Shown one piece after another: positions 1 to 64,000 of a stretch of 64,000 bases of DNA. Position numbers and translations under genes: made by a program. Under the pieces are notes generated by a model. That model was not told where the DNA came from. It worked only from the letters and a program-made list of their open reading frames with translations, and searched no databases. The DNA comes from Lysobacterales bacterium (GTDB taxonomy: Bacteria; Pseudomonadota; Gammaproteobacteria; Xanthomonadales; Marinicellaceae), in contig JAGRJR010000004.1 in the NCBI GenBank assembly GCA_020442635.1, positions 1 through 64,000 of the forward strand, given 5' to 3'. The number at the start of each line of letters is the position of its first letter. The first letter of the stretch is position 1.

Positions 1-62
1 AATTCACTCAAGCCTTTTTTATTACCGAGTAACTTTTCTACTTGTTCTTGTCTGCTTGACAT
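1..62 (-). CDS. secY: SecY translocon subunit, N-terminal fragment (partial)
   Basis: The window starts inside this gene and only about the first 20 codons are present (MSSRQEQVEKLLGNKKGLSE). The ATG lies 2 bases after the rplO stop codon, which is the standard place of secY in the spc operon. SecY is the channel subunit of the Sec protein-export machinery in the inner membrane. The visible residues match only the short cytoplasmic N-terminus that precedes the first membrane helix, so the name rests mainly on gene order. Confidence 0.75.
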   Translation of the reverse strand, partial: MSSRQEQVEKLLGNKKGLSE

Positions 63-64
63 AG

Positions 65-496
65 TTATTCTACTTTTCCACCAGCTTTTTCAATTGCTTC
101 TTGAGCACCCTTGGTTACTTGTAAACCTTTCAAGTTAACAGCTTTTTCAATGCTGCCTGTGTTGATGACTTTAACTTTAGTCACACCACGCTTGACCAGG
201 TTGTTTTCAATCAAGTAGTTCAAATCAATGTCAGTTGCATCGACACCATTTAAGTGATACAGACACAACTCTGCACGAGTGTCAGCTATTTTTGAGGTAA
301 AGCCGTATTTAGGCAGCCTTTTATGGATAGGCAATTGCCCCCCCTCAAAACCCACTTTGTGGAACCCACCTGAGCGAGATTTTTGACCTTTATGACCACG
401 ACCACCAGTTTTTCCCAAGCCAGAACCAATACCACGTCCAACGCGTTTGCTGGCTTTAGTAGCACCTTCTGCTGGTTTAATTGTATTTAATTTCAT
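65..496 (-). CDS. rplO: 50S ribosomal protein L15
   Basis: L15 is a late-assembly protein of the large ribosomal subunit. The 143-residue product has the glycine/arginine-rich N-terminus typical of the family ([17 protein letters not shown]) and ends in the conserved [15 protein letters not shown] longer frame begins seven codons upstream, but the start at [11 protein letters not shown] matches the family and its usual length of about 144. It lies between rpmD and secY, as in the standard spc operon. Confidence 0.97.
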
Positions 497-513
497 AGTT
501 TTTCCGCCTACGA

Positions 514-714
514 TCATTTAACTTCTTCAACTTTTAACAGATGAATAGCTGCGTTAATCATTCCCATGTTTTCAGGTGTTGCATCAACCACACGTGATTG
601 GTGCATTTTTCTGATACCGAGTCCTCTGACACAGGCTTTGTGATTAGCCAATGATTTGTTGGTACTTTTGATTTGTGTCACTTTTACTTGACCAACTTTC
701 TTTGCTTTAGCCAT
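514..714 (-). CDS. rpmD: 50S ribosomal protein L30
   Basis: This is a small large-subunit protein of 66 residues, slightly longer than the common 59-61 because of a lysine-rich N-terminus ([18 protein letters not shown]). The core [23 protein letters not shown] is characteristic of L30. Its ATG lies inside the last codons of rpsE, an 8-base overlap, which suggests translational coupling. It is cotranscribed with rpsE and rplO. Confidence 0.96.
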
Positions 715-1234
715 GATTTTCCATTACCTCCTCAGCAGTCTTGCCACGTTTTGCAGCAATACTTTCAGGTGAAGTCATTTGTTGCAAACCTTTGATGGTT
801 GCTCTGACCAGGTTAATCGGGTTGTTTGAACCTTGTGATTTAGCCAATACGTTCTCAACACCAACCACATCAAATACAGCACGCATTGCACCACCAGCAA
901 TTACACCAGTACCCTCAGAAGCAGGCTGCATGTATACGCGAGATCCAGAATGCTTGGCTTTGGTGGCATGCCACAATGTATTGCCTTTGAGATCCACTTG
1001 AATGGTGTTTCTTCTGGCTTGATCCATGGCTTTTTGAATGGCTACTGGCACTTCTTTTGCTTTACCATAACCAAAACCAATGGTGCCTTTACCATCACCC
1101 ACAACAGTCAAAGCAGCGAAACCAAATTGTCTACCACCTTTAACCACTTTAGCCACACGATTAACTGCAACTAAACGTTCCAACAAGTTATCGCCTTGTT
1201 CTTTGTCTGCCATATTCTTTCTTTTATCACTCAT
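707..1234 (-). CDS. rpsE: 30S ribosomal protein S5
   Basis: S5 lies near the mRNA entry site and contributes to decoding accuracy. The protein has 175 residues with the double-stranded-RNA-binding-like N-terminal domain ([20 protein letters not shown]) and the second conserved block [19 protein letters not shown]. The start at 1234 overlaps the rplR stop by one base (TGATG). A second in-frame Met seven codons later could also be the start. Confidence 0.97.
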
Positions 1235-1590
1235 CAGAATTTCAACCCCGCTTCACGTGCAGCTTCTGCCAAAGCTTTAACTTTTCCATGATAGATATAA
1301 CCTGATCTATCAAACCCTACAGACTCGATGCCTGCTTTTTTGGCTTTCTCAGCAATTGCTGTTCCAACAGCTTTGGCTGCATCGATGTTAGTGCGCGAAG
1401 CGCCATCTGCCAACAAACCTTTTTCTTTGGTTGAAGCCGAAACAAGTGTTGATTGACCGTCACCAGAAAAGATTTGGGCATACAGATGTTGACCTGATTT
1501 GTGCACTGACAAAGCTGGCACACCCAATTCACGCAATTTGCTTCTGGTTTTGGTTGCTTTTTTAATTCTATGTAAATTCTTCTTATGCAT
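1234..1590 (-). CDS. rplR: 50S ribosomal protein L18
   Basis: L18 binds 5S rRNA in the central protuberance together with L5. The 118-residue product shows the family features: a basic N-terminus ([22 protein letters not shown]), the HLYAQIF strand, and a C-terminal block ending [26 protein letters not shown]-like. It sits between rplF and rpsE in normal spc order and shares one base with rpsE. Confidence 0.97.
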
Positions 1591-1609
1591 AATTATTCAC
1601 AAGTAAGCG

Positions 1610-2137
1610 TTACGCTTTCTTGGCCTCTTTTCTATACAATCTTTCATCAGCATATTTAACACCTTTACCTTTGTAAGGCTCTGGTGGTCTGATCGCTCTG
1701 ATTTCTGCAGCCACTTGACCAACAACTTGTTTATCTGTGCCATTCACCACAATTTCGGTTTGTGTTGGTGTTTCAAAAGAAATACCTTCACGGGCAGGAT
1801 AAACCACAGGGTGAGAAAAACCCAGGTTCAAGTCCAGGTCACTGCCTTTCATAGCCACACGATAACCAACGCCGACCAATTGCAGTTTTTTAGAAAAACC
1901 ATTGGTTACGCCTTCAACCATATTATTGATCAAAGATCTCATGGTACCAGCCATATAAATCATGTCATCGCTGTTAGCTGAAACCAACAACTCGCCATCT
2001 TTTTGTTCTACAGAAACCGACTCATGCAAGTTCATTGTCAACTCGCCTTTGGGTCCTTTTACTGTAACCACATTGTCTTTAACTTCAAAATTAACTTTGG
2101 AATCTAAAGCAATGGTTTTTTTTGCTATTCTTGACAT
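1610..2137 (-). CDS. rplF: 50S ribosomal protein L6
   Basis: L6 is a two-domain protein near the factor-binding site of the large subunit. I chose the ATG at 2137 (MSRIAKKTIALDSK), which gives 175 residues. A longer open frame extends 19 codons into rpsH, but that extension looks unrelated to the family. The signature GVGYRVAMKG and the C-terminal PPEPYKGKGVKYADE motif are clear. Thirteen bases separate it from the rpsH stop. Confidence 0.97.
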   Translation of the reverse strand: MSRIAKKTIALDSKVNFEVKDNVVTVKGPKGELTMNLHESVSVEQKDGELLVSANSDDMIYMAGTMRSLINNMVEGVTNGFSKKLQLVGVGYRVAMKGSDLDLNLGFSHPVVYPAREGISFETPTQTEIVVNGTDKQVVGQVAAEIRAIRPPEPYKGKGVKYADERLYRKEAKKA

Positions 2138-2150
2138 GTCACGCTCCTTA

Positions 2151-2546
2151 TTACTTAACCACGCAAAGGACTTCACCACCAACTTGAGCCTCACGGGCTG
2201 ACTTGTCGGTCATGATACCTTTAGATGTTGAGACAATAGCCACACCAAACCCGGCATCTACTCGAGGCAAATCATCTTTACCGCGGTATTGTCTTAAACC
2301 AGGCTTACTGACTCTTTTGATCATCTCGATTACAGGTTGATTTCTGTAATATTTAATGTTGATTTTGATGAAAGGATGGTTATCCTTTTCAATCACTTCA
2401 AAAGATCTGATGTAGCCTTCCTGTTGTAATACTGACAAAATACCTTTTTTCAAGTTTGAAGCAGGTGTGACAGTACTCTCTTTATTGACAGCTTGCGCAT
2501 TTTTAATGCTACAAATCATGTCTGAAATTGGATCACTTAAACTCAT
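2151..2546 (-). CDS. rpsH: 30S ribosomal protein S8
   Basis: S8 binds the central domain of 16S rRNA and, in enterobacteria, represses the spc operon by binding mRNA near rplE. The 131-residue protein begins MSLSDPISDMICSIKNAQAV and ends with the conserved STSKGIMTDKSAREAQVGGE block. It lies between rpsN and rplF in standard order. I cannot tell from sequence alone whether the S8 autoregulatory mRNA site is present. Confidence 0.97.
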   Translation of the reverse strand: MSLSDPISDMICSIKNAQAVNKESTVTPASNLKKGILSVLQQEGYIRSFEVIEKDNHPFIKINIKYYRNQPVIEMIKRVSKPGLRQYRGKDDLPRVDAGFGVAIVSTSKGIMTDKSAREAQVGGEVLCVVK

Positions 2547-2561
2547 AATCTATTCTCTCAA

Positions 2562-2867
2562 TTACCAACTGGCTTTTTTCAAACCAGGAATGTCACCACG
2601 CATGGCAGCTTCACGGAATTTAGTTTTACTCAAACCAAACTTGTTGTAATAACCACGCGGTCTGCCTGATACCTGACAACGCTTACGCATTCTCGCAGGA
2701 GATGAGTTGCGAGGCAGTTTTTGCAAGGCTTCTTGTGCTTCCATCATTTGCTCAAACGATGAGTTCGGATCAGCAATAATTTTCTTGATAGCAGCACGTT
2801 TGGCAGCATATTTCTCAACGATTCTTTTTCTTTTCAGGTCACGTTGGACCATTGATTCTTTAGCCAT
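2562..2867 (-). CDS. rpsN: 30S ribosomal protein S14 (zinc-independent form)
   Basis: S14 is a small-subunit head protein. The product has 101 residues, the long form, and lacks the two CxxC zinc-ligand pairs seen in the short form. The conserved C-terminus is [19 protein letters not shown] followed by [18 protein letters not shown]. It is separated by 5 bases from rplE and by 15 bases from rpsH. Confidence 0.97.
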
Positions 2868-2872
2868 CTTAA

Positions 2873-3415
2873 TTACCTACCTTTGAATGGAAAATCAAAT
2901 TGATCCAGCAATAAACGCGCGTCTTCATCATTTTTTGCTGTGGTGGTGATACAAATATCCATACCACGCAACTCATCAATTTTGTCATATTCGATTTCAG
3001 GGAATATGATTTGCTCTTTCACACCCATAGAATAATTGCCACGACCATCAAATGATTTTGGATTCAAGCCGCGAAAGTCTCTTACTCGAGGCAAGGAAAC
3101 ATTTACCAAGCGATCCAAAAATTCGTACATTTTTTGACGTCTTAGGGTGACTTTACAACCAATTGGCCAACCGTCACGGATTTTAAAACCCGCCACTGAT
3201 TTTTTTGCCAGAGTAACAACAGGTTTTTGACCAGCAATCGTTGCCATGTCTTCTGTTGCATTGGTTAATATTTTTTTGTTCCCAACAGCTTCACCAACAC
3301 CCATATTCAAGGTGATTTTGGTGATTTTTGGTACTTCCATGATATTGGCAAACTTGCCAGTTTCCATCAGCTTAGGAACCACTTCTTCTTTATAGTATTT
3401 TTGTAATCTAGCCAT
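2873..3415 (-). CDS. rplE: 50S ribosomal protein L5
   Basis: L5 contacts 5S rRNA and the P-site tRNA. The 180-residue product has the family blocks [47 protein letters not shown] and the C-terminal [22 protein letters not shown]. Its position between rplX and rpsN is standard for the spc operon. Confidence 0.98.
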
Positions 3416-3425
3416 AATAATTCTC

Positions 3426-3743
3426 TTAAGCGTCTACCACTTCACCGTTGGATTTGAAAACACGGACTTTTTTGCCGTTTTCCAAAACTTTAAATCCAAC
3501 CCTTTCGCCTTTACCAGACGCTGGATTATACAGCATGACATTAGAAGCATGAATTGGCGCTTCTTTAGTCTTGATGCCACCTTTTTCCTCGATTTGAGGA
3601 TTAGGCTTAACATGCTTTTTAACTGTATTTACATTGTTAACGAGCAAACGACCATCTTGCATAACTTTTAAAACGTTACCTCTTTGACCTTTGCTGCGTC
3701 CTGCGATTACGATGACTTCGTCACCTTGTTTAATTCTTTGCAT
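3426..3743 (-). CDS. rplX: 50S ribosomal protein L24
   Basis: L24 initiates large-subunit assembly by binding 23S rRNA. The 105-residue product has the KOW motif near the N-terminus ([20 protein letters not shown]) followed by [14 protein letters not shown] and a C-terminal [24 protein letters not shown]. It lies 10 bases from both rplN and rplE, consistent with tight cotranscription. Confidence 0.98.
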
Positions 3744-3753
3744 AATCGTTTCC

Positions 3754-4122
3754 TTATAAAACCTCTGGCGCCAATGAAATAATTTTCATGAAGTTGCCAG
3801 ATCTTAGTTCACGAGTCACAGGGCCAAAGATACGGGTACCAATAGGTTCCAACTTTGAGTTCAACATCACCACTGCGTTACCATCAAAACGAATCAAAGA
3901 GCCATCAGATCTTCTGACACCTTTTTTGGTTCTAACAATAACGGCGTTGTAAACTTCACCTTTCTTGACCTTGCCACGAGGTATGGCCTGTTTAACAGAG
4001 ACTTTAATGATGTCTCCGATACCAGCATATCGACGTTTTGAGCCGCCCAATACTTTGATACATTGGACTTCTTTGGCACCTGAGTTGTCGGCTGCTGACA
4101 ATCTTGATTGCATTTGTATCAT
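3754..4122 (-). CDS. rplN: 50S ribosomal protein L14
   Basis: L14 is a beta-barrel protein at the subunit interface and the binding site of the ribosome-silencing factor RsfS. It has 122 residues, exactly the family length. It starts [20 protein letters not shown], contains [22 protein letters not shown], and ends [12 protein letters not shown]. By the Escherichia coli model it is the first gene of the spc operon, but here only 13 bases separate it from rpsQ, so a separate promoter is not obvious. Confidence 0.98.
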
Positions 4123-4135
4123 GGTTCAGTACCTC

Positions 4136-4396
4136 TTATTTAGCTGATTCAACAATCTCAACCACTTTCCAGGACTTAGTCTTGGAGATAGGTCGACATT
4201 CAGCGATTCTTACAAAATCACCTTCTTTACATTGGTTATCTGGATCGTGCGCATGAATTTTGGTAGATTTTTTCACATACTTACCATACAAAGGATGTTT
4301 GATTTTACGCTCAATCAGCACTGTTACGGTTTGATCCATTTTGTCACTGGTAACCACACCGCTTTTGGTTTTTTGTTCTTTATTCACTGTAGTCAT
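4136..4396 (-). CDS. rpsQ: 30S ribosomal protein S17
   Basis: S17 is a primary 16S rRNA-binding protein of OB fold. The 86-residue product contains the family signature [19 protein letters not shown] and the [27 protein letters not shown] block. It is the last gene of the classical S10 operon and follows rpmC by 4 bases. Confidence 0.97.
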
Positions 4397-4400
4397 GACA

Positions 4401-4589
4401 TTATCCTTTCACTTGGTTCATAACAGTCCTGACGCGTGCAATGTCTCTACGCACTTCACGCAACAGATGTACCTTAGTTAACTGACCATTACCACGAGCC
4501 ATTCTCAAATCGAATTGCTTTTGCAGTAATTTGTTCAACTCTTCCTGCAAATTTGCAAGGTCTTTAGTTCTTAATTCTTTCGCTTGCAT
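4401..4589 (-). CDS. rpmC: 50S ribosomal protein L29
   Basis: L29 is a small two-helix protein near the polypeptide exit tunnel, where it forms part of the docking surface for trigger factor and SRP. The 62-residue sequence [20 protein letters not shown] with the C-terminal [19 protein letters not shown] is typical. The start codon abuts the rplP stop codon with no spacer. Confidence 0.97.
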
Positions 4590-5003
4590 TTACATCACCA
4601 CACGTTTAACGAATGTTGTTTGCACAGGAAATTTAGCACCTGCTTTTTCAAAAGCTGCTCTGGCCATTTCTTCAGAAACCCCTTGGATTTCATATATCAT
4701 TTTGCCTGGTTTAATGGCAGCTGCCCAATGATCAATGTTACCTTTACCTTTACCCATACGAACCTCAATAGGTTTTGCCGTGATTGGTTTGTCAGGGAAC
4801 ACACGAATCCACAATTTACCACCACGTTTCACGTGACGAGTAATGGCTCGACGACCGGCTTCAATTTGACGCGCAGTTAATAAGCCACGAGTGGTTGCTT
4901 TTAATCCAAAATCTCCAAAACTCACTTTATTACCAGCTAGTGATAAACCACGGTTTCGGCCTTTTTGATATTTTCTGTATTTAGTTCTTTTCGGCTGTAA
5001 CAT
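4590..5003 (-). CDS. rplP: 50S ribosomal protein L16
   Basis: L16 helps shape the A-site tRNA path and the peptidyl transferase region. The product has 137 residues, begins [19 protein letters not shown], and contains the conserved [21 protein letters not shown] block and [13 protein letters not shown]. It overlaps the rpsC stop by one base (TAATG). The Arg in the RMGKGKG region is the known hydroxylation site in relatives; its modification cannot be judged here. Confidence 0.98.
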
Positions 5004-5692
5004 TATTTTTTACCCCGACTTTTTTTGCTTGATTTCTTATCAGCTTCACTGGTGTAATTTTCCAAATCAAAAACTTCACCTTTGTAAATCCAAACCTTAA
5101 TACCAATCACACCATAAGTGGTGTACGCTTTGGCTGTTGCATAATCAATGTCAGCACGTAAAGTGTGCAAAGGCACTTGACCTTCTCTGTACCATTCTGT
5201 ACGTGCAATTTCTGCACCGTTTAAACGGCCAGCTACTGCAACTCGAATACCCAGAGCACCTAACCTCAACGCACTTGAAACAGCACGTTTCATGGCACGT
5301 CTGAACATGATTCGACGTTCTAATTGAGAAGCAATGCCTTCAGCAACCAAACGTGCATCTAATTCAGGTTTTCTGATTTCATTGACATTAACGTGAGTTG
5401 GTAAACCCATCATGTTTGACAGGGTGTTTTTCAACTTTTCAATGTCTTCGCCTTTTTTACCAATCACGATACCTGGTCTGGCAGTGTGAATGGTGACACG
5501 AGCATTTTTTGCCGGTCTTTCAATTTCAATTTTGCTGATTGAAGCGTGCTTCAATTCTTTGTGCAAATATTCTCTGACTTTAATGTCTTTAACTAATTGA
5601 TCAGCAAATTGACCTTTTTCCGCATACCATTTGGAATTATGTTGTTTTGAAATTCCTAAACGGATGCCTATTGGATGTACTTTTTGACCCAT
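5003..5692 (-). CDS. rpsC: 30S ribosomal protein S3
   Basis: S3 forms part of the mRNA entry tunnel and has helicase-related function. The 229-residue protein has the N-terminal [14 protein letters not shown], a KH domain with the GxxG loop at [10 protein letters not shown], and the C-terminal domain with [21 protein letters not shown]. The C-terminus is a lysine/serine-rich tail. It lies 10 bases after rplV. Confidence 0.98.
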
Positions 5693-5702
5693 AATTCTGC
5701 CT

Positions 5703-6038
5703 TTACGATGCTTCAGCCACTTTTACAGTGATGTGGCTGGTTCTTTTTAAAATACGTGTGCCTCTACCTTTGGCTCTGGCTCGACCTCTTTTCAAGGTAG
5801 GACCTTCATCAACGTAAATGGAACTGATGTATAATTCATCAACATCCATACCGTTGTTGTGTTCGGCATTGGCCACGGCTGACATCAACGCTTTCTTAAC
5901 GATGTGCGCGGCTTTCTTTGGGCTGAAAGTCAACAACTGTTCAGCTTGTTCAACATTCATACCTCTTACCTGATTGGCAACCAATCGGACTTTTTGAGCA
6001 GAGATGTTGGCTCTTTTTAACTTAGCTACGATTTCCAT
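5703..6038 (-). CDS. rplV: 50S ribosomal protein L22
   Basis: L22 lines the exit tunnel with a long beta-hairpin. The 111-residue product includes the family core [21 protein letters not shown] and the hairpin region ending [20 protein letters not shown]. Its start overlaps the rpsS stop by one base. Confidence 0.98.
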
Positions 6039-6319
6039 TATTTCCTCCCTTTCGCTTTTTTATCAGCGATGTGAGATTTGAAAGTACGGGTTGGAGAAAA
6101 CTCACCCAACTTGTGTCCGACCATTTCTTCAGAAATCAAAACTGGAACGTGTTGTTTTCCATTGTGAACAGCCAAAGTCAATCCAACCATTTCAGGAAGA
6201 ATCATTGATCTTCTTGACCAGGTTTTGATCGGTCTTTTGCTGTTTTCTTCTACGGCCTTAGTCACTGCTTTCATCAATGAGATGTCAACAAATGGGCCTT
6301 TTTTAAGTGATCTTGGCAT
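6038..6319 (-). CDS. rpsS: 30S ribosomal protein S19
   Basis: S19 lies in the small-subunit head and contacts the large subunit through intersubunit bridges. The 93-residue protein begins [19 protein letters not shown] and has the signature [21 protein letters not shown]. The order rplB-rpsS-rplV is standard. Confidence 0.98.
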
Positions 6320-6328
6320 AAAACTACC

Positions 6329-7156
6329 TTATTTCTTATCTCTGCGACGAACAATGAACTTATCAGTTCGTTTGTTCTTACGCGTTTTATGTCCTTTAGT
6401 AGGCATACCCCATGGAGAAACGGGATGACGACCACCAGAGGTCCTTCCTTCACCACCACCGTGTGGATGGTCAACTGGATTCATGGCAACGCCTCGAACG
6501 GTTGGTCTTACGCCTCTCCAACGAGTGGCGCCAGCTTTACCAATTTTTTCAAGGTTATGCTCACTTTTAGAGACAGTACCCAAAGTCGCACGACATTTGG
6601 CAGGTACTTTTCTCATTTCACCCGAACGCAGACGTAAAGTGGCGTAAACACCTTCTTTAGCGACCAAACGTGCAGATGTTCCGGCAGCACGAGCAATCTG
6701 CCCGCCTTTGCCAGGTTTCATTTCAACATTATGAACAACTGTACCTACTGGAATATTATCCAAAGGCAAACAGTTACCCACTTTAATGCCAACTGAAGTT
6801 CCAGAAACGACTTCCATACCCGGCTCCAAATCTTTAGGAGCGATGATGTAACGTTTTTCACCATCACGGTATTGCAACAAAGCAATGTATGCACTTCTGT
6901 TTGGATCGTATTCAATGCGTTCAACTTTAGCGACAATGTCGTCTTTGTTACGCTTGAAATCTACGATTCTGTATTTTTGTTTGTGACCGCCACCAATGTG
7001 TCTTGTGGTGATACGGCCATAATTGTTTCTACCGCCAGTTTTGGCTTTCTTTTCAGTCAAGCTGGCTTCAGGTCTGCCTTTGTAAAGCTCAGTTCTTTTA
7101 ACTGAAACTTTACCGCGGTTACCTGGAGAAGTTGGTTTATGTACTTTTAATGCCAT
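6329..7156 (-). CDS. rplB: 50S ribosomal protein L2
   Basis: L2 is needed for subunit joining and peptidyl-transferase activity. The product has 275 residues, the usual length. It has the OB-like N-terminal domain ([20 protein letters not shown]), the SH3-like domain, and the C-terminal [15 protein letters not shown] segment with the conserved His residues. It lies 13 bases after rplW and 9 before rpsS. Confidence 0.98.
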
Positions 7157-7169
7157 GATTCGCTCCTAT

Positions 7170-7469
7170 TTACTCAGCTTTGGTACCAAAATCAATCATT
7201 TGATCAGCTTGAATTCTTACATAGGCTTTTTTCCAATCTGGTCTTTTACCAGGCTTCATACGGAAGCTTTTGGTTTTACCTTTGACATTCATTACTGATA
7301 CATTTTCTACGTTGACTTTAAACAGTTTTTCAACAGCTGTTTTGATGTCCGCTTTATTGGCAGACTTAGCCACTTTGAAAACGTATTGATTTGATGTTTC
7401 ACCAACCCTGTTAGATTTCTCAGAAATAACCGGGGCCAATATAGTTGTGTATAGATTATTCAAACTCAT
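7170..7469 (-). CDS. rplW: 50S ribosomal protein L23
   Basis: L23 sits at the tunnel exit and is the docking site for trigger factor and SRP. I chose the ATG at 7469 (MSLNNLYTTILAPVISEKSN), giving 99 residues. It overlaps the rplD stop by 4 bases (ATGA), and the open frame upstream of it lies inside rplD. The core KVNVENVSVMNVKGKTK and GKRPDWKKAYV are family features. Confidence 0.97.
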   Translation of the reverse strand: MSLNNLYTTILAPVISEKSNRVGETSNQYVFKVAKSANKADIKTAVEKLFKVNVENVSVMNVKGKTKSFRMKPGKRPDWKKAYVRIQADQMIDFGTKAE

Positions 7470-8071
7470 GACAACCACTCCTCAACTTGCTTGACTGCAT
7501 CAACAGTCATGACGACTTTGTCTGCATTAACCAATGACACTGGATCTAAACCCATAGGATTGGTTACAAACACGTAAGGCAAGTTATTGGTGGCTCGCAC
7601 TAAATTTTCTGATGGCTCGGCGCTCACCAAACATCCAGTAACTACACCATGCTTACCTAATAACTCAACAGCTTCTTTGGTTTTACCGTTCTTAACGTCC
7701 AAATCAGCCACAACAACCAAACGATCGGTGCGATTCAATTCAGAAAGAATTGATTTCATCGCTGCACGATACATTTTAGTGTTTACTTTCTTAGTAAAAT
7801 CCCTTGGTTGAGCAGCAAACGTTTTACCGCCACCAACCCAAATAGGACTTCTTGAAGTTCCCGCTCTGGCACGACCGGTTCCTTTTTGTTTCCAAGGCTT
7901 GGCGCCACCGCCACTTACAGCTGAACGGTTTTTCTGCGCTTTAGTACCTGCTCTGCCGGTTGCCAGGTAAGAAGTTACCACCTGGTGAACCAGGGCTTCA
8001 GAATAATCTCTGTCAAATACAGCTTCTGAAACTTCAATTTTTTGTTTTTTTCCTGATACTGTCAGTTCCAC
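7466..8071 (-). CDS. rplD: 50S ribosomal protein L4
   Basis: L4 has a long loop reaching into the exit tunnel. In enterobacteria it also represses its own operon by binding the S10 leader. The 201-residue product has the loop region GTGRARAGTSRSPIWVGGGK and the Rossmann-like body. It shares ATGA with rplW. The region upstream of rpsJ here is too short for an Escherichia coli-like leader unless it overlaps the terminator at 9056-9080, so L4 autoregulation is uncertain. Confidence 0.97.
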   Translation of the reverse strand: MELTVSGKKQKIEVSEAVFDRDYSEALVHQVVTSYLATGRAGTKAQKNRSAVSGGGAKPWKQKGTGRARAGTSRSPIWVGGGKTFAAQPRDFTKKVNTKMYRAAMKSILSELNRTDRLVVVADLDVKNGKTKEAVELLGKHGVVTGCLVSAEPSENLVRATNNLPYVFVTNPMGLDPVSLVNADKVVMTVDAVKQVEEWLS

Positions 8072-8093
8072 AATATTTCTCCGTTATGCCTGA

Positions 8094-8714
8094 TTAAGCC
8101 AATGGTCTTACAACAACCGTGCTGGTTTTAGCACCGGGTACTGCACCCTTGATCAAAAGCAAATTGTTTTCTTGATCAACCCTTACCACTTCCAAATTTT
8201 TGGTAGTTACACGCTCATCACCCATGTGACCTGACATTTTTTTGCCTTTGAATACACGACCAGGAGTCTGACACTGGCCAATTGAACCAGGAGCTCTGTG
8301 TGATAATGAATTACCGTGAGTGGCATCTTGTGTTCTGAAGTTGTAACGTTTAATTACACCTTGGAAACCTTTACCTTTAGAGGTGCCGGTTACTCGGACT
8401 TTTTGTCCGTCTTCAAACATGCTGAGTTCTAATGTATCACCTGGCTTGAATTCTTGATCTGTTCTGAATTCACGGGTGATAGAGCCGGCTTCAACACCTG
8501 CTTTTTTGTAATGACCTGCTGCAGGCGCGTTTACTTTAGAAGCTTTGCGTGCACCAGTAGTGATTTGTACAGCGTTATAACCGTCAGTATCTACAGTTTT
8601 AACTTGAGATACAACATTTGGCTCAACATTAATAACAGTGACTGGCACAGACTCGCCTTTGTCGTTGAAAACGCGTGTCATGCCTACTTTCTTTCCAATA
8701 ATACCTAATGACAT
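8094..8714 (-). CDS. rplC: 50S ribosomal protein L3
   Basis: L3 is an early-assembly protein reaching toward the peptidyl-transferase centre. The 206-residue product begins [20 protein letters not shown] and contains [20 protein letters not shown], the segment holding the Gln that PrmB methylates in relatives. It is the second gene of the S10 operon, 10 bases after rpsJ. Confidence 0.98.
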
Positions 8715-8724
8715 TTTTCAACTC

Positions 8725-9036
8725 CTAGTTCAATTGAATTTGAACATCAACACCCGCCGACAAGTCCAGTTTCATCAATGCATCCACTGTTTTATCGTTG
8801 GGGTCTACAATATCAACCAATCTTTTATGAGTACGAATCTCATATTGATCCCTTGCATCCTTGTTAACGTGAGGAGAAATCAATACAGTGAACCGTTCCT
8901 TTTTAGTAGGTAACGGAATAGGGCCTCGAACTTGAGCACCTGTTCTTTTCGCTGTATCTACAATTCTTCCTGCCGATTGATCAATCAATTTATGATCAAA
9001 CGCTTTAAGTCTTATTCTGATTTTTTGACCAGCCAT
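8725..9036 (-). CDS. rpsJ: 30S ribosomal protein S10 / NusE
   Basis: S10 is a small-subunit head protein that also acts as NusE in antitermination and in NusG-mediated coupling. The 103-residue product begins [20 protein letters not shown] and has [16 protein letters not shown] and [20 protein letters not shown]. It is the first gene of the S10 operon. The 80-base gap to tuf holds a hairpin terminator (9056-9080), which leaves very little room for a leader. Confidence 0.98.
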
Positions 9037-9055
9037 GTTAATTTGCCTCTAAGTT

Positions 9056-9080
9056 AAAAGCAGTGACTTTTCGTCACTGC
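9056..9080 (-). terminator. Intrinsic terminator or attenuator between tuf and rpsJ
   Basis: On the minus strand there is a perfect 8-bp stem, GCAGTGAC/GTCACTGC, with a five-base loop, followed by TTTT. It lies 36 bases after the tuf stop and just before the rpsJ ribosome-binding region. It should end tuf transcripts, or attenuate read-through into the S10 operon. The T run is short, so termination may be partial. Confidence 0.75.
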
Positions 9081-9116
9081 CCGTATTTATTAACTATTTA
9101 ATTTAACTAATATTAA

Positions 9117-10307
9117 TTATTCAATAATTTTTGCTACTACACCCGCACCTACAGTACGGCCACCTTCACGAATAGCGAAGCGTAAACCTTCATCCATCGC
9201 AATCGGTGAAATCAATTCAACCTTCATCTTGACGTTGTCACCAGGCATAACCATCTCTACACCTTCTGGTAACTCACATGCGCCAGTCACGTCAGTTGTT
9301 CTGAAGTAAAACTGTGGACGGTAACCTTTGAAAAATGGCGTGTGACGACCACCTTCATCTTTACTCAACACGTAAACTTCAGCTTCAAATTTTGTGTGGG
9401 GCGTGATTGTACCCGGTTTTGCCAGTACTTGTCCACGCTCAACGTCATCTCTTTTCGTTCCACGCAACAAAATACCCACATTATCACCCGCTTCACCACG
9501 ATCCAACAACTTGCGGAACATCTCAACACCCGTACAAGTAGTGGTGGTGGTATCACGAATACCAACGATTTGAATCTCTTCACCCACGTTGATAACTCCA
9601 GTCTCAATACGACCAGTCACAACTGTACCACGGCCTGAAATCGAGAAAATGTCTTCAATAGGCATCAAAAATGGCTTATCTGTTTCACGTTCCGGAGTCG
9701 GGAAGTAAGAGTCCATCTCATCCAACAATTTTTGTACCGCTGGAACACCGATAGGAGACGAATCACCTTCCAATGCTTTCAATGCAGAACCCATTACCAA
9801 TGGTGTATCATCACCAGGAAACTCATAGTCATTCAACAACTCACGAATTTCCATCTCAACCAATTCCAACAACTCTTCGTCATCAACTTGGTCACATTTG
9901 TTCAAAAACACAACAATGTAAGGCACACCTACTTGACGCGCCAACAAAATGTGCTCACGGGTTTGTGGCATTGGACCATCAGCAGCAGATACCACCAAAA
10001 TCGCACCGTCCATTTGTGCCGCACCTGTAATCATGTTTTTAACATAGTCCGCGTGACCTGGACAGTCTACGTGTGCATAGTGACGATCAGCAGTTTCATA
10101 TTCTACGTGCGCTGTAGAAATTGTGATACCACGCTCTCTTTCTTCTGGCGCGTTATCAATTTGACTGTAATCTTTAAATGTACCACCATGCGTTTCAGCA
10201 GCAACTTTTGTGATCGCTGCAGTCAAGGTTGTTTTACCATGGTCAACGTGACCGATTGTGCCCACGTTTACATGGGGCTTGGTGCGTTCAAATTTCTCTT
10301 TTGACAT
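9117..10307 (-). CDS. tuf: Elongation factor Tu
   Basis: EF-Tu is the GTPase that delivers aminoacyl-tRNA to the ribosome. The product has 396 residues and is full length. It shows the G motifs [16 protein letters not shown] and NKCD, the effector region ending RGITI, and domains 2 and 3 with the C-terminal [17 protein letters not shown]. Three tRNA genes (Tyr, Gly, Thr) lie directly upstream on the same strand, as at the tufB locus of Escherichia coli, yet the S10 operon lies downstream, as at tufA. This combination is discussed as a finding. Confidence 0.98.
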
Positions 10308-10345
10308 TGTTGCTACTCCAAAAACAAGCAGTTAAAAAATAGTAG

Positions 10346-10421
10346 TGGTGCCCATAACTGGAGTCGAACCAGTGACCTCTTCCCTACCAAGAAAGTGCTC
10401 TACCGACTGAGCTATATGGGC
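10346..10421 (-). tRNA. tRNA-Thr (anticodon GGT)
   Basis: A complete cloverleaf reads on the minus strand. The acceptor stem is GCCCATA/TATGGGC, the anticodon loop is TTGGTAG with anticodon GGT, the T arm contains GGTTCGACTCC, and the 3' CCA is encoded. It decodes ACC and ACU. It is the last tRNA before tuf, separated from it by 38 bases, and is probably processed from a tRNA-tuf primary transcript. Confidence 0.97.
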
Positions 10422-10427
10422 AAACAA

Positions 10428-10501
10428 TGGAGCGGGTGATGGGAATCGAACCCACGTATTTAGCTTGGAAGGCTAATGTTCTACCATTGAACTACACCCG
10501 C
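10428..10501 (-). tRNA. tRNA-Gly (anticodon TCC)
   Basis: On the minus strand the acceptor stem is GCGGGTG/CATCCGC-like (read as CACCCGC at the 3' side). The anticodon loop is CTTCCAA with anticodon TCC, the T loop is GGTTCGATTCC, and CCA is encoded. It decodes GGA and GGG. Six bases separate it from tRNA-Thr. Confidence 0.97.
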
Positions 10502-10541
10502 TCAACCCTGAATCAATGCAATCACATTGATTCTCTTAAAG

Positions 10542-10626
10542 TGGTGGAGGGAGGAGGATTCGAACCTCCGAAGTTAAAAACAGCAGATTTACAGTCTGCC
10601 CCCGTTGGCCGCTTGGGTATCCCTCC
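10542..10626 (-). tRNA. tRNA-Tyr (anticodon GTA)
   Basis: This 85-base class II tRNA has acceptor stem GGAGGGA/TCCCTCC, anticodon loop CTGTAAA with anticodon GTA, a long variable arm, T arm GAGGTTCGAATCCTC, and an encoded CCA. It is the first tRNA of the Tyr-Gly-Thr-tuf unit. Confidence 0.97.
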
Positions 10627-10643
10627 AACGAGCAAAGCACGGC

Positions 10644-10672
10644 ATTTTCGTAGAATATCAATTGAAAGTCAA
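10644..10672 (-). promoter_or_regulatory. Candidate proximal promoter of the tRNA-tuf operon
   Basis: On the minus strand TTGACT (10667-10672) is followed after 17 bases by GAAAAT (10644-10649) and then a GC-rich discriminator (GCCGTGC). This layout is common for stringently controlled stable-RNA promoters. The tRNA-Tyr 5' end lies 18 bases further on. The -10 is a weak match, so the distal promoter may dominate. Confidence 0.5.
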
Positions 10673-10736
10673 CATAAAAAACCAGTAATTTATCATGCTT
10701 TTTATGACTGCTTCCCTAAGCCTGAGCAGGATGCGA

Positions 10737-10764
10737 ATTATAGGCCTTTTCCAAATAAATACAA
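10737..10764 (-). promoter_or_regulatory. Candidate distal promoter of the tRNA-tuf operon
   Basis: On the minus strand TTGTAT (10759-10764) is followed after 16 bases by a consensus TATAAT (10737-10742). It points toward the tRNA-Tyr gene and lies about 110 bases upstream of it. It overlaps the region upstream of the divergent binding-protein gene at 10874. Confidence 0.55.
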
Positions 10765-10873
10765 TCCCTTTTTAAGACTTATTCAAGGCAATCAATGCTT
10801 CAGTCTAAAAATACCCTTTTTATCGTGTATCCTTATCTATACAATAGGCACTTTTTACTTCGTCTATCTACTC

Positions 10874-11659
10874 ATGAAATATAGTTTGTTCTGCTGTTTG
10901 GTTGGTTTATTTTTGAGCATCAATAGTCAAAGCAAAACCATTTCCAGCATGACTCTATCTCCACACCTGACAGAATTGGTCTATTCAGCAGGTGGTGGTA
11001 ACACTTTGGTTGGCGTCAGTGCTTACAGTAACTATCCGGAAGAAGTTAAAAAACTACCTATGATCGGTGATGCCTTTAGACTTGATCTTGAACAAATTAA
11101 AACATTAAACCCTGATGTGATTTTTTATTGGAAAAACGGCACCGCCAATCAGGTCATTCAACAACTCTCTTCGCTGGAGTTTAATCTACATGAAATCACC
11201 ATCAACCACTTAAAAGACATTCCCAATGCCATTAATGAGATTGCCAGTATACTGGGCACAACCCCACTTGAACCCACTGAGCTTTTTCAACAAAAATTAT
11301 CAAAACTCAAACGAGAGATCCAAAATCATACTGCGTTGATACAAATCTCTTCTAAACCCATTTATACCGTCAATGGTAAACACTGGATGTCAGAAGCTTT
11401 AGAAGTTTGTGGTTTGAAAAATATATTTCAGGACCTAGAACTGCTCAGCGCCGCAGTTACTTTAGAATCAGTGGTACTCAAAAAACCCGAATATATTATT
11501 ACCACTGGCGCCATGGCTGACAACCCATTGTTGGAATGGTCGAGCATTCCAGCAATTAACAAACAACAAATCATCACCCTAAATCCTGACACATTCAGCA
11601 GGCCTACATTAAGGCTGCTGGAGTCAATAGAGCAACTTTGTAATCAAGTTAAAAACTAA
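10874..11659 (+). CDS. BtuF-like periplasmic substrate-binding protein (vitamin B12/metal-chelate type)
   Basis: The 261-residue product starts with a Sec signal peptide (about residues 1-20, MKYSLFCCLVGLFLSINSQS). The mature part is a BtuF/FhuD-type two-lobed periplasmic binding domain: SMTLSPHLTELVYSAGGGNTLVGVS, the SNYPEEVKKLPMIG segment, and LEQIKTLNPDVIFYW. Family members capture cobalamin or chelated iron for an ABC importer. No permease or ATPase is adjacent. A longer open frame reaches back into the tRNA genes, but I reject that extension because it is an antisense reading of tRNAs. The substrate is inferred only. Confidence 0.8.
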   Translation: MKYSLFCCLVGLFLSINSQSKTISSMTLSPHLTELVYSAGGGNTLVGVSAYSNYPEEVKKLPMIGDAFRLDLEQIKTLNPDVIFYWKNGTANQVIQQLSSLEFNLHEITINHLKDIPNAINEIASILGTTPLEPTELFQQKLSKLKREIQNHTALIQISSKPIYTVNGKHWMSEALEVCGLKNIFQDLELLSAAVTLESVVLKKPEYIITTGAMADNPLLEWSSIPAINKQQIITLNPDTFSRPTLRLLESIEQLCNQVKN

Positions 11660-13275
11660 TCCAAACGGTTTTCACCCAATAAATTCAAGTCCTGGTCATA
11701 CATGGCCTTAAGTAACAATTCACCGTCATCGCTCACTTTAAACTCTCCAAAACGCGCGTTATCAAATAATTTGGCATCACCTTCTTGGAAGAAAAACGCA
11801 TTGGTAGCAAATTGAATACGACCATGGCGACTGCGAAACTGCATCAATACCTGATTATCATTCAATGTTTGGCCCGTGTAAATGGCATGGTATGTTCCCA
11901 CACCATTGTCAGCCACGTCCACCACAATATAACCATCCAACGATTGTTTCCTGTCGATTTTATAAACGTCACTTGATCTGATTTTATTGGCGACATCAAA
12001 TCGCAAACGCATAAAATCACCTTGCATGATTGAGCGAGGATCGACCGGCGCTAATTCTAAGAATACCGATTTCCCATTGGCCAAAGTATTTTCTTTTTGC
12101 ATGATGGCATGATTAACACCTACTAAACAAATTACCAAAGTAACAGCGACTGCAATTTTCTGCACAGTTGTCGATGACTGCCCCACTACTACGGACTGTT
12201 GCTCATGAACATCCGAATCACTGCTTTGATAGGTTTTGCGCAGCAACCAATAACCTACGCATAACACCACACCGATGACTATCAGAATCACTGATTTAAC
12301 CAACAAGGTTTGGTGCAAAGAATAATAATACCAACTAAAAAATCCTAATAAAGCCAAAGCCCCCATAATGATTAACACCAGCTTTTGTCTGGCGAACCCC
12401 ACCAAAAGAACCAACAACGCACTGCTTAAACCAATGACAGGCATGGCTGAAAACAACAGCAACACGGCTGCCAATATCACCAGCTTACCAGTTCTTGTGG
12501 CAAAATTTATCGATTGCTCCTGACTGGCACGGTAGACAAAATACAAAAGCACCGCCGAATTCAAAATGGTGGAAATGGTTGGTGCATTTTCCATCCACCA
12601 ATGAAGTCCACCATTTCTCCCGTGAAATAAGCCATACAGCCAAACCACATTTTGTACATTCAAAGTTAAAATTGAGAATCCAAGCGCATAAGCAATGGGC
12701 TCATAAAAATCTTTTTCAGCCTCCCAGCCTGTTTTTTCTAACCACAACCAAACGAACAATGCTGAAACTATGGCACTACCGACTCCGGTATAAACCAACC
12801 ATTCAAAACCCCAAAAGAAAGCGATAACAGCAAACCATGTACATAAAAACCGATGAAGGTAATGATTCACCAACCAGGCCAATAGCATTTGATATAAACC
12901 AACCACAACCAGCCATTCACGCATTTTAAAGTTAGACAGTTCGAACAAACCAAATGCAAACAAAAATTGACCCGTTAAGCTGAAAGCCAACACCATTTGT
13001 TCAAAGAAATCACTGTCTGGTTTTGTCTTATAAAAAACGTGAGCGGAAATATTTATAACCACACCTAAGATGATCAGCGCTTCGCCATTGTCAAACAAAC
13101 CTGCTACACCGAAGCCCAAAAACGCCAACAGAAAAACTGCTGCCAACCAACCTGCAAAACCCTGCAAAACCCTTACATACCATAAAGTAGCATCACCTTT
13201 TCCAACAGATTCCGGCTGATCACCTGAAACCAGTTCAACTTGTTCCAATTGCTCCCATAATTTAGATTCACTCAT
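11656..13275 (-). CDS. DUF4401 / GDYXXLXY membrane protein
   Basis: The 539-residue protein has about ten or more membrane helices in its first 380 residues (DUF4401-like). One further helix near residue 385 precedes a C-terminal periplasmic domain containing QGDFMRLRF near residue 420, a match to the GDYXXLXY family motif. The function of this family is unknown. I chose the ATG at 13275 because GGAGA lies at good spacing; it overlaps the upstream gene by 8 bases. These two domains are often separate neighbouring genes, so this looks like a fusion. The last four bases overlap the convergent binding-protein gene. Confidence 0.8.
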   Translation of the reverse strand: MSESKLWEQLEQVELVSGDQPESVGKGDATLWYVRVLQGFAGWLAAVFLLAFLGFGVAGLFDNGEALIILGVVINISAHVFYKTKPDSDFFEQMVLAFSLTGQFLFAFGLFELSNFKMREWLVVVGLYQMLLAWLVNHYLHRFLCTWFAVIAFFWGFEWLVYTGVGSAIVSALFVWLWLEKTGWEAEKDFYEPIAYALGFSILTLNVQNVVWLYGLFHGRNGGLHWWMENAPTISTILNSAVLLYFVYRASQEQSINFATRTGKLVILAAVLLLFSAMPVIGLSSALLVLLVGFARQKLVLIIMGALALLGFFSWYYYSLHQTLLVKSVILIVIGVVLCVGYWLLRKTYQSSDSDVHEQQSVVVGQSSTTVQKIAVAVTLVICLVGVNHAIMQKENTLANGKSVFLELAPVDPRSIMQGDFMRLRFDVANKIRSSDVYKIDRKQSLDGYIVVDVADNGVGTYHAIYTGQTLNDNQVLMQFRSRHGRIQFATNAFFFQEGDAKLFDNARFGEFKVSDDGELLLKAMYDQDLNLLGENRLD

Positions 13276-14251
13276 GGTCGTTCTCCAATTTGAATTGCTC
13301 ATGGGTTTTCTTGATCCAAGTAACAGCTACGGTAGTCAGACCAATCAAAGTCAACGCCATCAAAAGCATGCCACCTGCATCCATATGACTGAACACAGTT
13401 TCGGCGAGCAATGCCAAGATAAAGATGATCAACGCCAAACACCAGCCTGTCAGCAGCATCAAATCTTTCTTAACGAAACGGTAGTATGCAAAAAATCCTG
13501 ACATGGCCACCAAATACAATAAGCCACTGATAAATTGGTTGTCATTGCGCCATACTACTTCCATAGCAATCATGGTCAAAGCATAAAGAACAGCCAGTCC
13601 CACTACTTGAGCCGCCCAGCGGTAAGTTAATGACACTTTTTGAGGAGCCTGTTTGTTGGACAACCATTCCAACAGCACCAACAGCAAACCATTAACCAGT
13701 AGATACAACCAGGGAATTTGACGACTTAAAAACACCATACCAAAGAATGAAGGATTAACATACATATATAAGGTCAAGCCAGTATTTGTCAGTAATGCCC
13801 AAAATACCCATAAAGCTTCTGACTTGGCAAAGATGACCAAAGGTAGAATCATCACCGCCCAAGTGGCAAACAATTGCCAGGGATCAGCGCCCGTCTGATA
13901 GGTTTGTCCAAACAAAGCCAGCAAGGCGCCCAACACAATGACACCTGCCAGTAACAAAGCCTGCGCCAATACTTTGTTACCAGATTTTAAAAAATAAGCC
14001 AGGAAAGTCATCACCAACAACAGCTGCAATATCATGAATTTAAAACTTCGGCCTAACTCATTCCAGTTATAAGCAAAGAAAAACACCACGCCTATGGCCA
14101 ATGACAACAGGCCCAAACTGATTAAAACCTGTTTACTGAATTGTAACCAAGCAGTTCCACTGGGCCTTTCACCGGCCAGTTCTAAAGCCTTTTGTTTGTA
14201 TTCCGGTTTGACCAAACCGGATTTAATCCACTGATATATCGATTCACTCAT
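13268..14251 (-). CDS. DUF2157 multi-pass membrane protein
   Basis: The product has about 327 residues with a short cytoplasmic N-terminus (MSESIYQWIKSGLVKPEYKQ) and about ten membrane helices. The N-terminal soluble segment followed by helices matches DUF2157. It is translationally coupled to the DUF4401/GDYXXLXY gene, and the two together probably form a membrane complex of unknown role. The ATG at 14251 has GGGA 8 bases upstream; a GTG one codon earlier is possible. Confidence 0.75.
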   Translation of the reverse strand: MSESIYQWIKSGLVKPEYKQKALELAGERPSGTAWLQFSKQVLISLGLLSLAIGVVFFFAYNWNELGRSFKFMILQLLLVMTFLAYFLKSGNKVLAQALLLAGVIVLGALLALFGQTYQTGADPWQLFATWAVMILPLVIFAKSEALWVFWALLTNTGLTLYMYVNPSFFGMVFLSRQIPWLYLLVNGLLLVLLEWLSNKQAPQKVSLTYRWAAQVVGLAVLYALTMIAMEVVWRNDNQFISGLLYLVAMSGFFAYYRFVKKDLMLLTGWCLALIIFILALLAETVFSHMDAGGMLLMALTLIGLTTVAVTWIKKTHEQFKLENDHE

Positions 14252-14454
14252 CACATGTTCCCAAAATCTTTAATGCCATTATCTTATGCCTATTGATTAA
14301 TCAATTTAACTTATTCATTTGAAAGTGTAAATAAATGACCGTTGGTAGCAAAAAATAATACTTACGCTATTTATTTCAGGTTACCAACAGTTTGTCAGCA
14401 AAAGTCGTCGTTGAACAATCATGCTGATGAGTCAGCACGCATCCCAAATCAAAG

Positions 14455-14485
14455 CAAAAAAAAGCCCGGTTTTAACCAGGCTTTA
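14455..14485 (-). terminator. Intrinsic terminator after prpC
   Basis: On the minus strand AAAGCCTGGTT, a short loop and AACCGGGCTTT form a stem followed by a run of eight T. It lies 24 bases beyond the prpC stop and should end the prpB-prpC transcript. Confidence 0.85.
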
Positions 14486-14508
14486 CTTATTTATATGAAC
14501 TAAGGCAA

Positions 14509-15639
14509 TCAGTCGCGTTCTTCAATCGGTCCAACTTTACGTGTATCCGGACCAGTGTAGTCGGCGTTGGGTCTGATGATGCGGTTATTTTCTCTTTGTT
14601 CCATCACATGCGCTGTCCAACCGGTCACACGTGACATCACAAAAATGGGCGTGAACAATTCAGTTGGAATGCCCATAAAGTGATAGGCTGAAGCGTGGAA
14701 AAAGTCTGCATTAGGAAATAATTTTTTCTCATCCCACATTTTTTTCTCAACCGCACAGCTGACGGGGTATAACACAGTATCACCCACCTCTTCAGCCAGT
14801 TTTTCTGACCAGCGTTTGATGATGGCATTGCGTGGATCCACTTCAGTATAAACAGCGTGACCAAAGCCCATAATCAACTGTTTGGTTCTAAGCATTTCAT
14901 CAATACCAGCTTCAGCTTCTTCAACACTTGAGAATTTTTGTAACAAGGCCATGGCTTTTTCATTCGCACCACCATGTAATGGGCCGCGAAGTGCACCAAT
15001 TGAAGCAGTTACGCATGAATGGATGTCTGATAAGGTTGACGCCACCACTCGACCCGTAAAAGTTGAGGCATTAAATTCATGCTCTGCATAAAGGATTAAT
15101 GAAACATCCATCACACGTGCATGTAATTCACTGGGTTTTTTACCATGTAATAATTCTAAAAAGTGAGCACCTACGCCATCAATGTCAGATGCTGTATCAA
15201 TACGAATACCTTCAGTAGCATAACGGTACCAGTAACAGATGATTGATGGGAAAATAGCGACCAAACGATCGGCTTTGTCCCATTGCTGAGAAAAATCAGT
15301 TTCACCTTCAACATTACCAAGAATTGAACAACCAGTACGCATCACATCCATCGGATGTGCGTCCCTTGGAATCAATTCCAATGTCTTTTTCACAGCATCT
15401 GGCAATTCACGCATTGAGTTGATTTTCTTTTTATACGCATCCAGTTCAGCCTGATTGGGTAATTTACCATGTAAAATCAAATAAGCTGTTTCATAGAAAC
15501 TGGCATTGGTAGCCAAATCATCCACGTCATAACCTCGGTAGGTCAGACCCGCGCCAATTTTACCCACTGTGCATAATTTAGTTTCACCGGCGCTTTGCCC
15601 TCTAAGGCCAGCACCACCTGCTTTTTTGGCGTTTCCCAT
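14509..15639 (-). CDS. prpC: 2-Methylcitrate synthase
   Basis: This enzyme condenses propionyl-CoA with oxaloacetate, the first step of the methylcitrate cycle, and usually has some citrate synthase activity. The 376-residue product has the short form length of PrpC, the start KLCTVGKIGAGLTYRGYDVDDLA, and the catalytic His motifs GPLHGGANEKAM and MGFGHAVYTEVDPR. It follows prpB with a one-base gap. No methylcitrate dehydratase gene (prpD, or acnD-prpF) lies beside it, so the rest of the cycle must be elsewhere. Confidence 0.92.
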   Translation of the reverse strand: MGNAKKAGGAGLRGQSAGETKLCTVGKIGAGLTYRGYDVDDLATNASFYETAYLILHGKLPNQAELDAYKKKINSMRELPDAVKKTLELIPRDAHPMDVMRTGCSILGNVEGETDFSQQWDKADRLVAIFPSIICYWYRYATEGIRIDTASDIDGVGAHFLELLHGKKPSELHARVMDVSLILYAEHEFNASTFTGRVVASTLSDIHSCVTASIGALRGPLHGGANEKAMALLQKFSSVEEAEAGIDEMLRTKQLIMGFGHAVYTEVDPRNAIIKRWSEKLAEEVGDTVLYPVSCAVEKKMWDEKKLFPNADFFHASAYHFMGIPTELFTPIFVMSRVTGWTAHVMEQRENNRIIRPNADYTGPDTRKVGPIEERD

Positions 15640-15640
15640 A

Positions 15641-16528
15641 TTATTTATCCTCTGAAAATAATTGATCTAATTTTTGTTCATAGCTGTGGTAGTCCAAATG
15701 ACCATACAGCTCTTCCCTGGTTTGCATGATGTCCAACACATCTTTTTGGTGCCCCTGAACCAGAATCGATTGATAAACCAGTTCTGCTGCGCGATTCATC
15801 GCACGGTAGGCACTGCAACAATACAATACAATGTCCACACCATGTTCACCCAGTTCATCACTGGTAAACAATGGGGTATGACCAAATTCGGTGATATTGG
15901 CCAAAACAGGCACCCCTACTGCACCTTTAAATCGTTGGTATTGTTCAAGGGTTTTCATGGCTTCAGGAAAAATCATGTCAGCACCCGCTTCAACACAAGC
16001 CACAGCGCGCTCAATGGCTGCTTCTTCACCCTCTATGGCCAGTGCATCTGTTCTTGCCATGATAACAAAATCATTATCGGTTCTGGCATCAACTGCAGCC
16101 TTGATGCGATCCACCATTTCACCTTTTGAAACCACTTCTTTATTGGGCCTGTGACCACAGCGTTTTTGCGACACCTGATCTTCGATATGCATTGCCGCTG
16201 CACCAGCTTTAATCACAGAACGCGTCGTTCTGGCGATGTTAAAAGCACCGCCCCAACCGGTATCTACATCAATCAATAATGGCAAGTCACAAACATCTGT
16301 GATTCTTCTGACATCAGTGAGCACATCTTCAAGTGATGAAATGCCCAAATCAGGCATCCCTAATGAGTTGGCAGCAACTCCACCTCCTGACAGGTAAATG
16401 GCTTGATGCCCAATATTTTTTGCCATTCGAGCGGTATAGGCATTGATGGTACCGACCACTTTCAGGGGCTGGTTGTGCTCCACAGCTAATCTGAATTGTT
16501 TACCGGCACTTTGAATTGAATTCGTCAT
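15641..16528 (-). CDS. prpB: 2-Methylisocitrate lyase
   Basis: PrpB splits 2-methylisocitrate into pyruvate and succinate. From [13 protein letters not shown] the product is 295 residues, matching the family. Visible features are [21 protein letters not shown], the metal and substrate region [11 protein letters not shown], and the catalytic [10 protein letters not shown] signature. A longer in-frame start at 16591 exists; neither has a strong ribosome-binding site, and I chose the shorter by homology. It is cotranscribed with prpC. No prpR-type activator is adjacent; the next gene upstream is a cNMP-binding/rhodanese protein. Confidence 0.92.
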
Positions 16529-16768
16529 AATTTGTGAGTTTTTATGTTTTTCATCTGACAAATGACCTGCCAATAATGAAATTATGTCCATGAAAAGGTG
16601 ACCAAGTTATGTCACCACATACGGTTCTAGAAAGTCACCTTTTAAAACACGATTGAATCATGATAAGAGATTGTTCACAGGTAACTTTCAACGGCGGTGA
16701 ATTATATCAGATTACCCTAATTTTCGCCATAGACAAAGGTCGAACTGAACCAATAATAATGCATTGAA

Positions 16769-17812
16769 TCAGATGTTAAGCGTCCTGATCAGGTTGTTAA
16801 TACCACCTTGAAGTACGTATACATCATAGCCTAAAGTGGTTAAGGTAAAGGCTGCTGATGCACACCGCGAGCCCAAGTTACTGCAAGTGATGATTTCTTT
16901 GCTTAAGTCAAGGCGTTTGATTTGCTTGCGTATTTGATTCACTGGAATGTTTAGCGAACCTCTGATACCCTGGCGTTCAAACTCTTCTGTTTCCCTGACA
17001 TCCAATAAAACGGCTCCTCGGGTGATTTTATCGATGGCAGCTTGAGCAGTTATCCACCTGACCACATGAGCTTTGACCAACCGGGTGAATTTTTGGCGGG
17101 CTAGCTTCATTAACAAACCATCGGTTTTCATCCTTACTGAAGCATTTCGTGGCTCACTACTGACCAAAGCGGCTTCTCCAAACATATGACCTTTATGCAA
17201 GTCGGCCACTTTTTGTTCTCCTTCAGCCACACATTGAAAAACCTCAGCTTCACCATCAGCAATGATGTAACAAAAATCGCCAGGATCACCTTCTGCAATC
17301 ACTTCTTCACCAGCTTTTACTGTTCTGGTTTCCAGTTCTTCGAACAATTCACCGACATTGCCTTGTGGTAACATTTGTACCGATTGACACTTTAATAAAC
17401 CGACCACCCACTCATAAGAATCATGTCCACGCAATGGGCTGTCAGCAGGCGCTTTGTCGTGCACATCACACCACACTTTAAAATGATCCAGAAAAGTAGA
17501 ATTGATTTGAAAACCTGTCGCCGAACTTGAAGCAACAGTGGCATCCAGGGTGTTTGATTTATTGGCATCACCGATGGGGTATTTTGATGACAAAGAAGTC
17601 GATTTGATTATTTTCTCCCGCCCTTTATCGTTCACCACCTTAATGATTCCTTTGGTCAGGTATTTCGTATTCTCTGCACGTCGATTGATGGTGTAGAGCT
17701 GTTCGCCTTTTGACATATCAAAAAACTCAAACTCCCTGAGTATCAAAGGATAAAATTTCAATTTAATGGCATTGAACGGGAAGTATTGTTGTAACTCTTC
17801 TGCCTTAATCAT
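16769..17812 (-). CDS. Cyclic-nucleotide-binding and rhodanese domain protein
   Basis: The 347-residue protein appears to carry two tandem cyclic-nucleotide-binding beta-rolls. The first (about residues 30-130) is degenerate. The second (about 150-235) has a good phosphate-binding cassette, FGEAALVSSEPRNASVR. A C-terminal rhodanese domain (about 255-345) contains LLDVRETEEFERQGIRGSLNIP and a Cys in the catalytic position (ITCSNLGSRC). No helix-turn-helix is visible, so it is not a Crp-type DNA binder. It probably senses a cyclic nucleotide and handles a persulfide or acts by protein contact. Its role is unknown. Confidence 0.8.
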   Translation of the reverse strand: MIKAEELQQYFPFNAIKLKFYPLILREFEFFDMSKGEQLYTINRRAENTKYLTKGIIKVVNDKGREKIIKSTSLSSKYPIGDANKSNTLDATVASSSATGFQINSTFLDHFKVWCDVHDKAPADSPLRGHDSYEWVVGLLKCQSVQMLPQGNVGELFEELETRTVKAGEEVIAEGDPGDFCYIIADGEAEVFQCVAEGEQKVADLHKGHMFGEAALVSSEPRNASVRMKTDGLLMKLARQKFTRLVKAHVVRWITAQAAIDKITRGAVLLDVRETEEFERQGIRGSLNIPVNQIRKQIKRLDLSKEIITCSNLGSRCASAAFTLTTLGYDVYVLQGGINNLIRTLNI

Positions 17813-17974
17813 TAAGCACTCTTTTCCTCTTTTTGATAGAAATCATAACTTATTTATGTCAAGAACACAAAAGCAAAAATCACCTCATCCGCTGTGTTTC
17901 CTATGGATAACTCATCCAGCTTAAATAAAATCGAATCATTCGTGCTAAACTGACCATTTTTTTAACCCATAAGA

Positions 17975-19510
17975 ATGACCGAGACACTGAAGCACTTACT
18001 TCACCCCAAGTTTTTGCACATGACCTTTTTTGGCTTCTCTGCAGGTGTTCCTTATTTTCTGATTTTTTACACATTGTCAACTTGGCTCGACCAAGTGGGC
18101 GTGGAAAGATCAATCATTACTTATTTCAGTTGGGCCGCATTAGGTTATTCTTTTAAATTTTTGTGGGCACCTTTGGTGGATCAGTTACCTATTCCAATCC
18201 TGACAAAAAAAATGGGGCAACGACGCAGTTGGCTACTATTTATTCAATTGGTGATTGTGTTTGCCATCTTTGCCATGGCTATGACCGATCCGGCCACTGG
18301 CAACCAAGCGCTGACACAAATGGCATTGGCAGTGACATTATTGGGATTTTCAGCTGCTACACAAGACATTGTGATCGATGCCTGGCGAATTGAAGCATCA
18401 ACAGAGAAAGACATTGCCATGTTGTCTTCAGTGTACATTGTTGGCTACCGAGTCGGCATGGTCACTTCTGGTGCTGGCGCTTTATACATTGCAGGTTTCA
18501 TCGGCACCAGTTTAGACAACTATAACTACACGGCATGGCAAGTGAGCTATTTGGCTATGGCATGTTGTATGTTGGTGGGTATCATCACCACCCTAAAATC
18601 CAAAGAACCAGCTAAACCAAAACAATTGAATTATGAGTTAAGTGACTACATAGCTGTACTGATGATCTTTATCATGGCCATCACTGCACTGATATTTACT
18701 TATCAATTCACCGATGTAATATTCCAATCACTACAGTCAACAACAGCAGCAGTGTTTAACAATCAGTCATTGGGCTCTGTTATCGGAACCAGCAGTCAAT
18801 TGATCACAGCCATTCTGGCTGGTGTCGTGATTGGCTGGTTGATGGCTCAGACACCATTAGTCAACAAGGACATGATCAAGGCAGTTTATTGGACACCGAT
18901 TGCTGATTTATTCAAACAGCATCGAAAACACTTGTGGCTTATGCTTGGCATCGTTTGTACCTATAAAATCGCGGACATTGTCATGGGGGTCACGGCCAAT
19001 TTGTTTTATCAAGGCAAAGGTTTTACTTTGACTGAAATCGCGAGCATCACCAAATTATTTGGCTTAGGCATGACCATCACTGGTGGTTTGTTGGGCGGAT
19101 TTATGGTGGTTAAATATGGTGTTATGAGAATGATGATTTTAGGTGCCATTCTGACCGCTGGCACCAATTTATTGTTTATGTGGATGGCCATGCTCACAGA
19201 TAAAAGTTTGGAGTTCCTCACTTTCATTATTTCTGCTGACAATTTGGCACAAGGGTTTGCTGGAGCGGTGTTTGTTGGCTTTTTATCGCTGCTTGTCAAC
19301 AAGCAATTTACGGCTGTACAGTATGCCATGTTCAGTTCGGTTATCAGCCTATTTCCTAAGATTCTCGGCGGCTACTCTGGCGGCATGGTAGACCAAATGG
19401 GTTATGCCAATTTTTATCTGATGACAACACTGATTGGCATTCCTGTAGTTTTGATGTTGATTTATGCCTTGAGACGGCAAGTTTTTGACTTTGAGTCAAA
19501 AGCCCCTTAA
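17975..19510 (+). CDS. AmpG-like major facilitator transporter
   Basis: The 511-residue protein has about 12-14 membrane helices and the AmpG-family opening FFGFSAGVPYFLIFYTLSTWL, with GYSFKFLWAPLVDQ and the cytoplasmic loop MGQRRSWLLF. Family members import anhydromuropeptides for cell-wall recycling, which also controls beta-lactamase induction in some species. Another AmpG-like cargo is possible, since this group is broad. It stands alone on the plus strand, followed after 66 bases by a large transglutaminase-like gene. Confidence 0.78.
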   Translation: MTETLKHLLHPKFLHMTFFGFSAGVPYFLIFYTLSTWLDQVGVERSIITYFSWAALGYSFKFLWAPLVDQLPIPILTKKMGQRRSWLLFIQLVIVFAIFAMAMTDPATGNQALTQMALAVTLLGFSAATQDIVIDAWRIEASTEKDIAMLSSVYIVGYRVGMVTSGAGALYIAGFIGTSLDNYNYTAWQVSYLAMACCMLVGIITTLKSKEPAKPKQLNYELSDYIAVLMIFIMAITALIFTYQFTDVIFQSLQSTTAAVFNNQSLGSVIGTSSQLITAILAGVVIGWLMAQTPLVNKDMIKAVYWTPIADLFKQHRKHLWLMLGIVCTYKIADIVMGVTANLFYQGKGFTLTEIASITKLFGLGMTITGGLLGGFMVVKYGVMRMMILGAILTAGTNLLFMWMAMLTDKSLEFLTFIISADNLAQGFAGAVFVGFLSLLVNKQFTAVQYAMFSSVISLFPKILGGYSGGMVDQMGYANFYLMTTLIGIPVVLMLIYALRRQVFDFESKAP

Positions 19511-19576
19511 ATTATCACTCTGGACATGGCTGACTATCAGTTAATTTTATATGAACCCCAATTTAAAGGAATAATC

Positions 19577-22500
19577 ATGCAAAAACTTCTTGGCTTTCTA
19601 AAAATCTTCTTCTTGACACTTCTGACTCTGACAGCGCAAGCCAAAACAACTGAAATAGAATCTCTGAACCTCACCCTAGATTTTGACAAAAACTGGCAGG
19701 TTAGAAATCATCCTGTTGCCGAGCTTGCACTGATAAACATCAAAACCGGAGAAGTGGTGGTCGTCCATAAACAACCGCTACATACAATCAACTCACAAGA
19801 ACAATTGCCCAAAAATTTGAATGAGTATAAACAGTACATCAGGGATAACTTTCTGAAGTCTCAGTTAGATGTCATTACACCATTATTTGACCAACCTTTA
19901 ACTTTCAATCAGAATGTATCAGCCAATGGCCTGGCTGGACCAATGGTTGAACTATCTGGACAAATCAATGGATTGGAAATGAATTTTTTTATGTGGCTAC
20001 CGTGGCAAGGCAATGGAGCCTACACCCTGAATTATGTCTCTCCCAAAGGCTTAAACAGAAACAAACGACACTTCCAAGAAATCATCAACAACATAAAAAT
20101 AAACAATCCCAACATCAATCCATTTATAGTTGAGATGCAACTCACTATAGACGAAAACAACCCGCCTTTTATTGACCCACAATTCAACACCCGACTTAGT
20201 CCATTTGAAAATTATATTCCCGTCAGTAATGAAGACATGGAAATACAAAATGATGAAAATTTCTATAGCTTGATGCTGGTCAATATAAAGAATGGTAATT
20301 TCATCAGCATCATTCCGCACTGTTTTGAAATCAATCAGACCGAACAGGAATATGCCATCAAAGCGGTAGCAGATTTGATGCTAGAAACAAGTTTGTCCAA
20401 GAAATCTTTTGTTTCAAACGGCCTTGAAATCGCATATTACGAAGGTTCAGGGTTTAACCAAGAAATTAAACAATTGGCTATTCAAGCCGCAATGAAAAAA
20501 GTTGGCAACTGTTACCACACCATTATTTTCGCCAGTAGCAATCAGCTCAATAACAGCTCAGCCATAAAAATGATATATGAAAATTTCAGGTCTTCATCAA
20601 CAAAAAACACTGAAATTCTGTTCACGAATCCAGATCAAAATACCGCTTTATCTAATTTCTACATTTCAATAGCTAACTATGTCGTCGAAAATGGACAAGA
20701 TGGAAAAGTCTTTTTTGAAGGTGCATACCAACTGGTTCAGTCGGCTGATGCTTTGAATTTATTGTTAAACCAAATCAATCAATCAAAGCAATACATTGTA
20801 GGGCTTGAACACATCAATGCAGCCGAACCATCCATCCAGAATGACGTGGCCATAAAAAGCTGGCAAGCCTGGTTTTTAGCACAAACAGAAGCTTTTGATG
20901 AAGCCATTAATGTCTATACAGAAATATTTGCTGATAATTACACCTCAGATGAAGACTTTTTTTATTTTATTGAACTTCTTGATAAGTCCGCTCATTGGGA
21001 ACAAGCCTATAAGCAAATAGAAAAACACCTTGATGCCATAACCAAACGCTCAACCGCATTGGCACAACTGGTTAAATATGCAGGTTTTTCCAACAATGAA
21101 CCAGCCACATTAGCCGCATTAAAAACCATTGAAGATGAAAACCGCATAAATATAGAAAATATTTTCGATGTTACAGATGGACTTTATGAAATCAAGGCAT
21201 ACGATAAATCCATTGAAATCATCAATGAATTCATCAAAAAATATCCGGAAAATTTAAACCTGCATTATTACAAGGCGGACATTCTTACCAGTTATGGTGA
21301 GTTTACAGATGCCTTAATTGCCATTGAAAAGGCTCAAGAAATTGCACCAGAGAATAAACACGTTCAGGAACTGATGAAACACATTCAGTTGAATATTGGA
21401 GTAGGTAATTATCAAAACATCAACACACCAATTACTAAAGTGACCACACCTGAAGTGATTAAAAGCAAAATTAATCAACTTTCTTTCCAGAACAGGGGGG
21501 ACGCCGAATACCTCTACTATTCAGTCGGCATACATTTCGAAAAAGGCAAAAAACTAAAAACCACTTATGACAGAAAAATAAAAGTTAACAATTTAAAAGG
21601 ATTAGAAAACTTTAAAACCATTCAATTTGAATACGACCAATCCTACGAAAATGTCTACATCAATCAATTTCAGGTCCTGGACAAAGATTTTAATTTAGTA
21701 AAAGAACTGGATATAAAGAGCGTTTACTTATCCAGCAAACAAGATGGCATCACCGCAGATGATGACATGATTATCAACATACCGGTACCGAAGCTGTCTG
21801 AAGACATGATTATCAGCTACACCATCACGACTGAAACCAAGTCAACACAGGATGAATACGACTTCCAAAAGCATTTCTTTGTTTCCTCCTATCCAATGGG
21901 GTTGAAGGCGGTGTTTGTAACTGGTGATACGGACCAGATTGTTTCAGAATCCAAAGAACCATTAGAGGTTGTTAAACAAAAAAAATTGCAAGCCTGGATG
22001 TCATCCAACATTCCGCAAATCACTTTTTATCCTTTGATGCCATACACTGAAGACATAGCCAATTGGCTTGTGATCAATGAAAAAAATAAATCATGGAAAA
22101 AAGTAGGTCAAGAATACCTGGAAATGATTGACGACAAGCTTAATACTAAAATCAGCAAAGCTCAGTTATTGGCTATTTTTTCAGGCGCTAAAACAGTGGA
22201 TGAAAAAGTCATCAAAGCGGCTACTTATATCCAGCAAAACATCAATTATCAGGCGATTGAATTCGGCACTCGTGCCTTAATCCCAAATTCTGCGACTGAA
22301 ACATTGAAAAAAGGTTATGGTGACTGTAAAGACCATGCGGTATTACTCCATGATTTGTTGAAAGCCGAAGGCATTCAGAGCAACATAGCATTGGTGCAAA
22401 CCTCACAAAAAATAAGCCCTGAAGCACCTTCATTAGGTCAGTTTGATCATGCCATCAATTACATTCCCGGCATGCATGGCGGCACATATATTGACACCAC

Positions 22501-23218
22501 AGACAAAGAAATTGCCATCAGTCATCAACTGCCTCCACAGAACCTTATGAACACTCAGGCTTTGGTTTTACACACGGAGGATTCACTGCTTAAGCTGATC
22601 CCCTCATCAAAACCTGAACACAGCCTTATATCAATAGAACGCAGCATTGACAGGGACCTCAACCACATCAATATCAGTGAAACCATTCAAATGACCGGCT
22701 ACATGGCCTCAGGTATGCGCCAATCATTAAAAAATAATCAATCAGCGGAATTAATGCAAAATGTGCAATCCTGGTTATCTGAAGAATATTCGGATTTAGA
22801 ACTGATATCGTTTGAATATTATGGTTTGGGCAACAATCAGGAACCTTTAATTATTGAGATGAATTCAAGGTTTGAAACCAGTGAAGCTCACAACAGAATT
22901 CCATTCTTTTTGGAAAAAAATTATTTGGACAAAAGCCTGTCATCACAAAGGAACATACCGTTTTTATTGAACACTCCGTTTGAAATAATGAGCGAAACTC
23001 ATTTTGAGTCAAACATGGATGTCAAAATAAAAGTGCCTGAAACCAAAGAAAATCAAACACCTGTGATCCAATGGCAGCTGATAAACGATAAAAACAAACT
23101 GAAATTTAAGGCAACAAGCAACAGGTATAAAGGCAGTGCCCAAGTTTATAATGAATTCGTTAAAACAATCAAAAAAGGACTCAAAGCATTGGAAACCACC
23201 GTCACAGTGGCCAATTAA
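19577..23218 (+). CDS. Large exported DUF3857 / transglutaminase-like protein with TPRs
   Basis: From the ATG at 19577 (preceded by AAAGGA) the product is 1213 residues with a signal peptide (about 1-22, ending TLTAQA). TPR-like helices occupy roughly residues 390-620. A DUF3857 region follows from about 650. A transglutaminase-like core comes next, with catalytic Cys in GYGDCKDHAVLLHDLLKAEG (near residue 915), His in FDHAINY and Asp in YIDTTD. Such proteins are thought to be periplasmic and to modify or cleave amide bonds. The substrate is unknown. It is much longer than the common DUF3857 proteins because of a long unrecognised N-terminal region. Confidence 0.8.
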   Translation: MQKLLGFLKIFFLTLLTLTAQAKTTEIESLNLTLDFDKNWQVRNHPVAELALINIKTGEVVVVHKQPLHTINSQEQLPKNLNEYKQYIRDNFLKSQLDVITPLFDQPLTFNQNVSANGLAGPMVELSGQINGLEMNFFMWLPWQGNGAYTLNYVSPKGLNRNKRHFQEIINNIKINNPNINPFIVEMQLTIDENNPPFIDPQFNTRLSPFENYIPVSNEDMEIQNDENFYSLMLVNIKNGNFISIIPHCFEINQTEQEYAIKAVADLMLETSLSKKSFVSNGLEIAYYEGSGFNQEIKQLAIQAAMKKVGNCYHTIIFASSNQLNNSSAIKMIYENFRSSSTKNTEILFTNPDQNTALSNFYISIANYVVENGQDGKVFFEGAYQLVQSADALNLLLNQINQSKQYIVGLEHINAAEPSIQNDVAIKSWQAWFLAQTEAFDEAINVYTEIFADNYTSDEDFFYFIELLDKSAHWEQAYKQIEKHLDAITKRSTALAQLVKYAGFSNNEPATLAALKTIEDENRINIENIFDVTDGLYEIKAYDKSIEIINEFIKKYPENLNLHYYKADILTSYGEFTDALIAIEKAQEIAPENKHVQELMKHIQLNIGVGNYQNINTPITKVTTPEVIKSKINQLSFQNRGDAEYLYYSVGIHFEKGKKLKTTYDRKIKVNNLKGLENFKTIQFEYDQSYENVYINQFQVLDKDFNLVKELDIKSVYLSSKQDGITADDDMIINIPVPKLSEDMIISYTITTETKSTQDEYDFQKHFFVSSYPMGLKAVFVTGDTDQIVSESKEPLEVVKQKKLQAWMSSNIPQITFYPLMPYTEDIANWLVINEKNKSWKKVGQEYLEMIDDKLNTKISKAQLLAIFSGAKTVDEKVIKAATYIQQNINYQAIEFGTRALIPNSATETLKKGYGDCKDHAVLLHDLLKAEGIQSNIALVQTSQKISPEAPSLGQFDHAINYIPGMHGGTYIDTTDKEIAISHQLPPQNLMNTQALVLHTEDSLLKLIPSSKPEHSLISIERSIDRDLNHINISETIQMTGYMASGMRQSLKNNQSAELMQNVQSWLSEEYSDLELISFEYYGLGNNQEPLIIEMNSRFETSEAHNRIPFFLEKNYLDKSLSSQRNIPFLLNTPFEIMSETHFESNMDVKIKVPETKENQTPVIQWQLINDKNKLKFKATSNRYKGSAQVYNEFVKTIKKGLKALETTVTVAN

Positions 23219-23244
23219 AAGTCATTTTAAAAAAATTCTCAAGA

Positions 23245-23270
23245 GCCGCATCTGCCCCCTTAGATGCGGC
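23245..23270. terminator. Hairpin between convergent genes
   Basis: A perfect 9-bp stem, GCCGCATCT/AGATGCGGC, with an 8-base loop lies between the convergent genes ending at 23218 and 23294. There is an A-rich stretch on the left and only a weak T-rich stretch on the right, so it may terminate leftward transcription better than rightward. Confidence 0.6.
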
Positions 23271-23293
23271 ATAATTTACGCTGCCATTCAAGT

Positions 23294-24607
23294 TTATAAA
23301 GCCAATTCACAATCTGAGGTTTTATCCATACACTCAAAATAAATGCTGTTGGTTTCTTCGTTGTAATTCATCGCCTCAAGTGTGTATGGATTGACATATT
23401 TCGACTGAGCAATCACTGCTTTTTTTGGGCGATCTGCATACATAGCTAATTCAATTTGTAATTTCAACAAATGAATCATGCCATTTAAATCGTGAATACG
23501 AGCAATGTAGTCTGTGTAAGGCAAAATACTGTAACTAAGCAACATTTTCCCTGTCGGGTTATAAAATGAAGATGGTGACAAAGTAAAAACATGCTCTGCG
23601 TCATTTTTAAAACGTTCACTGTCTTTCAGGGTATAGAATTCTGCTGCATTTAATTTGGCCAGATTTCTCACTTCAGCGGTCAAAGTGTACGCCAAATTAT
23701 GAGTTGCATTAAGCTGAAAAAAGTCAACAAGGTTGAGATAACGAAACTCTCCACTTTGCTCCGCCTCGGCAAACATATTAATCCCAGCTCTGAACTCTGC
23801 ATCAAAAACCGCTTTCATATTCAGTGAACTGATAGAAAAAACATCCCACTGGTTTTGTAATGCCATCAATTGATTTTGGTCTAATTGTTTTGTGCGCACA
23901 GCAGCAGACACCGCACTGATGCTGTCATGAACTGATGCGATCGCTACCATTTTGGTTATCATCAAATGGCCTTTTTCAAGCAACATTTGCCAAAATTGTA
24001 AATCTTGATCAATCACATTAAAAAATTCATGAAATGCCTCTTCATTGTAGCTAAGAGCTAAATGCAGGCGTTTTAATTTCATCACCGCGCCATAAGGAAT
24101 GATTGGCGCTTGAAAATCTAAAAGTACAGAGTCACTAAAGTCACTAAACATGAGTAGTTGCTGATATTTTTTCAATTGCGCCTGCAATCGCGGGTCTGTG
24201 ATTGGATGATCTTGTAACTCTTCGACTAAAGAAGTTAAGCAAGTGCTTTCTCGCCTTGAGTTACATGACTTATATCGGTGCTGCCACTCTTTATCTATCT
24301 CAGAATTGATGTAGCGATCGTATTCCTCATTATCAAAAAAATCCAAACCTGTCTCAGCTATTTTTTGGTTCAGTATTCTTCTGATTTGAGCTGTTGATAC
24401 CAATAGGTCATCACCTGCATTGTTGATTGCTAGCAAGGCTGGATGGGCATTGTTTTCAGAGTAAGGCTTGGCTTTAAGATTCTTTATTGCCACGACTTCT
24501 GGCAATAATTTCTCATCAAAAACCGGCAAATTAATAATCACAGTAAGAGCAAACAAGGAAAAAGCCAGTACCACAATAAATAAAACAATCTTTTTAATTT
24601 TTTTCAT
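23294..24607 (-). CDS. Unknown membrane-anchored protein
   Basis: I do not recognise this family. From MKKIKKIVLFIVVLAFSLFAL the product is 437 residues with one N-terminal hydrophobic segment, either a signal anchor or an uncleaved signal. The remaining 410 residues look soluble, mainly helical and Glu/Leu-rich, and probably periplasmic. Several cysteines lie in RYKSCNSRRESTCLTS and near the C-terminus (FECMDKTSDCELAL), which suggests disulfides. Alternative upstream starts exist within 12 codons. It is divergent from the CadC-like regulator at 24731. Confidence 0.6.
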   Translation of the reverse strand: MKKIKKIVLFIVVLAFSLFALTVIINLPVFDEKLLPEVVAIKNLKAKPYSENNAHPALLAINNAGDDLLVSTAQIRRILNQKIAETGLDFFDNEEYDRYINSEIDKEWQHRYKSCNSRRESTCLTSLVEELQDHPITDPRLQAQLKKYQQLLMFSDFSDSVLLDFQAPIIPYGAVMKLKRLHLALSYNEEAFHEFFNVIDQDLQFWQMLLEKGHLMITKMVAIASVHDSISAVSAAVRTKQLDQNQLMALQNQWDVFSISSLNMKAVFDAEFRAGINMFAEAEQSGEFRYLNLVDFFQLNATHNLAYTLTAEVRNLAKLNAAEFYTLKDSERFKNDAEHVFTLSPSSFYNPTGKMLLSYSILPYTDYIARIHDLNGMIHLLKLQIELAMYADRPKKAVIAQSKYVNPYTLEAMNYNEETNSIYFECMDKTSDCELAL

Positions 24608-24730
24608 AAGCATTCTTCTTTTTAACGTGCTGTTCATTATCAATATAACATCACAAATTCACCTGAGTATAAGCTGAGCAAAAGCTGAGGACAGAATTTA
24701 CTCAGCCAGGTTCATGATAAACTGCACTTC

Positions 24731-25558
24731 ATGAATGAGGGTAAAAAAATTTGGCAAACTGCTGGCTTGGTCGTTGATATCAACACTGGAGAAGTCAGCG
24801 ACATTGATGGTTTTCAAAGGGTTCGCCTGAGTCCGGTTAATCTGCGCGTTTTAAAAATATTGGTCGAACATGCTGAATATGCCATCAGCAGACAACAAAT
24901 ATTCGATGCGGTTTGGCCCAATCAAACCATTTCAGATGACGCCCTGACTCGCTGTATCTCAGATTTGCGCGCCCAGTTACAACCTTTAACTGCTCACTCA
25001 TTGATTGAAACCATTCCAAAGGTGGGTTATCGCTGGCTACAACCCATTGAAAATACTGAAATAAAAGCAATTAAGCAGAACACCAATCCACCTACCTCAA
25101 AACTGCTTAATAAAGTCAAATTGACCGCCGGGAGTTTATTACTCGTCATCTTTCTAGCTTGGACATTGCTGGGTCTGATTCAGCGGGCAACAAAACCCAT
25201 ATCCGTGCCAGTGGTGATATTGCACACACAAACTTACGAAAACAGTAAATTCAATCCTGAAAGCATTCCCAATGAACTCAAGCAAGCTGTGTCAAAACAT
25301 AAAGACTTCCAATACTTATCACATATTGCGCTTCAGTCTCATCAAGGTAGCCCCTTCCCCTATTTCAGTCATCAGTTTGGTGTGCGGTGGTTTATTGAAA
25401 GTCAGTTAACAAACGTTGGTGAAAACACCACTTTAACGCTTAATTTAGTGGATGCAAAAACCGCTTTAGTGACCTACAGCGATCAAAGGATGGTGAAATC
25501 TTTTGATGAAATAAAAACAATGTGTAACGAGTTTATCATTTATATCTCAGAACTATAA
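24731..25558 (+). CDS. CadC/ToxR-type transmembrane transcriptional regulator
   Basis: The 275-residue protein has an N-terminal OmpR/PhoB-type winged helix (about 10-105: VRLSPVNLRVLKILVEHAEYAISRQQ, then SDDALTRCISDLRAQL and IETIPKVGYRW). A single membrane helix lies near residues 132-152 (AGSLLLVIFLAWTLLGLI), followed by a periplasmic C-terminal domain of about 120 residues. This one-component design senses an envelope or external signal and acts directly on DNA. The target is unknown; the divergent gene at 24607 is the nearest candidate. Confidence 0.82.
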   Translation: MNEGKKIWQTAGLVVDINTGEVSDIDGFQRVRLSPVNLRVLKILVEHAEYAISRQQIFDAVWPNQTISDDALTRCISDLRAQLQPLTAHSLIETIPKVGYRWLQPIENTEIKAIKQNTNPPTSKLLNKVKLTAGSLLLVIFLAWTLLGLIQRATKPISVPVVILHTQTYENSKFNPESIPNELKQAVSKHKDFQYLSHIALQSHQGSPFPYFSHQFGVRWFIESQLTNVGENTTLTLNLVDAKTALVTYSDQRMVKSFDEIKTMCNEFIIYISEL

Positions 25559-25568
25559 GTGACCTTTT

Positions 25569-25901
25569 ATGTTTTTAGGTGTCAAATCAAACATGACACA
25601 TATAAACACTTTAACAAAGGATCTGATTGTTAACCTGCTGCTATTATTCGGTGGTCTATTAATAGTGAAATTGAGTAAATCATTTATCGCCGGCACGGTC
25701 ATTGCTCATTTCTTGGCGTACTCTGTTGTCATTTTGCCTGGCATCATTGCAAACTGTCATACACTCAATACCTTTCGCACTAAGAACCTAATTAAATTTC
25801 TACTGCTCTTTCTATCGTTTTTGATTTTAAATATCGCCCTGTTTTTGCGTGCATTCGTCTATATCACAACCTCAAACGGGTGTTATAATCCGTGGTTTTG
25901 A
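25569..25901 (+). CDS. Small multi-pass membrane protein
   Basis: A 110-residue product with three or four hydrophobic segments (LLLLFGGLLIVKL, IAHFLAYSVVILPGIIA, LLLFLSFLILNIALFL). No family was recognised. It starts 10 bases after the CadC-like regulator and may be its partner. A second Met at 25593 is an alternative start. Neither start has a strong ribosome-binding site. Confidence 0.5.
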   Translation: MFLGVKSNMTHINTLTKDLIVNLLLLFGGLLIVKLSKSFIAGTVIAHFLAYSVVILPGIIANCHTLNTFRTKNLIKFLLLFLSFLILNIALFLRAFVYITTSNGCYNPWF

Positions 25902-25916
25902 AGTTCACTCAGTAAC

Positions 25917-26582
25917 ATGTCAGAGACACCCACAGAATTTCCTCAAGGAACCAAAGTCATTATGATTCCAGGGCCTGCCGGGCAAATAGAATGTTTAACC
26001 GCACCACCTGAAGCTGATGCAGTTGATAAAAATCGTGTGGCTTTGATTTGTCACCCCCATCCTTTATATGGCGGCACCATGCGTAATAAAGTCACCCATA
26101 TGCTGGAAAAGGCCTTTCGTGATATGGGCGCACACACCATTCGCTTTAATTTTCGCGGGGTGGGTGAATCAGACGGTGTTTTTGATGATGGTGTGGGCGA
26201 AGCTGAGGATTTGCTGGCAGTTTATGAATGGGCAAAGCAAGCGATGCCACATTGTAAATTCTGGCTGGCAGGTTTTTCTTTTGGCTCCTATGTTGCTTTG
26301 CGAGCGGTGCATGATATCAAACCTGAACAGTTTGTCACAATTGCCCCACCAGTTGAACGTTATGATTACACCGAATTAGAACCACCTGAATGCCCCTGGC
26401 TAGTGATTCAAGGTGATGAAGATGACGTAGTGAGTCCGAGAGCGGTTTATGAATATGTTGAAAACCAAAACCCAAAACCACAATTAGTCACCATGAAAGC
26501 AGGTCATTTTTTTCATCGCCGTTTGCTTGATTTAAAAGGCGCGATTAAAAACGGTATTTTACGACAAGTCAGTACTGATTGA
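25917..26582 (+). CDS. Alpha/beta hydrolase (COG2945-type)
   Basis: The 221-residue cytoplasmic protein has the typical HPHPLYGGTMRNKVTHML segment, the RFNFRGVGESDG oxyanion region, the nucleophile elbow GFSFGS, an acidic residue in VIQGDEDDVVSP, and a late His in AGHFFHRR. These are the Ser-Asp-His elements of an esterase-like hydrolase. The physiological substrate is unknown. Its stop codon is one base from the first possible zapE start, so the two are probably coupled. Confidence 0.82.
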   Translation: MSETPTEFPQGTKVIMIPGPAGQIECLTAPPEADAVDKNRVALICHPHPLYGGTMRNKVTHMLEKAFRDMGAHTIRFNFRGVGESDGVFDDGVGEAEDLLAVYEWAKQAMPHCKFWLAGFSFGSYVALRAVHDIKPEQFVTIAPPVERYDYTELEPPECPWLVIQGDEDDVVSPRAVYEYVENQNPKPQLVTMKAGHFFHRRLLDLKGAIKNGILRQVSTD

Positions 26583-26586
26583 ATTG

Positions 26587-27639
26587 GTGGACAGCCCCCA
26601 ACAAAACTATCTGGCTGAAATTGAAGCCGGCATCATCTGGAGAGACGAACTCCAGGCCCAAGTGGTTGAAGAGTTCGAAAGGCTCCACATTGAATTGTCA
26701 GTACCACCCAAAAAAAGTTGGCTGTTTGGTAAAAAAAACCGCGCTCCTAAAGGAATTTATATCTATGGTTCGGTAGGTCGTGGCAAGACTCACTTGATGG
26801 ATTTGTTTTTTGACAGCTTGCCCAATCATGTAGGAAAACAACGTCAACATTACCATGAGTTTATGTTGTGGCTGCATCATGAACTACGCCGTCTACCCAA
26901 CCAGAGTGACCCACTGGAATTCATATTCAAACAATTGGCTAAGCAAACCCAGATTCTCTGCCTGGATGAGTTTTTGGTCAATGACATTGCCAACGCCATG
27001 TTATTGGCAGGCATGTTAGAAGCCTTCAGTCGTTATGGTATAGCGCTGGTAACCACATCCAATGTTCAACCCAACAATTTATACAAAGATGGATTACAGC
27101 GGGCCAAATTTTTACCAGCGATCGATTGGATCAATAATCACATGCAGGTAATGCACCTGGATGGACAGCAAGACTACCGACAAAATGACGAACAGGATCA
27201 TGAAGACTGGTACTACCCAATCAATGCATCCAGCCAGTTTCATTTGGATGATTGCTTTAAACAATTGGCAGGAAACCAGCAAGTCTCAAACAGTTCATGG
27301 ACAGTTAATGATCGTCAAGTGGCAGTCATTAAATCCACTAAAAAAGTACTATGGTGTGATTTTTCTGAGCTTTGCCAAAAAGCCCGCAATGCCTCTGACT
27401 ACATAAAAATTGCCAAACAAATCGACACCATAGTTATCAGCAAAATCCCACAAATGAGCAAAGATCAGGACAATGAAGCCCGAAGATTCATCACCTTGAT
27501 TGATGTTTTGTATGAAGCCGAAGTCAAAATCATTGCCCAAGCAGCCTGCCATTATAAAATGATTTACCAGGGACAAAAACTCAAGTTTGAATTCGAACGA
27601 GCGGCTTCCCGCCTATCTGAATTACTCAGAAAGCCTTGA
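26587..27639 (+). CDS. zapE: ZapE/AFG1-like cell-division ATPase
   Basis: The product of about 350 residues has the ZapE/AFG1 ATPase layout: Walker A GSVGRGKTHLMD, Walker B QILCLDEFLVND, and the sensor region ALVTTSNVQPNNLYKDGLQR. In Escherichia coli ZapE associates with the division ring and affects FtsZ. There is no ATG nearby; the likely start is GTG at 26587, or TTG one codon earlier. Translation probably depends on coupling with the hydrolase gene that ends at 26582. Confidence 0.88.
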   Translation: MDSPQQNYLAEIEAGIIWRDELQAQVVEEFERLHIELSVPPKKSWLFGKKNRAPKGIYIYGSVGRGKTHLMDLFFDSLPNHVGKQRQHYHEFMLWLHHELRRLPNQSDPLEFIFKQLAKQTQILCLDEFLVNDIANAMLLAGMLEAFSRYGIALVTTSNVQPNNLYKDGLQRAKFLPAIDWINNHMQVMHLDGQQDYRQNDEQDHEDWYYPINASSQFHLDDCFKQLAGNQQVSNSSWTVNDRQVAVIKSTKKVLWCDFSELCQKARNASDYIKIAKQIDTIVISKIPQMSKDQDNEARRFITLIDVLYEAEVKIIAQAACHYKMIYQGQKLKFEFERAASRLSELLRKP

Positions 27640-27739
27640 TAGAACAGGTGACAGCATTGAGTCAACTCAACTGGAAATCGATGACTGGCTGATACTTCTG
27701 TTCTCACAAGACTCATTACTTGGTTACATAAAAGTCTGA

Positions 27740-29434
27740 TTATTCAAAACCATCTTTGAATATCACATCAGAGCCGTATAACTCATTGGACATGGTGCTG
27801 GTAGTGCCTGCCCAAGTATTAGGAATGATGTTGTCTGACATGGCTGTACTGGTGGTGCGGATTGCCATGCCATCTGGTATGGGTGAACTTAAATTGTAGG
27901 TAAAATCTCCGTTGCCATCAGCCACCACCGACCCTAGGTGCGCTAAAGCTTCTTCATGCCCATCAACATCATCCAGATAAAAATCAATCAAACAATTGGG
28001 GCACGGGCTTGGGTTGCCAAGAATATTGCTTTGATGACTGCCACCGGTAATCAAAGTACCACTAACATCAGTAATTTCTGCTGGCTCAAACAACCTGATA
28101 GCAGAAGCAATCATCGGCCCCATTTCAAAGTATTTTTCAGGTCCGTTGATGACAATATTACCCCTCACAGTATTACCACCATCTTTAAAGCCTGGGCTGC
28201 TGGTGTCTGTCCAAAGAATCGCTCCTTTGGTGTTTTCAAAGCCATTGCGTGAAGAATCTATCAAGTTATCCATCACTAAATGTCCATTATTTTGTGGAGC
28301 CAGCACATCCGTTTGGGTTGAAAACTTAATACCCTGCCCACAAACACCCACGGTGCCACCATTGATGTCTTGTCCAATGATGTTGTTTTCAATCGTATGT
28401 AAAGAACCAAACACAGTCAGTGCTTGAGGTGGCGCGTCATTGGTGCTGCGTATATTCTGAAGACCTGCAATGATATTTCCCTGAATCAAAGCGCCAGTAC
28501 CCGCAATGTTGATACCCGATCCACCAAACCATTCGTCCTCGTCCAGTTCATTGGGGTTGGGACTGATGGTGGTAAAAGTTCGACATATAAATTGTGCAGG
28601 CACTGGTGGGACAATGCCATTGATATCCAGACCAATCCAGTTATTTAAAATTTGCAAACCTGTGGTGTCTGAATTGACTTCTATTGCATTGGTTCCAGCC
28701 CCTGCGATGATGTTGTTTTGAACCAAAAGATGACTGGCTTCGCTGGTTCCAAATATGCCATGGTTTCCTGCCAGATTATCGATATTAAAATCAACATCAG
28801 CAAACACGATTTCACTGCCATCTGGAGATAAACCCCATGTGTTATTTTCAAATGTAATGTTCTGTTCTTTGGCATGGATGCTCATGCCTCCGAAAAATCC
28901 AAGGCCGCTAATTTGCACATCGCTTAACTCGATTTCTAAAGTTTTTCCACTTTCTATCATCACCAATGGCATCTGATGATTGCCTTGTACATCAACTGCG
29001 GGGCCACTGATGGTGATTTCACCCACAGAATCTAAAATGGTTTGGGGATAAAGACCAAAATCGCTGACATTGCCGGCATCTGAAACTGGCAACACCCATT
29101 GTCCATTGTTAAACTGCACATCATCACCATCACCATTGGTGCCATTCAAACCAGTAAATACAATAGTAACTGGCGCACAACCGGTGCAAAAGTCATCGTC
29201 AGCGATGGCGCCGGCTTCACGCAGCGCACGGCGCAGTGTACATTTATTGGCACCAGAGCCTGTGGTATCAGGAAAGAACAAACCACCTTGTGTGTAACTA
29301 CAGGTATGGTTATTGTTAGTGGGTTCTTCATCCAAGGCCCAATCAACGACAATCGTGGTTTGTGCATGGCTGCGTGATACCCAGATTTGAATCAAGCACA
29401 TCAATGTCAGCTGTATAAATAAACTTTTTCTCAT
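27740..29434 (-). CDS. Secreted parallel-beta-helix protein with CSLREA-like N-terminus and GFE tail
   Basis: From the ATG at 29434 (AGGAG upstream) the product is 564 residues with a signal peptide (about 1-25, ending SHAQ). A CSLREA-like motif (KCTLRRALREAG) follows. The body consists of repeated right-handed beta-helix strands (NNIIAGAGTNAIEVNS, GNIIAGLQN, ENNIIGQDINGG and similar). A short C-terminal domain is followed by the tail SDVIFKDGFE. Such proteins are exported, and surface attachment is likely. Together with the two next genes it forms a paralogous cluster. Confidence 0.75.
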   Translation of the reverse strand: MRKSLFIQLTLMCLIQIWVSRSHAQTTIVVDWALDEEPTNNNHTCSYTQGGLFFPDTTGSGANKCTLRRALREAGAIADDDFCTGCAPVTIVFTGLNGTNGDGDDVQFNNGQWVLPVSDAGNVSDFGLYPQTILDSVGEITISGPAVDVQGNHQMPLVMIESGKTLEIELSDVQISGLGFFGGMSIHAKEQNITFENNTWGLSPDGSEIVFADVDFNIDNLAGNHGIFGTSEASHLLVQNNIIAGAGTNAIEVNSDTTGLQILNNWIGLDINGIVPPVPAQFICRTFTTISPNPNELDEDEWFGGSGINIAGTGALIQGNIIAGLQNIRSTNDAPPQALTVFGSLHTIENNIIGQDINGGTVGVCGQGIKFSTQTDVLAPQNNGHLVMDNLIDSSRNGFENTKGAILWTDTSSPGFKDGGNTVRGNIVINGPEKYFEMGPMIASAIRLFEPAEITDVSGTLITGGSHQSNILGNPSPCPNCLIDFYLDDVDGHEEALAHLGSVVADGNGDFTYNLSSPIPDGMAIRTTSTAMSDNIIPNTWAGTTSTMSNELYGSDVIFKDGFE

Positions 29435-29692
29435 GATTCCACTCCTCTTAAAATTATTAATTGCTGTTAAGTCCAAAGGACTCACTACAGGTTAGTTGTC
29501 ATAGGAGGAATGTTAGTTAGTTCCTGTATATAAGACCTGAAAAAAAGCTGAAATAAGTTTGAAATTTAGTTAAAACACCGAATTATGCGGTATTTACGTA
29601 AAAAAGACTCATGTCAACATAAGTCTCTAAGAACACATCTTGAACAATCCTGCGCTGAAGGCCTTTTCTGCCTCCAACGCTTAACCGTTTAC

Positions 29693-30994
29693 TCAAAACC
29701 CATTGCGAAAAATCAGGTCATCACCCAATTCAAATGCCCCTAAATCACAAGGAGCTTGTCTTGCCATCCCCCTTTGATCCAATCCAGATGAAGGACAATC
29801 AGTGGCCATTCCAATCACCGGGCTCAATGGATCAAGCGCCATAGTCCAGGTGCTACCACCGTTTTCACTTAATGGTAATAACATAGGATCATTATTAATG
29901 GCACCAGAACCACACTCATTTTGGGCAAGCGCATTTTGCTGAATCAGGTTGTTATCAACAAGTAATACCCATCCTGAATTGTTATCATAACAATCATTGG
30001 ATGAAGACATAGAGACAGCAATAATACTGTCATCCAATAAGACTGTCGTTTGCATTGGATGAATGTTCATGATTTCATTACCCACACCTTGGTCTTGAAA
30101 ATGATTAAAAATCGAACCTCCATCTGCCCTGCCAGGAATTGATTGACCAATACCAGCTATACTGTCATTAAAGGCTAAAGTGCTGCTCTCAATGCGAACT
30201 TGTCCATTGAGGTTAAATACCGCTCCACCAAAACCTGAACCAGCACCATAACCGCTGCCACCAGTAGCGGTATTTTGTGTAAAAGTTGTATTGGCTATGG
30301 TAACTGATCCAAAATGATTGAAAAGCGCCCCGCCCATACCTGCACCGCCCCCACTTAATTGCAGTGCAGTAATTCCACCCCCAAGACCACCCAGGCCAGG
30401 AAACGTTATTGGATTACCTGGATTGGGTGGCTCACCAGGAGCCCCTAAATTCATGATGGCATCATCTTGAGCCTCGCCGCCACCAAATCCAGGCAAACCC
30501 ACATAACCTGGACTTCCACTGTTTGCGCCGTCACCTCCATCACCACCAGGGGCATCATCACCACTACCACCCCCTCCGCACCCAGATCCTCCAGACCCTC
30601 CGTCCCCTCCTTTACCACCTTTTCCACCAGCACCACCTCTGCCACCAGGGGCTGCACCTCCACCAAATCCAGCATATGCAGCATCACCACCATCACCACC
30701 TAAACCACCATCTCCACCTCTAATACCCGGTTGACCATCACCTCCACCAATACTGCCGAAGGGTGGACAATCATCATGATCAGTGCCGTGATTACCAAAT
30801 CGCCCTATTCCTCCTTGTCCGCCAGCTCTGCCATTACCACCAGATGCGCCACCACCGCCAAAAGAAGCCGCCGCCCCTTCTAAGCCAAAATCGCCTGCTC
30901 CACCGTCCATAGCTGGTTCGTAAAAATTGAATCCGTTACTTCCTGGGCTCGCTCCATCTGACCCGGCTGCACCCCCCTTGTCCACCATAGCCAT
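29693..30994 (-). pseudogene. 3' part of a frameshifted glycine-rich beta-helix protein gene
   Basis: This open frame continues the gene that starts at 31655. Removing one G from the G6 tract at 30972-30977 joins the two frames into one protein of about 653 residues. It encodes a long Gly-rich segment (many GGxGGxGG units), then beta-helix strands and a choice-of-anchor-like end (LDQRGMARQAPCDLGAFELGDD) with the tail LIFRNGF. The tail lacks its final Glu: the next bases read GAGTAA in the neighbouring frame, so a second one-base indel is probable. It has no own ribosome-binding site or signal peptide. It could be a decaying gene, a slippage-controlled gene or a sequencing error. Confidence 0.7.
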
Positions 30995-31655
30995 TCATGT
31001 TGGCTAACATGCCACCACCGGAACCTCCTGCACCTCCATCACCCCCCCGGGCTTGATTATTGACGACCAATGTTTGTTCCAGATTCAAAACACCTTGGTT
31101 ATAAATCGCGCCTCCCAATCCTGCACCACCGCCACCAGCTGCACTTTCTCCGAGAGCAAGACCTCCATCTAAAGTGATGTTCTTAAGTGACAAGCGTCCC
31201 AAGGATATTTCTGATGCAGTTTCAGGAACAAGATGTAAATAACCTGCAATATAAAAAAATCGAAAAGGTGGCGCTTCGTCAGCACGCTTGAGGATAACAC
31301 CAGCGGAACCACCATCAATAACAAGTTCACCATATATCGGTGGTAGCGCATTAGGCCCATACCAAAAGTTATCTTGTTCCGTTAATGTTATTTGTCTATT
31401 GGAAGACGTAAATGAAAAAGCAATTAAATCAGCACCATTGCCCGCTGAACACCCACCAATGGCTGAGTCTGTATTGGCCGATTCAATAGCGGCTCTTAAA
31501 GCACAAAATTTATCGTCTATTACGCCACCTGAATAACTATTAACTGTAATAGTTGCTGCTTTTAACGTTGAAACCGATAGTCCAACAATAAAAATAGCCA
31601 GACTCAGACACAGATTCAAATTTAAGTTCAAATGTTTTTTCAAGTTCCCGAACAT
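30936..31655 (-). CDS. 5' part of a frameshifted secreted glycine-rich beta-helix protein gene
   Basis: The 239-residue frame has a signal peptide (about 1-34, ending STLKA), a mature start ATITVNSYSGG, and the CSLREA-like motif FCALRAAIESAN. Beta-helix strands (LSLKNITLDGG, GGAIYNQGVLNLEQT) follow, then the beginning of a Gly-rich repeat. After the G6 tract it runs into an unrelated 10-residue tail (CSRVRWSEPRK) and stops. GGGAG lies at good spacing before the ATG. As read, it would give a truncated exported protein without the C-terminal sorting tail. Confidence 0.7.
   Translation of the reverse strand: MFGNLKKHLNLNLNLCLSLAIFIVGLSVSTLKAATITVNSYSGGVIDDKFCALRAAIESANTDSAIGGCSAGNGADLIAFSFTSSNRQITLTEQDNFWYGPNALPPIYGELVIDGGSAGVILKRADEAPPFRFFYIAGYLHLVPETASEISLGRLSLKNITLDGGLALGESAAGGGGAGLGGAIYNQGVLNLEQTLVVNNQARGGDGGAGGSGGGMLANMNGYGGQGGCSRVRWSEPRK
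30971..30978 (-). other. G6 homopolymer at the frameshift point
   Basis: The coding strand reads CAA GGG GGG TGC in the upstream frame. With five G it would read CAA GGG GGT GCA and continue in the long downstream frame. The tract lies inside the Gly-rich repeat, where GGN codons are abundant. Confidence 0.85.
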
Positions 31656-31790
31656 GTGAATGTCTCCCGTAAAATATAAATGTTAGATTTCAATTGCAAG
31701 TACAACAGGATTACAATGCCGGTAAATGCAAAACCATATTTGAGTATCATTTTGTCCCAATAAAAACAAATACCTGTCCTCTGATTTTTA

Positions 31791-34700
31791 TTACTCAAAG
31801 CCATCTCTAAAAATCAAATCAGTTTGGCCATCGTATTCAAATGCCCCGATATCTCGATCTCCGTTGGCAACATAACCACGTTGGTCAAAAACAAGTGCAT
31901 TCTCATTCCCGGCATCTATCGCTTCACTGATTGATGAAATGGCATGGGTCAGCACACAAGTGCCATCTGCTAATGGTGCTGCGCAGCCGTTGTCGGCCAA
32001 TAGGCCCACCGTACCAGCCGTTAATGTCATGGGCAACTCATCTGGACACCCACCAGAAGTATCATCAGCCAGATTATTGCTACCACCGAAGATATATCCA
32101 AACTGGTTATAACAAGTGGAACCATTGTGAAACAGGCTGTTTTCAAGCGTGGTTAAAGTGCTTGAATTAAAAATGCCGCCGCCATCATTTGTGGCTGTAT
32201 TGTTTGAGAAAGTACTGTTGCTGATGGTGTCAATGGTGCCAAAATTTTTGATGCCGCCACCATCATTTGTTGCCATATTGCCCGAAAAAGTGCTGTTGTT
32301 AAGTATATTGAGGGTGCCAGTACCACTGTTGTAAATGCTGCCTCCATCATGACCTGTATTGGCTGAGAATGTGCTATTGCCAAGCATGGTGATCGTACCA
32401 ACATTGTAAATGCTTCCCCCAAAAGAGTTTGCTGTCTCACCCGAGAAATTACTGTTGGTGATGGTATTGAGGGTATCAAGATTGAAAATACTTCCACCAT
32501 GAAAGATGGCTGTATTACCTGCGAAGATACTGTTGCTGATGGTGTTTATGATTTCATCATTGGAAAGACCGCCACCTGTACCAGCTGAATTGTCTGAGAA
32601 AATACTGTCATTTATACTAGAAATGGTACCCAAATTTTGTAGACCACCCCCTTCGCCTACTGCCGCATTACCATTTATCACACTGTTCGCAATCGACAAG
32701 ACCCCCAGGTTATAGATGCCGCCACCACTTCGGTTTAAAAATCCAGTGTCATCGACACAACCATTTCGGACAATGATGTTTTGTAAATCCAGAACGCCGC
32801 TGCTAGCAATGCGCAGCAAGCGAAACTCGCCCGCATCATTGCTGTTGTCAAGGTTGCAAATTAAATTATTATCTCGTGCCAAGACAAAACCAGCACCATT
32901 TAACACGATGGGAGAATTGATCGCCGGTGTACCTGTCATACCATACGTGGTGTTACTATCATACCCAGCCGTCAAGGTAATGTCAGTGCTTAGGTTGATG
33001 GTATCACCACCGTTGGTGGCACCATTGGCATTAGCGCATTCGATGGCTTCTATCAATCCATTGTCATCACTAACGTTGATATTGAAACCATCAGTTCGCA
33101 AACCAACTGGACAGAAGTCAATTCTATGCACTTCAAAAGCCCCAATATCACGGGTACCGTTATAGACCCCAAAGCCACGCTGGTCATTGGACGTTCCGCC
33201 AACCGCCACATCCAAAGCCTCAGAACCCGATAATAAGGCATGGGTCATCGCACAACCACCGCCAGCCAATGGTGTAATACAACTGTTATCGGCTAAAGAC
33301 CCCACCGTGCTGGCGGTCAAAGCTGTCGGCAACACTCCTGGACAACCACCCGAAGTACTATCGGCCATATTGTTGCTGCCATTGAATGTTCCAGAGAAAC
33401 TTGAGCAAGTTGAACCAGCATGAAACAAACTGTTTTCAATGGTGTTAAAACTACCATCGTTAACAATTCCGCCACCACCACTGGTTGCATTATTGCCTGA
33501 AAATGTATCGTTACTCAGTGTAGTGACAATCCCAAAATTCATAATGGCGCCGCCAAAATTCGCCGAATTACCTGAGAATGTACTGTTGCTGACGGTATTA
33601 ATGGTGCCAGTGTTATAAATACCTCCACCATCAGAACTTGCCACATTGCCAGACAAGGTGCTGTTGCTGATAACATCAAGAATGGCATCGCTATAATTGT
33701 AAATACCAGCGCCAAAATTTGCTGTATTGTTCCTTAAAGAGCTGTTGTTGAAGCTGCTTATTGTGCCACCCCGGTTATAAATCGCTCCACCACTGTTCCT
33801 TGCCATGTTGTTTTCCAGCACACTGTTGGCTATTGATACAGTACCGGCGTTGAAAATGGCACCACCAATGGGACCAAATCCACCGTTGCCATCGACACAA
33901 CCACCCCTAAGAATGATATTTTGCAAATCCAGATTACCCGTGTTCAGGGCAATGCGGAACAGGCGGAACTCTCCTAAGTCACTTGAGCCATTCAGACTAC
34001 AGCTGCTATCACGTTCGAGAGAAAAACCTGCACCATTTAAAACAATCGGTGAAATGATGACTGGCGTTCCGGTACGACCAAAAGTAGCATCGTTTTCATA
34101 CTCAGCACTCAGCATGATGTTGGCACCCAAATTGATGGTATCACCGCCATTACCTGAACCGTTAGCGTTGGCACATTCTATCGCATCGATCAGCTCAGAC
34201 GCATCAGTTACGGTAGTATTGAAACCATCGGTTTGTAAGTTAGCTGCACAAAACTCAACTCTTTGAGCCTCATAAGCACCAATATCGCGTGTTCCATTAT
34301 GAACTGCAAAGTCACGCTGATCAGTGACTGTTCCATTAACTGCCATGTCCAAAGCCTCAGACCCGAGTAACAAAGCATGGGTCATGACGCAGCTACCATC
34401 TGCTAACGGTGTGGTACAACCATTATCGGCCAAAGAATCCACTGTGGTAGAACTTAAATGACTGGCACCTGGACAACCAGGAGAATTGAAATTGGCCTTG
34501 TTATTGCTGCCATTGAATGTGCCTCCTCCAAACTCATAGTCAACACAAGATGAACCATCAGTGAATAAGCTGTTCTGCATGTTACTTATGGTGCCACCGT
34601 TGTTGTAAATACCATAACCACTGTCATCCGCCCTATTTCCCGCAAAAGTGCTGTTACTAAATACAGTGATGGTACCTTCGTTATTAATGGCACCGCCCAG

Positions 34701-35603
34701 AGCCAAACGACTGTCATTGTTTGTTGCCCTATTATTTGTGAATGTGCTGTTACTAAGGTTGCCTATGGTGCCTTCGTTATAGAAACCACCACCATAACTT
34801 GCCGTATTGGCTGAGAACGTGTTGTTGCTTATATTAGTAATGTTCTGCGAAAAATAATTGTAAATACCACCACCACGGGTATCTGTCCAATTATCAAAAA
34901 AACTGTTATTGTTGATGTTATTAATTCCACCTTTGTTGCTGATGGCACCGCCGTGATATTCTGCCCTGTTGTTAGAAAAAATACTGTTGCTGATTGCGAT
35001 GATTTGGGCACCTGTGTCGTTATAAATACCACCCCCATAATCTTTGGCTTGATTACCATCAAGCACGCTGTTAATAATCGACAAGGCTCCTGAGTTGAAA
35101 ATGCCACCGCCGAAGGTTGACCCAGCCGTTGAAAAGACACCATCAACGCAACCGCCATGCAGTACAATATTTTGCAAATCCAGATTTCCGTTACTAAGAA
35201 TCAGTAGCAAACGGAATTCACTCGAATGTTCAACACCGTTAAGGTCGCAGCTGCCATCACGTTCCAAGGTGTGTCCCGCACCATCCAATACAATGAGTGA
35301 CTGGATCGCTGGGGTACCGACACCGCCATATCCGGTATAGAAACTATATGCAACACTCAAAGTGATATCGGTGGTTAAGACGATGGTGTCACTTCCAGCT
35401 TCACCAGCTACACAATCGCTCCAGGTTTGTGCATTGTTGTTGGCATTGGCTATTGCCTCCGAAATAGTACAAACACCATCAGCATCTCCCAATACACCAT
35501 TGCTGCCATTAACAGTGATGGTTGCCCCATAAGAGAATCCGCACATCAAGGCTGCACAAATAATAAAAAACAGAGTAACCGATTTTGACCTATTAAACTT
35601 CAT
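31791..35603 (-). CDS. Giant secreted beta-helix protein with three tandem modules and GFE tail
   Basis: From the ATG at 35603 (GAGGG upstream) the product is 1270 residues with a signal peptide (ending SYGA). It has three tandem modules of about 400 residues. Each starts with a CSLREA-like segment (CTISEAIANANN; LIDAIECANANG; LIEAIECANANG). Each then has a GTPxIxSxIVLNGAG block, DLQNI strands, a run of ISNSTFSGN-type beta-helix turns, and a choice-of-anchor-like end (DQRxFxVxNGTRDIGAFE). The protein ends DLIFRDGFE. It is probably a surface adhesin or passenger; the ligand is unknown. Confidence 0.8.
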   Translation of the reverse strand: MKFNRSKSVTLFFIICAALMCGFSYGATITVNGSNGVLGDADGVCTISEAIANANNNAQTWSDCVAGEAGSDTIVLTTDITLSVAYSFYTGYGGVGTPAIQSLIVLDGAGHTLERDGSCDLNGVEHSSEFRLLLILSNGNLDLQNIVLHGGCVDGVFSTAGSTFGGGIFNSGALSIINSVLDGNQAKDYGGGIYNDTGAQIIAISNSIFSNNRAEYHGGAISNKGGINNINNNSFFDNWTDTRGGGIYNYFSQNITNISNNTFSANTASYGGGFYNEGTIGNLSNSTFTNNRATNNDSRLALGGAINNEGTITVFSNSTFAGNRADDSGYGIYNNGGTISNMQNSLFTDGSSCVDYEFGGGTFNGSNNKANFNSPGCPGASHLSSTTVDSLADNGCTTPLADGSCVMTHALLLGSEALDMAVNGTVTDQRDFAVHNGTRDIGAYEAQRVEFCAANLQTDGFNTTVTDASELIDAIECANANGSGNGGDTINLGANIMLSAEYENDATFGRTGTPVIISPIVLNGAGFSLERDSSCSLNGSSDLGEFRLFRIALNTGNLDLQNIILRGGCVDGNGGFGPIGGAIFNAGTVSIANSVLENNMARNSGGAIYNRGGTISSFNNSSLRNNTANFGAGIYNYSDAILDVISNSTLSGNVASSDGGGIYNTGTINTVSNSTFSGNSANFGGAIMNFGIVTTLSNDTFSGNNATSGGGGIVNDGSFNTIENSLFHAGSTCSSFSGTFNGSNNMADSTSGGCPGVLPTALTASTVGSLADNSCITPLAGGGCAMTHALLSGSEALDVAVGGTSNDQRGFGVYNGTRDIGAFEVHRIDFCPVGLRTDGFNINVSDDNGLIEAIECANANGATNGGDTINLSTDITLTAGYDSNTTYGMTGTPAINSPIVLNGAGFVLARDNNLICNLDNSNDAGEFRLLRIASSGVLDLQNIIVRNGCVDDTGFLNRSGGGIYNLGVLSIANSVINGNAAVGEGGGLQNLGTISSINDSIFSDNSAGTGGGLSNDEIINTISNSIFAGNTAIFHGGSIFNLDTLNTITNSNFSGETANSFGGSIYNVGTITMLGNSTFSANTGHDGGSIYNSGTGTLNILNNSTFSGNMATNDGGGIKNFGTIDTISNSTFSNNTATNDGGGIFNSSTLTTLENSLFHNGSTCYNQFGYIFGGSNNLADDTSGGCPDELPMTLTAGTVGLLADNGCAAPLADGTCVLTHAISSISEAIDAGNENALVFDQRGYVANGDRDIGAFEYDGQTDLIFRDGFE

Positions 35604-35763
35604 CACACCCTCATCAAATTTAATTTTGTCAATCCATTGTAAAAGTAAATAAAGTCTTAATAACTTGTTAATTGCTATCATTTTTCTGGTGATTTATCAT
35701 TTTTCATACATTTATTTCACAATTTGATAACATTTACATGGTTTCAATTTTTAATTTCATATC

Positions 35764-36684
35764 ATGAGTCAAGTTAACACCCACGAAATTCATTTTACCC
35801 AAGGGCAGGTTTTTGAAGCTCCTGGAGTTCAAGGCCGTATGGATGTAAGTGAATTTAATGGCGGCATCACCTTATATCGTTTGGAGTTTATTGCTCGTGA
35901 AGACACGGATTTACAAGTATTTACATCTTACACTGAGCCATGGATGGGCAGCACTTTTCACTGGCATGGCCAATCAATCATGACCCAGGCTGATGGTCAA
36001 CAGCATGTGCTTAACGCCAATAACGCGGTGCTGATACGTGTGGATGATGGTCACACAGTATTCCGATTAAAAAAGGACGAACTGGTCAGGCATGTCGGCG
36101 TATCAATGAGCATGGCTGTATTTATGGAGTTTTTAAACAACAATGAAATTTTTGGGTTCGAAGAATTTAACCAACCTTTTGGCAAAGCGATTGTTATTAA
36201 AAACGTCAAACCCAATACTAAAATGCGCCGTCTGGCCACCCGACTCTTTGAACATAACGGTCGTTTTGACAAATTATCTTTAAACGGTCAAGCATTGTCA
36301 TTCATGAATGAATTTCTCAAGCAATATACACAAGACATTTTGGTTAAGACCAGGTTGAGTTTGCTTGAACAACAAATTTTTGATCAAGCTACTTTATACA
36401 TCAAAAGCCACATTGACCAATCAATAACAGCTGAACAAGTGGCTAACTTTCATCACATTTCAGCCCATCGATTGGACTGGATTTGTAAAGCCGCATGTGG
36501 TTTTAGCTTTGCTAATCATGTGGCCAATATTCGCCTTCAAAAGGCACAAGAATTGTTGTTGCAAAAAACTGTCTCGGTAAAAAGCATTGCACTTCAATTG
36601 GGCTATGCACATGTAGGTAATTTCTCCCGAGCCTACAAAAACAAATTCGGTGAAACGCCCAATCAAGCGCGCCAGAGAAAGTGA
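35764..36684 (+). CDS. AraC-family transcriptional regulator
   Basis: The 306-residue protein has an N-terminal ligand-binding-like domain and a C-terminal AraC/XylS double helix-turn-helix (about residues 205-305): ITAEQVANFHHISAHRLDWI and VKSIALQLGYAHVGNFSRAYKNKFGETP. It stands between the beta-helix cluster, which is divergent, and hutG, which is convergent. Its regulon is unknown. The divergent giant beta-helix gene shares its 160-base upstream region and is a natural candidate target. Confidence 0.88.
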   Translation: MSQVNTHEIHFTQGQVFEAPGVQGRMDVSEFNGGITLYRLEFIAREDTDLQVFTSYTEPWMGSTFHWHGQSIMTQADGQQHVLNANNAVLIRVDDGHTVFRLKKDELVRHVGVSMSMAVFMEFLNNNEIFGFEEFNQPFGKAIVIKNVKPNTKMRRLATRLFEHNGRFDKLSLNGQALSFMNEFLKQYTQDILVKTRLSLLEQQIFDQATLYIKSHIDQSITAEQVANFHHISAHRLDWICKAACGFSFANHVANIRLQKAQELLLQKTVSVKSIALQLGYAHVGNFSRAYKNKFGETPNQARQRK

Positions 36685-36721
36685 TTTTTAACCACAATCC
36701 TGAATTGGCTGACCACTCTTA

Positions 36722-37498
36722 TCAAATATTCAAGAGATTAATATTGGTTAAAAATTCTAACCAGAGTTTGTTTAATGTGTTGGCTTGTTCTGATAGTTTT
36801 AATCTTTGATTCAAATAACAGGACTTGGCATGTTCCAATTGAATGGCGTGAATGTGGTTATCGGGTTGACCGTAATTGCGGGTAATAAAACCACCCTTGA
36901 AGCGGCCGTTATTGACGAATGTGAACTTGGATTGTTTGGACAAATGTTCCATCAGTTGCCGTTCAATTTCAGCTGAACAGCTTTTTCCAGCAAAGGTTCC
37001 CACATTGATGTCTGGTAATTGACCCTCAAAAAACCTCGGCACTTCATCATCGATACTGTGCGCGTCTATTAATAGACAAAAACCAAATTGTGCCTTTGCA
37101 GCGGCAATCATCTCAGCCAGCTGCTTATGGTAAGGTTGCCAATAGGTTTCAATGCGGCGTTTGATTTCGGCTTGATCGGGTTGTTGACCCGCTTGATAGA
37201 TATCTTTGAAATCAAATGTGCTGGTAGGGCACAATTCGGTTTCGGTTTGGTTTTGATACAAAGCCTCACCAGTGGCAGGACGATTGAGATCGATTACATG
37301 CCTGGAATAATTGGCTTTGATTTTTGAGTATTTGAGGTTTTCAAATTCAAACACTTCGCTGATCAACAAATCACGATCAGATGAGCCAATCACCGCAGGG
37401 TTCATTTGGCTCAAAATGTCATCAGGAATCAGCGCACCATCGTGCGGCACGCTGATAACCAATGGAGATGCTTGTTGTCTTAACTCAAAGATGGACAT
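36722..37498 (-). CDS. hutG: N-formylglutamate deformylase
   Basis: HutG of this type hydrolyses N-formylglutamate to glutamate and formate, the last step of the five-step histidine degradation route. The 258-residue protein has the family features VPHDGALIP near the N-terminus, SRHVIDLNRP, LLIDAHSIDDEVP and NGRFKGGFITRNYGQP. Its start overlaps the end of hutH by 19 bases. This branch also needs imidazolonepropionase (HutI) and formiminoglutamate deiminase (HutF), which are not in this window. Confidence 0.9.
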   Translation of the reverse strand: MSIFELRQQASPLVISVPHDGALIPDDILSQMNPAVIGSSDRDLLISEVFEFENLKYSKIKANYSRHVIDLNRPATGEALYQNQTETELCPTSTFDFKDIYQAGQQPDQAEIKRRIETYWQPYHKQLAEMIAAAKAQFGFCLLIDAHSIDDEVPRFFEGQLPDINVGTFAGKSCSAEIERQLMEHLSKQSKFTFVNNGRFKGGFITRNYGQPDNHIHAIQLEHAKSCYLNQRLKLSEQANTLNKLWLEFLTNINLLNI

Positions 37499-39006
37499 AG
37501 TGCGGGCAAAAATTGATTCAACTCGCCTGATAATACCAGTTGTTGCATGTGATTGATATCTGGAGCCAACAATCGGTCTTTATCCAAAAAGGCCACATCT
37601 TCACGGACTTTTTGATAAACCGAGTACAAGGCATTCGAGGTTTTCAAACCCTCATGAAAATCAATACTCTGACAAGAAGCCATGATTTCTATACCCACGA
37701 TGGTAGCCGTATTCTCTGACAAGTCAGTGAGCTTGCGACCCGCAAACGTTGCCATTGAAACATGGTCTTCCTGATTGGCTGAGGTTGGAATGGTGTCCAC
37801 ACTGGCCGGATGTGCCAATGTTTTGTTCTCTGAAGCCAAAGCCGCTGCGGTAACATGGGCAATCATAAAACCTGAGTTTACGCCGGAATCGGGCACCAAA
37901 AATGCCGGCAAACGACTCAAGTTAGGATCAATTAACATCGCCATCCGGCGTTCTGACATATTGGCCATATCGGTGATGCCAATGCCCAAAAAGTCGGCCA
38001 CCAAGGCCACGGGTTCAGCGTGGAAATTACCACCGGACAACACATCACCTTCTTCAGCAAATACCAAGGGATTATCGGTGGCTGCATTGGCTTCAATCAG
38101 TAATTTCTCCGCCACATAGTTGATGGTGTCCAACACCGCGCCCATCACCTGTGGTTGGCAACGCAAGCAATAAGGATCTTGTACACGGTCACAGTCTTCA
38201 TGCGACACCACAATTTCACTGTCTTTGAGCAAACCTCGAATGGCACGTGCCACCTGGATTTGTCCCACTTGTCTTCTGGCTTGGTGAATGCGCTCATCAA
38301 AAGGAGCCAGAGAGCCTTTAGCCGCATCAATCGACAACGCACCAGCCAAGATGGCGGCATTGAAACAATTTTCCACCAAGAACAAACCCTTCAAAGCCAA
38401 AGCGGTGGAAACCTGAGTACCATTGAGTAAGGCCAAACCTTCTTTAGGTCCCAACTTAATGGGTGTCAAACCCGCCTCATTCAAAGCTTGCATGGCCGGC
38501 ACCTGCTCACCCTGGTAAATCACATCGCCCAGGCCAATCATGGCAGCCGTTAAATGCGCCAAAGGAGCCAAATCTCCGGATGCACCCACCGATCCTTTTT
38601 CAGGAATGATGGGGTAAATTTCATGGTTCACCATATTGAGTAACAGCTTCAGCGTATTGGGGTGAATACCCGAAACGCCTTGCGATAAGCTCATGGCTTT
38701 CAGCGCCATGATCAATCGGGTGGTGTTGGTATCAATCGGCTTGCCCACACCCGTAGCATGCGAAATGACCAGATTGCGTTGTAAAGTATCCAATTCTTCT
38801 TTGGCGATTTTCACATTGGCCAACAAGCCAAATCCGGTATTCACACCATAAACGGTTTCATCCGAAGCCGCTACATCCTCAATGGTTTTGCGCGAACGAA
38901 TCACCCCTTGTAACATGTGGTCATCCACTTGAATGGTGACTGGCTGCTGCCAAATATCACGCAAATCTTTTAAAGTAAAACCTTCACTGCTGATGGTAAA
39001 TGTCAT
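37480..39006 (-). CDS. hutH: Histidine ammonia-lyase
   Basis: HutH removes ammonia from histidine to form urocanate. From the ATG at 39006 (GGAG upstream) the product is 508 residues, the usual size. The autocatalytic MIO cofactor motif is present as GSVGASGDLAPLAHL. Other family blocks are VYGVNTGFG, the LLNGTQVSTALAL segment, and the C-terminal SANQEDHVSM. It lies in the hut operon after a small membrane gene and before hutG. Confidence 0.96.
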   Translation of the reverse strand: MTFTISSEGFTLKDLRDIWQQPVTIQVDDHMLQGVIRSRKTIEDVAASDETVYGVNTGFGLLANVKIAKEELDTLQRNLVISHATGVGKPIDTNTTRLIMALKAMSLSQGVSGIHPNTLKLLLNMVNHEIYPIIPEKGSVGASGDLAPLAHLTAAMIGLGDVIYQGEQVPAMQALNEAGLTPIKLGPKEGLALLNGTQVSTALALKGLFLVENCFNAAILAGALSIDAAKGSLAPFDERIHQARRQVGQIQVARAIRGLLKDSEIVVSHEDCDRVQDPYCLRCQPQVMGAVLDTINYVAEKLLIEANAATDNPLVFAEEGDVLSGGNFHAEPVALVADFLGIGITDMANMSERRMAMLIDPNLSRLPAFLVPDSGVNSGFMIAHVTAAALASENKTLAHPASVDTIPTSANQEDHVSMATFAGRKLTDLSENTATIVGIEIMASCQSIDFHEGLKTSNALYSVYQKVREDVAFLDKDRLLAPDINHMQQLVLSGELNQFLPALCPSLS

Positions 39007-39094
39007 TTTGTTTCTCCAAAACCATTTGTTAATATTAAAACGATTTTCATAATTTATTTTCAACTTATTAAGTTAATCATTAGCCAAGGAAAAT

Positions 39095-39565
39095 TTATTG
39101 GAAATCACTCTCGTCAACACTTTGTAGACTTCGTGTTGAGTTATATTTATAGGCATAAATAACAACTGTAGTCAGCAATATTGCAACAAATGAGCTAATT
39201 AAAGATGCCAAATTGAAAGATTCAACTGATAGATAAATTACCGAAACTGAAGGTAAAACCCCTCCATTTGGTGTATCAATATATGGTGTAGGGCTTATTA
39301 ACAAACTAAAAGGTAATATTTTGATGATTTTAACAAACATAGTATCCTTGCTTCTTTTTAGCAGACTTTTTATGACCAGATAAAATATCCAAGCTATGCA
39401 GCCAAACCAAACAAATAATAGTAAAGAAAATTCTCCCATAGATTCACCAGAAGCATGAGCAGTTTGTACAACGACCATCAACAAAGTCATAACTGCCCAC
39501 CAAATTTTCTTAATACTTATATCTTGTAGTGAATCTTCCATAAAATTAATAGTTATTACTTTCAT
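39095..39565 (-). CDS. Small membrane protein inside the hut operon
   Basis: I do not recognise this 156-residue protein. It has about three hydrophobic helices (IWWAVMTLLMVVVQTAHA, FSLLLFVWFGCIAWIFYLVI, ASLISSFVAILLTTVVIYAY). Its frame begins 2 bases after the hutU stop, so it is probably cotranscribed with hutU and hutH. The second Met (39541) is an equally good start. It does not resemble the HutT-type histidine permeases, which are much larger. Confidence 0.55.
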   Translation of the reverse strand: MKVITINFMEDSLQDISIKKIWWAVMTLLMVVVQTAHASGESMGEFSLLLFVWFGCIAWIFYLVIKSLLKRSKDTMFVKIIKILPFSLLISPTPYIDTPNGGVLPSVSVIYLSVESFNLASLISSFVAILLTTVVIYAYKYNSTRSLQSVDESDFQ

Positions 39566-39567
39566 CC

Positions 39568-41241
39568 TTATTTATTCAACATCGGTAAATTCAAACCATT
39601 TTCTTGGGCATATTGCTTGGCAATGTCATAACCGGCATCAGCATGGCGCATCACGCCAGTTGCTGGATCATTCCACAACACGCGGTTGATTCTTTCTGCA
39701 GCTTCATCACTGCCATCACAACAAATCACCACGCCTGAATGTTGTGAATAACCCATGCCCACACCACCACCGTGATGCAATGACACCCAAGTGGCACCAC
39801 TGGCTACATTCAACATGGCATTCAGTAAAGGCCAATCGGAAACGGCATCCGAACCATCCATCATGCTTTCGGTTTCACGATTAGGTGAAGCCACCGATCC
39901 AGAGTCCAGGTGATCACGACCAATAACTACTGGCGCTGACAATTCTCCATTTTTGACCATTTCATTGAAGGCTAGACCCAATTTATGTCTTAAGCCCAAG
40001 CCCACCCAACAAATTCTCGCAGGTAAACCCTGAAAGCTGATGCGTTCCCTCGCCATATCCAACCAGTTGTGCAAATGCGGATCATCCACAATGATTTCTT
40101 TGACTTTCTGGTCTGTTTTGTAAATATCTTCAGGATCACCTGACAAGGCAGCCCATCTGAACGGACCCACGCCGCGACAGAACAAAGGACGGATATAAGC
40201 AGGTACAAATCCCGGAAAATCAAAGGCATTCTTTACCCCTTCATTATAAGCTTCCTGACGGATGTTGTTGCCATAATCCACCGTTGGGATGCCCAGGGCA
40301 TGAAAATCCAGCATAGCTTTTACCTGTACTGCCATGGATTTTCTGGCTTCTGTCGCCACCAATTTGGGGTTGTCTTGCGCTGCTTGGCGCCATTGTTCAA
40401 CCGTCCAGCCTTGCGGTAAATAGCCGTTCACTGGGTCATGGGCTGAGGTTTGGTCAGTGACCAAATCAGGTCTGATACCACGCTGATACAACTCATGAAA
40501 GATATCGGCTGCGTTGCCCAGCAAACCGATTGAGATGGCTTCGCCTTTTTCCAAAGCCTCATTGAGCATGGTCATGGCTTCATCTACAGAATATGCCTTT
40601 TTATCCACATAGCGTGTTTTGATGCGAAAATCGATGCGGGTTTCATCACATTCCACAGCAATCATGCAATAACCTGCCATGGTCGCGGCCAAGGGTTGCG
40701 CACCACCCATACCACCCAATCCACCGGTTAAAATCCACTTACCCTGGGTATCGCCATTGAAATGTTGTCGGCCTGCTTCTACAAAAGTTTCATAAGTACC
40801 TTGCACAATCCCTTGTGAACCGATGTAAATCCAGGAACCTGCAGTCATTTGACCGTACATCATCAGGCCTTTTTTATCCAATTCATTGAAATGATCCCAA
40901 TTGGCCCACTCAGGTACCAAATTAGAATTGGCAATCAGTACCCTTGGTGCATCTTTGTGGGTGGTAAATACACCAACGGGTTTTCCCGATTGCACCAATA
41001 AGGTTTGATTGTCTTCAAGCGCCTTCAAACTCTCAACAATGGCGTCATAACATGCCCAATTACGGGCTGCACGCCCAATGCCACCATACACCACCAGTTC
41101 CTCTGGACGTTCAGCCACCTCTGCATCCAGATTGTTCATCAACATGCGCAATGGCGCTTCGGTTAACCATGATTTGGCATTCAGTTGAGTGCCTCTCGGG
41201 GCGGTGATTTTTCTTGTTTTATCAATTCGACTGTCAGTCAT
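39568..41241 (-). CDS. hutU: Urocanate hydratase
   Basis: HutU converts urocanate to imidazolonepropionate with NAD as electrophile. The 557-residue product shows the usual family length and the blocks [53 protein letters not shown] and [21 protein letters not shown] ribosome-binding site precedes the ATG. It is the first enzyme gene of the operon, 15 bases after the marR-type gene. Confidence 0.97.
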
Positions 41242-41256
41242 GTGATCTCCTGGTGT

Positions 41257-41769
41257 TTATTTGCTTATTTTTTGTTTCAAATTTGGATTGTTCTGTTGTT
41301 TCAATGCTTCAAAACGGGTCAATAAATCTTTGCGCTTTAAACTGTCAATGGCATCATTCAAAACTTGATAAAGATTGGCACCAATCTCTCTGGATAAATC
41401 CTCATAAACATGCAGCAATGAGTTCTCCTCCAACAGAGCGGCTTGTGCCCTGCCCGCTTCAGTGAGTCGGTAGATGGTGCGACGTTTGTCTTGTTGGTCT
41501 TTGATTTTTATAACCAAACCCAAGTCAATCAGCCTCGGCAACTTTTGTTTGACTAATTGGTGTGATTGCTGCAACTGCTTGGCCAAATCTGCCAGGGAGT
41601 TATCATCGGATTGGTACAAGTAATGAATAATGGAACAAGACTTAACTGGCACAATGATACCTAACTGTTCGAGTAAAGGTTGTATCTGAGCTTTAATTAA
41701 TTGCCCCAAATCATCGGCTTGTTTTCCAATAAATGACTTACTGTTATTAAGATAAAATGACTTGCTCAT
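41257..41769 (-). CDS. MarR-type winged-helix regulator of the hut operon
   Basis: The 170-residue protein has a winged-helix core (about 45-120): SIIHYLYQSDDNSLADLAKQ, LQQSHQLVKQKLPRLIDLGL and a wing IKIKDQQDKRRTIYRLTEAG. This is a MarR-like architecture. It is the first gene of the hut operon, directly behind a sigma-70-like promoter and two palindromes, so autoregulation and control of hut is likely. Most gammaproteobacterial hut operons use the GntR-family HutC instead. The inducer would probably be urocanate or histidine, which is inference. Confidence 0.82.
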   Translation of the reverse strand: MSKSFYLNNSKSFIGKQADDLGQLIKAQIQPLLEQLGIIVPVKSCSIIHYLYQSDDNSLADLAKQLQQSHQLVKQKLPRLIDLGLVIKIKDQQDKRRTIYRLTEAGRAQAALLEENSLLHVYEDLSREIGANLYQVLNDAIDSLKRKDLLTRFEALKQQNNPNLKQKISK

Positions 41770-41778
41770 GACTATTTA

Positions 41779-41804
41779 TGCAACATGTTGCGCAATATAT
41801 TGCA
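41779..41804. promoter_or_regulatory. Double palindromic operator upstream of the hut operon
   Basis: Two perfect 12-bp palindromes lie head to tail: GCAACATGTTGC (41780-41791) and GCAATATATTGC (41792-41803). They lie just downstream of the predicted -10 box of the hut promoter and so cover the probable transcription start. Their centres are 12 bp apart, roughly one helical turn, so two dimers could bind on nearly the same face. The likely ligand is the MarR-type protein encoded immediately downstream. Confidence 0.75.
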
Positions 41805-41805
41805 T

Positions 41806-41834
41806 ATTATTCAAATAATGTCATTTATTGTCAA
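41806..41834 (-). promoter_or_regulatory. Sigma-70 promoter of the hut operon
   Basis: On the minus strand a consensus TTGACA (41829-41834) is followed after 17 bases by AATAAT (41806-41811). The palindromic operator begins two bases further downstream. This would be the promoter for marR-hutU-hutH-hutG. Confidence 0.75.
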
Positions 41835-41938
41835 TATAACATTTGTCACTTTATCTATTGAATCATAAAATAAGAATACATCTTGCATATGAGAATGGTT
41901 ATCATTACGATATAAGAAATTCATCATCCTACTTAGTA

Positions 41939-42535
41939 ATGAACTGGACTATTAAATACACCCCAAAATGGAAAAATAACCAAGAAGCTCTCTTAACTCT
42001 AGTTAGCAGCCACCAGCGACACCCTCTCAGGGAATGGTATGGCCCCTTGGCAGAATTGATTTTTTGCAGCAGCTACAAACATTTGTCAAAACATATTAGT
42101 ATGACAACCCAACAGTTCGATATAGAAAAACAATTGGCACAATTTATACTCATGCAGGCCTGCTTTTTACATCAAAAATGTTTACACGAATACCAAGTCA
42201 ATCAGGACACAAAAAAAGCAGGCCTTACTAACAATAACGATCTCGCAGAATTACTGCTGTTCATCAGGATGACATCCAATCACCCAAATCAGCATTCACT
42301 CATGACTTTTCATAACGCTCAAATACCCTGGTGTGATGATTTTGAAACTCGAATAGACAACTTGATAAATAGCAAATTAATCCAACATATTCGTTATAAA
42401 AACATGGATTTTTTTGATAAAAACCCCTATCCACATGATCACATTCTTGATTTACACGATAAAGTGCTTTTTGATTATCAGCAAAATTTTCCTATCAGAG
42501 AACATCAGAAACTCATTGTTGGCAAACTCTTTTAA
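41939..42535 (+). CDS. Unknown protein with possible diverged Fur/Irr-like C-terminus
   Basis: From the ATG at 41939 (MNWTIKYTPK) the product is 198 residues; the frame is open further upstream with only a TTG start. I do not recognise a family. The last 80 residues recall a Fur/Irr-type regulator by eye: a helix-turn-helix-like stretch ending LINSKLIQHIRYKNMDFFD, then KNPYPHDHILDLHDKVLFDY, similar to the YFDTNxxxHHHF region of Irr. The metal ligands are only partly present, so function should not be assumed. It is divergent from the hut operon and shares its upstream region. Confidence 0.45.
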   Translation: MNWTIKYTPKWKNNQEALLTLVSSHQRHPLREWYGPLAELIFCSSYKHLSKHISMTTQQFDIEKQLAQFILMQACFLHQKCLHEYQVNQDTKKAGLTNNNDLAELLLFIRMTSNHPNQHSLMTFHNAQIPWCDDFETRIDNLINSKLIQHIRYKNMDFFDKNPYPHDHILDLHDKVLFDYQQNFPIREHQKLIVGKLF

Positions 42536-42762
42536 AGCGTAAGCATGCCAAGACTCTTATTTACAATAGTTATACAACTCGTCGAAGCAGAAAAACTCAC
42601 AAACTTCTGATTCATAGGAATCATAAATTTAGAATTGATTGTACTCTTAACCAAAGAAATAAAGGCTCTTTGTATTTTTTGCACAAGTTAGACAAAATTA
42701 TCCCTGAGGCAACCCTTTCTATGAACTGATATTGATCGAATTCAATCACTTGAAATAATTCT

Positions 42763-45312
42763 TTACTGGTCCTTCACCAGACTTTCGATTCTTAGTTGTA
42801 TTTCATTGATCAGTTCATCATCGGGCTTAGTTTCCTGTAACGCTTTACTCAGCATAAGTTGATAAGTATTAAATGCTTCTGTTTCATTGCCAAGATACAA
42901 ATGAATTGAAGCAAGATTTTTCCATGCTCTTACCACGTGTCTTTTCATTGGGCGTTTTAATTCATTATATATATCAAGTGCCTGAGTAATTGTTACCAAA
43001 GCCATGTCAAATTTATGCTGCAACGTATAATTTTCACTCAGTGAAACCATTTGATCGGCAACAAAGCGATTATTATCGGTTCCCAAAATATCTACAATGG
43101 TAGAAATTGCTTTTTTAAACAGCTGTTCAGCTTCAAGATAACTTTCAGAATCCGTCATTAATATCTGCGCCTTATTCCCCAAAACTGTCGCATAATCAAT
43201 ACTTTTCAAATCATTAGAATGATAAATTTCAAGGGCTATATCATTATACTCTTTGGCTTTTTCGTAGTTATTAAGTGCACGGTAGGCCCTTGAAATCTGA
43301 TCATATGTTATGGCAGTATAGGGATGATTGTGACCTAGAATCTTTTCCCTGTAAGCCGCAATTTCTAAACCAGTTTCTATGGCTTTATCGTATTGCTGTA
43401 AATCTGTATATATAGTTGCTAAATTTGCACGTAATACAGTTTTATACTCCATATCTTCGTCGTTATTTTCATCAAGGTATGTGAGCGCCCTTTCCATATC
43501 AGCTTTGCCAGATAAAAAATCACCAGAATTGGCTTTGATTAGCCCAATGTAATTATAAACGGTAACCAAATCTAACTTATGATGCTCTTCATCTTTTAGA
43601 TAAAACTGTAATAACTGATGAAATAAATCAATCGCTTGTTGATGTTTACCTTGTTCCTCAAAAGCAGCAGCTTGATTAAACTTTAATTTCAAGTAATATG
43701 AATTTTCTGTAAACGAGTGGTTTTCAGCAAGATGAACTGCCTGTGAACTGAGTTCCTCAGCTCTTTGATAGTTCTCTGAAAACAACTCAAGCTCAGAAAG
43801 GTCTGCCATTATTGCGATTTGTTTCTTTATATCAACTATGGTTCGATTTTGAAACAATTGCAAAACCTGTTCAAATTGGGTCCTAGCTAAATCATACGCA
43901 CCTTGCTTGCGATAAATGTTTGCAATTATAGATTTCATTTTAATCAACACGGCTGGATTATTCTTCAATTCTTCATCCACCCTTTTGACACCATCGGCAA
44001 GGATTTGACTTGCTGTAATTTCTTCACCGAGTTTTAGGTATGGATCGGATGCAGTAAAAAATCCACCTAGGAACTTTGTCACTTGTTCGGCTTCATCCCT
44101 TGCTGTTTCGGCTTCTTTTTGCGCTTTTTGAGCCATAGTTTTGGCTGATTCTGCCTGTTGTTTTTGCTGCTTAAGATCCAGCGTGTATTTACTGAATACC
44201 AGAATTGAAATCAACACCAACGCAAGCGTGAGCAACAGTTTTGCTCTTCGTTTGGGTTTTGCTATTATTTTTTCAATCATTATCATGGCATCAAAAGCAG
44301 TAGGTCTTGATGCTGGCTTAATTGATTTCATTCGATTGATCAGATAGGTCATATCTACAGGAGCGCCTTTAACAGCATCGGTTATTCCGCTTTTTGCTCT
44401 ACTAAACAAATCTTGATTGCTGAGATTAGGTTGGTGGGCTGCCTGCCTTGAAAACATGTCTTGAAAAATAATCCCAAGCGAATAGATATCAGAAGCGGCA
44501 TCGACTTTTTCCTGATTCGCTTGTTCAGGAGACATATACCCTAATGTACCCACAATGGTTCCTGCTTCAGTTTTTGAAACAGAAAACCCTTCATTAATAC
44601 TGGATTGTTCCAAAACATTTTGATGTTTAGTTGATGCCGAAATTCCAAAATCAAGTATTTTTATATTTTTGTTTTGATCAATTATCACATTATCAGGCTT
44701 GATATCTCTGTGCACAATGCCTTCCTTATGAGCAACCACTAGTCCGTTTAGTATTCCTTGTGCAATCCTAAGTTTTTCTGAGTTCGCAAGCTTATCTACT
44801 GGATAATTATCAAGTGTTTCACCATCGACAAATTCAAGAACCAGAAAATCAATATCACCTATTTCTATGATATTAAAAATTTTACAAATATTTTCATGAT
44901 TAAGTTTGGATAGTATCAATGCCTCTCTTCTAAATCGCTCTTTGGCATTTTTATGTGGCCGATAAATGCCACGAATGGTTTTAACAGCCACTTTCCTTTG
45001 TAATTGTTCATCTTCACCCAGATAAACTTCACCCATTCCTCCTTTACCCAGGAGTTTGATTAATTTGATATTGGCAACAGATTGTCCAATAAGGTTTTTT
45101 TCAGTTGATGCTGACTGTATCAAATTATCTAATTCTGGATTGCCTTTAAGAAAAACCGTTCGAGTTTCTGAATCAGATAAAAGCTTAACTACCTGATCAA
45201 TAATTTCGGCATCCTCTTCACTGGAATTTAAAAATTCAAAAGCATCCGCTGTTCCCATCGTAACCACTCTTTTGAACAGGGCGTTAATCCTTTTTTCATC
45301 AACAGAATTCAT
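42763..45312 (-). CDS. Membrane-bound Ser/Thr protein kinase with C-terminal TPR domain
   Basis: The product of about 849 residues has a eukaryotic-type kinase domain (about 75-345) with GKGGMGEVYLGED, VAVKTIRG, the catalytic loop IVHRDIKPDNV, DFGIS, and GTLGYMSPEQA. One membrane helix (LLLTLALVLISILVFSKYTL) follows near residue 370. A coiled coil rich in Lys, Gln and Glu comes next, then about ten TPR-like repeats. Kinase domain inside and TPRs outside is the likely topology. It follows a sigma/anti-sigma pair on the same strand, 175 bases away, and probably belongs to the same signalling system. Confidence 0.9.
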   Translation of the reverse strand: MNSVDEKRINALFKRVVTMGTADAFEFLNSSEEDAEIIDQVVKLLSDSETRTVFLKGNPELDNLIQSASTEKNLIGQSVANIKLIKLLGKGGMGEVYLGEDEQLQRKVAVKTIRGIYRPHKNAKERFRREALILSKLNHENICKIFNIIEIGDIDFLVLEFVDGETLDNYPVDKLANSEKLRIAQGILNGLVVAHKEGIVHRDIKPDNVIIDQNKNIKILDFGISASTKHQNVLEQSSINEGFSVSKTEAGTIVGTLGYMSPEQANQEKVDAASDIYSLGIIFQDMFSRQAAHQPNLSNQDLFSRAKSGITDAVKGAPVDMTYLINRMKSIKPASRPTAFDAMIMIEKIIAKPKRRAKLLLTLALVLISILVFSKYTLDLKQQKQQAESAKTMAQKAQKEAETARDEAEQVTKFLGGFFTASDPYLKLGEEITASQILADGVKRVDEELKNNPAVLIKMKSIIANIYRKQGAYDLARTQFEQVLQLFQNRTIVDIKKQIAIMADLSELELFSENYQRAEELSSQAVHLAENHSFTENSYYLKLKFNQAAAFEEQGKHQQAIDLFHQLLQFYLKDEEHHKLDLVTVYNYIGLIKANSGDFLSGKADMERALTYLDENNDEDMEYKTVLRANLATIYTDLQQYDKAIETGLEIAAYREKILGHNHPYTAITYDQISRAYRALNNYEKAKEYNDIALEIYHSNDLKSIDYATVLGNKAQILMTDSESYLEAEQLFKKAISTIVDILGTDNNRFVADQMVSLSENYTLQHKFDMALVTITQALDIYNELKRPMKRHVVRAWKNLASIHLYLGNETEAFNTYQLMLSKALQETKPDDELINEIQLRIESLVKDQ

Positions 45313-45487
45313 CAATCAGGCTCATTTAAGTATCAGGAGATTATCTCACAAATAACTTAATTTCAAACCAATGTATCATACAAACCTTTGCATAAAAATT
45401 GAGTGTAAGACCTGTAAACCGAGAATCAAATAAAGAACTCTAACAATTCATTGGGCTGGTGATGACGGCTCAGGTAAGATTTGAGAT

Positions 45488-46126
45488 TTAATCTACGCTA
45501 AAAGGCAAAGATTCAACCCTGCTGTCGGCAATATAAGCATCGAGCCAGTAATTGCCGGGTTTAAGGTAACTGCTTGGAATGGCAACTTGCAAATCACCCA
45601 TGCCAAAAGGTTTAAGATCGGTGATGGTTAATATATTTTTTTCTTGTTGGTGTTGTCGCAAAACCACATTGTATGTTGATGATTCAATTTCAGTCAATTG
45701 GACCACCAAAATTACCCTGCTGTTTTCCTTAGACAATTCTATGGTCGTCACAGGATTAAAACCTGAGTCGATGGTTCCTCTTATGTGACTTAAAGTAACT
45801 ATAGGAATATTGGCTTCAATTGACAGTGTTTGTTGTTTTTGAAGCATAAAAAAAGTAGTCGTACTGGCTGCCACAGCTCCCAACAGGGTGTAAATCAATT
45901 TCTCTTTTATACCATTAAGAAAACGATGTGACTGCTTACTTTTTTGTAACGGCTTTTTTGCAAACAGTTCTTTCGCCGCTGTTCTTATAGCTAGTTCATT
46001 TTGTATGTCATCAAGAACCTCTGGTTGATCCGCAAGCCACAATTCCAGTCGTTCAACAGCTGCATCGTCAAGTCGACCGTTCAGATAATCTTCAATGGTA
46101 TCGACATCAGGCTTATTGTCATTCAT
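45488..46126 (-). CDS. Probable transmembrane anti-sigma factor
   Basis: The 212-residue protein has an N-terminal acidic cytoplasmic part (VDTIEDYLNGRLDDAAVERLELWLADQPE) like anti-sigma N-termini, but no zinc-finger HxxxCxxC motif. One membrane helix follows near residues 76-93 (LIYTLLGAVAASTTTFFML), then a beta-rich outer domain. It starts inside the last codon of the sigma gene (ATGA overlap), a strong indication of a functional pair. Confidence 0.72.
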   Translation of the reverse strand: MNDNKPDVDTIEDYLNGRLDDAAVERLELWLADQPEVLDDIQNELAIRTAAKELFAKKPLQKSKQSHRFLNGIKEKLIYTLLGAVAASTTTFFMLQKQQTLSIEANIPIVTLSHIRGTIDSGFNPVTTIELSKENSRVILVVQLTEIESSTYNVVLRQHQQEKNILTITDLKPFGMGDLQVAIPSSYLKPGNYWLDAYIADSRVESLPFSVD

Positions 46127-46779
46127 TTTAGCACCATTGTAATCAACATGATAAAAGGCAAAAAGGTCATGAGCTTTTGTATGCTATTGGTGTATGTTTT
46201 GTTGTTTCTTCTATCTGCATCAACAAGCGCCTTTAATCTCAATTTTGCTCTGTAAATCACCTTATCAAACTGGTCAGGACTTAAATCAAGCTGTTGGCAA
46301 ACATCAGCTTTTTTCCATCCTTCAAAGTAATGATATTTCAAAATCAATTGATCTCTTTCCATAGTCATGCATTCAAGCATTTTTTGTGCCAATAGTTTTT
46401 TTTTGTCAAAATCATATTGTTCAAATAAATCAGATGTCGTGCTTTCAAGCTGATCCAACCATTCATTGCTTACATCAGATTGGTAACGCTTGTCTTTCCG
46501 GTAATATTCATGGGCAATATTAATGGCGCAGCTTCTTAAAAAAGATTTAAACTTTTTAGCATCTTTAATTTTTTTCTGCTTTATGGCATCGACTGCTGTG
46601 AGAAATGTGTCATGAACCACATCTTCATGAAACTGGCTTTGTGGAAACCTTATTTGGACAATGACTAAAAGCCATTGATAATATTTTTGTGTCAGTAAAA
46701 TCAGAGCTTCATCATCATCTTGATAAATTCTGGCAATCAATTCAGCATCTTCTGATTGCTTTACACTGTTCCCCCTCAC
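46123..46779 (-). CDS. ECF-type sigma factor with hydrophobic C-terminal tail
   Basis: The sigma-2 region (LLTQKYYQWLLVIVQIRFP, EDVVHDTFLTAVDAI, SFLRSCAINIAHEYYRKDKR) and the sigma-4 region (ILKYHYFEGWKKADVCQQLD, LSPDQFDKVIYRAKLRLKAL) are clear. The C-terminus continues past sigma-4 into a hydrophobic stretch (KLMTFLPFIMLITMVLK) that could be a membrane helix. The start is uncertain: the frame is open to 46911, but the sigma domain begins soon after the GTG at 46779, with AGAGGA about 11 bases upstream. It is coupled to the anti-sigma gene, and the kinase gene follows. Confidence 0.78.
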   Translation of the reverse strand: MRGNSVKQSEDAELIARIYQDDDEALILLTQKYYQWLLVIVQIRFPQSQFHEDVVHDTFLTAVDAIKQKKIKDAKKFKSFLRSCAINIAHEYYRKDKRYQSDVSNEWLDQLESTTSDLFEQYDFDKKKLLAQKMLECMTMERDQLILKYHYFEGWKKADVCQQLDLSPDQFDKVIYRAKLRLKALVDADRRNNKTYTNSIQKLMTFLPFIMLITMVLK

Positions 46780-47061
46780 AACGAGATAATTCCTCTGAAA
46801 AAATATGTTCACAAAGTAAAAATCGTTCATAAACTGCAACAAAACATTGAGCAGTTTTAAACTATTGACTCCATCATTATAAACAAAATTTATCATAAAG
46901 TAAGCATGCATCGACTATGCCATTTGTATAACGTGTTTTTTTTTCATGATTTATCTCACCTGGGTGTTAAGTTACAAATTTTGTCAGAGTGAAACCACAA
47001 AGGAGTGGTCAAATCATGGTTCTATTCGTTAAAATGGGGACATTAACTCACCATCTAAATC

Positions 47062-47745
47062 ATGAAATTCGAATCTACTGATCGGCAAGTTCGCAGTTTT
47101 GTTTTACGCAAAGGAAAAATGACCACTGGTCAAAGAAAAGCCGTGGATGAGTTGATGCCTATCTATGCATTTAGCCCTGATATGCCAATCGACTTCAAGC
47201 AGCTTTTTGGTAATAATAATCCGGTATGGCTAGACATAGGCTTTGGCAATGGTGAATCCATCATTCATGCGGCAGAAAAATATCCAGAGATTAACTTTCT
47301 TGGTATTGAAGTTCATTTACCAGGCGTGGGACATTTGTTAATGTCCATCAAAGAGCATGGACTTAACAATGTCAGAATTATTCGCAATGATGCGGTGGAT
47401 ATTTTGAATTTGTATGTAAAAGACGATTCTTTGGCTGCCATACATGTCTATTTCCCCGATCCTTGGCACAAGAAACGCCATCACAAAAGACGCATCATGA
47501 ATCAGGACTTTCTTGATTTAATCAAACCAAAACTAGAAACAGGTGGTCGTTTACACTATGCCTCAGATTGGGAACCCTATGCCATCGAAGTTCAGCAACT
47601 GTTTGCCGAAAATTCCTGGCTGGTTAATCAACAAGCAAACAATGCTTTTGCACCTAGACCAGATTGGCGGCCAGTCACCAAGTTTGAAAGACGCGGCATG
47701 AAGTTAGAACATCGTACTTATGATTTGATTATGACCAAAAGCTGA
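47062..47745 (+). CDS. trmB: tRNA (guanine-N7-)-methyltransferase
   Basis: TrmB methylates G46 in the variable loop of tRNAs using S-adenosylmethionine. The 227-residue product has the SAM-binding motif WLDIGFGNGESIIHAAEKYP followed by FLGIEVHLPGVG, and the family signature HVYFPDPWHKKRHHKRRI. The stop overlaps the next start (TGATG), so it is coupled to the SLC13-type permease gene. Confidence 0.95.
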   Translation: MKFESTDRQVRSFVLRKGKMTTGQRKAVDELMPIYAFSPDMPIDFKQLFGNNNPVWLDIGFGNGESIIHAAEKYPEINFLGIEVHLPGVGHLLMSIKEHGLNNVRIIRNDAVDILNLYVKDDSLAAIHVYFPDPWHKKRHHKRRIMNQDFLDLIKPKLETGGRLHYASDWEPYAIEVQQLFAENSWLVNQQANNAFAPRPDWRPVTKFERRGMKLEHRTYDLIMTKS

Positions 47746-49583
47746 TGGAAATGTTGCCACTCACCAATGAAATGCTGATGGTTTTTGCCATTCTGGTGTA
47801 TACCGTGCTGATGTTTGTGACTGAGGTGATTCGCATTGATGTTGCGGCTTTATTGATTTTGGTGATGTTGGGACTTTCTGGTTTGGTGCCAGATACCCAC
47901 ATATTTGATGGTTTTGCATCCAATGCAGTGATCGCCATCATTGCAGTGATGATTTTAGGTGCAGGTCTAGATCGCACAGGAGTGATGACCGCAGTGGCTA
48001 ATTTCATTTTAAAAATTGGTGGTAAAACTGAAAAAACAGTGATGCCTGTGGTGTCCTTGACGGTTGGTGGCATTTCTGGTTTTATGCAAAATGTAGGAGC
48101 CGCAGCATTATTCCTCCCAGTGATGAGTAAGATTTCCAGTGCAGCTGAATTACCGATTTCTAGACTGCTGATGCCCATGGGTTTTTGCGCCATTCTCGGT
48201 GGAACCGTTACCATGGTTGGCTCGTCACCATTGATTCTGCTCAATGATTTGATTGAGACCTCCAATCGCTCACTGCCTCCTGGTGCAGAAACCATGCCCA
48301 CTTTTGACTTGTTTGCCACCACGCCAATTGGTTTGGCTTTATTAACCATTGGCATTGCGTATTTTTTGCTGTTGGGCCGTTTTTTATTACCCAAAGCCAA
48401 AGAAGTTTCACACATTAATAATCACAAATCAGACAGTTATTTTCGTGATAACTATGGCATTGATAAAAGCATCACTGAAATGATTGTCAACCGCGACAGT
48501 CCTTTGGTGGGTAAAATGATTCAAGAACTGGAATTTGACAACCACATTCCTCATATTGTGGCGCTGTTCACAGAAGATGAGTCAATGTTATCCCCCCCCA
48601 GAAACAAGTTTATTTGGAATGGAGCCATCCTTGGCGTCATGGGCAGTAAAGAACAAATTGAGTCATTTGCTGAAGAATTTAATTTGACCATTCTTCCCAA
48701 GCTCAAACAGTTCAAACTCGACTTTAATCCATCCATATCAGGCACTTCAGAGGCTGTGGTTGTTCCTGGATCTAGGTATTTAGGAGTTAAGTTATCCGAG
48801 TTCCACTTTCGCAAAGAATACGCCATCACTATTTTGGCAGTTTCTAGAAACAACAAAATTTATACCGGTGAAGCCATGTATGAGCTGGAATTACAGCTGG
48901 GTGACACCTTCATTATACACGGTCGCTGGACAGATCAAATGGGTCTTGGCCGTTCCCGCAACGTTGCTTTGGTCAGTGATGTTCCGGCAGAACCCCAACG
49001 ACCACAAAAAATTCCATTTGCCTTGTTATTTTTTGCCTTGAGCATCTGTTTGGTGATTTTCACAGATTTAAAACTGTCTCTGGCTCTGTTAACTGGAGCC
49101 ATTGGCATGGTTATTTTTGGTGTGTTGAATATGGATGAAGCTTATCGGGCAGTGAGTTGGAAAACCGTTTTTTTGCTGGCTTGTCTGATTCCGTTGGGCT
49201 ATGCCATGGAGCACACAGGCGCTGCGGCCTGGATCGCTCAAAATGTCATTCAATTTCTTGGCCATCAACCACAAATCATCTTCCAGTTAACTATAGCTGG
49301 ATTGGCCACGGTTTTTTCATTAGTGATGTCCAATGTGGGAGCCACCGTTTTGTTAGTACCACTGGCCATTAACATCGCTCTAGAAACCGGTGGCAATCCG
49401 GTGGTTTATGCTTTAATAGTGGCGATTTCAACCTCCAATGCCTTTTTATTACCAACTCATCAGGTTTCAGCCTTGATTATGGGACCAGGTGGCTATTCGG
49501 TCAAAGATTTTCTCAAAGTGGGCAGTATCATGACTCTACTTTTCATCGCGGTTTCAGTCACATTAATTAACTGGCTTTTTTAA
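47745..49583 (+). CDS. SLC13/DASS-type permease with TrkA-C domains
   Basis: The 612-residue protein has an N-terminal membrane half (about 1-215), a central soluble part (about 230-415) with two TrkA-C-like domains (MIVNRDSPLVGKMIQELEFD; LYLGVKLSEF-like), and a C-terminal membrane half. The permease motif SNVGATVLLVPLAINIALETG followed by LLPTHQVSALIMGPGGY is typical of the divalent-anion:sodium symporter group. Substrates in this subgroup may be sulfate, dicarboxylates or others. It overlaps trmB by one base. Confidence 0.85.
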   Translation: MEMLPLTNEMLMVFAILVYTVLMFVTEVIRIDVAALLILVMLGLSGLVPDTHIFDGFASNAVIAIIAVMILGAGLDRTGVMTAVANFILKIGGKTEKTVMPVVSLTVGGISGFMQNVGAAALFLPVMSKISSAAELPISRLLMPMGFCAILGGTVTMVGSSPLILLNDLIETSNRSLPPGAETMPTFDLFATTPIGLALLTIGIAYFLLLGRFLLPKAKEVSHINNHKSDSYFRDNYGIDKSITEMIVNRDSPLVGKMIQELEFDNHIPHIVALFTEDESMLSPPRNKFIWNGAILGVMGSKEQIESFAEEFNLTILPKLKQFKLDFNPSISGTSEAVVVPGSRYLGVKLSEFHFRKEYAITILAVSRNNKIYTGEAMYELELQLGDTFIIHGRWTDQMGLGRSRNVALVSDVPAEPQRPQKIPFALLFFALSICLVIFTDLKLSLALLTGAIGMVIFGVLNMDEAYRAVSWKTVFLLACLIPLGYAMEHTGAAAWIAQNVIQFLGHQPQIIFQLTIAGLATVFSLVMSNVGATVLLVPLAINIALETGGNPVVYALIVAISTSNAFLLPTHQVSALIMGPGGYSVKDFLKVGSIMTLLFIAVSVTLINWLF

Positions 49584-49752
49584 CTTCAGCTTGTTTTAAT
49601 TGACAAGCTTGTCTTATTTTTAACTCAAACAATTCACTCAATACTTTTCTACTTTTTAAGTCCATGCCTTGTTTACAAAAGGAACATTCAGCCAATTGGT
49701 TGATGATTAAATCTATTTCTATCATTATTTTTTTCAATTCATTATCATTCAT
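49567..49752 (-). CDS. Small Cys-pair protein of unknown function
   Basis: From the ATG at 49752 (GGGGA seven bases upstream) the product is 61 residues: an acidic helical N-terminus, a CxxC pair (AECSFCKQGMDLKSRK), then a helical KIRQACQLKQAEVKK tail. The good ribosome-binding site argues that it is a real gene. Its 3' end overlaps the convergent permease gene by 17 bases. No family was recognised; the lone CxxC is not enough for a zinc site unless the protein dimerises. Confidence 0.5.
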   Translation of the reverse strand: MNDNELKKIMIEIDLIINQLAECSFCKQGMDLKSRKVLSELFELKIRQACQLKQAEVKKAS

Positions 49753-49995
49753 GTCAAATTCCCCAGAATTCATGCATCCATCATAGAAGGTTCATTACAT
49801 CAAAAATATGGCAATTTTCTGATTAGCTTGTAGGAAAATATAGACAGAAAATGAACCTTAACAGCTCGCCAGTGGACATGAACTTCAAAAAGGTATGTCC
49901 TCACTAAAACATACTAAACTAAAATCTACGTTCACTTTTTCTTAACGGGATATGTGTAAAATGACCAGATGTGATTTTTTACATCATAAATAAAA

Positions 49996-50478
49996 ATGAA
50001 AAAAATAGTATTGTTGGTTTGCCTGTTTCAATTACAAATCGCAAGTGCATACGAATTACGACCAAGTATTCCAAGAGAAGGCCAGGAAGTGTCTGTAGGC
50101 TTATATTTCTTCTGTCCGGAATATCCTGCGACAACCGCAGATGGACAAACACATCATTTTGAAGTATTAAGTGACAATACCATTAGATTAACCGTTGTTT
50201 TATTGGATGGAATTGGTGGTTGTGTGGGAGGAATTCCTCCAATAACTGCTTATTTCTCATTAGGCGATCTACCAGAAGGGGAATATACTTTAGAAGTTTA
50301 CTCCATTTTTGCAAACCAATCATTCCCACCACAAAATCCTCAAGTTTGGGATACAGGATTTGGAACCTTTCAGGTATTAGGAGCAATTGCTCCAGTCCCT
50401 GCTTTATCAAACTGGTCTTTGATTCTTTTAATATCTCTCTGTTTATTGATTGTTGTTAAAAAGTTGAGAAAGATTTGA
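49996..50478 (+). CDS. Exported protein with IPTL-CTERM-type sorting signal
   Basis: The 160-residue product has a signal peptide (about 1-18, ending IASA), a beta-rich middle domain with two cysteines, and a C-terminal sorting signal: PVPALSNW, a hydrophobic segment (SLILLISLCLLIVV), and a basic end (KKLRKI). This is a close match to the IPTLxxWG-CTERM type cut by exosortase H-like enzymes. No exosortase is in the window. The function of the middle domain is unknown. Confidence 0.75.
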   Translation: MKKIVLLVCLFQLQIASAYELRPSIPREGQEVSVGLYFFCPEYPATTADGQTHHFEVLSDNTIRLTVVLLDGIGGCVGGIPPITAYFSLGDLPEGEYTLEVYSIFANQSFPPQNPQVWDTGFGTFQVLGAIAPVPALSNWSLILLISLCLLIVVKKLRKI

Positions 50479-50707
50479 AAGCATGAAAAGTGGTAGGCTA
50501 TTTGATGCCTAATCACTTTCTGAAATTTCTCTTAAGAGAGTTAAATACCCTTTGAAACAAACCTTAATAAATACGTCAGTTAAAGGCCTTATTCTTTAAA
50601 TATAGCATAAGAACTTTAAAACTCTTTAACCAGCTATCATGCAATCTTTAATGAGTTAGCGTGGTAAGCCATGATATAATTCCGCTTTTAAATTGACGAC
50701 TAATTCG

Positions 50708-51454
50708 ATGATTAAACTGGTTCTTCTGAGGCATGGGCAAAGTGAATGGAATCTGGCTAATAAATTCACAGGATGGAAGGATGTTGATTTGACTAAAAAA
50801 GGTGAAGCTGAAGGCAAATCAGCAGGACAGTTATTGGCTGAGTCTGGATTTGAATTTGACATCGCACACACCTCTGTTTTGAAACGTGCCATCAAAACCT
50901 TGAACATTGCTTTGGAAGAAATGGATCAGTTGTGGTTACCGGTTAAACGTTCATGGCGATTGAACGAACGCCATTATGGTGGGCTTCAGGGCTTGAATAA
51001 AGCCGAAACTGCCGCCAAATATGGTGATGAACAAGTTCATATCTGGCGCAGAAGTTATGATACTCCGCCTCCAAAACTGGATTGGAATGATGAGCGCAAT
51101 ATAGCCGGTGACCGTCGCTATGCTGACTTGAGCAAGGAACAAATTCCCTTAGGTGAATGTCTAAAAGACACCGTTGAACGGGTTTTACCCTATTGGCATG
51201 AAACAATTGTTCCAGATTTGCAAGAAGGCAAACAACTGATTATAGCTGCTCATGGTAACTCTTTGCGCGCTTTGGTTCAGTATTTGGATGACGTGTCTAA
51301 AGAAGATATTTTAAAGTTAAATATTCCAACCGGTGTGCCGCTGGTGTACGAACTTGATGATGACTTAAAACCCATCAAGAGCTATTACCTCGGTAATCAG
51401 GAAGAACTGGCTAAAGCGATGGATGCAGTGGCCAATCAAGGTAAAGCAAAATAA
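50708..51454 (+). CDS. gpmA: 2,3-Bisphosphoglycerate-dependent phosphoglycerate mutase
   Basis: This enzyme interconverts 3- and 2-phosphoglycerate in glycolysis and gluconeogenesis. The 248-residue product has the phosphohistidine motif [19 protein letters not shown], the [17 protein letters not shown] block and the second catalytic His in [13 protein letters not shown]. The length is that of the dPGM family. It starts at the ATG at 50708; a TTG further upstream is unlikely. dxs follows after 23 bases. Confidence 0.95.
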
Positions 51455-51477
51455 CGAACATTTTTAACAAGTCAATC

Positions 51478-53373
51478 ATGAAAAAACAATACCCCATACT
51501 CGACCAAATCAACATTCCGGCTGATTTGCGTAAACTGGATAAGTCACAGTTGACTCAGGCTGCCGATGATTTGCGGGCTTTTTTGATTGATGAAATTTCT
51601 CAATGTGGCGGACACTTTGGCTCAGGTTTGGGTACCGTCGAATTAACGGTTGCTTTGCACTATGTGTTCGACACACCACACGATCGTATTGTATGGGATG
51701 TGGGTCACCAAGCTTATCCGCATAAAATCCTCACTGGTCGAAAAGACCGTTTGACCACCATCAAACAAAAAGATGGTTTAGCACCATTTCCAAAACGTTG
51801 TGAAAGTGAATACGACACCTTTGGTGTTGGGCACTCTTCTACCTCAATAGGGGCGGCACTGGGCATGTCTTTAGGCAGTCAAATAGTGGGTGAGAAGCGA
51901 GAAGTGGTGGCTGTTATTGGTGATGGCGCCATGACCGCTGGTATGGCATATGAAGCCTTGAATCATGGCGGTGAACTGGACACCAATATGCTGGTAGTTT
52001 TGAATGAAAACGAAATGTCGATTTCACCCAACGTCGGAGCTCTGACCCGCATGTTGATAAAAATCGTCAGTGGCCGCACCTATAACCGCATGCGAGAAAA
52101 ATCAAAACGCTGGATGCGCCGCGGTTCCTGGTTGTGGAGGTTTTTATCACGATGGGAAGAACACACCAAAGGCATGTTTGTGCCCAATACCCTGTTTGAA
52201 GAGTTGGGTTTTCACCATCTGGGTCCCATAGATGGACACGATGTCGATCAACTGGTAGAAAAACTCGAAATTGCCAAAGAAATCAACGGTCCCAAACTGC
52301 TACACATCATCACCAAAAAAGGCAAAGGTTATAAACCAGCCGAGGAAGACCCGATTAAATACCATGCAGTGGGTAAGTTCGATCCTGAAGAAGGCATAAA
52401 AAGTAATAACAAGCCGTCCAAACCGACTTATACTGAGGTCTTTGGTCAATGGATGTGTGATATGGCACGCATGGATACCAAGCTGGTGGCTATTACACCT
52501 GCAATGCGCGAAGGTTCTGGCTTAGTTGAATATTCCAAATTATTTCCCAAACGATACTTCGATGTTGGTATCGCTGAACAACATGCAGTCACATTGGCTG
52601 CCGGCATGGCCTGTGAGGGCGTTAAGCCAGTGGTGGCGATTTACTCATCATTTTTGCAGAGGGCTTATGATCAATTGATTCATGATGTCGCCATTCAAAA
52701 CCTGGACGTGTTGTTTGCGATTGATCGTGGGGGCGTTGTTGGTCCTGATGGTGCCACACATGCTGGCAATTTGGATATATCGTTTTTGCGATGTGTTCCC
52801 AATATGACCATCATGGCACCAGCAGATGAAAATGAGTGCCGCCAGATGCTTTACACTGGACATCAGCACCCAGGACCTGCGGCTGTCAGGTACCCAAGAG
52901 GGAAAGGACCCGGTGTTGCTATATTACCCAAAATGACTGAAATTCCTTTGGGCAAAGCAGAAATCACCCGAAAAGGGGGCAAGGATGTGGCCATACTATC
53001 CTTTGGAGCCCTGCTCGACCAAACCGAATTAGCCGCCGAGAAACTCGATGCCACTGTGGTTAATATGCGGTTTATTAAGCCCATTGATCGCAATGTGATC
53101 GAAAAAATGGCTCGTAAACACAGTCACATTGTGACCATAGAAGATAACGTGATTCAAGGCGGTGCTGGCAGTTATGTCAATGAAATTTTACATGAGCTTA
53201 AAATTCAAACCCCAGTTTTGAACCTCGGCTTACCTGATAAATTCCAAGATCACGGCACCCGTGAACAATTACTCGAAGAAGCTGATTTGCAATTTGATCA
53301 AATCTTGCATCGAATCCAAAGATTCATGCAAGAAACACAGCCTGCAAACATCTATTCAATTACAAAGAATTAA
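51478..53373 (+). CDS. dxs: 1-Deoxy-D-xylulose-5-phosphate synthase
   Basis: Dxs makes DXP from pyruvate and glyceraldehyde 3-phosphate, the entry point to the MEP isoprenoid pathway and to thiamine and pyridoxal synthesis. The 631-residue protein is full length, with the catalytic region [20 protein letters not shown], the thiamine-diphosphate motif [16 protein letters not shown] to NENEMSIS, and the transketolase-type [15 protein letters not shown]. Its last 20-odd residues ([16 protein letters not shown]) are less typical of the family than those of the detached copy at 60588-60842. This suggests that the present tail was acquired. Confidence 0.95.
53125..53283 (+). repeat. dxs 3'-end repeat, copy A (in the intact gene)
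   Basis: This segment of dxs aligns without gaps to 60603-60761. I count 20 mismatches in 159 positions, nearly all at third codon positions. Beyond it the two copies diverge strongly. Confidence 0.9.
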
Positions 53374-53462
53374 TAGCTCTATTTAGAACTCAAACACCCT
53401 CACCATGTACAAGTACCCTCAAAATTAAAACCTTTAATATGAAAATTAATACATGCATTTAA

Positions 53463-55826
53463 TTAATCATTTGTGATTTCCGGAAATTCATCAAAAGGCA
53501 TACCCAAATTATAAACTGAGAATGTGTTTACAGTTTCATATTCCATATTACAATTTAAACCGTTATTTAACTCAACTTGTTCAAAATTATTACTAAAAAT
53601 CGTATCATACAATGTCCCAATAGGCTGATAATAGTTTTCAAATGGTGAACCGTCTCCACTGTAGTATCTCAGTCTAACGACTAGGTTATTAGTAGGTCCG
53701 TATGGCTCTGCACTATTTATATTGGGATCAAAATAAACTTCATCGTAGTACTTGAAGTAAATTAAGAACCTTGAATGATTAGAAGCATTAACTGGATCAA
53801 TTTGAATTCTTGCGACATTAAAATTAGTCCCTCCGCAAAGCCTAAATTCACGAGAAAACCTACCTAAATCAAGCCTATACTCTCTGACATGGATTTCAGC
53901 ATTTTCAGGGGCTGAAATTTTTAAATAATTCATTCCACCAACATTTGGAACAGCATTAAAAAGTAATGCCCCGCCAAGTGGAATAATCAATGAACTAGAA
54001 GTATCTTCAAAATTAACAGAATAATTGGGGTCATTCAAAAATGAATGAATTTTCCCCTTAATAAAAATTGACCCTGGTGATGGCTTCCCTTTATTTAACC
54101 AGATATCATTACTGAAACCTTGGTTTAAATTCTCATCAGAGTATCTAGAAAAAAATGGCCACAAAAGTCCTCCTGAGAATGAGATTGAATTGTCATACCA
54201 AGCAAATGGATTGTATCCAACATGCGCTGGTATTTTGAAATCAATACTGATAGGGTTTTGGTAATCTACTATATAACTGCCCAATGATGGGATAGAGGGA
54301 ATTGGAATTGTTGCATAAGTATTGTTATTATAAGGCTCACCAATGTACCTACCAAACCTAGAATTCGGCTTAAACATGAAGCCTATGTTTAAAGGTTCAG
54401 TTTGAGGTTCCATTCCAAAATTTTGCACTGTAAATCCTGAAACTTCAGCACTAAATGAACTGTTTTCATTATAGCAATCGACAACATTACAATCAAAAAT
54501 TCTGGGATAAAAGCTTAGACTAGTATAAGCAGCTTCTAGCCCATTTTGATCAGAAGTTGCACATGGGTATACTGAATACTCATATTGATTCAAGTTTAAG
54601 GGTGGGGAGATTGCTGAAGTAATGCCCGAAAAAGCTCTCAAATCATCAATACCCAGAACTCCTCTCCGACAGCTACTAGGAGCATAATTCATTATAGAAT
54701 GATGTATCACATCATAATTTTCGAATGGATGATCTAAATTTAGAAAATGTCCAAGTTCATGCCCCATTGTGTTATACAAGTAATTTAAAGAAAATCCTCG
54801 AACAGCCGAATCCCAATCCCGATAAGTCCATTTTTTATTTGGATTAAGGGCAATATCTGCTTCAAAAGTTTCACCCCAAGCATGATGAAATGTTATACCA
54901 AGCGTATTTGCATCCCAAGGTGGGAGCCCCAAACTGCCTAAATCCGCATCAGAAGGGAACCCACCAAATTCATTTTTAGGAACCAACCCTCCCCAACTCC
55001 AAGTATTGTTTCCTCCTATTACATTGATTAGAAAATCATTTTCACCGTATCTATTCCACGAGTTAAATGCTGATTCACTTAACAAATAAAACAGTCCAGT
55101 ACCAGATGCAGGACCAGTAATTGTTTTTCTATGTGTCCGACCTGGATAAATCAGACTGAATTTATTAGGATTTGTGTAATTCAATATAGGCTTGTTTAAA
55201 TTAGAAATCGTTTCAATTGATTTAATTTGAATTTGTTTATTTTCGCAAGTAATATCTCCTTTCCATGCCTTCTCATAATATTTGCTAATGCTGGTTTTAA
55301 GCTTTTCAAGTTTAGCCTGATTTCGCATATTTGAAAATTCATCAATCAAATCTATAACATCCATTTGATGATTATTGTTAGTACCAACCCAGGGAATTGA
55401 AACTTTATCGTTTTTAGCAGCCAAGATTCCAAAATTTAAATTTGAAACAAAATATTTATTTGCTTTTTCTGAATTTAAAAAAACCATAACTTCTTGATTC
55501 ATTTTGAGTAGATAGTTTTTATTTGAATAAACTATTCCTCCCTTCCTTGATTCACCACCAAAGACTATAAAATCCAACTCTTTATAATTCAGTTTATCAG
55601 TGGACGAGGCTTGAATTTGAATTGAGTACTTAGTAACTCCAATATTTTCACAAAGTTGAGGAAAGTTTTCTACTTTAGTAATTACACCTTTTACAAGATA
55701 TTCGTTATGCGCCACTATCTCTGATAACGTAGCTCTTTCATATGATAACGGAAGCGCTGGCGATGCTATTGTGCATATAATTACAATCAAAAATATTGAC
55801 TGAACATTGATATTTTTCGTATTCAT
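53463..55826 (-). CDS. Secreted metzincin-type zinc metalloprotease
   Basis: The 787-residue product has a signal peptide (about 1-26) and an N-terminal domain of about 200 residues. A metzincin-like catalytic region follows with the zinc motif MGHELGHFLNLDH and a nearby Met-turn candidate SIMNYAP. The C-terminal half is beta-rich and of unknown fold. Near the end is DTIFSNNFEQ, a variant of the GFE tail seen on other secreted proteins here, but it is not terminal. GGAGG precedes the ATG. It probably degrades an extracellular protein; the target is unknown. Confidence 0.8.
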   Translation of the reverse strand: MNTKNINVQSIFLIVIICTIASPALPLSYERATLSEIVAHNEYLVKGVITKVENFPQLCENIGVTKYSIQIQASSTDKLNYKELDFIVFGGESRKGGIVYSNKNYLLKMNQEVMVFLNSEKANKYFVSNLNFGILAAKNDKVSIPWVGTNNNHQMDVIDLIDEFSNMRNQAKLEKLKTSISKYYEKAWKGDITCENKQIQIKSIETISNLNKPILNYTNPNKFSLIYPGRTHRKTITGPASGTGLFYLLSESAFNSWNRYGENDFLINVIGGNNTWSWGGLVPKNEFGGFPSDADLGSLGLPPWDANTLGITFHHAWGETFEADIALNPNKKWTYRDWDSAVRGFSLNYLYNTMGHELGHFLNLDHPFENYDVIHHSIMNYAPSSCRRGVLGIDDLRAFSGITSAISPPLNLNQYEYSVYPCATSDQNGLEAAYTSLSFYPRIFDCNVVDCYNENSSFSAEVSGFTVQNFGMEPQTEPLNIGFMFKPNSRFGRYIGEPYNNNTYATIPIPSIPSLGSYIVDYQNPISIDFKIPAHVGYNPFAWYDNSISFSGGLLWPFFSRYSDENLNQGFSNDIWLNKGKPSPGSIFIKGKIHSFLNDPNYSVNFEDTSSSLIIPLGGALLFNAVPNVGGMNYLKISAPENAEIHVREYRLDLGRFSREFRLCGGTNFNVARIQIDPVNASNHSRFLIYFKYYDEVYFDPNINSAEPYGPTNNLVVRLRYYSGDGSPFENYYQPIGTLYDTIFSNNFEQVELNNGLNCNMEYETVNTFSVYNLGMPFDEFPEITND

Positions 55827-55836
55827 CGACCCTCCA

Positions 55837-57156
55837 TTAGTTACTGTTTAAGTTAACAAGTAGTTTTACATCATCAATATAAAACCTTGTTCCTCCCTCT
55901 ATACCACTCCCAGTAAAACTTAATCTATGTTGACCTCCATCACCTAAAGCACTTACATCAATAGAAATCAATTCATAGCTAGAATATAAAGAGTAATCTA
56001 TTGGAGTAACTTCAAAAATTAAATCATCTCCCAAAAACACTTGTAAATCACCAAGTACCGAATTTTCGGGAACTTTCAACCAAAATTGTAGTTTTGCAGG
56101 AGCTTTAGGTAAATGAACATTGCTTTGGTATATTGGCAAATTTATATGTATTCTCGCCCAATAGTCACCAGTATGTGGCTCCGCAAACAAATCATCTGAA
56201 CAAAACTCCATGGAGCAAAGGAGATGAGTTCCTAAGTAAAAAAATTGCCAACCTTGCCCAAAGTTTTCAAAACTGCCATTATGAATAAAATTAAATTCAA
56301 ACCTTTGATCAAAGTTGTCAAAACCACCATAAAAAACTTCAGCTGGTGGCGACGAGGTCCTAAAGTAATTTGTCTCACTAAATGAGCTTTTTAGGCCAGC
56401 TTCGTCTTCAGCTTGAACATTCCAAAAATATATAGAGTTGTGTTGTAAATTTAATAAGGAAAGTTCACATTTAACATCACTAGAAATACAGTTTACATTG
56501 TCATAACTTGGATCTTGACTATTAGAAATTCTCGTCAAATAACTGACAGCTTCACCATTTGGATCTAGAGATAAAAACCACTCAAGAATTTCTTCAATAT
56601 ATATAATCGCACCATTTTGAGGGTACTTTAACACTGGAGATTCAGGCGGCATATTATTAAAAATATTAACAGCATCCATTACTTCAAAAGAATCTCCTGA
56701 ATCTAGACCATTACCAATATAGAGCCTTAGAGGAAAAGTCATGAAATCTAACGGCCCAGCATTATAATTAAACTCGGGAAAATCTATCGGAACAGATATG
56801 TTATTCAAACCAAATGTTTCACTTTCACCTGGAAATAAGTTAACGGCTATTTCAGGTCCTATTATTTCAAGACAATATTGACTGAAACTGCATGGGAAAA
56901 GTCCACTTGTGCCAATTTCAACACTAGTGCTATATGTTCCAGAACAATGATTCTCAAGAGAATCATTTTTCAAAACAAACTCTATTGAATCAAAAGAATA
57001 GCCTTGAAGTATATTACTCGTACTTAAATCAATTGACTGTATTTTAACATCACAACCACTATTAGTGATTGAACCAGATATATTTTGTGCAACTGACTGC
57101 ACTATAACAAAAACAGTAACCAGAAATAACAGAAATTTATACTTTAAACTTTTCAT
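55837..57156 (-). CDS. Secreted protein with Fn3-like and carbohydrate-binding-like domains
   Basis: The 439-residue product has a signal peptide (ending QSVAQ) and a first beta-rich domain. An Fn3-like segment (SPVLKYPQNGAIIYIEEILE to IYFWNVQAEDEAGLKSSFS) follows. The C-terminal jelly-roll-like domain (FIHNGSFENFGQGWQFF to GGTRFYIDDVKLLV) is of the kind found in carbohydrate-binding modules. It is 10 bases from the metalloprotease gene and likely cotranscribed. The binding target is inferred only. Confidence 0.68.
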   Translation of the reverse strand: MKSLKYKFLLFLVTVFVIVQSVAQNISGSITNSGCDVKIQSIDLSTSNILQGYSFDSIEFVLKNDSLENHCSGTYSTSVEIGTSGLFPCSFSQYCLEIIGPEIAVNLFPGESETFGLNNISVPIDFPEFNYNAGPLDFMTFPLRLYIGNGLDSGDSFEVMDAVNIFNNMPPESPVLKYPQNGAIIYIEEILEWFLSLDPNGEAVSYLTRISNSQDPSYDNVNCISSDVKCELSLLNLQHNSIYFWNVQAEDEAGLKSSFSETNYFRTSSPPAEVFYGGFDNFDQRFEFNFIHNGSFENFGQGWQFFYLGTHLLCSMEFCSDDLFAEPHTGDYWARIHINLPIYQSNVHLPKAPAKLQFWLKVPENSVLGDLQVFLGDDLIFEVTPIDYSLYSSYELISIDVSALGDGGQHRLSFTGSGIEGGTRFYIDDVKLLVNLNSN

Positions 57157-57199
57157 CACTAAACTCTTTTCATCTTAATTGTTTAAAAACGAATTCAAA

Positions 57200-58387
57200 T
57201 TAATACTCAAAATTAATTCGTCCTGTATCTGTTTGTAGATAAGGAACTAAATTTTCCCAGTATGTATATTGACCAGTGTAGTTGCTTCCACTTTGATAGG
57301 CTCTGACATTGGTATTTCTGTAAAAAAGATAGTATCCTAACTTTACATTATTCCCACCAGCAGGAACTGTGCAGTTACATCTGTTCTCTGACTGCAATCC
57401 CATATTCACGCCTATCAATATGTCAGAACCAGAAGTATTATTAAAAAACGGTACAAAGATCGCATCACCATTTGAAAATCTATTATTAATGACTAAGTCG
57501 GTTGTACTTCCTGGATTATCAATTGTGAAACTGCCAGAAATATTATCGCCGACTTCAAATCCAACCGAATTACCAGTTTTCTCCAAAGTCCAGTTAACTA
57601 CCAGTCTACTGCCTGTATAACTGACCGTTGACCCTTGAGTTAAGCCAGCTTCAGATGTACCAATATACTGGCCGTCAATAGTTAAATTCACATCATTTAA
57701 CAATTTATTTTGAAGCCTCAAATAGGTCGTATTATTTGCCTGCCCTCCACCTGATAAAGAGCAGTTTAAATCTTTGATACTAGTTAATCTTGAAAAAGGA
57801 AATGAACCATTTCCATACATTTGGCCAGTATAAAAATCCACATATGAGCTACTGTATGAAACTGATGCTGAATTACAGTCATTAAATCTAACAGTTACAT
57901 TTCCCCAATATTCCGTATTCAAATCACTGGGTATAAAATAGCCAAATGCCATGCCATAACTAAAATTCATATTTATTGAAATAGAATTGTCATTCGAATT
58001 CCAATTACCAACACCAAGAAGCCACACTGGGTCACCTCTCAAATTATATGTATACCAAGATAACAGCACCCTATTATCTGGCAAAACTTCTATCATAAAG
58101 CCGTGCCCAGATTGGTTTGGGTTGTACCAATTTCCAGTCAATCCTGCAGGAGGAGTTTGACTCTTCTCAGCACCTTTAAAGTTAGTTTTTCCGTTCCAAT
58201 AATCATCTTCAACTTGACTAATTAAATCTTGTTCAATTATCAACCTTTTTCCAAAGTCATAATTTGAATCTGTTTCACTCATTTCTATAGATTCATTAAA
58301 CAGAGATACTGGTTCACTGTTAGCTAATAAACTGTAGAAAATTAAAAATATAAATAACTGATTGTGATTCGCTGTGTACATTTTCAT
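57200..58387 (-). CDS. Secreted protein with GxWYNPxxSGHGF repeat-type motif
   Basis: From the ATG at 58387 (AGGAG upstream) the product is 395 residues with a signal peptide (about 1-23). The conserved segment GNWYNPNQSGHGFMIEVL to SWYTYNLRGDPVWLLGVG (about 80-120) is one I recall from secreted proteins of Xanthomonadales-like bacteria, where its role is unknown. The C-terminal half is a separate beta-rich domain with a CNC pair. It precedes the two downstream secreted genes on the same strand. Confidence 0.68.
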   Translation of the reverse strand: MKMYTANHNQLFIFLIFYSLLANSEPVSLFNESIEMSETDSNYDFGKRLIIEQDLISQVEDDYWNGKTNFKGAEKSQTPPAGLTGNWYNPNQSGHGFMIEVLPDNRVLLSWYTYNLRGDPVWLLGVGNWNSNDNSISINMNFSYGMAFGYFIPSDLNTEYWGNVTVRFNDCNSASVSYSSSYVDFYTGQMYGNGSFPFSRLTSIKDLNCSLSGGGQANNTTYLRLQNKLLNDVNLTIDGQYIGTSEAGLTQGSTVSYTGSRLVVNWTLEKTGNSVGFEVGDNISGSFTIDNPGSTTDLVINNRFSNGDAIFVPFFNNTSGSDILIGVNMGLQSENRCNCTVPAGGNNVKLGYYLFYRNTNVRAYQSGSNYTGQYTYWENLVPYLQTDTGRINFEY

Positions 58388-58462
58388 AAGATCTCCTGAG
58401 ATAGTTTTCCTTTTAACAAGAAAAGACATATGCGCCTTTTCAAAAACCTAAGAACTTTTGAT

Positions 58463-58795
58463 TTAATATGACCAGTTTGTAAATTCAATCGAATAACCGT
58501 TTCTACGTTTGTTTTTAGCCATATCATTTTGTTCTGATTCAGCTTCATTCTTTTCATCTTCAAAAAAACAACTGGTTCTACTTCGTTCAACATTTGCTCC
58601 AACCCTTCCTTTTAAATAGTCATAAAACCTATTCTCAAATTTTGTTTTTCTCCCATAGTCCCCAAAAAATACTTCACTAAAATATGTGATCTTTTCATTA
58701 GGGTTAACAGACAAACAATGGATATATTCATCACCCTCAGCAAACACTAAAGTTGACAAGAATGTAAATATTGTTATTAAAATTATTTTTTTCAT
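58463..58795 (-). CDS. Small exported protein with CxFE...GYxIxFTNW end
   Basis: From the ATG at 58795 (GGGAG upstream) the product is 110 residues with a signal peptide (about 1-19, ending VFA). The mature part has HCLSVNP near the start and a C-terminal block SCFFEDEKNEAE to GYSIEFTNWSY. I recall similar ends in short exported proteins of unknown function. Longer upstream reading into the next gene is rejected. It may be related to the neighbouring lipoprotein, which has YCLSVDSS. Confidence 0.65.
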   Translation of the reverse strand: MKKIILITIFTFLSTLVFAEGDEYIHCLSVNPNEKITYFSEVFFGDYGRKTKFENRFYDYLKGRVGANVERSRTSCFFEDEKNEAESEQNDMAKNKRRNGYSIEFTNWSY

Positions 58796-58820
58796 TATTT
58801 TTCTCCCTATAAAATTTTGA

Positions 58821-59303
58821 TTATTTATATTCAAAATAATCACGAACTGCAGACTGGCAGTCGCTAAAATCAACATCTGATTCACAAGCAAATGCCAGCA
58901 ATGATAAATATGTGTACTCATCTTTGTCATAAAAAATAGTTCTCTTATCATAAGCATCAACACTCGTTGATCCTCTGTTCGTGTCACATGTCCCCATTCC
59001 GAAACAATATGTCACCTTTAATTCTGAGCTGCAGCGATTTTCTAAATAGGCCATATCACCTATAGTATTCGCTCTTGAAGAATCTACCGACAAACAATAG
59101 CTTTTATTCGTAACATAAACTTCACTTTCATTAGTGTTTTGAGAACTATAATATTCATTACCACTTGATGAATAAGAATTACCATATTGTGAAGATCCTG
59201 TCAGTGAACTCTCTAAAATTCTCGCAAACTGCTTGTGCTCCTCATACGTCAACCCACAACCACCAATCAATGTGCTAATTGTCAATACCGTAATTAAACG
59301 CAT
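58821..59303 (-). CDS. Small Cys-rich lipoprotein
   Basis: The 160-residue product has a lipobox (LIGGC, Cys at residue 16), a Ser/Tyr-rich linker, and a mature domain with several cysteines (YCLSVDSS, RCSSELKVTYCFGMGTCD, ACESDVDFSDC). Disulfides and attachment to the outer membrane are likely. GGGAGG precedes the ATG. It is the first gene of the minus-strand block and divergent from the LuxR-type regulator. Confidence 0.68.
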   Translation of the reverse strand: MRLITVLTISTLIGGCGLTYEEHKQFARILESSLTGSSQYGNSYSSSGNEYYSSQNTNESEVYVTNKSYCLSVDSSRANTIGDMAYLENRCSSELKVTYCFGMGTCDTNRGSTSVDAYDKRTIFYDKDEYTYLSLLAFACESDVDFSDCQSAVRDYFEYK

Positions 59304-59440
59304 ATATTTTCCTCCCTATTTACTGAATTAACTTTTATATTACTGATTTATTTTTTTCACACATCCCCCCCAAGGGTGATGAAAATGTTTTTCTTAAAAA
59401 GAAAAATGTGTTAACTTGATGTTAAGCAGGAGGGAAGAGG

Positions 59441-60568
59441 ATGAGCGAGGACAAAAACTTAATTGAAATAGTCTCAAGTATTTATGACACGATATTGAAT
59501 CCAGGTGCTTGGCAGGTTGCTGGGAAGAGAATTCGTGAATGGTATAGTTCTGTTTATGCAGGATTATATGTTTACAATACCAATACTAATGCTTTGGTTC
59601 ATGATGCCATTTATGGAATTGATGAATCGTTTAAAAATTTATATGCTTCCACTTACTGTTTTATAGACCCATACCGAGAATCTGAGCAATTTATAGCTTC
59701 TAACCCGCACATACCACTCACCGATAAAAGAATCGAAGATATTTTCTTTTCAATTGAACATAACCACAAAAAGTATGACTATTTTGGCGATTATTGGAAA
59801 AGGTATGATTGTGACCATGCCATTGGAACTATGATTGACCTGCCTGGTAACTTAAGAGCAGGTATTTGTACCCCAAGAAGCTCTTCTATTGGCGCATATA
59901 CAGTCCAAGAAATTGAAGAATTTGAATACATAAGACATGCTTTTAATCAAGCCATGATTTTAAGCAAAAACATCCAGCAGCTTGGTGATAATGCAGCGGC
60001 ACTTGAACAAACCATACAATTTATCAATCAGGCAGTGTTTATTGTTGATGATAAAGCGAGAATTTTAAATGTCAATTCAATTGGTATGAATTGCCTGCTT
60101 TCCAACCATATATTAAGTGACAACAAAGGCCGGTTAACTGTCAAACACAGAAAACTAAACTCACAGCTTTTAGATGCCATTTCTCTTGCTTGCAATGAGA
60201 CGATTAGTGAAACTTCCTCTATCAGCAAAAAATTAACTTCTGGGCCGGTTGAGTTATTAATTTGTCCTTTACAAAAAGAAATCAATTTCTTTAAATACTA
60301 CAACCCAAGAGCCGTGGTATTTCTTCTTCAAGGTCAGGTTTCAAATTCAGATGTACTCATTGATTTATATGATTTCACTTATACAGAAAAAGAAGTTCTA
60401 AGACTGGCTATAAATGGAAAATCTTTAATTGAAATTTCTAATTACAGAGGTACATCTTCAGAAACTGTCAAGACACAAATGAGAAGCATCTACGGCAAAA
60501 CCCAAACGTCCAACTTAAAAGAACTTAGATCACTAATTTATCCAATCACAAAAGCTAACTTGGTGTAG
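59441..60568 (+). CDS. LuxR-type transcriptional regulator with GAF/PAS-like sensor region
   Basis: The 375-residue protein has an N-terminal sensor region (about 1-180, GAF-like), a PAS-like segment (about 185-235: [22 protein letters not shown]), and a C-terminal LuxR helix-turn-helix (about 310-370: [20 protein letters not shown] and [20 protein letters not shown]). A very strong ribosome-binding site (AGGAGGGAAGAGG) precedes the ATG. It is divergent from the exported-protein block and a good candidate for its regulator. Confidence 0.85.
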
Positions 60569-60587
60569 TTTTTATAAGTCTTTCTTT

Positions 60588-60842
60588 AAGCGCCACACTA
60601 AACACATTGTGACCATTGAAGACAATGTGATCCAAGGCGGTGCTGGCAGTTATGTGAATGAAATCCCTCACGAACTGAAAATACAAACCCCGGTATTAAA
60701 CCTCGGCTTACCTGACAAATTCCAGGATCATGGCACCCGTGAACAATTACTCGAAGAAGCCGGTTTGACCGCTGAAGAGATATTAAAGCGCATAGAAACT
60801 TTTACTCAGAAAAAACAATCATCGCAAGTTTATTCTTTGTAA
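60588..60842 (+). pseudogene. Detached 3' end of dxs
   Basis: The segment reads as a C-terminal Dxs piece of about 80 residues ([20 protein letters not shown] to [10 protein letters not shown]) with no N-terminal part. Compared with the intact dxs, the shared part differs mainly at synonymous positions. The end [15 protein letters not shown] looks more like the ordinary family end. It is most likely the original dxs tail, displaced by insertion. An in-frame Met is not available before codon 9 of the piece, so expression is unlikely. Confidence 0.88.
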
Positions 60843-60882
60843 CACCCCATCTTAATACAACTCATGGATTGGCAAAAATATA

Positions 60883-61003
60883 TGTCATACTGAGAGAAAC
60901 GCAGTGAAGTCGAAGCATCTCATCAAGCTGAGTTGAACCAATTTTCAAGCACCACCAAAATCCAAACAGATTCTTCGATTCGCTACGCTCACTCAGAATG
61001 ACA
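60883..61003. repeat. MITE-like imperfect inverted repeat
   Basis: The arms are about 37 bases: TGTCATACTGAGAGAAACGC at the left, and the reverse complement of the right end, TGTCATTCTGAGTGAGCGTA. Both continue to a shared TCGAAG(C/A)ATCT. The central loop is unrelated. The element has no coding capacity. I recall similar TGTCATTCTGAG repeats as dispersed elements in many bacterial genomes. Confidence 0.75.
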
Positions 61004-61052
61004 ATAAATTTAACATGAGCTGGTTTCCATGCTGGTGTATCATGACGAGAAT

Positions 61053-61547
61053 TTAAAAGCTCTTCTTGGCAATCGTTTTACCAATTTCTGTGACTTTCAG
61101 TAAAGCCGCCGAGCCGTACCAAGGGATTAATTCCATTTTTAAGCGACCGGCTTTAATCGCTGGATCACTGCTGGTCAATGCTTCGGCTTCTTCTACGGTT
61201 TTAACATCAAAAATATAAATCCCCTGAATGCCTTGGTCATTCTTGGCAAAAGGTCCTGCCAACACAAGTTCGCCGCTTTCAGCCATTCTTTTGATGTTAT
61301 CCATATGAGCTTTTTGTAGTTTGGCAGCTTCTTCAGGTGAATGGTCACGATTAGGGCCTTGTTTCAGCAAGGCCATGACATACATTTTCATCCCATAGTC
61401 ATCAGCACCTAATTCTTGTGCCAATTTGGCATTGTAATTTTCTGATACTTTCAATGACTCATCTTCTGCTACTTTGTTTTCTTTAGACTTTACCCCAATA
61501 GCAGTCGCAGCACTGATTGCAATAATCAAAAAAAGAAAATACTTCAT
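61053..61547 (-). CDS. Exported YciI-like protein
   Basis: The 164-residue product has an N-terminal hydrophobic signal (about 1-20). A YciI-like ferredoxin-fold domain follows: MKMYVMALLKQGPNRD, HMDNIKRMAESGELVLAGPF, QGIYIFDVKTVEEAEAL and DPAIKAGRLKMELIPWYG. YciI proteins are usually small cytoplasmic proteins of uncertain function. The signal peptide suggests a periplasmic version, which is less common. Confidence 0.78.
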   Translation of the reverse strand: MKYFLFLIIAISAATAIGVKSKENKVAEDESLKVSENYNAKLAQELGADDYGMKMYVMALLKQGPNRDHSPEEAAKLQKAHMDNIKRMAESGELVLAGPFAKNDQGIQGIYIFDVKTVEEAEALTSSDPAIKAGRLKMELIPWYGSAALLKVTEIGKTIAKKSF

Positions 61548-61694
61548 AAATCAAACCTGAATAAAATATCGATACATTATCACAAATAACTCACATTTTT
61601 GGCTATGAAACAAAAAAACATGTCGTTTCTATACAACTTTAAAAAATCTTATTTACAATAGCTAAAGTACAACAAGAAAAGTAGGAGGTGTGTA

Positions 61695-63080
61695 ATGTTC
61701 AAATTGATGACAATGCTGACTGTTTTTGTGGTTTCTCAAGCTTCTGCAGAAATTGAATGGCCAATTAATATTGAGCCCAACCCTTTAACCGATAATGGTT
61801 TTGGTAATGGTGTTGCCAATCTTGATGAATGGTTGGTCATTGGTGACACCCAAAATGATGTTCAAGCATCCAATGCTGGCGCCATTCATGTCTATCAAAA
61901 TGTTAATGGTCAATGGCTACCTTACCAAACCCTCTATGCTGATGATGCAGAAAGTAATGATCAATTGGGCTCTGCGGTTGCCATTGAACGCAATCACTTA
62001 ACTGGTGAAGTCTGGATTATGGGTTCTGCCCTGAATGATGATGATTCAGGACCTGATCAAGGCGCAGTTTATGCATTCCAATTAGATGTTAATGGTGATT
62101 TTATTCAACAAGATAAATTTGTTGGCACCAACAGTTCCAATAATTTTGGAGTATCGATAGCATTGAACTATGATTATGTTGAAGACATCAATGCCTATCT
62201 CTGGGTTTTAGTGGTTGGTGATGATACCATGCGAAGACCTGACCCCATTGGTGGTGGCACGCACACCACTGGTGGTATAACCATTTACAAAAAAAGCGGA
62301 GGTTTGCCGTGGGAAGAGGAGATTGTTCAATCGGGAGTGGCTTTTTTTGAAGCCTTAGACAGTTTTGATAAGTGGGGTGCTTCGGTTTCTGTGGATGGTA
62401 TTTTTATTGCTTCTGGCGCACCTGGTTACGATGTAGATGACAATGGTAATACGTTAGTTGACGCAGGAGCTATTTTTTATGCTTTTAGAGACAATTTGAC
62501 ACAAACCTGGTCCTGTTGTTCAATCATTACCGCCGATCAACCCGTTGCAGGTGCCAATCTGGGTGCCGCTGTTGAAGTTATTAAACAACCAGGCAATAAC
62601 ATTTCTTTATTTGCTGGTGCACCCTTGGAGAAACCGGACATGTCGACAAGACAAGTGGGTGCAGTTCACGTATGGCAAAACACTGGTTATGTTGAAAAAC
62701 TGTTACCATCGGTTATTGTAGGTGGACAAGGTGAACACTTCGGCTCAACCATTGCTGCCAATGGTGATGACTATTTTGGCACCACTGAATTATTGGTTGG
62801 AGCACCTTTCAGTAACGACAGAAAAGGCAGGGTCTATTTGTTCAGCAAAAACCTCAATTACAATGGCAATAACGGTTTATATCTGGAAAAACAGCAAATA
62901 GTTGGATCTGACACCAACGCTTATCCCTGGGATTTTGGTCAATTTGGCACGCTCGTATCAACCGATGGTCGGAATCATGTAGCCACCAGTGCCTCGAACT
63001 ACATAGGCTCACACCGCAGAGTGACCACCAAGGAATACCCTATTTTTGTGAATGGTTTTGAAACAGCTTTTCAGCAATAA
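61695..63080 (+). CDS. Secreted FG-GAP-type beta-propeller protein
   Basis: The 461-residue product has a signal peptide (about 1-18, ending SQASA). It has repeated blades of FG-GAP type (GAIHVYQNVNGQWLPYQTL, DQLGSAVAIE, WGASVSVDGIFIASGAPGY, GAVHVWQNTG, FGSTIAANGD and LLVGAPFSNDRKGRVYLF). The end is YPIFVNGFETAFQQ, again containing an IFxNGFE motif, here with five more residues. A strong ribosome-binding site (AGGAGGTG) precedes the ATG. The role is unknown; family members are often surface binders. Confidence 0.8.
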   Translation: MFKLMTMLTVFVVSQASAEIEWPINIEPNPLTDNGFGNGVANLDEWLVIGDTQNDVQASNAGAIHVYQNVNGQWLPYQTLYADDAESNDQLGSAVAIERNHLTGEVWIMGSALNDDDSGPDQGAVYAFQLDVNGDFIQQDKFVGTNSSNNFGVSIALNYDYVEDINAYLWVLVVGDDTMRRPDPIGGGTHTTGGITIYKKSGGLPWEEEIVQSGVAFFEALDSFDKWGASVSVDGIFIASGAPGYDVDDNGNTLVDAGAIFYAFRDNLTQTWSCCSIITADQPVAGANLGAAVEVIKQPGNNISLFAGAPLEKPDMSTRQVGAVHVWQNTGYVEKLLPSVIVGGQGEHFGSTIAANGDDYFGTTELLVGAPFSNDRKGRVYLFSKNLNYNGNNGLYLEKQQIVGSDTNAYPWDFGQFGTLVSTDGRNHVATSASNYIGSHRRVTTKEYPIFVNGFETAFQQ

Positions 63081-63106
63081 CATCCTTTAACCTAAAGCTT
63101 TATCAA

Positions 63107-63147
63107 AAAACACCTGACAAACATGACTTTTGTTAGGTGTTTTTTTA
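63107..63147 (+). terminator. Intrinsic terminator after the FG-GAP gene
   Basis: A stem AACACCTGACAAA / TTTGTTAGGTGTT (one G-T pair) is followed by a run of seven T. It lies just downstream of the stop at 63080. Confidence 0.85.
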
Positions 63148-63252
63148 TTTCTGTTCAGTTAGAGTATGCCTCACAAAAAGTTCGGCTTTTAATCCCTGAA
63201 CTTTTTTTCTATAGCAAACGTCTATATTTTTTTAAAAACAAGAGGTACTTAT

Positions 63253-64000
63253 ATGTCATTAAGTCAACGAGGAAAGTGGCTGCCATTGCTGCTGGTTTTA
63301 TTCATTTCATTCAACGCCCTGGCCAAGTTACCTAAAGGCATTGAAAAAGTTACATCAGTAGAGGGTATCACTGAATATCGCATGGACAATGGTTTACAGA
63401 TTTTATTGTTCCCTGACCAATCCCAGGAAACCCAAACCGTTAACATCACCTACCATGTAGGCTCAAAACATGAAAATTATGGTGAAACCGGTATGGCTCA
63501 CTTGTTGGAGCATTTGGTATTCAAAGGCACACCGAGTCACCCGAACATTCCTAAAGAACTGACTGATCATGGTGCAGAACCCAACGGCACCACCTGGACA
63601 GACCGTACCAATTACTTTGAAACCTTTGCTGCTTCTGATGAAAACCTGGAGTGGGCTTTGGAATTAGAAGCGGACCGCATGATCAATTCATTCATATCAA
63701 GAGAAGATCTGGATTCTGAAATGACGGTTGTGAGAAATGAATTGGAAAATGGTGACAACAATCCTTTCCGAGTTTTATGGCAAAGAATGGGCTCTGTTTC
63801 TATGGACTGGCATAACTATGGCAAAAGCACCATTGGCGCACGATCTGATTTGGAAAATGTGGACATTTCAAACCTGCAGGCATTTTATAGAAAATATTAC
63901 CAACCAGATAATGCCACTTTGATTGTTGCCGGTAAAATTGATGAAGCCAAAACATTGGATTTGATCAAAAAACATTACGCCAAAATTCCAAAACCCAAAA
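63253..64000 (+). CDS. M16-family zinc peptidase, N-terminal part (runs off the window)
   Basis: The frame is open from the ATG at 63253 to the window end, giving 249 codons. There is a signal peptide (about 1-24, ending NALA). The inverted zinc motif HLLEHLVFKGT (HxxEH) is followed by the distal Glu region ELEADRMINS, and then VRNELENGDNNP. These are features of periplasmic M16 (insulinase/pitrilysin-like) peptidases. AGAGG lies upstream of the ATG. The rest of the gene, normally including a second M16 domain, lies outside. Confidence 0.88.
   Translation, partial: MSLSQRGKWLPLLLVLFISFNALAKLPKGIEKVTSVEGITEYRMDNGLQILLFPDQSQETQTVNITYHVGSKHENYGETGMAHLLEHLVFKGTPSHPNIPKELTDHGAEPNGTTWTDRTNYFETFAASDENLEWALELEADRMINSFISREDLDSEMTVVRNELENGDNNPFRVLWQRMGSVSMDWHNYGKSTIGARSDLENVDISNLQAFYRKYYQPDNATLIVAGKIDEAKTLDLIKKHYAKIPKPK

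Follow-up and report, generated by a model that had tools for sequence, protein, structure and literature searches.

A MarR-family protein with a tandem palindromic operator as the probable regulator of the hut operon in Marinicellaceae

The window, as the whole 64,000-nucleotide stretch of DNA analysed here is called, contains a hut operon whose first gene encodes a MarR-like protein, and the question raised by this locus is whether that protein, rather than HutC, controls the degradation of histidine. HutC belongs to the GntR family, which is unrelated to MarR, and has a different operator. In a sequence-only reading of the DNA, a TTGACA-17-AATAAT promoter had been described as followed at once by two abutting palindromes over the predicted start site, and these by a MarR-like gene and then hutU. 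Promoter and palindromes were all located, at 41834-41780 of the minus strand, and Pfam and NCBIfam agree on the identity and order of the two genes (Table 1).

Table 1. Coordinates of the features discussed, in the window and at four loci of genus g3
Feature	Coordinates	Strand	Support or remark
-35 hexamer TTGACA	41829..41834	-	promoter scan
-10 hexamer AATAAT, 17-bp spacer	41806..41811	-	promoter scan
Operator module 1, GCAATATATTGC, perfect 12-bp palindrome over predicted start site	41792..41803	-	
Operator module 2, GCAACATGTTGC, perfect 12-bp palindrome abutting module 1	41780..41791	-	
MarR-family regulator (marR), 170 aa	41257..41769	-	Pfam MarR_2, AlphaFold2 model, structural matches
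hutU, urocanate hydratase	39568..41241	-	TIGR01228, 955 bits
156-aa ORF between hutU and hutH	39095..39565	-	without confident family
hutH, histidine ammonia-lyase	37480..39063	-	TIGR01225, 687 bits
hutG, N-formylglutamate deformylase type, overlapping the end of hutH	36722..37498	-	Pfam FGase, 214 bits
Divergent 230-aa ORF	41843-42535		no Pfam match for the window's copy
Small ORF of genus g3, locus L132	8173-8508		
Small ORF of genus g3, locus L136	8187-8543		
Small ORF of genus g3, locus L137	8220-8546		
Small ORF of genus g3, locus L140	3912-4235		

The regulator gene, its promoter and the hut genes

The regulator is matched by the Pfam MarR_2 model (PF12802; 36.5 bits, cut-off 27, E 5.3e-9), the PF01047 model falls narrowly below its cut-off (23.0 vs 24.6), and no GntR or HutC profile matches the protein at E 0.001. 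An AlphaFold2 model of the monomer (mean pLDDT 83.7) has helices and two wing strands, and the structures closest to it are those of E. coli MarR, MepR, and MexR, the first with a Z of 15.0 over 135 residues and an rmsd of 5.1; as modelled, the regulator has an ordinary MarR fold. The recognition helix lies at about residues 70-82 (HQLVKQKLPRLID), within the best-conserved stretch of the protein (SHQLxKQK).

The promoter pair (41834..41806) agrees with the consensus at 11 of 12 positions; promoter-like matches as such are not rare, two having been found where 2.5 are expected from shuffles. Two nucleotides separate the -10 hexamer from the first module, and a start predicted 6-8 nt below the -10 falls within 41792-41803. 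Single 12-mers of the pattern GCAANNNNTTGC are near chance level in the window (4 found vs 2.47 expected) and were dropped as evidence, as were single 12-mers across the genome, where 85 sites within one mismatch compare with 76 for the reversed control. The abutting pair with at most one mismatch was matched once in the window and never in 100 shuffles, and the search of the bacterium's own genome for such pairs, which the earlier reading had suggested, returned it as the sole match at 0 or 1 mismatch in 3.54 Mb. The whole 24-mer is also near-palindromic, with 20 of 24 positions symmetric in the window copy. A looser pattern gave three sites with two mismatches elsewhere in the own genome, and a wider regulon built on these was dropped, as their scores by the weight matrix described below are at most 7.9 bits (7.9 at L003 and 0.1 at L004, with L002 outside the best 45 loci). 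Between the operator and the listed ATG of marR lie 10 nt (41770-41779), in which no clear ribosome-binding site was seen by eye; marR may start elsewhere than at this ATG.

Further downstream, the hutG product scores 265 bits against TIGR02017, below the cut-off of 279 for that model, and the true start of hutH is likely to lie further inside the listed reading frame. The hutI and hutF genes, which the pathway also requires, stand back to back on another contig (C218), 64 nt apart, and a matrix scan found no operator in this intergenic stretch, so that the operator would govern only hutU, hutH, and hutG of the pathway. Because the genome has hutF together with a deformylase-type hutG, its route is of the type described for Pseudomonas in the part of the source available to us (PMC5343134). 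From its sequence, the 156-aa ORF separating hutU from hutH appears to be membrane-bound, and in genus g3 a different type of small ORF, of ~110 aa and membrane-like by eye, stands between the same two genes. A role in the histidine pathway is possible for these small ORFs.

The divergent ORF across the promoter (41843-42535) is of a type seen repeatedly in genus g1, next to either marR-hutU or hutU, and homologues were seen at L006, L016, L018, L019, L021, L022, L024, L025, L113, L114, and L115. Beside it is a Fur-box-like sequence (AATGATAATCATTCTC type), with 14-18 of 19 positions agreeing with the consensus, and so the ORF may be iron-regulated. Farther along, a neighbouring cluster at 42763-46911 encodes an 850-aa serine/threonine kinase bearing TPR repeats, a protein of 212 aa that has no Pfam match, and one of 262 aa that resembles an ECF sigma factor.

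Distribution of the regulator and the double site

Comparison was made across 61 genomes, the own genome and 60 relatives. A match to the regulator with an E no higher than 0.001 was found in 28 of them, and 21, the own genome included, have an orthologue of at least 52% identity; in all 21, which belong to two genera, the regulator gene directly precedes hutU. The search of other hut loci for palindrome pairs placed the double site before marR-hutU in 18 of the 21, with at most three mismatches to GYAAYATRTTGCGCAAYATRTTRC, and the palindromes are thus not conserved at unrelated genes only. As far as sequence can tell, the comparison supports the earlier proposal of MarR-type control of hut. 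The other three loci (L012, L018, and L020) comprise two that are cut by contig ends and one with a decayed half: in G025 the right module stands alone on contig C112 after an adapter-like stretch, a second contig of that genome having the full site at its edge (C130:5-28); the contig of G015 starts inside the left module; and G006 is a marR-hutU genome with the right module only, the left having decayed. At L012 1-33, the start of C112 in G025, sequence that looks like a Nextera transposon adapter is joined to the operator middle, and from its sequence this junction looks like an assembly artefact at the palindrome.

A 24-position weight matrix was made from the 18 sites, with L012, L018, and L020 left out, and scores 30-40 bits at its training loci. 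Within three mismatches, 24 sites are present in 22 of the 61 genomes, and the reversed control gave 0. Eighteen stand at marR-hutU and one is that at the G025 contig edge, while three accompany other genes of the MarR family (two in G047 and one in G054); at these other genes, too, the palindromes adjoin a relative of this regulator. The remaining two are in G013 and G010; the former (C3:410926) was set aside, as it lies within a 691-codon reading frame, and the latter is on contig C21 with three mismatches. A scan of named genomes yielded 26 loci, seven from Kangiella and the other 19 with marR followed by hutU. The 19 probably overlap largely with the 61-genome set, and their holders include Marinicella litoralis, M. 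marina, M. meishanensis, and M. sediminis; 16 score at least 30 bits, the rest being the decayed site and the two that are cut.

Seven hutU loci without marR have no site, their best matrix scores being -2.8 to -14.7. Five are of the same genus (G001, G002, G008, G010, and G011) and two of another (G020 and G024); G005 and G007, also of the same genus, are cut inside hutU and are uninformative on marR. In G001, G002, and G011, hutU is immediately adjacent to a homologue of the 230-aa ORF of the window, and no marR or site intervenes. As five hutU loci of the same genus, all with upstream DNA, have neither marR nor site, hut expression does not depend on the arrangement. In the HutU tree, G001, G002, and G011 group with other families of the order, at forks that are not strongly supported, and G008 and G010 stand among the marR-bearing genomes, which suggests loss of marR there.

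The own genome has no match over the TIGR02018 cut-off for HutC (220 bits; best E 6e-9). The earlier reading had contrasted the MarR-type protein with HutC as the usual regulator in proteobacteria, and the contrast stands for this genome, but HutC is not usual in this order: it exceeds the cut-off in 5 of the 61 genomes, compared with 58 that have hutU.

The orthologues in Kangiella (40-48% identity) were outside the matrix training set, and the site stands before marR in all seven Kangiella loci, at 32.2-39.2 bits. No hutU was found in the flanks of the seven; the linkage of the regulator to the hut genes, present in every genome with a close orthologue, is absent in Kangiella. Divergent from marR, across the site, is an M19 dipeptidase gene in six of the loci (its M19 identity being given by Pfam in two), and none was found at L152. 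In 7/7 a TTGACT hexamer lies 17 bp from the operator and reads towards the dipeptidase side. It sets TAACAT or TAATAT inside the operator (18-bp spacer; other spacers are also possible), at the same position in the module as the -10 of genus g3 in all seven. Because this promoter reads towards the dipeptidase and no clear one was seen from the site towards marR, the dipeptidase is, judging from these sequences, likely to be the main target in Kangiella, and autoregulation there is doubtful.

A genome-wide search of six of the seven Kangiella genomes (all but that of L150) found one site at marR in each, and one genome has a second, weak site. In all six, HutC precedes hutU, away from marR (TIGR02018 at 276-280 bits in three genomes, the rest by tblastn), and the 300 bp upstream of hutU yielded no site (best -10.8 bits). 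The operator therefore follows the regulator and not hut, since Kangiella sites stand at marR while hutU is elsewhere without one. With the same operator and an orthologous protein beside a dipeptidase gene, the ligand may equally be a compound from outside histidine degradation. The HutU proteins of Kangiella stand among the marR-bearing rows of the tree, which makes exchange of hutU with Kangiella likely on this reading of the tree; the swap of regulators may have run in either direction.

More distantly, three MarR homologues of 27-33% identity carry the site at 23-34 bits beside non-hut genes, namely rpe (G054), an ABC transporter with an M1-type permease (G047), and a second gene in G047. 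At L123 890-5847 (G047), homologue and operator precede an ABC transporter ATPase and then a permease with an M1-peptidase-like domain. The homologue at L026 (37% identity) has a three-module variant with a matrix score of only 2.6 bits, and three modules in 12-bp phase occur at two distant loci, L026 and L027. Among 14 different homologous proteins, HQL is at the head of the recognition helix in eight and absent in six. Seven of the eight score 23-38 bits: the four SHQLVKQK proteins (that of the window and three of Kangiella) have 32-38 bits, the two SHQLTAQR proteins 27 and 34, and the one AHQL protein 23. The eighth is that of L026, with PHQL and its three-module array, and the six homologues without HQL have scores of -3.4 or less. 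It is a plausible, if tentative, extension that these proteins constitute a distinct MarR subfamily with an operator code of its own, in which a helix of the form (S/P/A)HQLxx(Q/A)(K/R) would read contiguous GCAAYATRTTGC modules, in phase and two or three in number, on which dimers would stack. Gene and operator would then make up one cassette serving different operons (hut in Marinicellaceae, the dipeptidase in Kangiella, and perhaps the ABC exporter in G047), with HutC displaced in the case of hut.

Promoter geometry, proposed mechanism, and alternatives

In genus g1 a TTGAC-type -35 lies 24-26 bp before the operator in eight of nine loci, the exception being L023 with a weak hexamer at 23 bp, and in genus g3 the distance is 15 bp in all nine; the -35 is tied with other hexamers in L016 and L019, and both weak and tied in L013. 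This shift of ten bases, about one helical turn, leaves the operator over the predicted start site in g1 and the -10 inside the first module in g3, and both arrangements fit repression by polymerase block.

We consider it quite probable that the marR-hutU-hutH-hutG run has in this protein a local regulator dedicated to it. What comparison shows is that the protein and the operator go together, that the gene is linked to hutU, and that HutC is missing. From the promoter geometry we infer that the protein would act as a repressor: dimers would occupy the pair of 12-bp palindromes, GYAAYATATTGC followed by GCAAYATATTRC, which abut with their centres 12 bp apart, and, bound over the -10 box or the transcription start, would shut out RNA polymerase. 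A compound of the pathway would release the regulator and open the operon. Because the run begins with marR, the regulator would control its own gene from this site as well. In Marinicellaceae it would take both the role of HutC and its place directly before hutU. Urocanate is the most likely inducer; it is a natural guess, made because urocanate is listed as the ligand of HutC in the available part of the source (PMC4349456), and the dipeptidase context in Kangiella means that histidine or a dipeptide is also possible.

The site before marR without a nearby hutU, in the seven Kangiella loci and at the three distant homologues, and the hut operons without marR in the same genus are what would be expected if the MarR protein controlled its own gene only, the hut genes lying downstream by chance or under another promoter and the ligand being unrelated to histidine. 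We find this improbable, given that marR precedes hutU throughout the 21 genomes of two genera and that only 15 nt separate the two genes in the window, so that a transcript from the marR promoter would run into hutU. Some MarR-family proteins activate, and activation or dual action from the same site would be in keeping with the family; it is nevertheless very unlikely here, as the site lies at or below the chosen -10 hexamer in all 18 Marinicellaceae promoters measured, which is a road-block position, and the -35 agrees with TTGACA at 5 or 6 of 6 positions in 16 of them. Least credible is that the palindromes are leader RNA hairpins or sites of another regulator. Part of the double site could be transcribed in g1, but in g3 the -10 is inside the first module, which is thus not in the RNA, no terminator-like site was found in 41650-42050, and across families the site goes with the marR gene and not with hut.

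The arrangement of the protein on the DNA may be read in two ways. A single dimer on the whole 24-bp dyad, centred between TTGC and GCAA, rather than one dimer per 12-bp palindrome, would suit the symmetry of the 24-mer (16-24 of 24 positions across the 18 full sites) and its centre TTGCGCAA, identical in 15 of the 18. This arrangement seems rather unlikely to us, because it leaves unexplained the three modules in 12-bp phase at L026 and L027; these favour, without settling, one dimer per 12-bp module.

Comparison with known systems

If the proposal is right, a dedicated MarR-type repressor joins the regulators of a textbook operon. The two groups would also present a natural replacement of regulators: Kangiella has HutC before hutU and its MarR gene elsewhere, and Marinicella has the MarR gene before hutU and no HutC. 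The strictness of the operator (24 bp, about one site per genome) would allow members of the subfamily to be found by DNA alone, and the identity of the inducer could be tested by comparing the protein of Marinicella with that of Kangiella.

No dedicated hut regulator of the MarR type turned up in a literature search. Among the literature matches listed for the double-palindrome motif, nearly all of which match by the 8-mer TTGCGCAA alone, no title is about a MarR operator, and a search for two-dimer MarR operators found that binding mode described for TetR-family proteins, in sources available in part. Judged by its sequence, then, the system appears to be an ordinary local repressor, in a pairing of family and pathway for which no report was found, with a distinctive tandem operator. 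HutC is likewise a local regulator of histidine degradation, encoded by the gene that precedes hutU, an arrangement present in Kangiella. E. coli MarR, P. aeruginosa MexR, and S. aureus MepR have the same fold as the window regulator (VIA-align Z 13.9-15.0) at 16-18% identity in the structural alignments. They are autoregulated repressors with more than one palindromic site; unlike the hut regulator they control drug efflux, and the sequence and spacing of their operators differ from those of the hut double palindrome.

In the part of the regulon survey available to us, HutC is reported in 113 genomes of 18 taxa, and no MarR-type substitute for it is named for histidine (PMC5343134). The nearest report to the Marinicellaceae hut regulator is PA3458 of Pseudomonas aeruginosa, although it is neither dedicated to hut nor linked to it. 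This MarR-type protein is reported to have a binding site before hutU, which is named among its potentially direct targets; the accessible portion of the paper presents it, under osmoadaptation, as broadly regulating genes for stress and amino acids and as binding most strongly at PA3459-PA3461 (PMC8070244), and by that description it is set apart from a dedicated hut regulator. In Corynebacterium, HutR of the IclR family is probably involved in hut, to go by gene position in the extract seen (PMC3350403); as described there, it too is a regulator other than HutC at a hut cluster, from a different protein family and phylum. By the partial description available, the takeover of an amino-acid degradation operon from its usual regulator by a MarR-family protein has a likeness, in another pathway, in HmgS, the predicted regulator of tyrosine degradation in Alteromonadales (PMC5343134).
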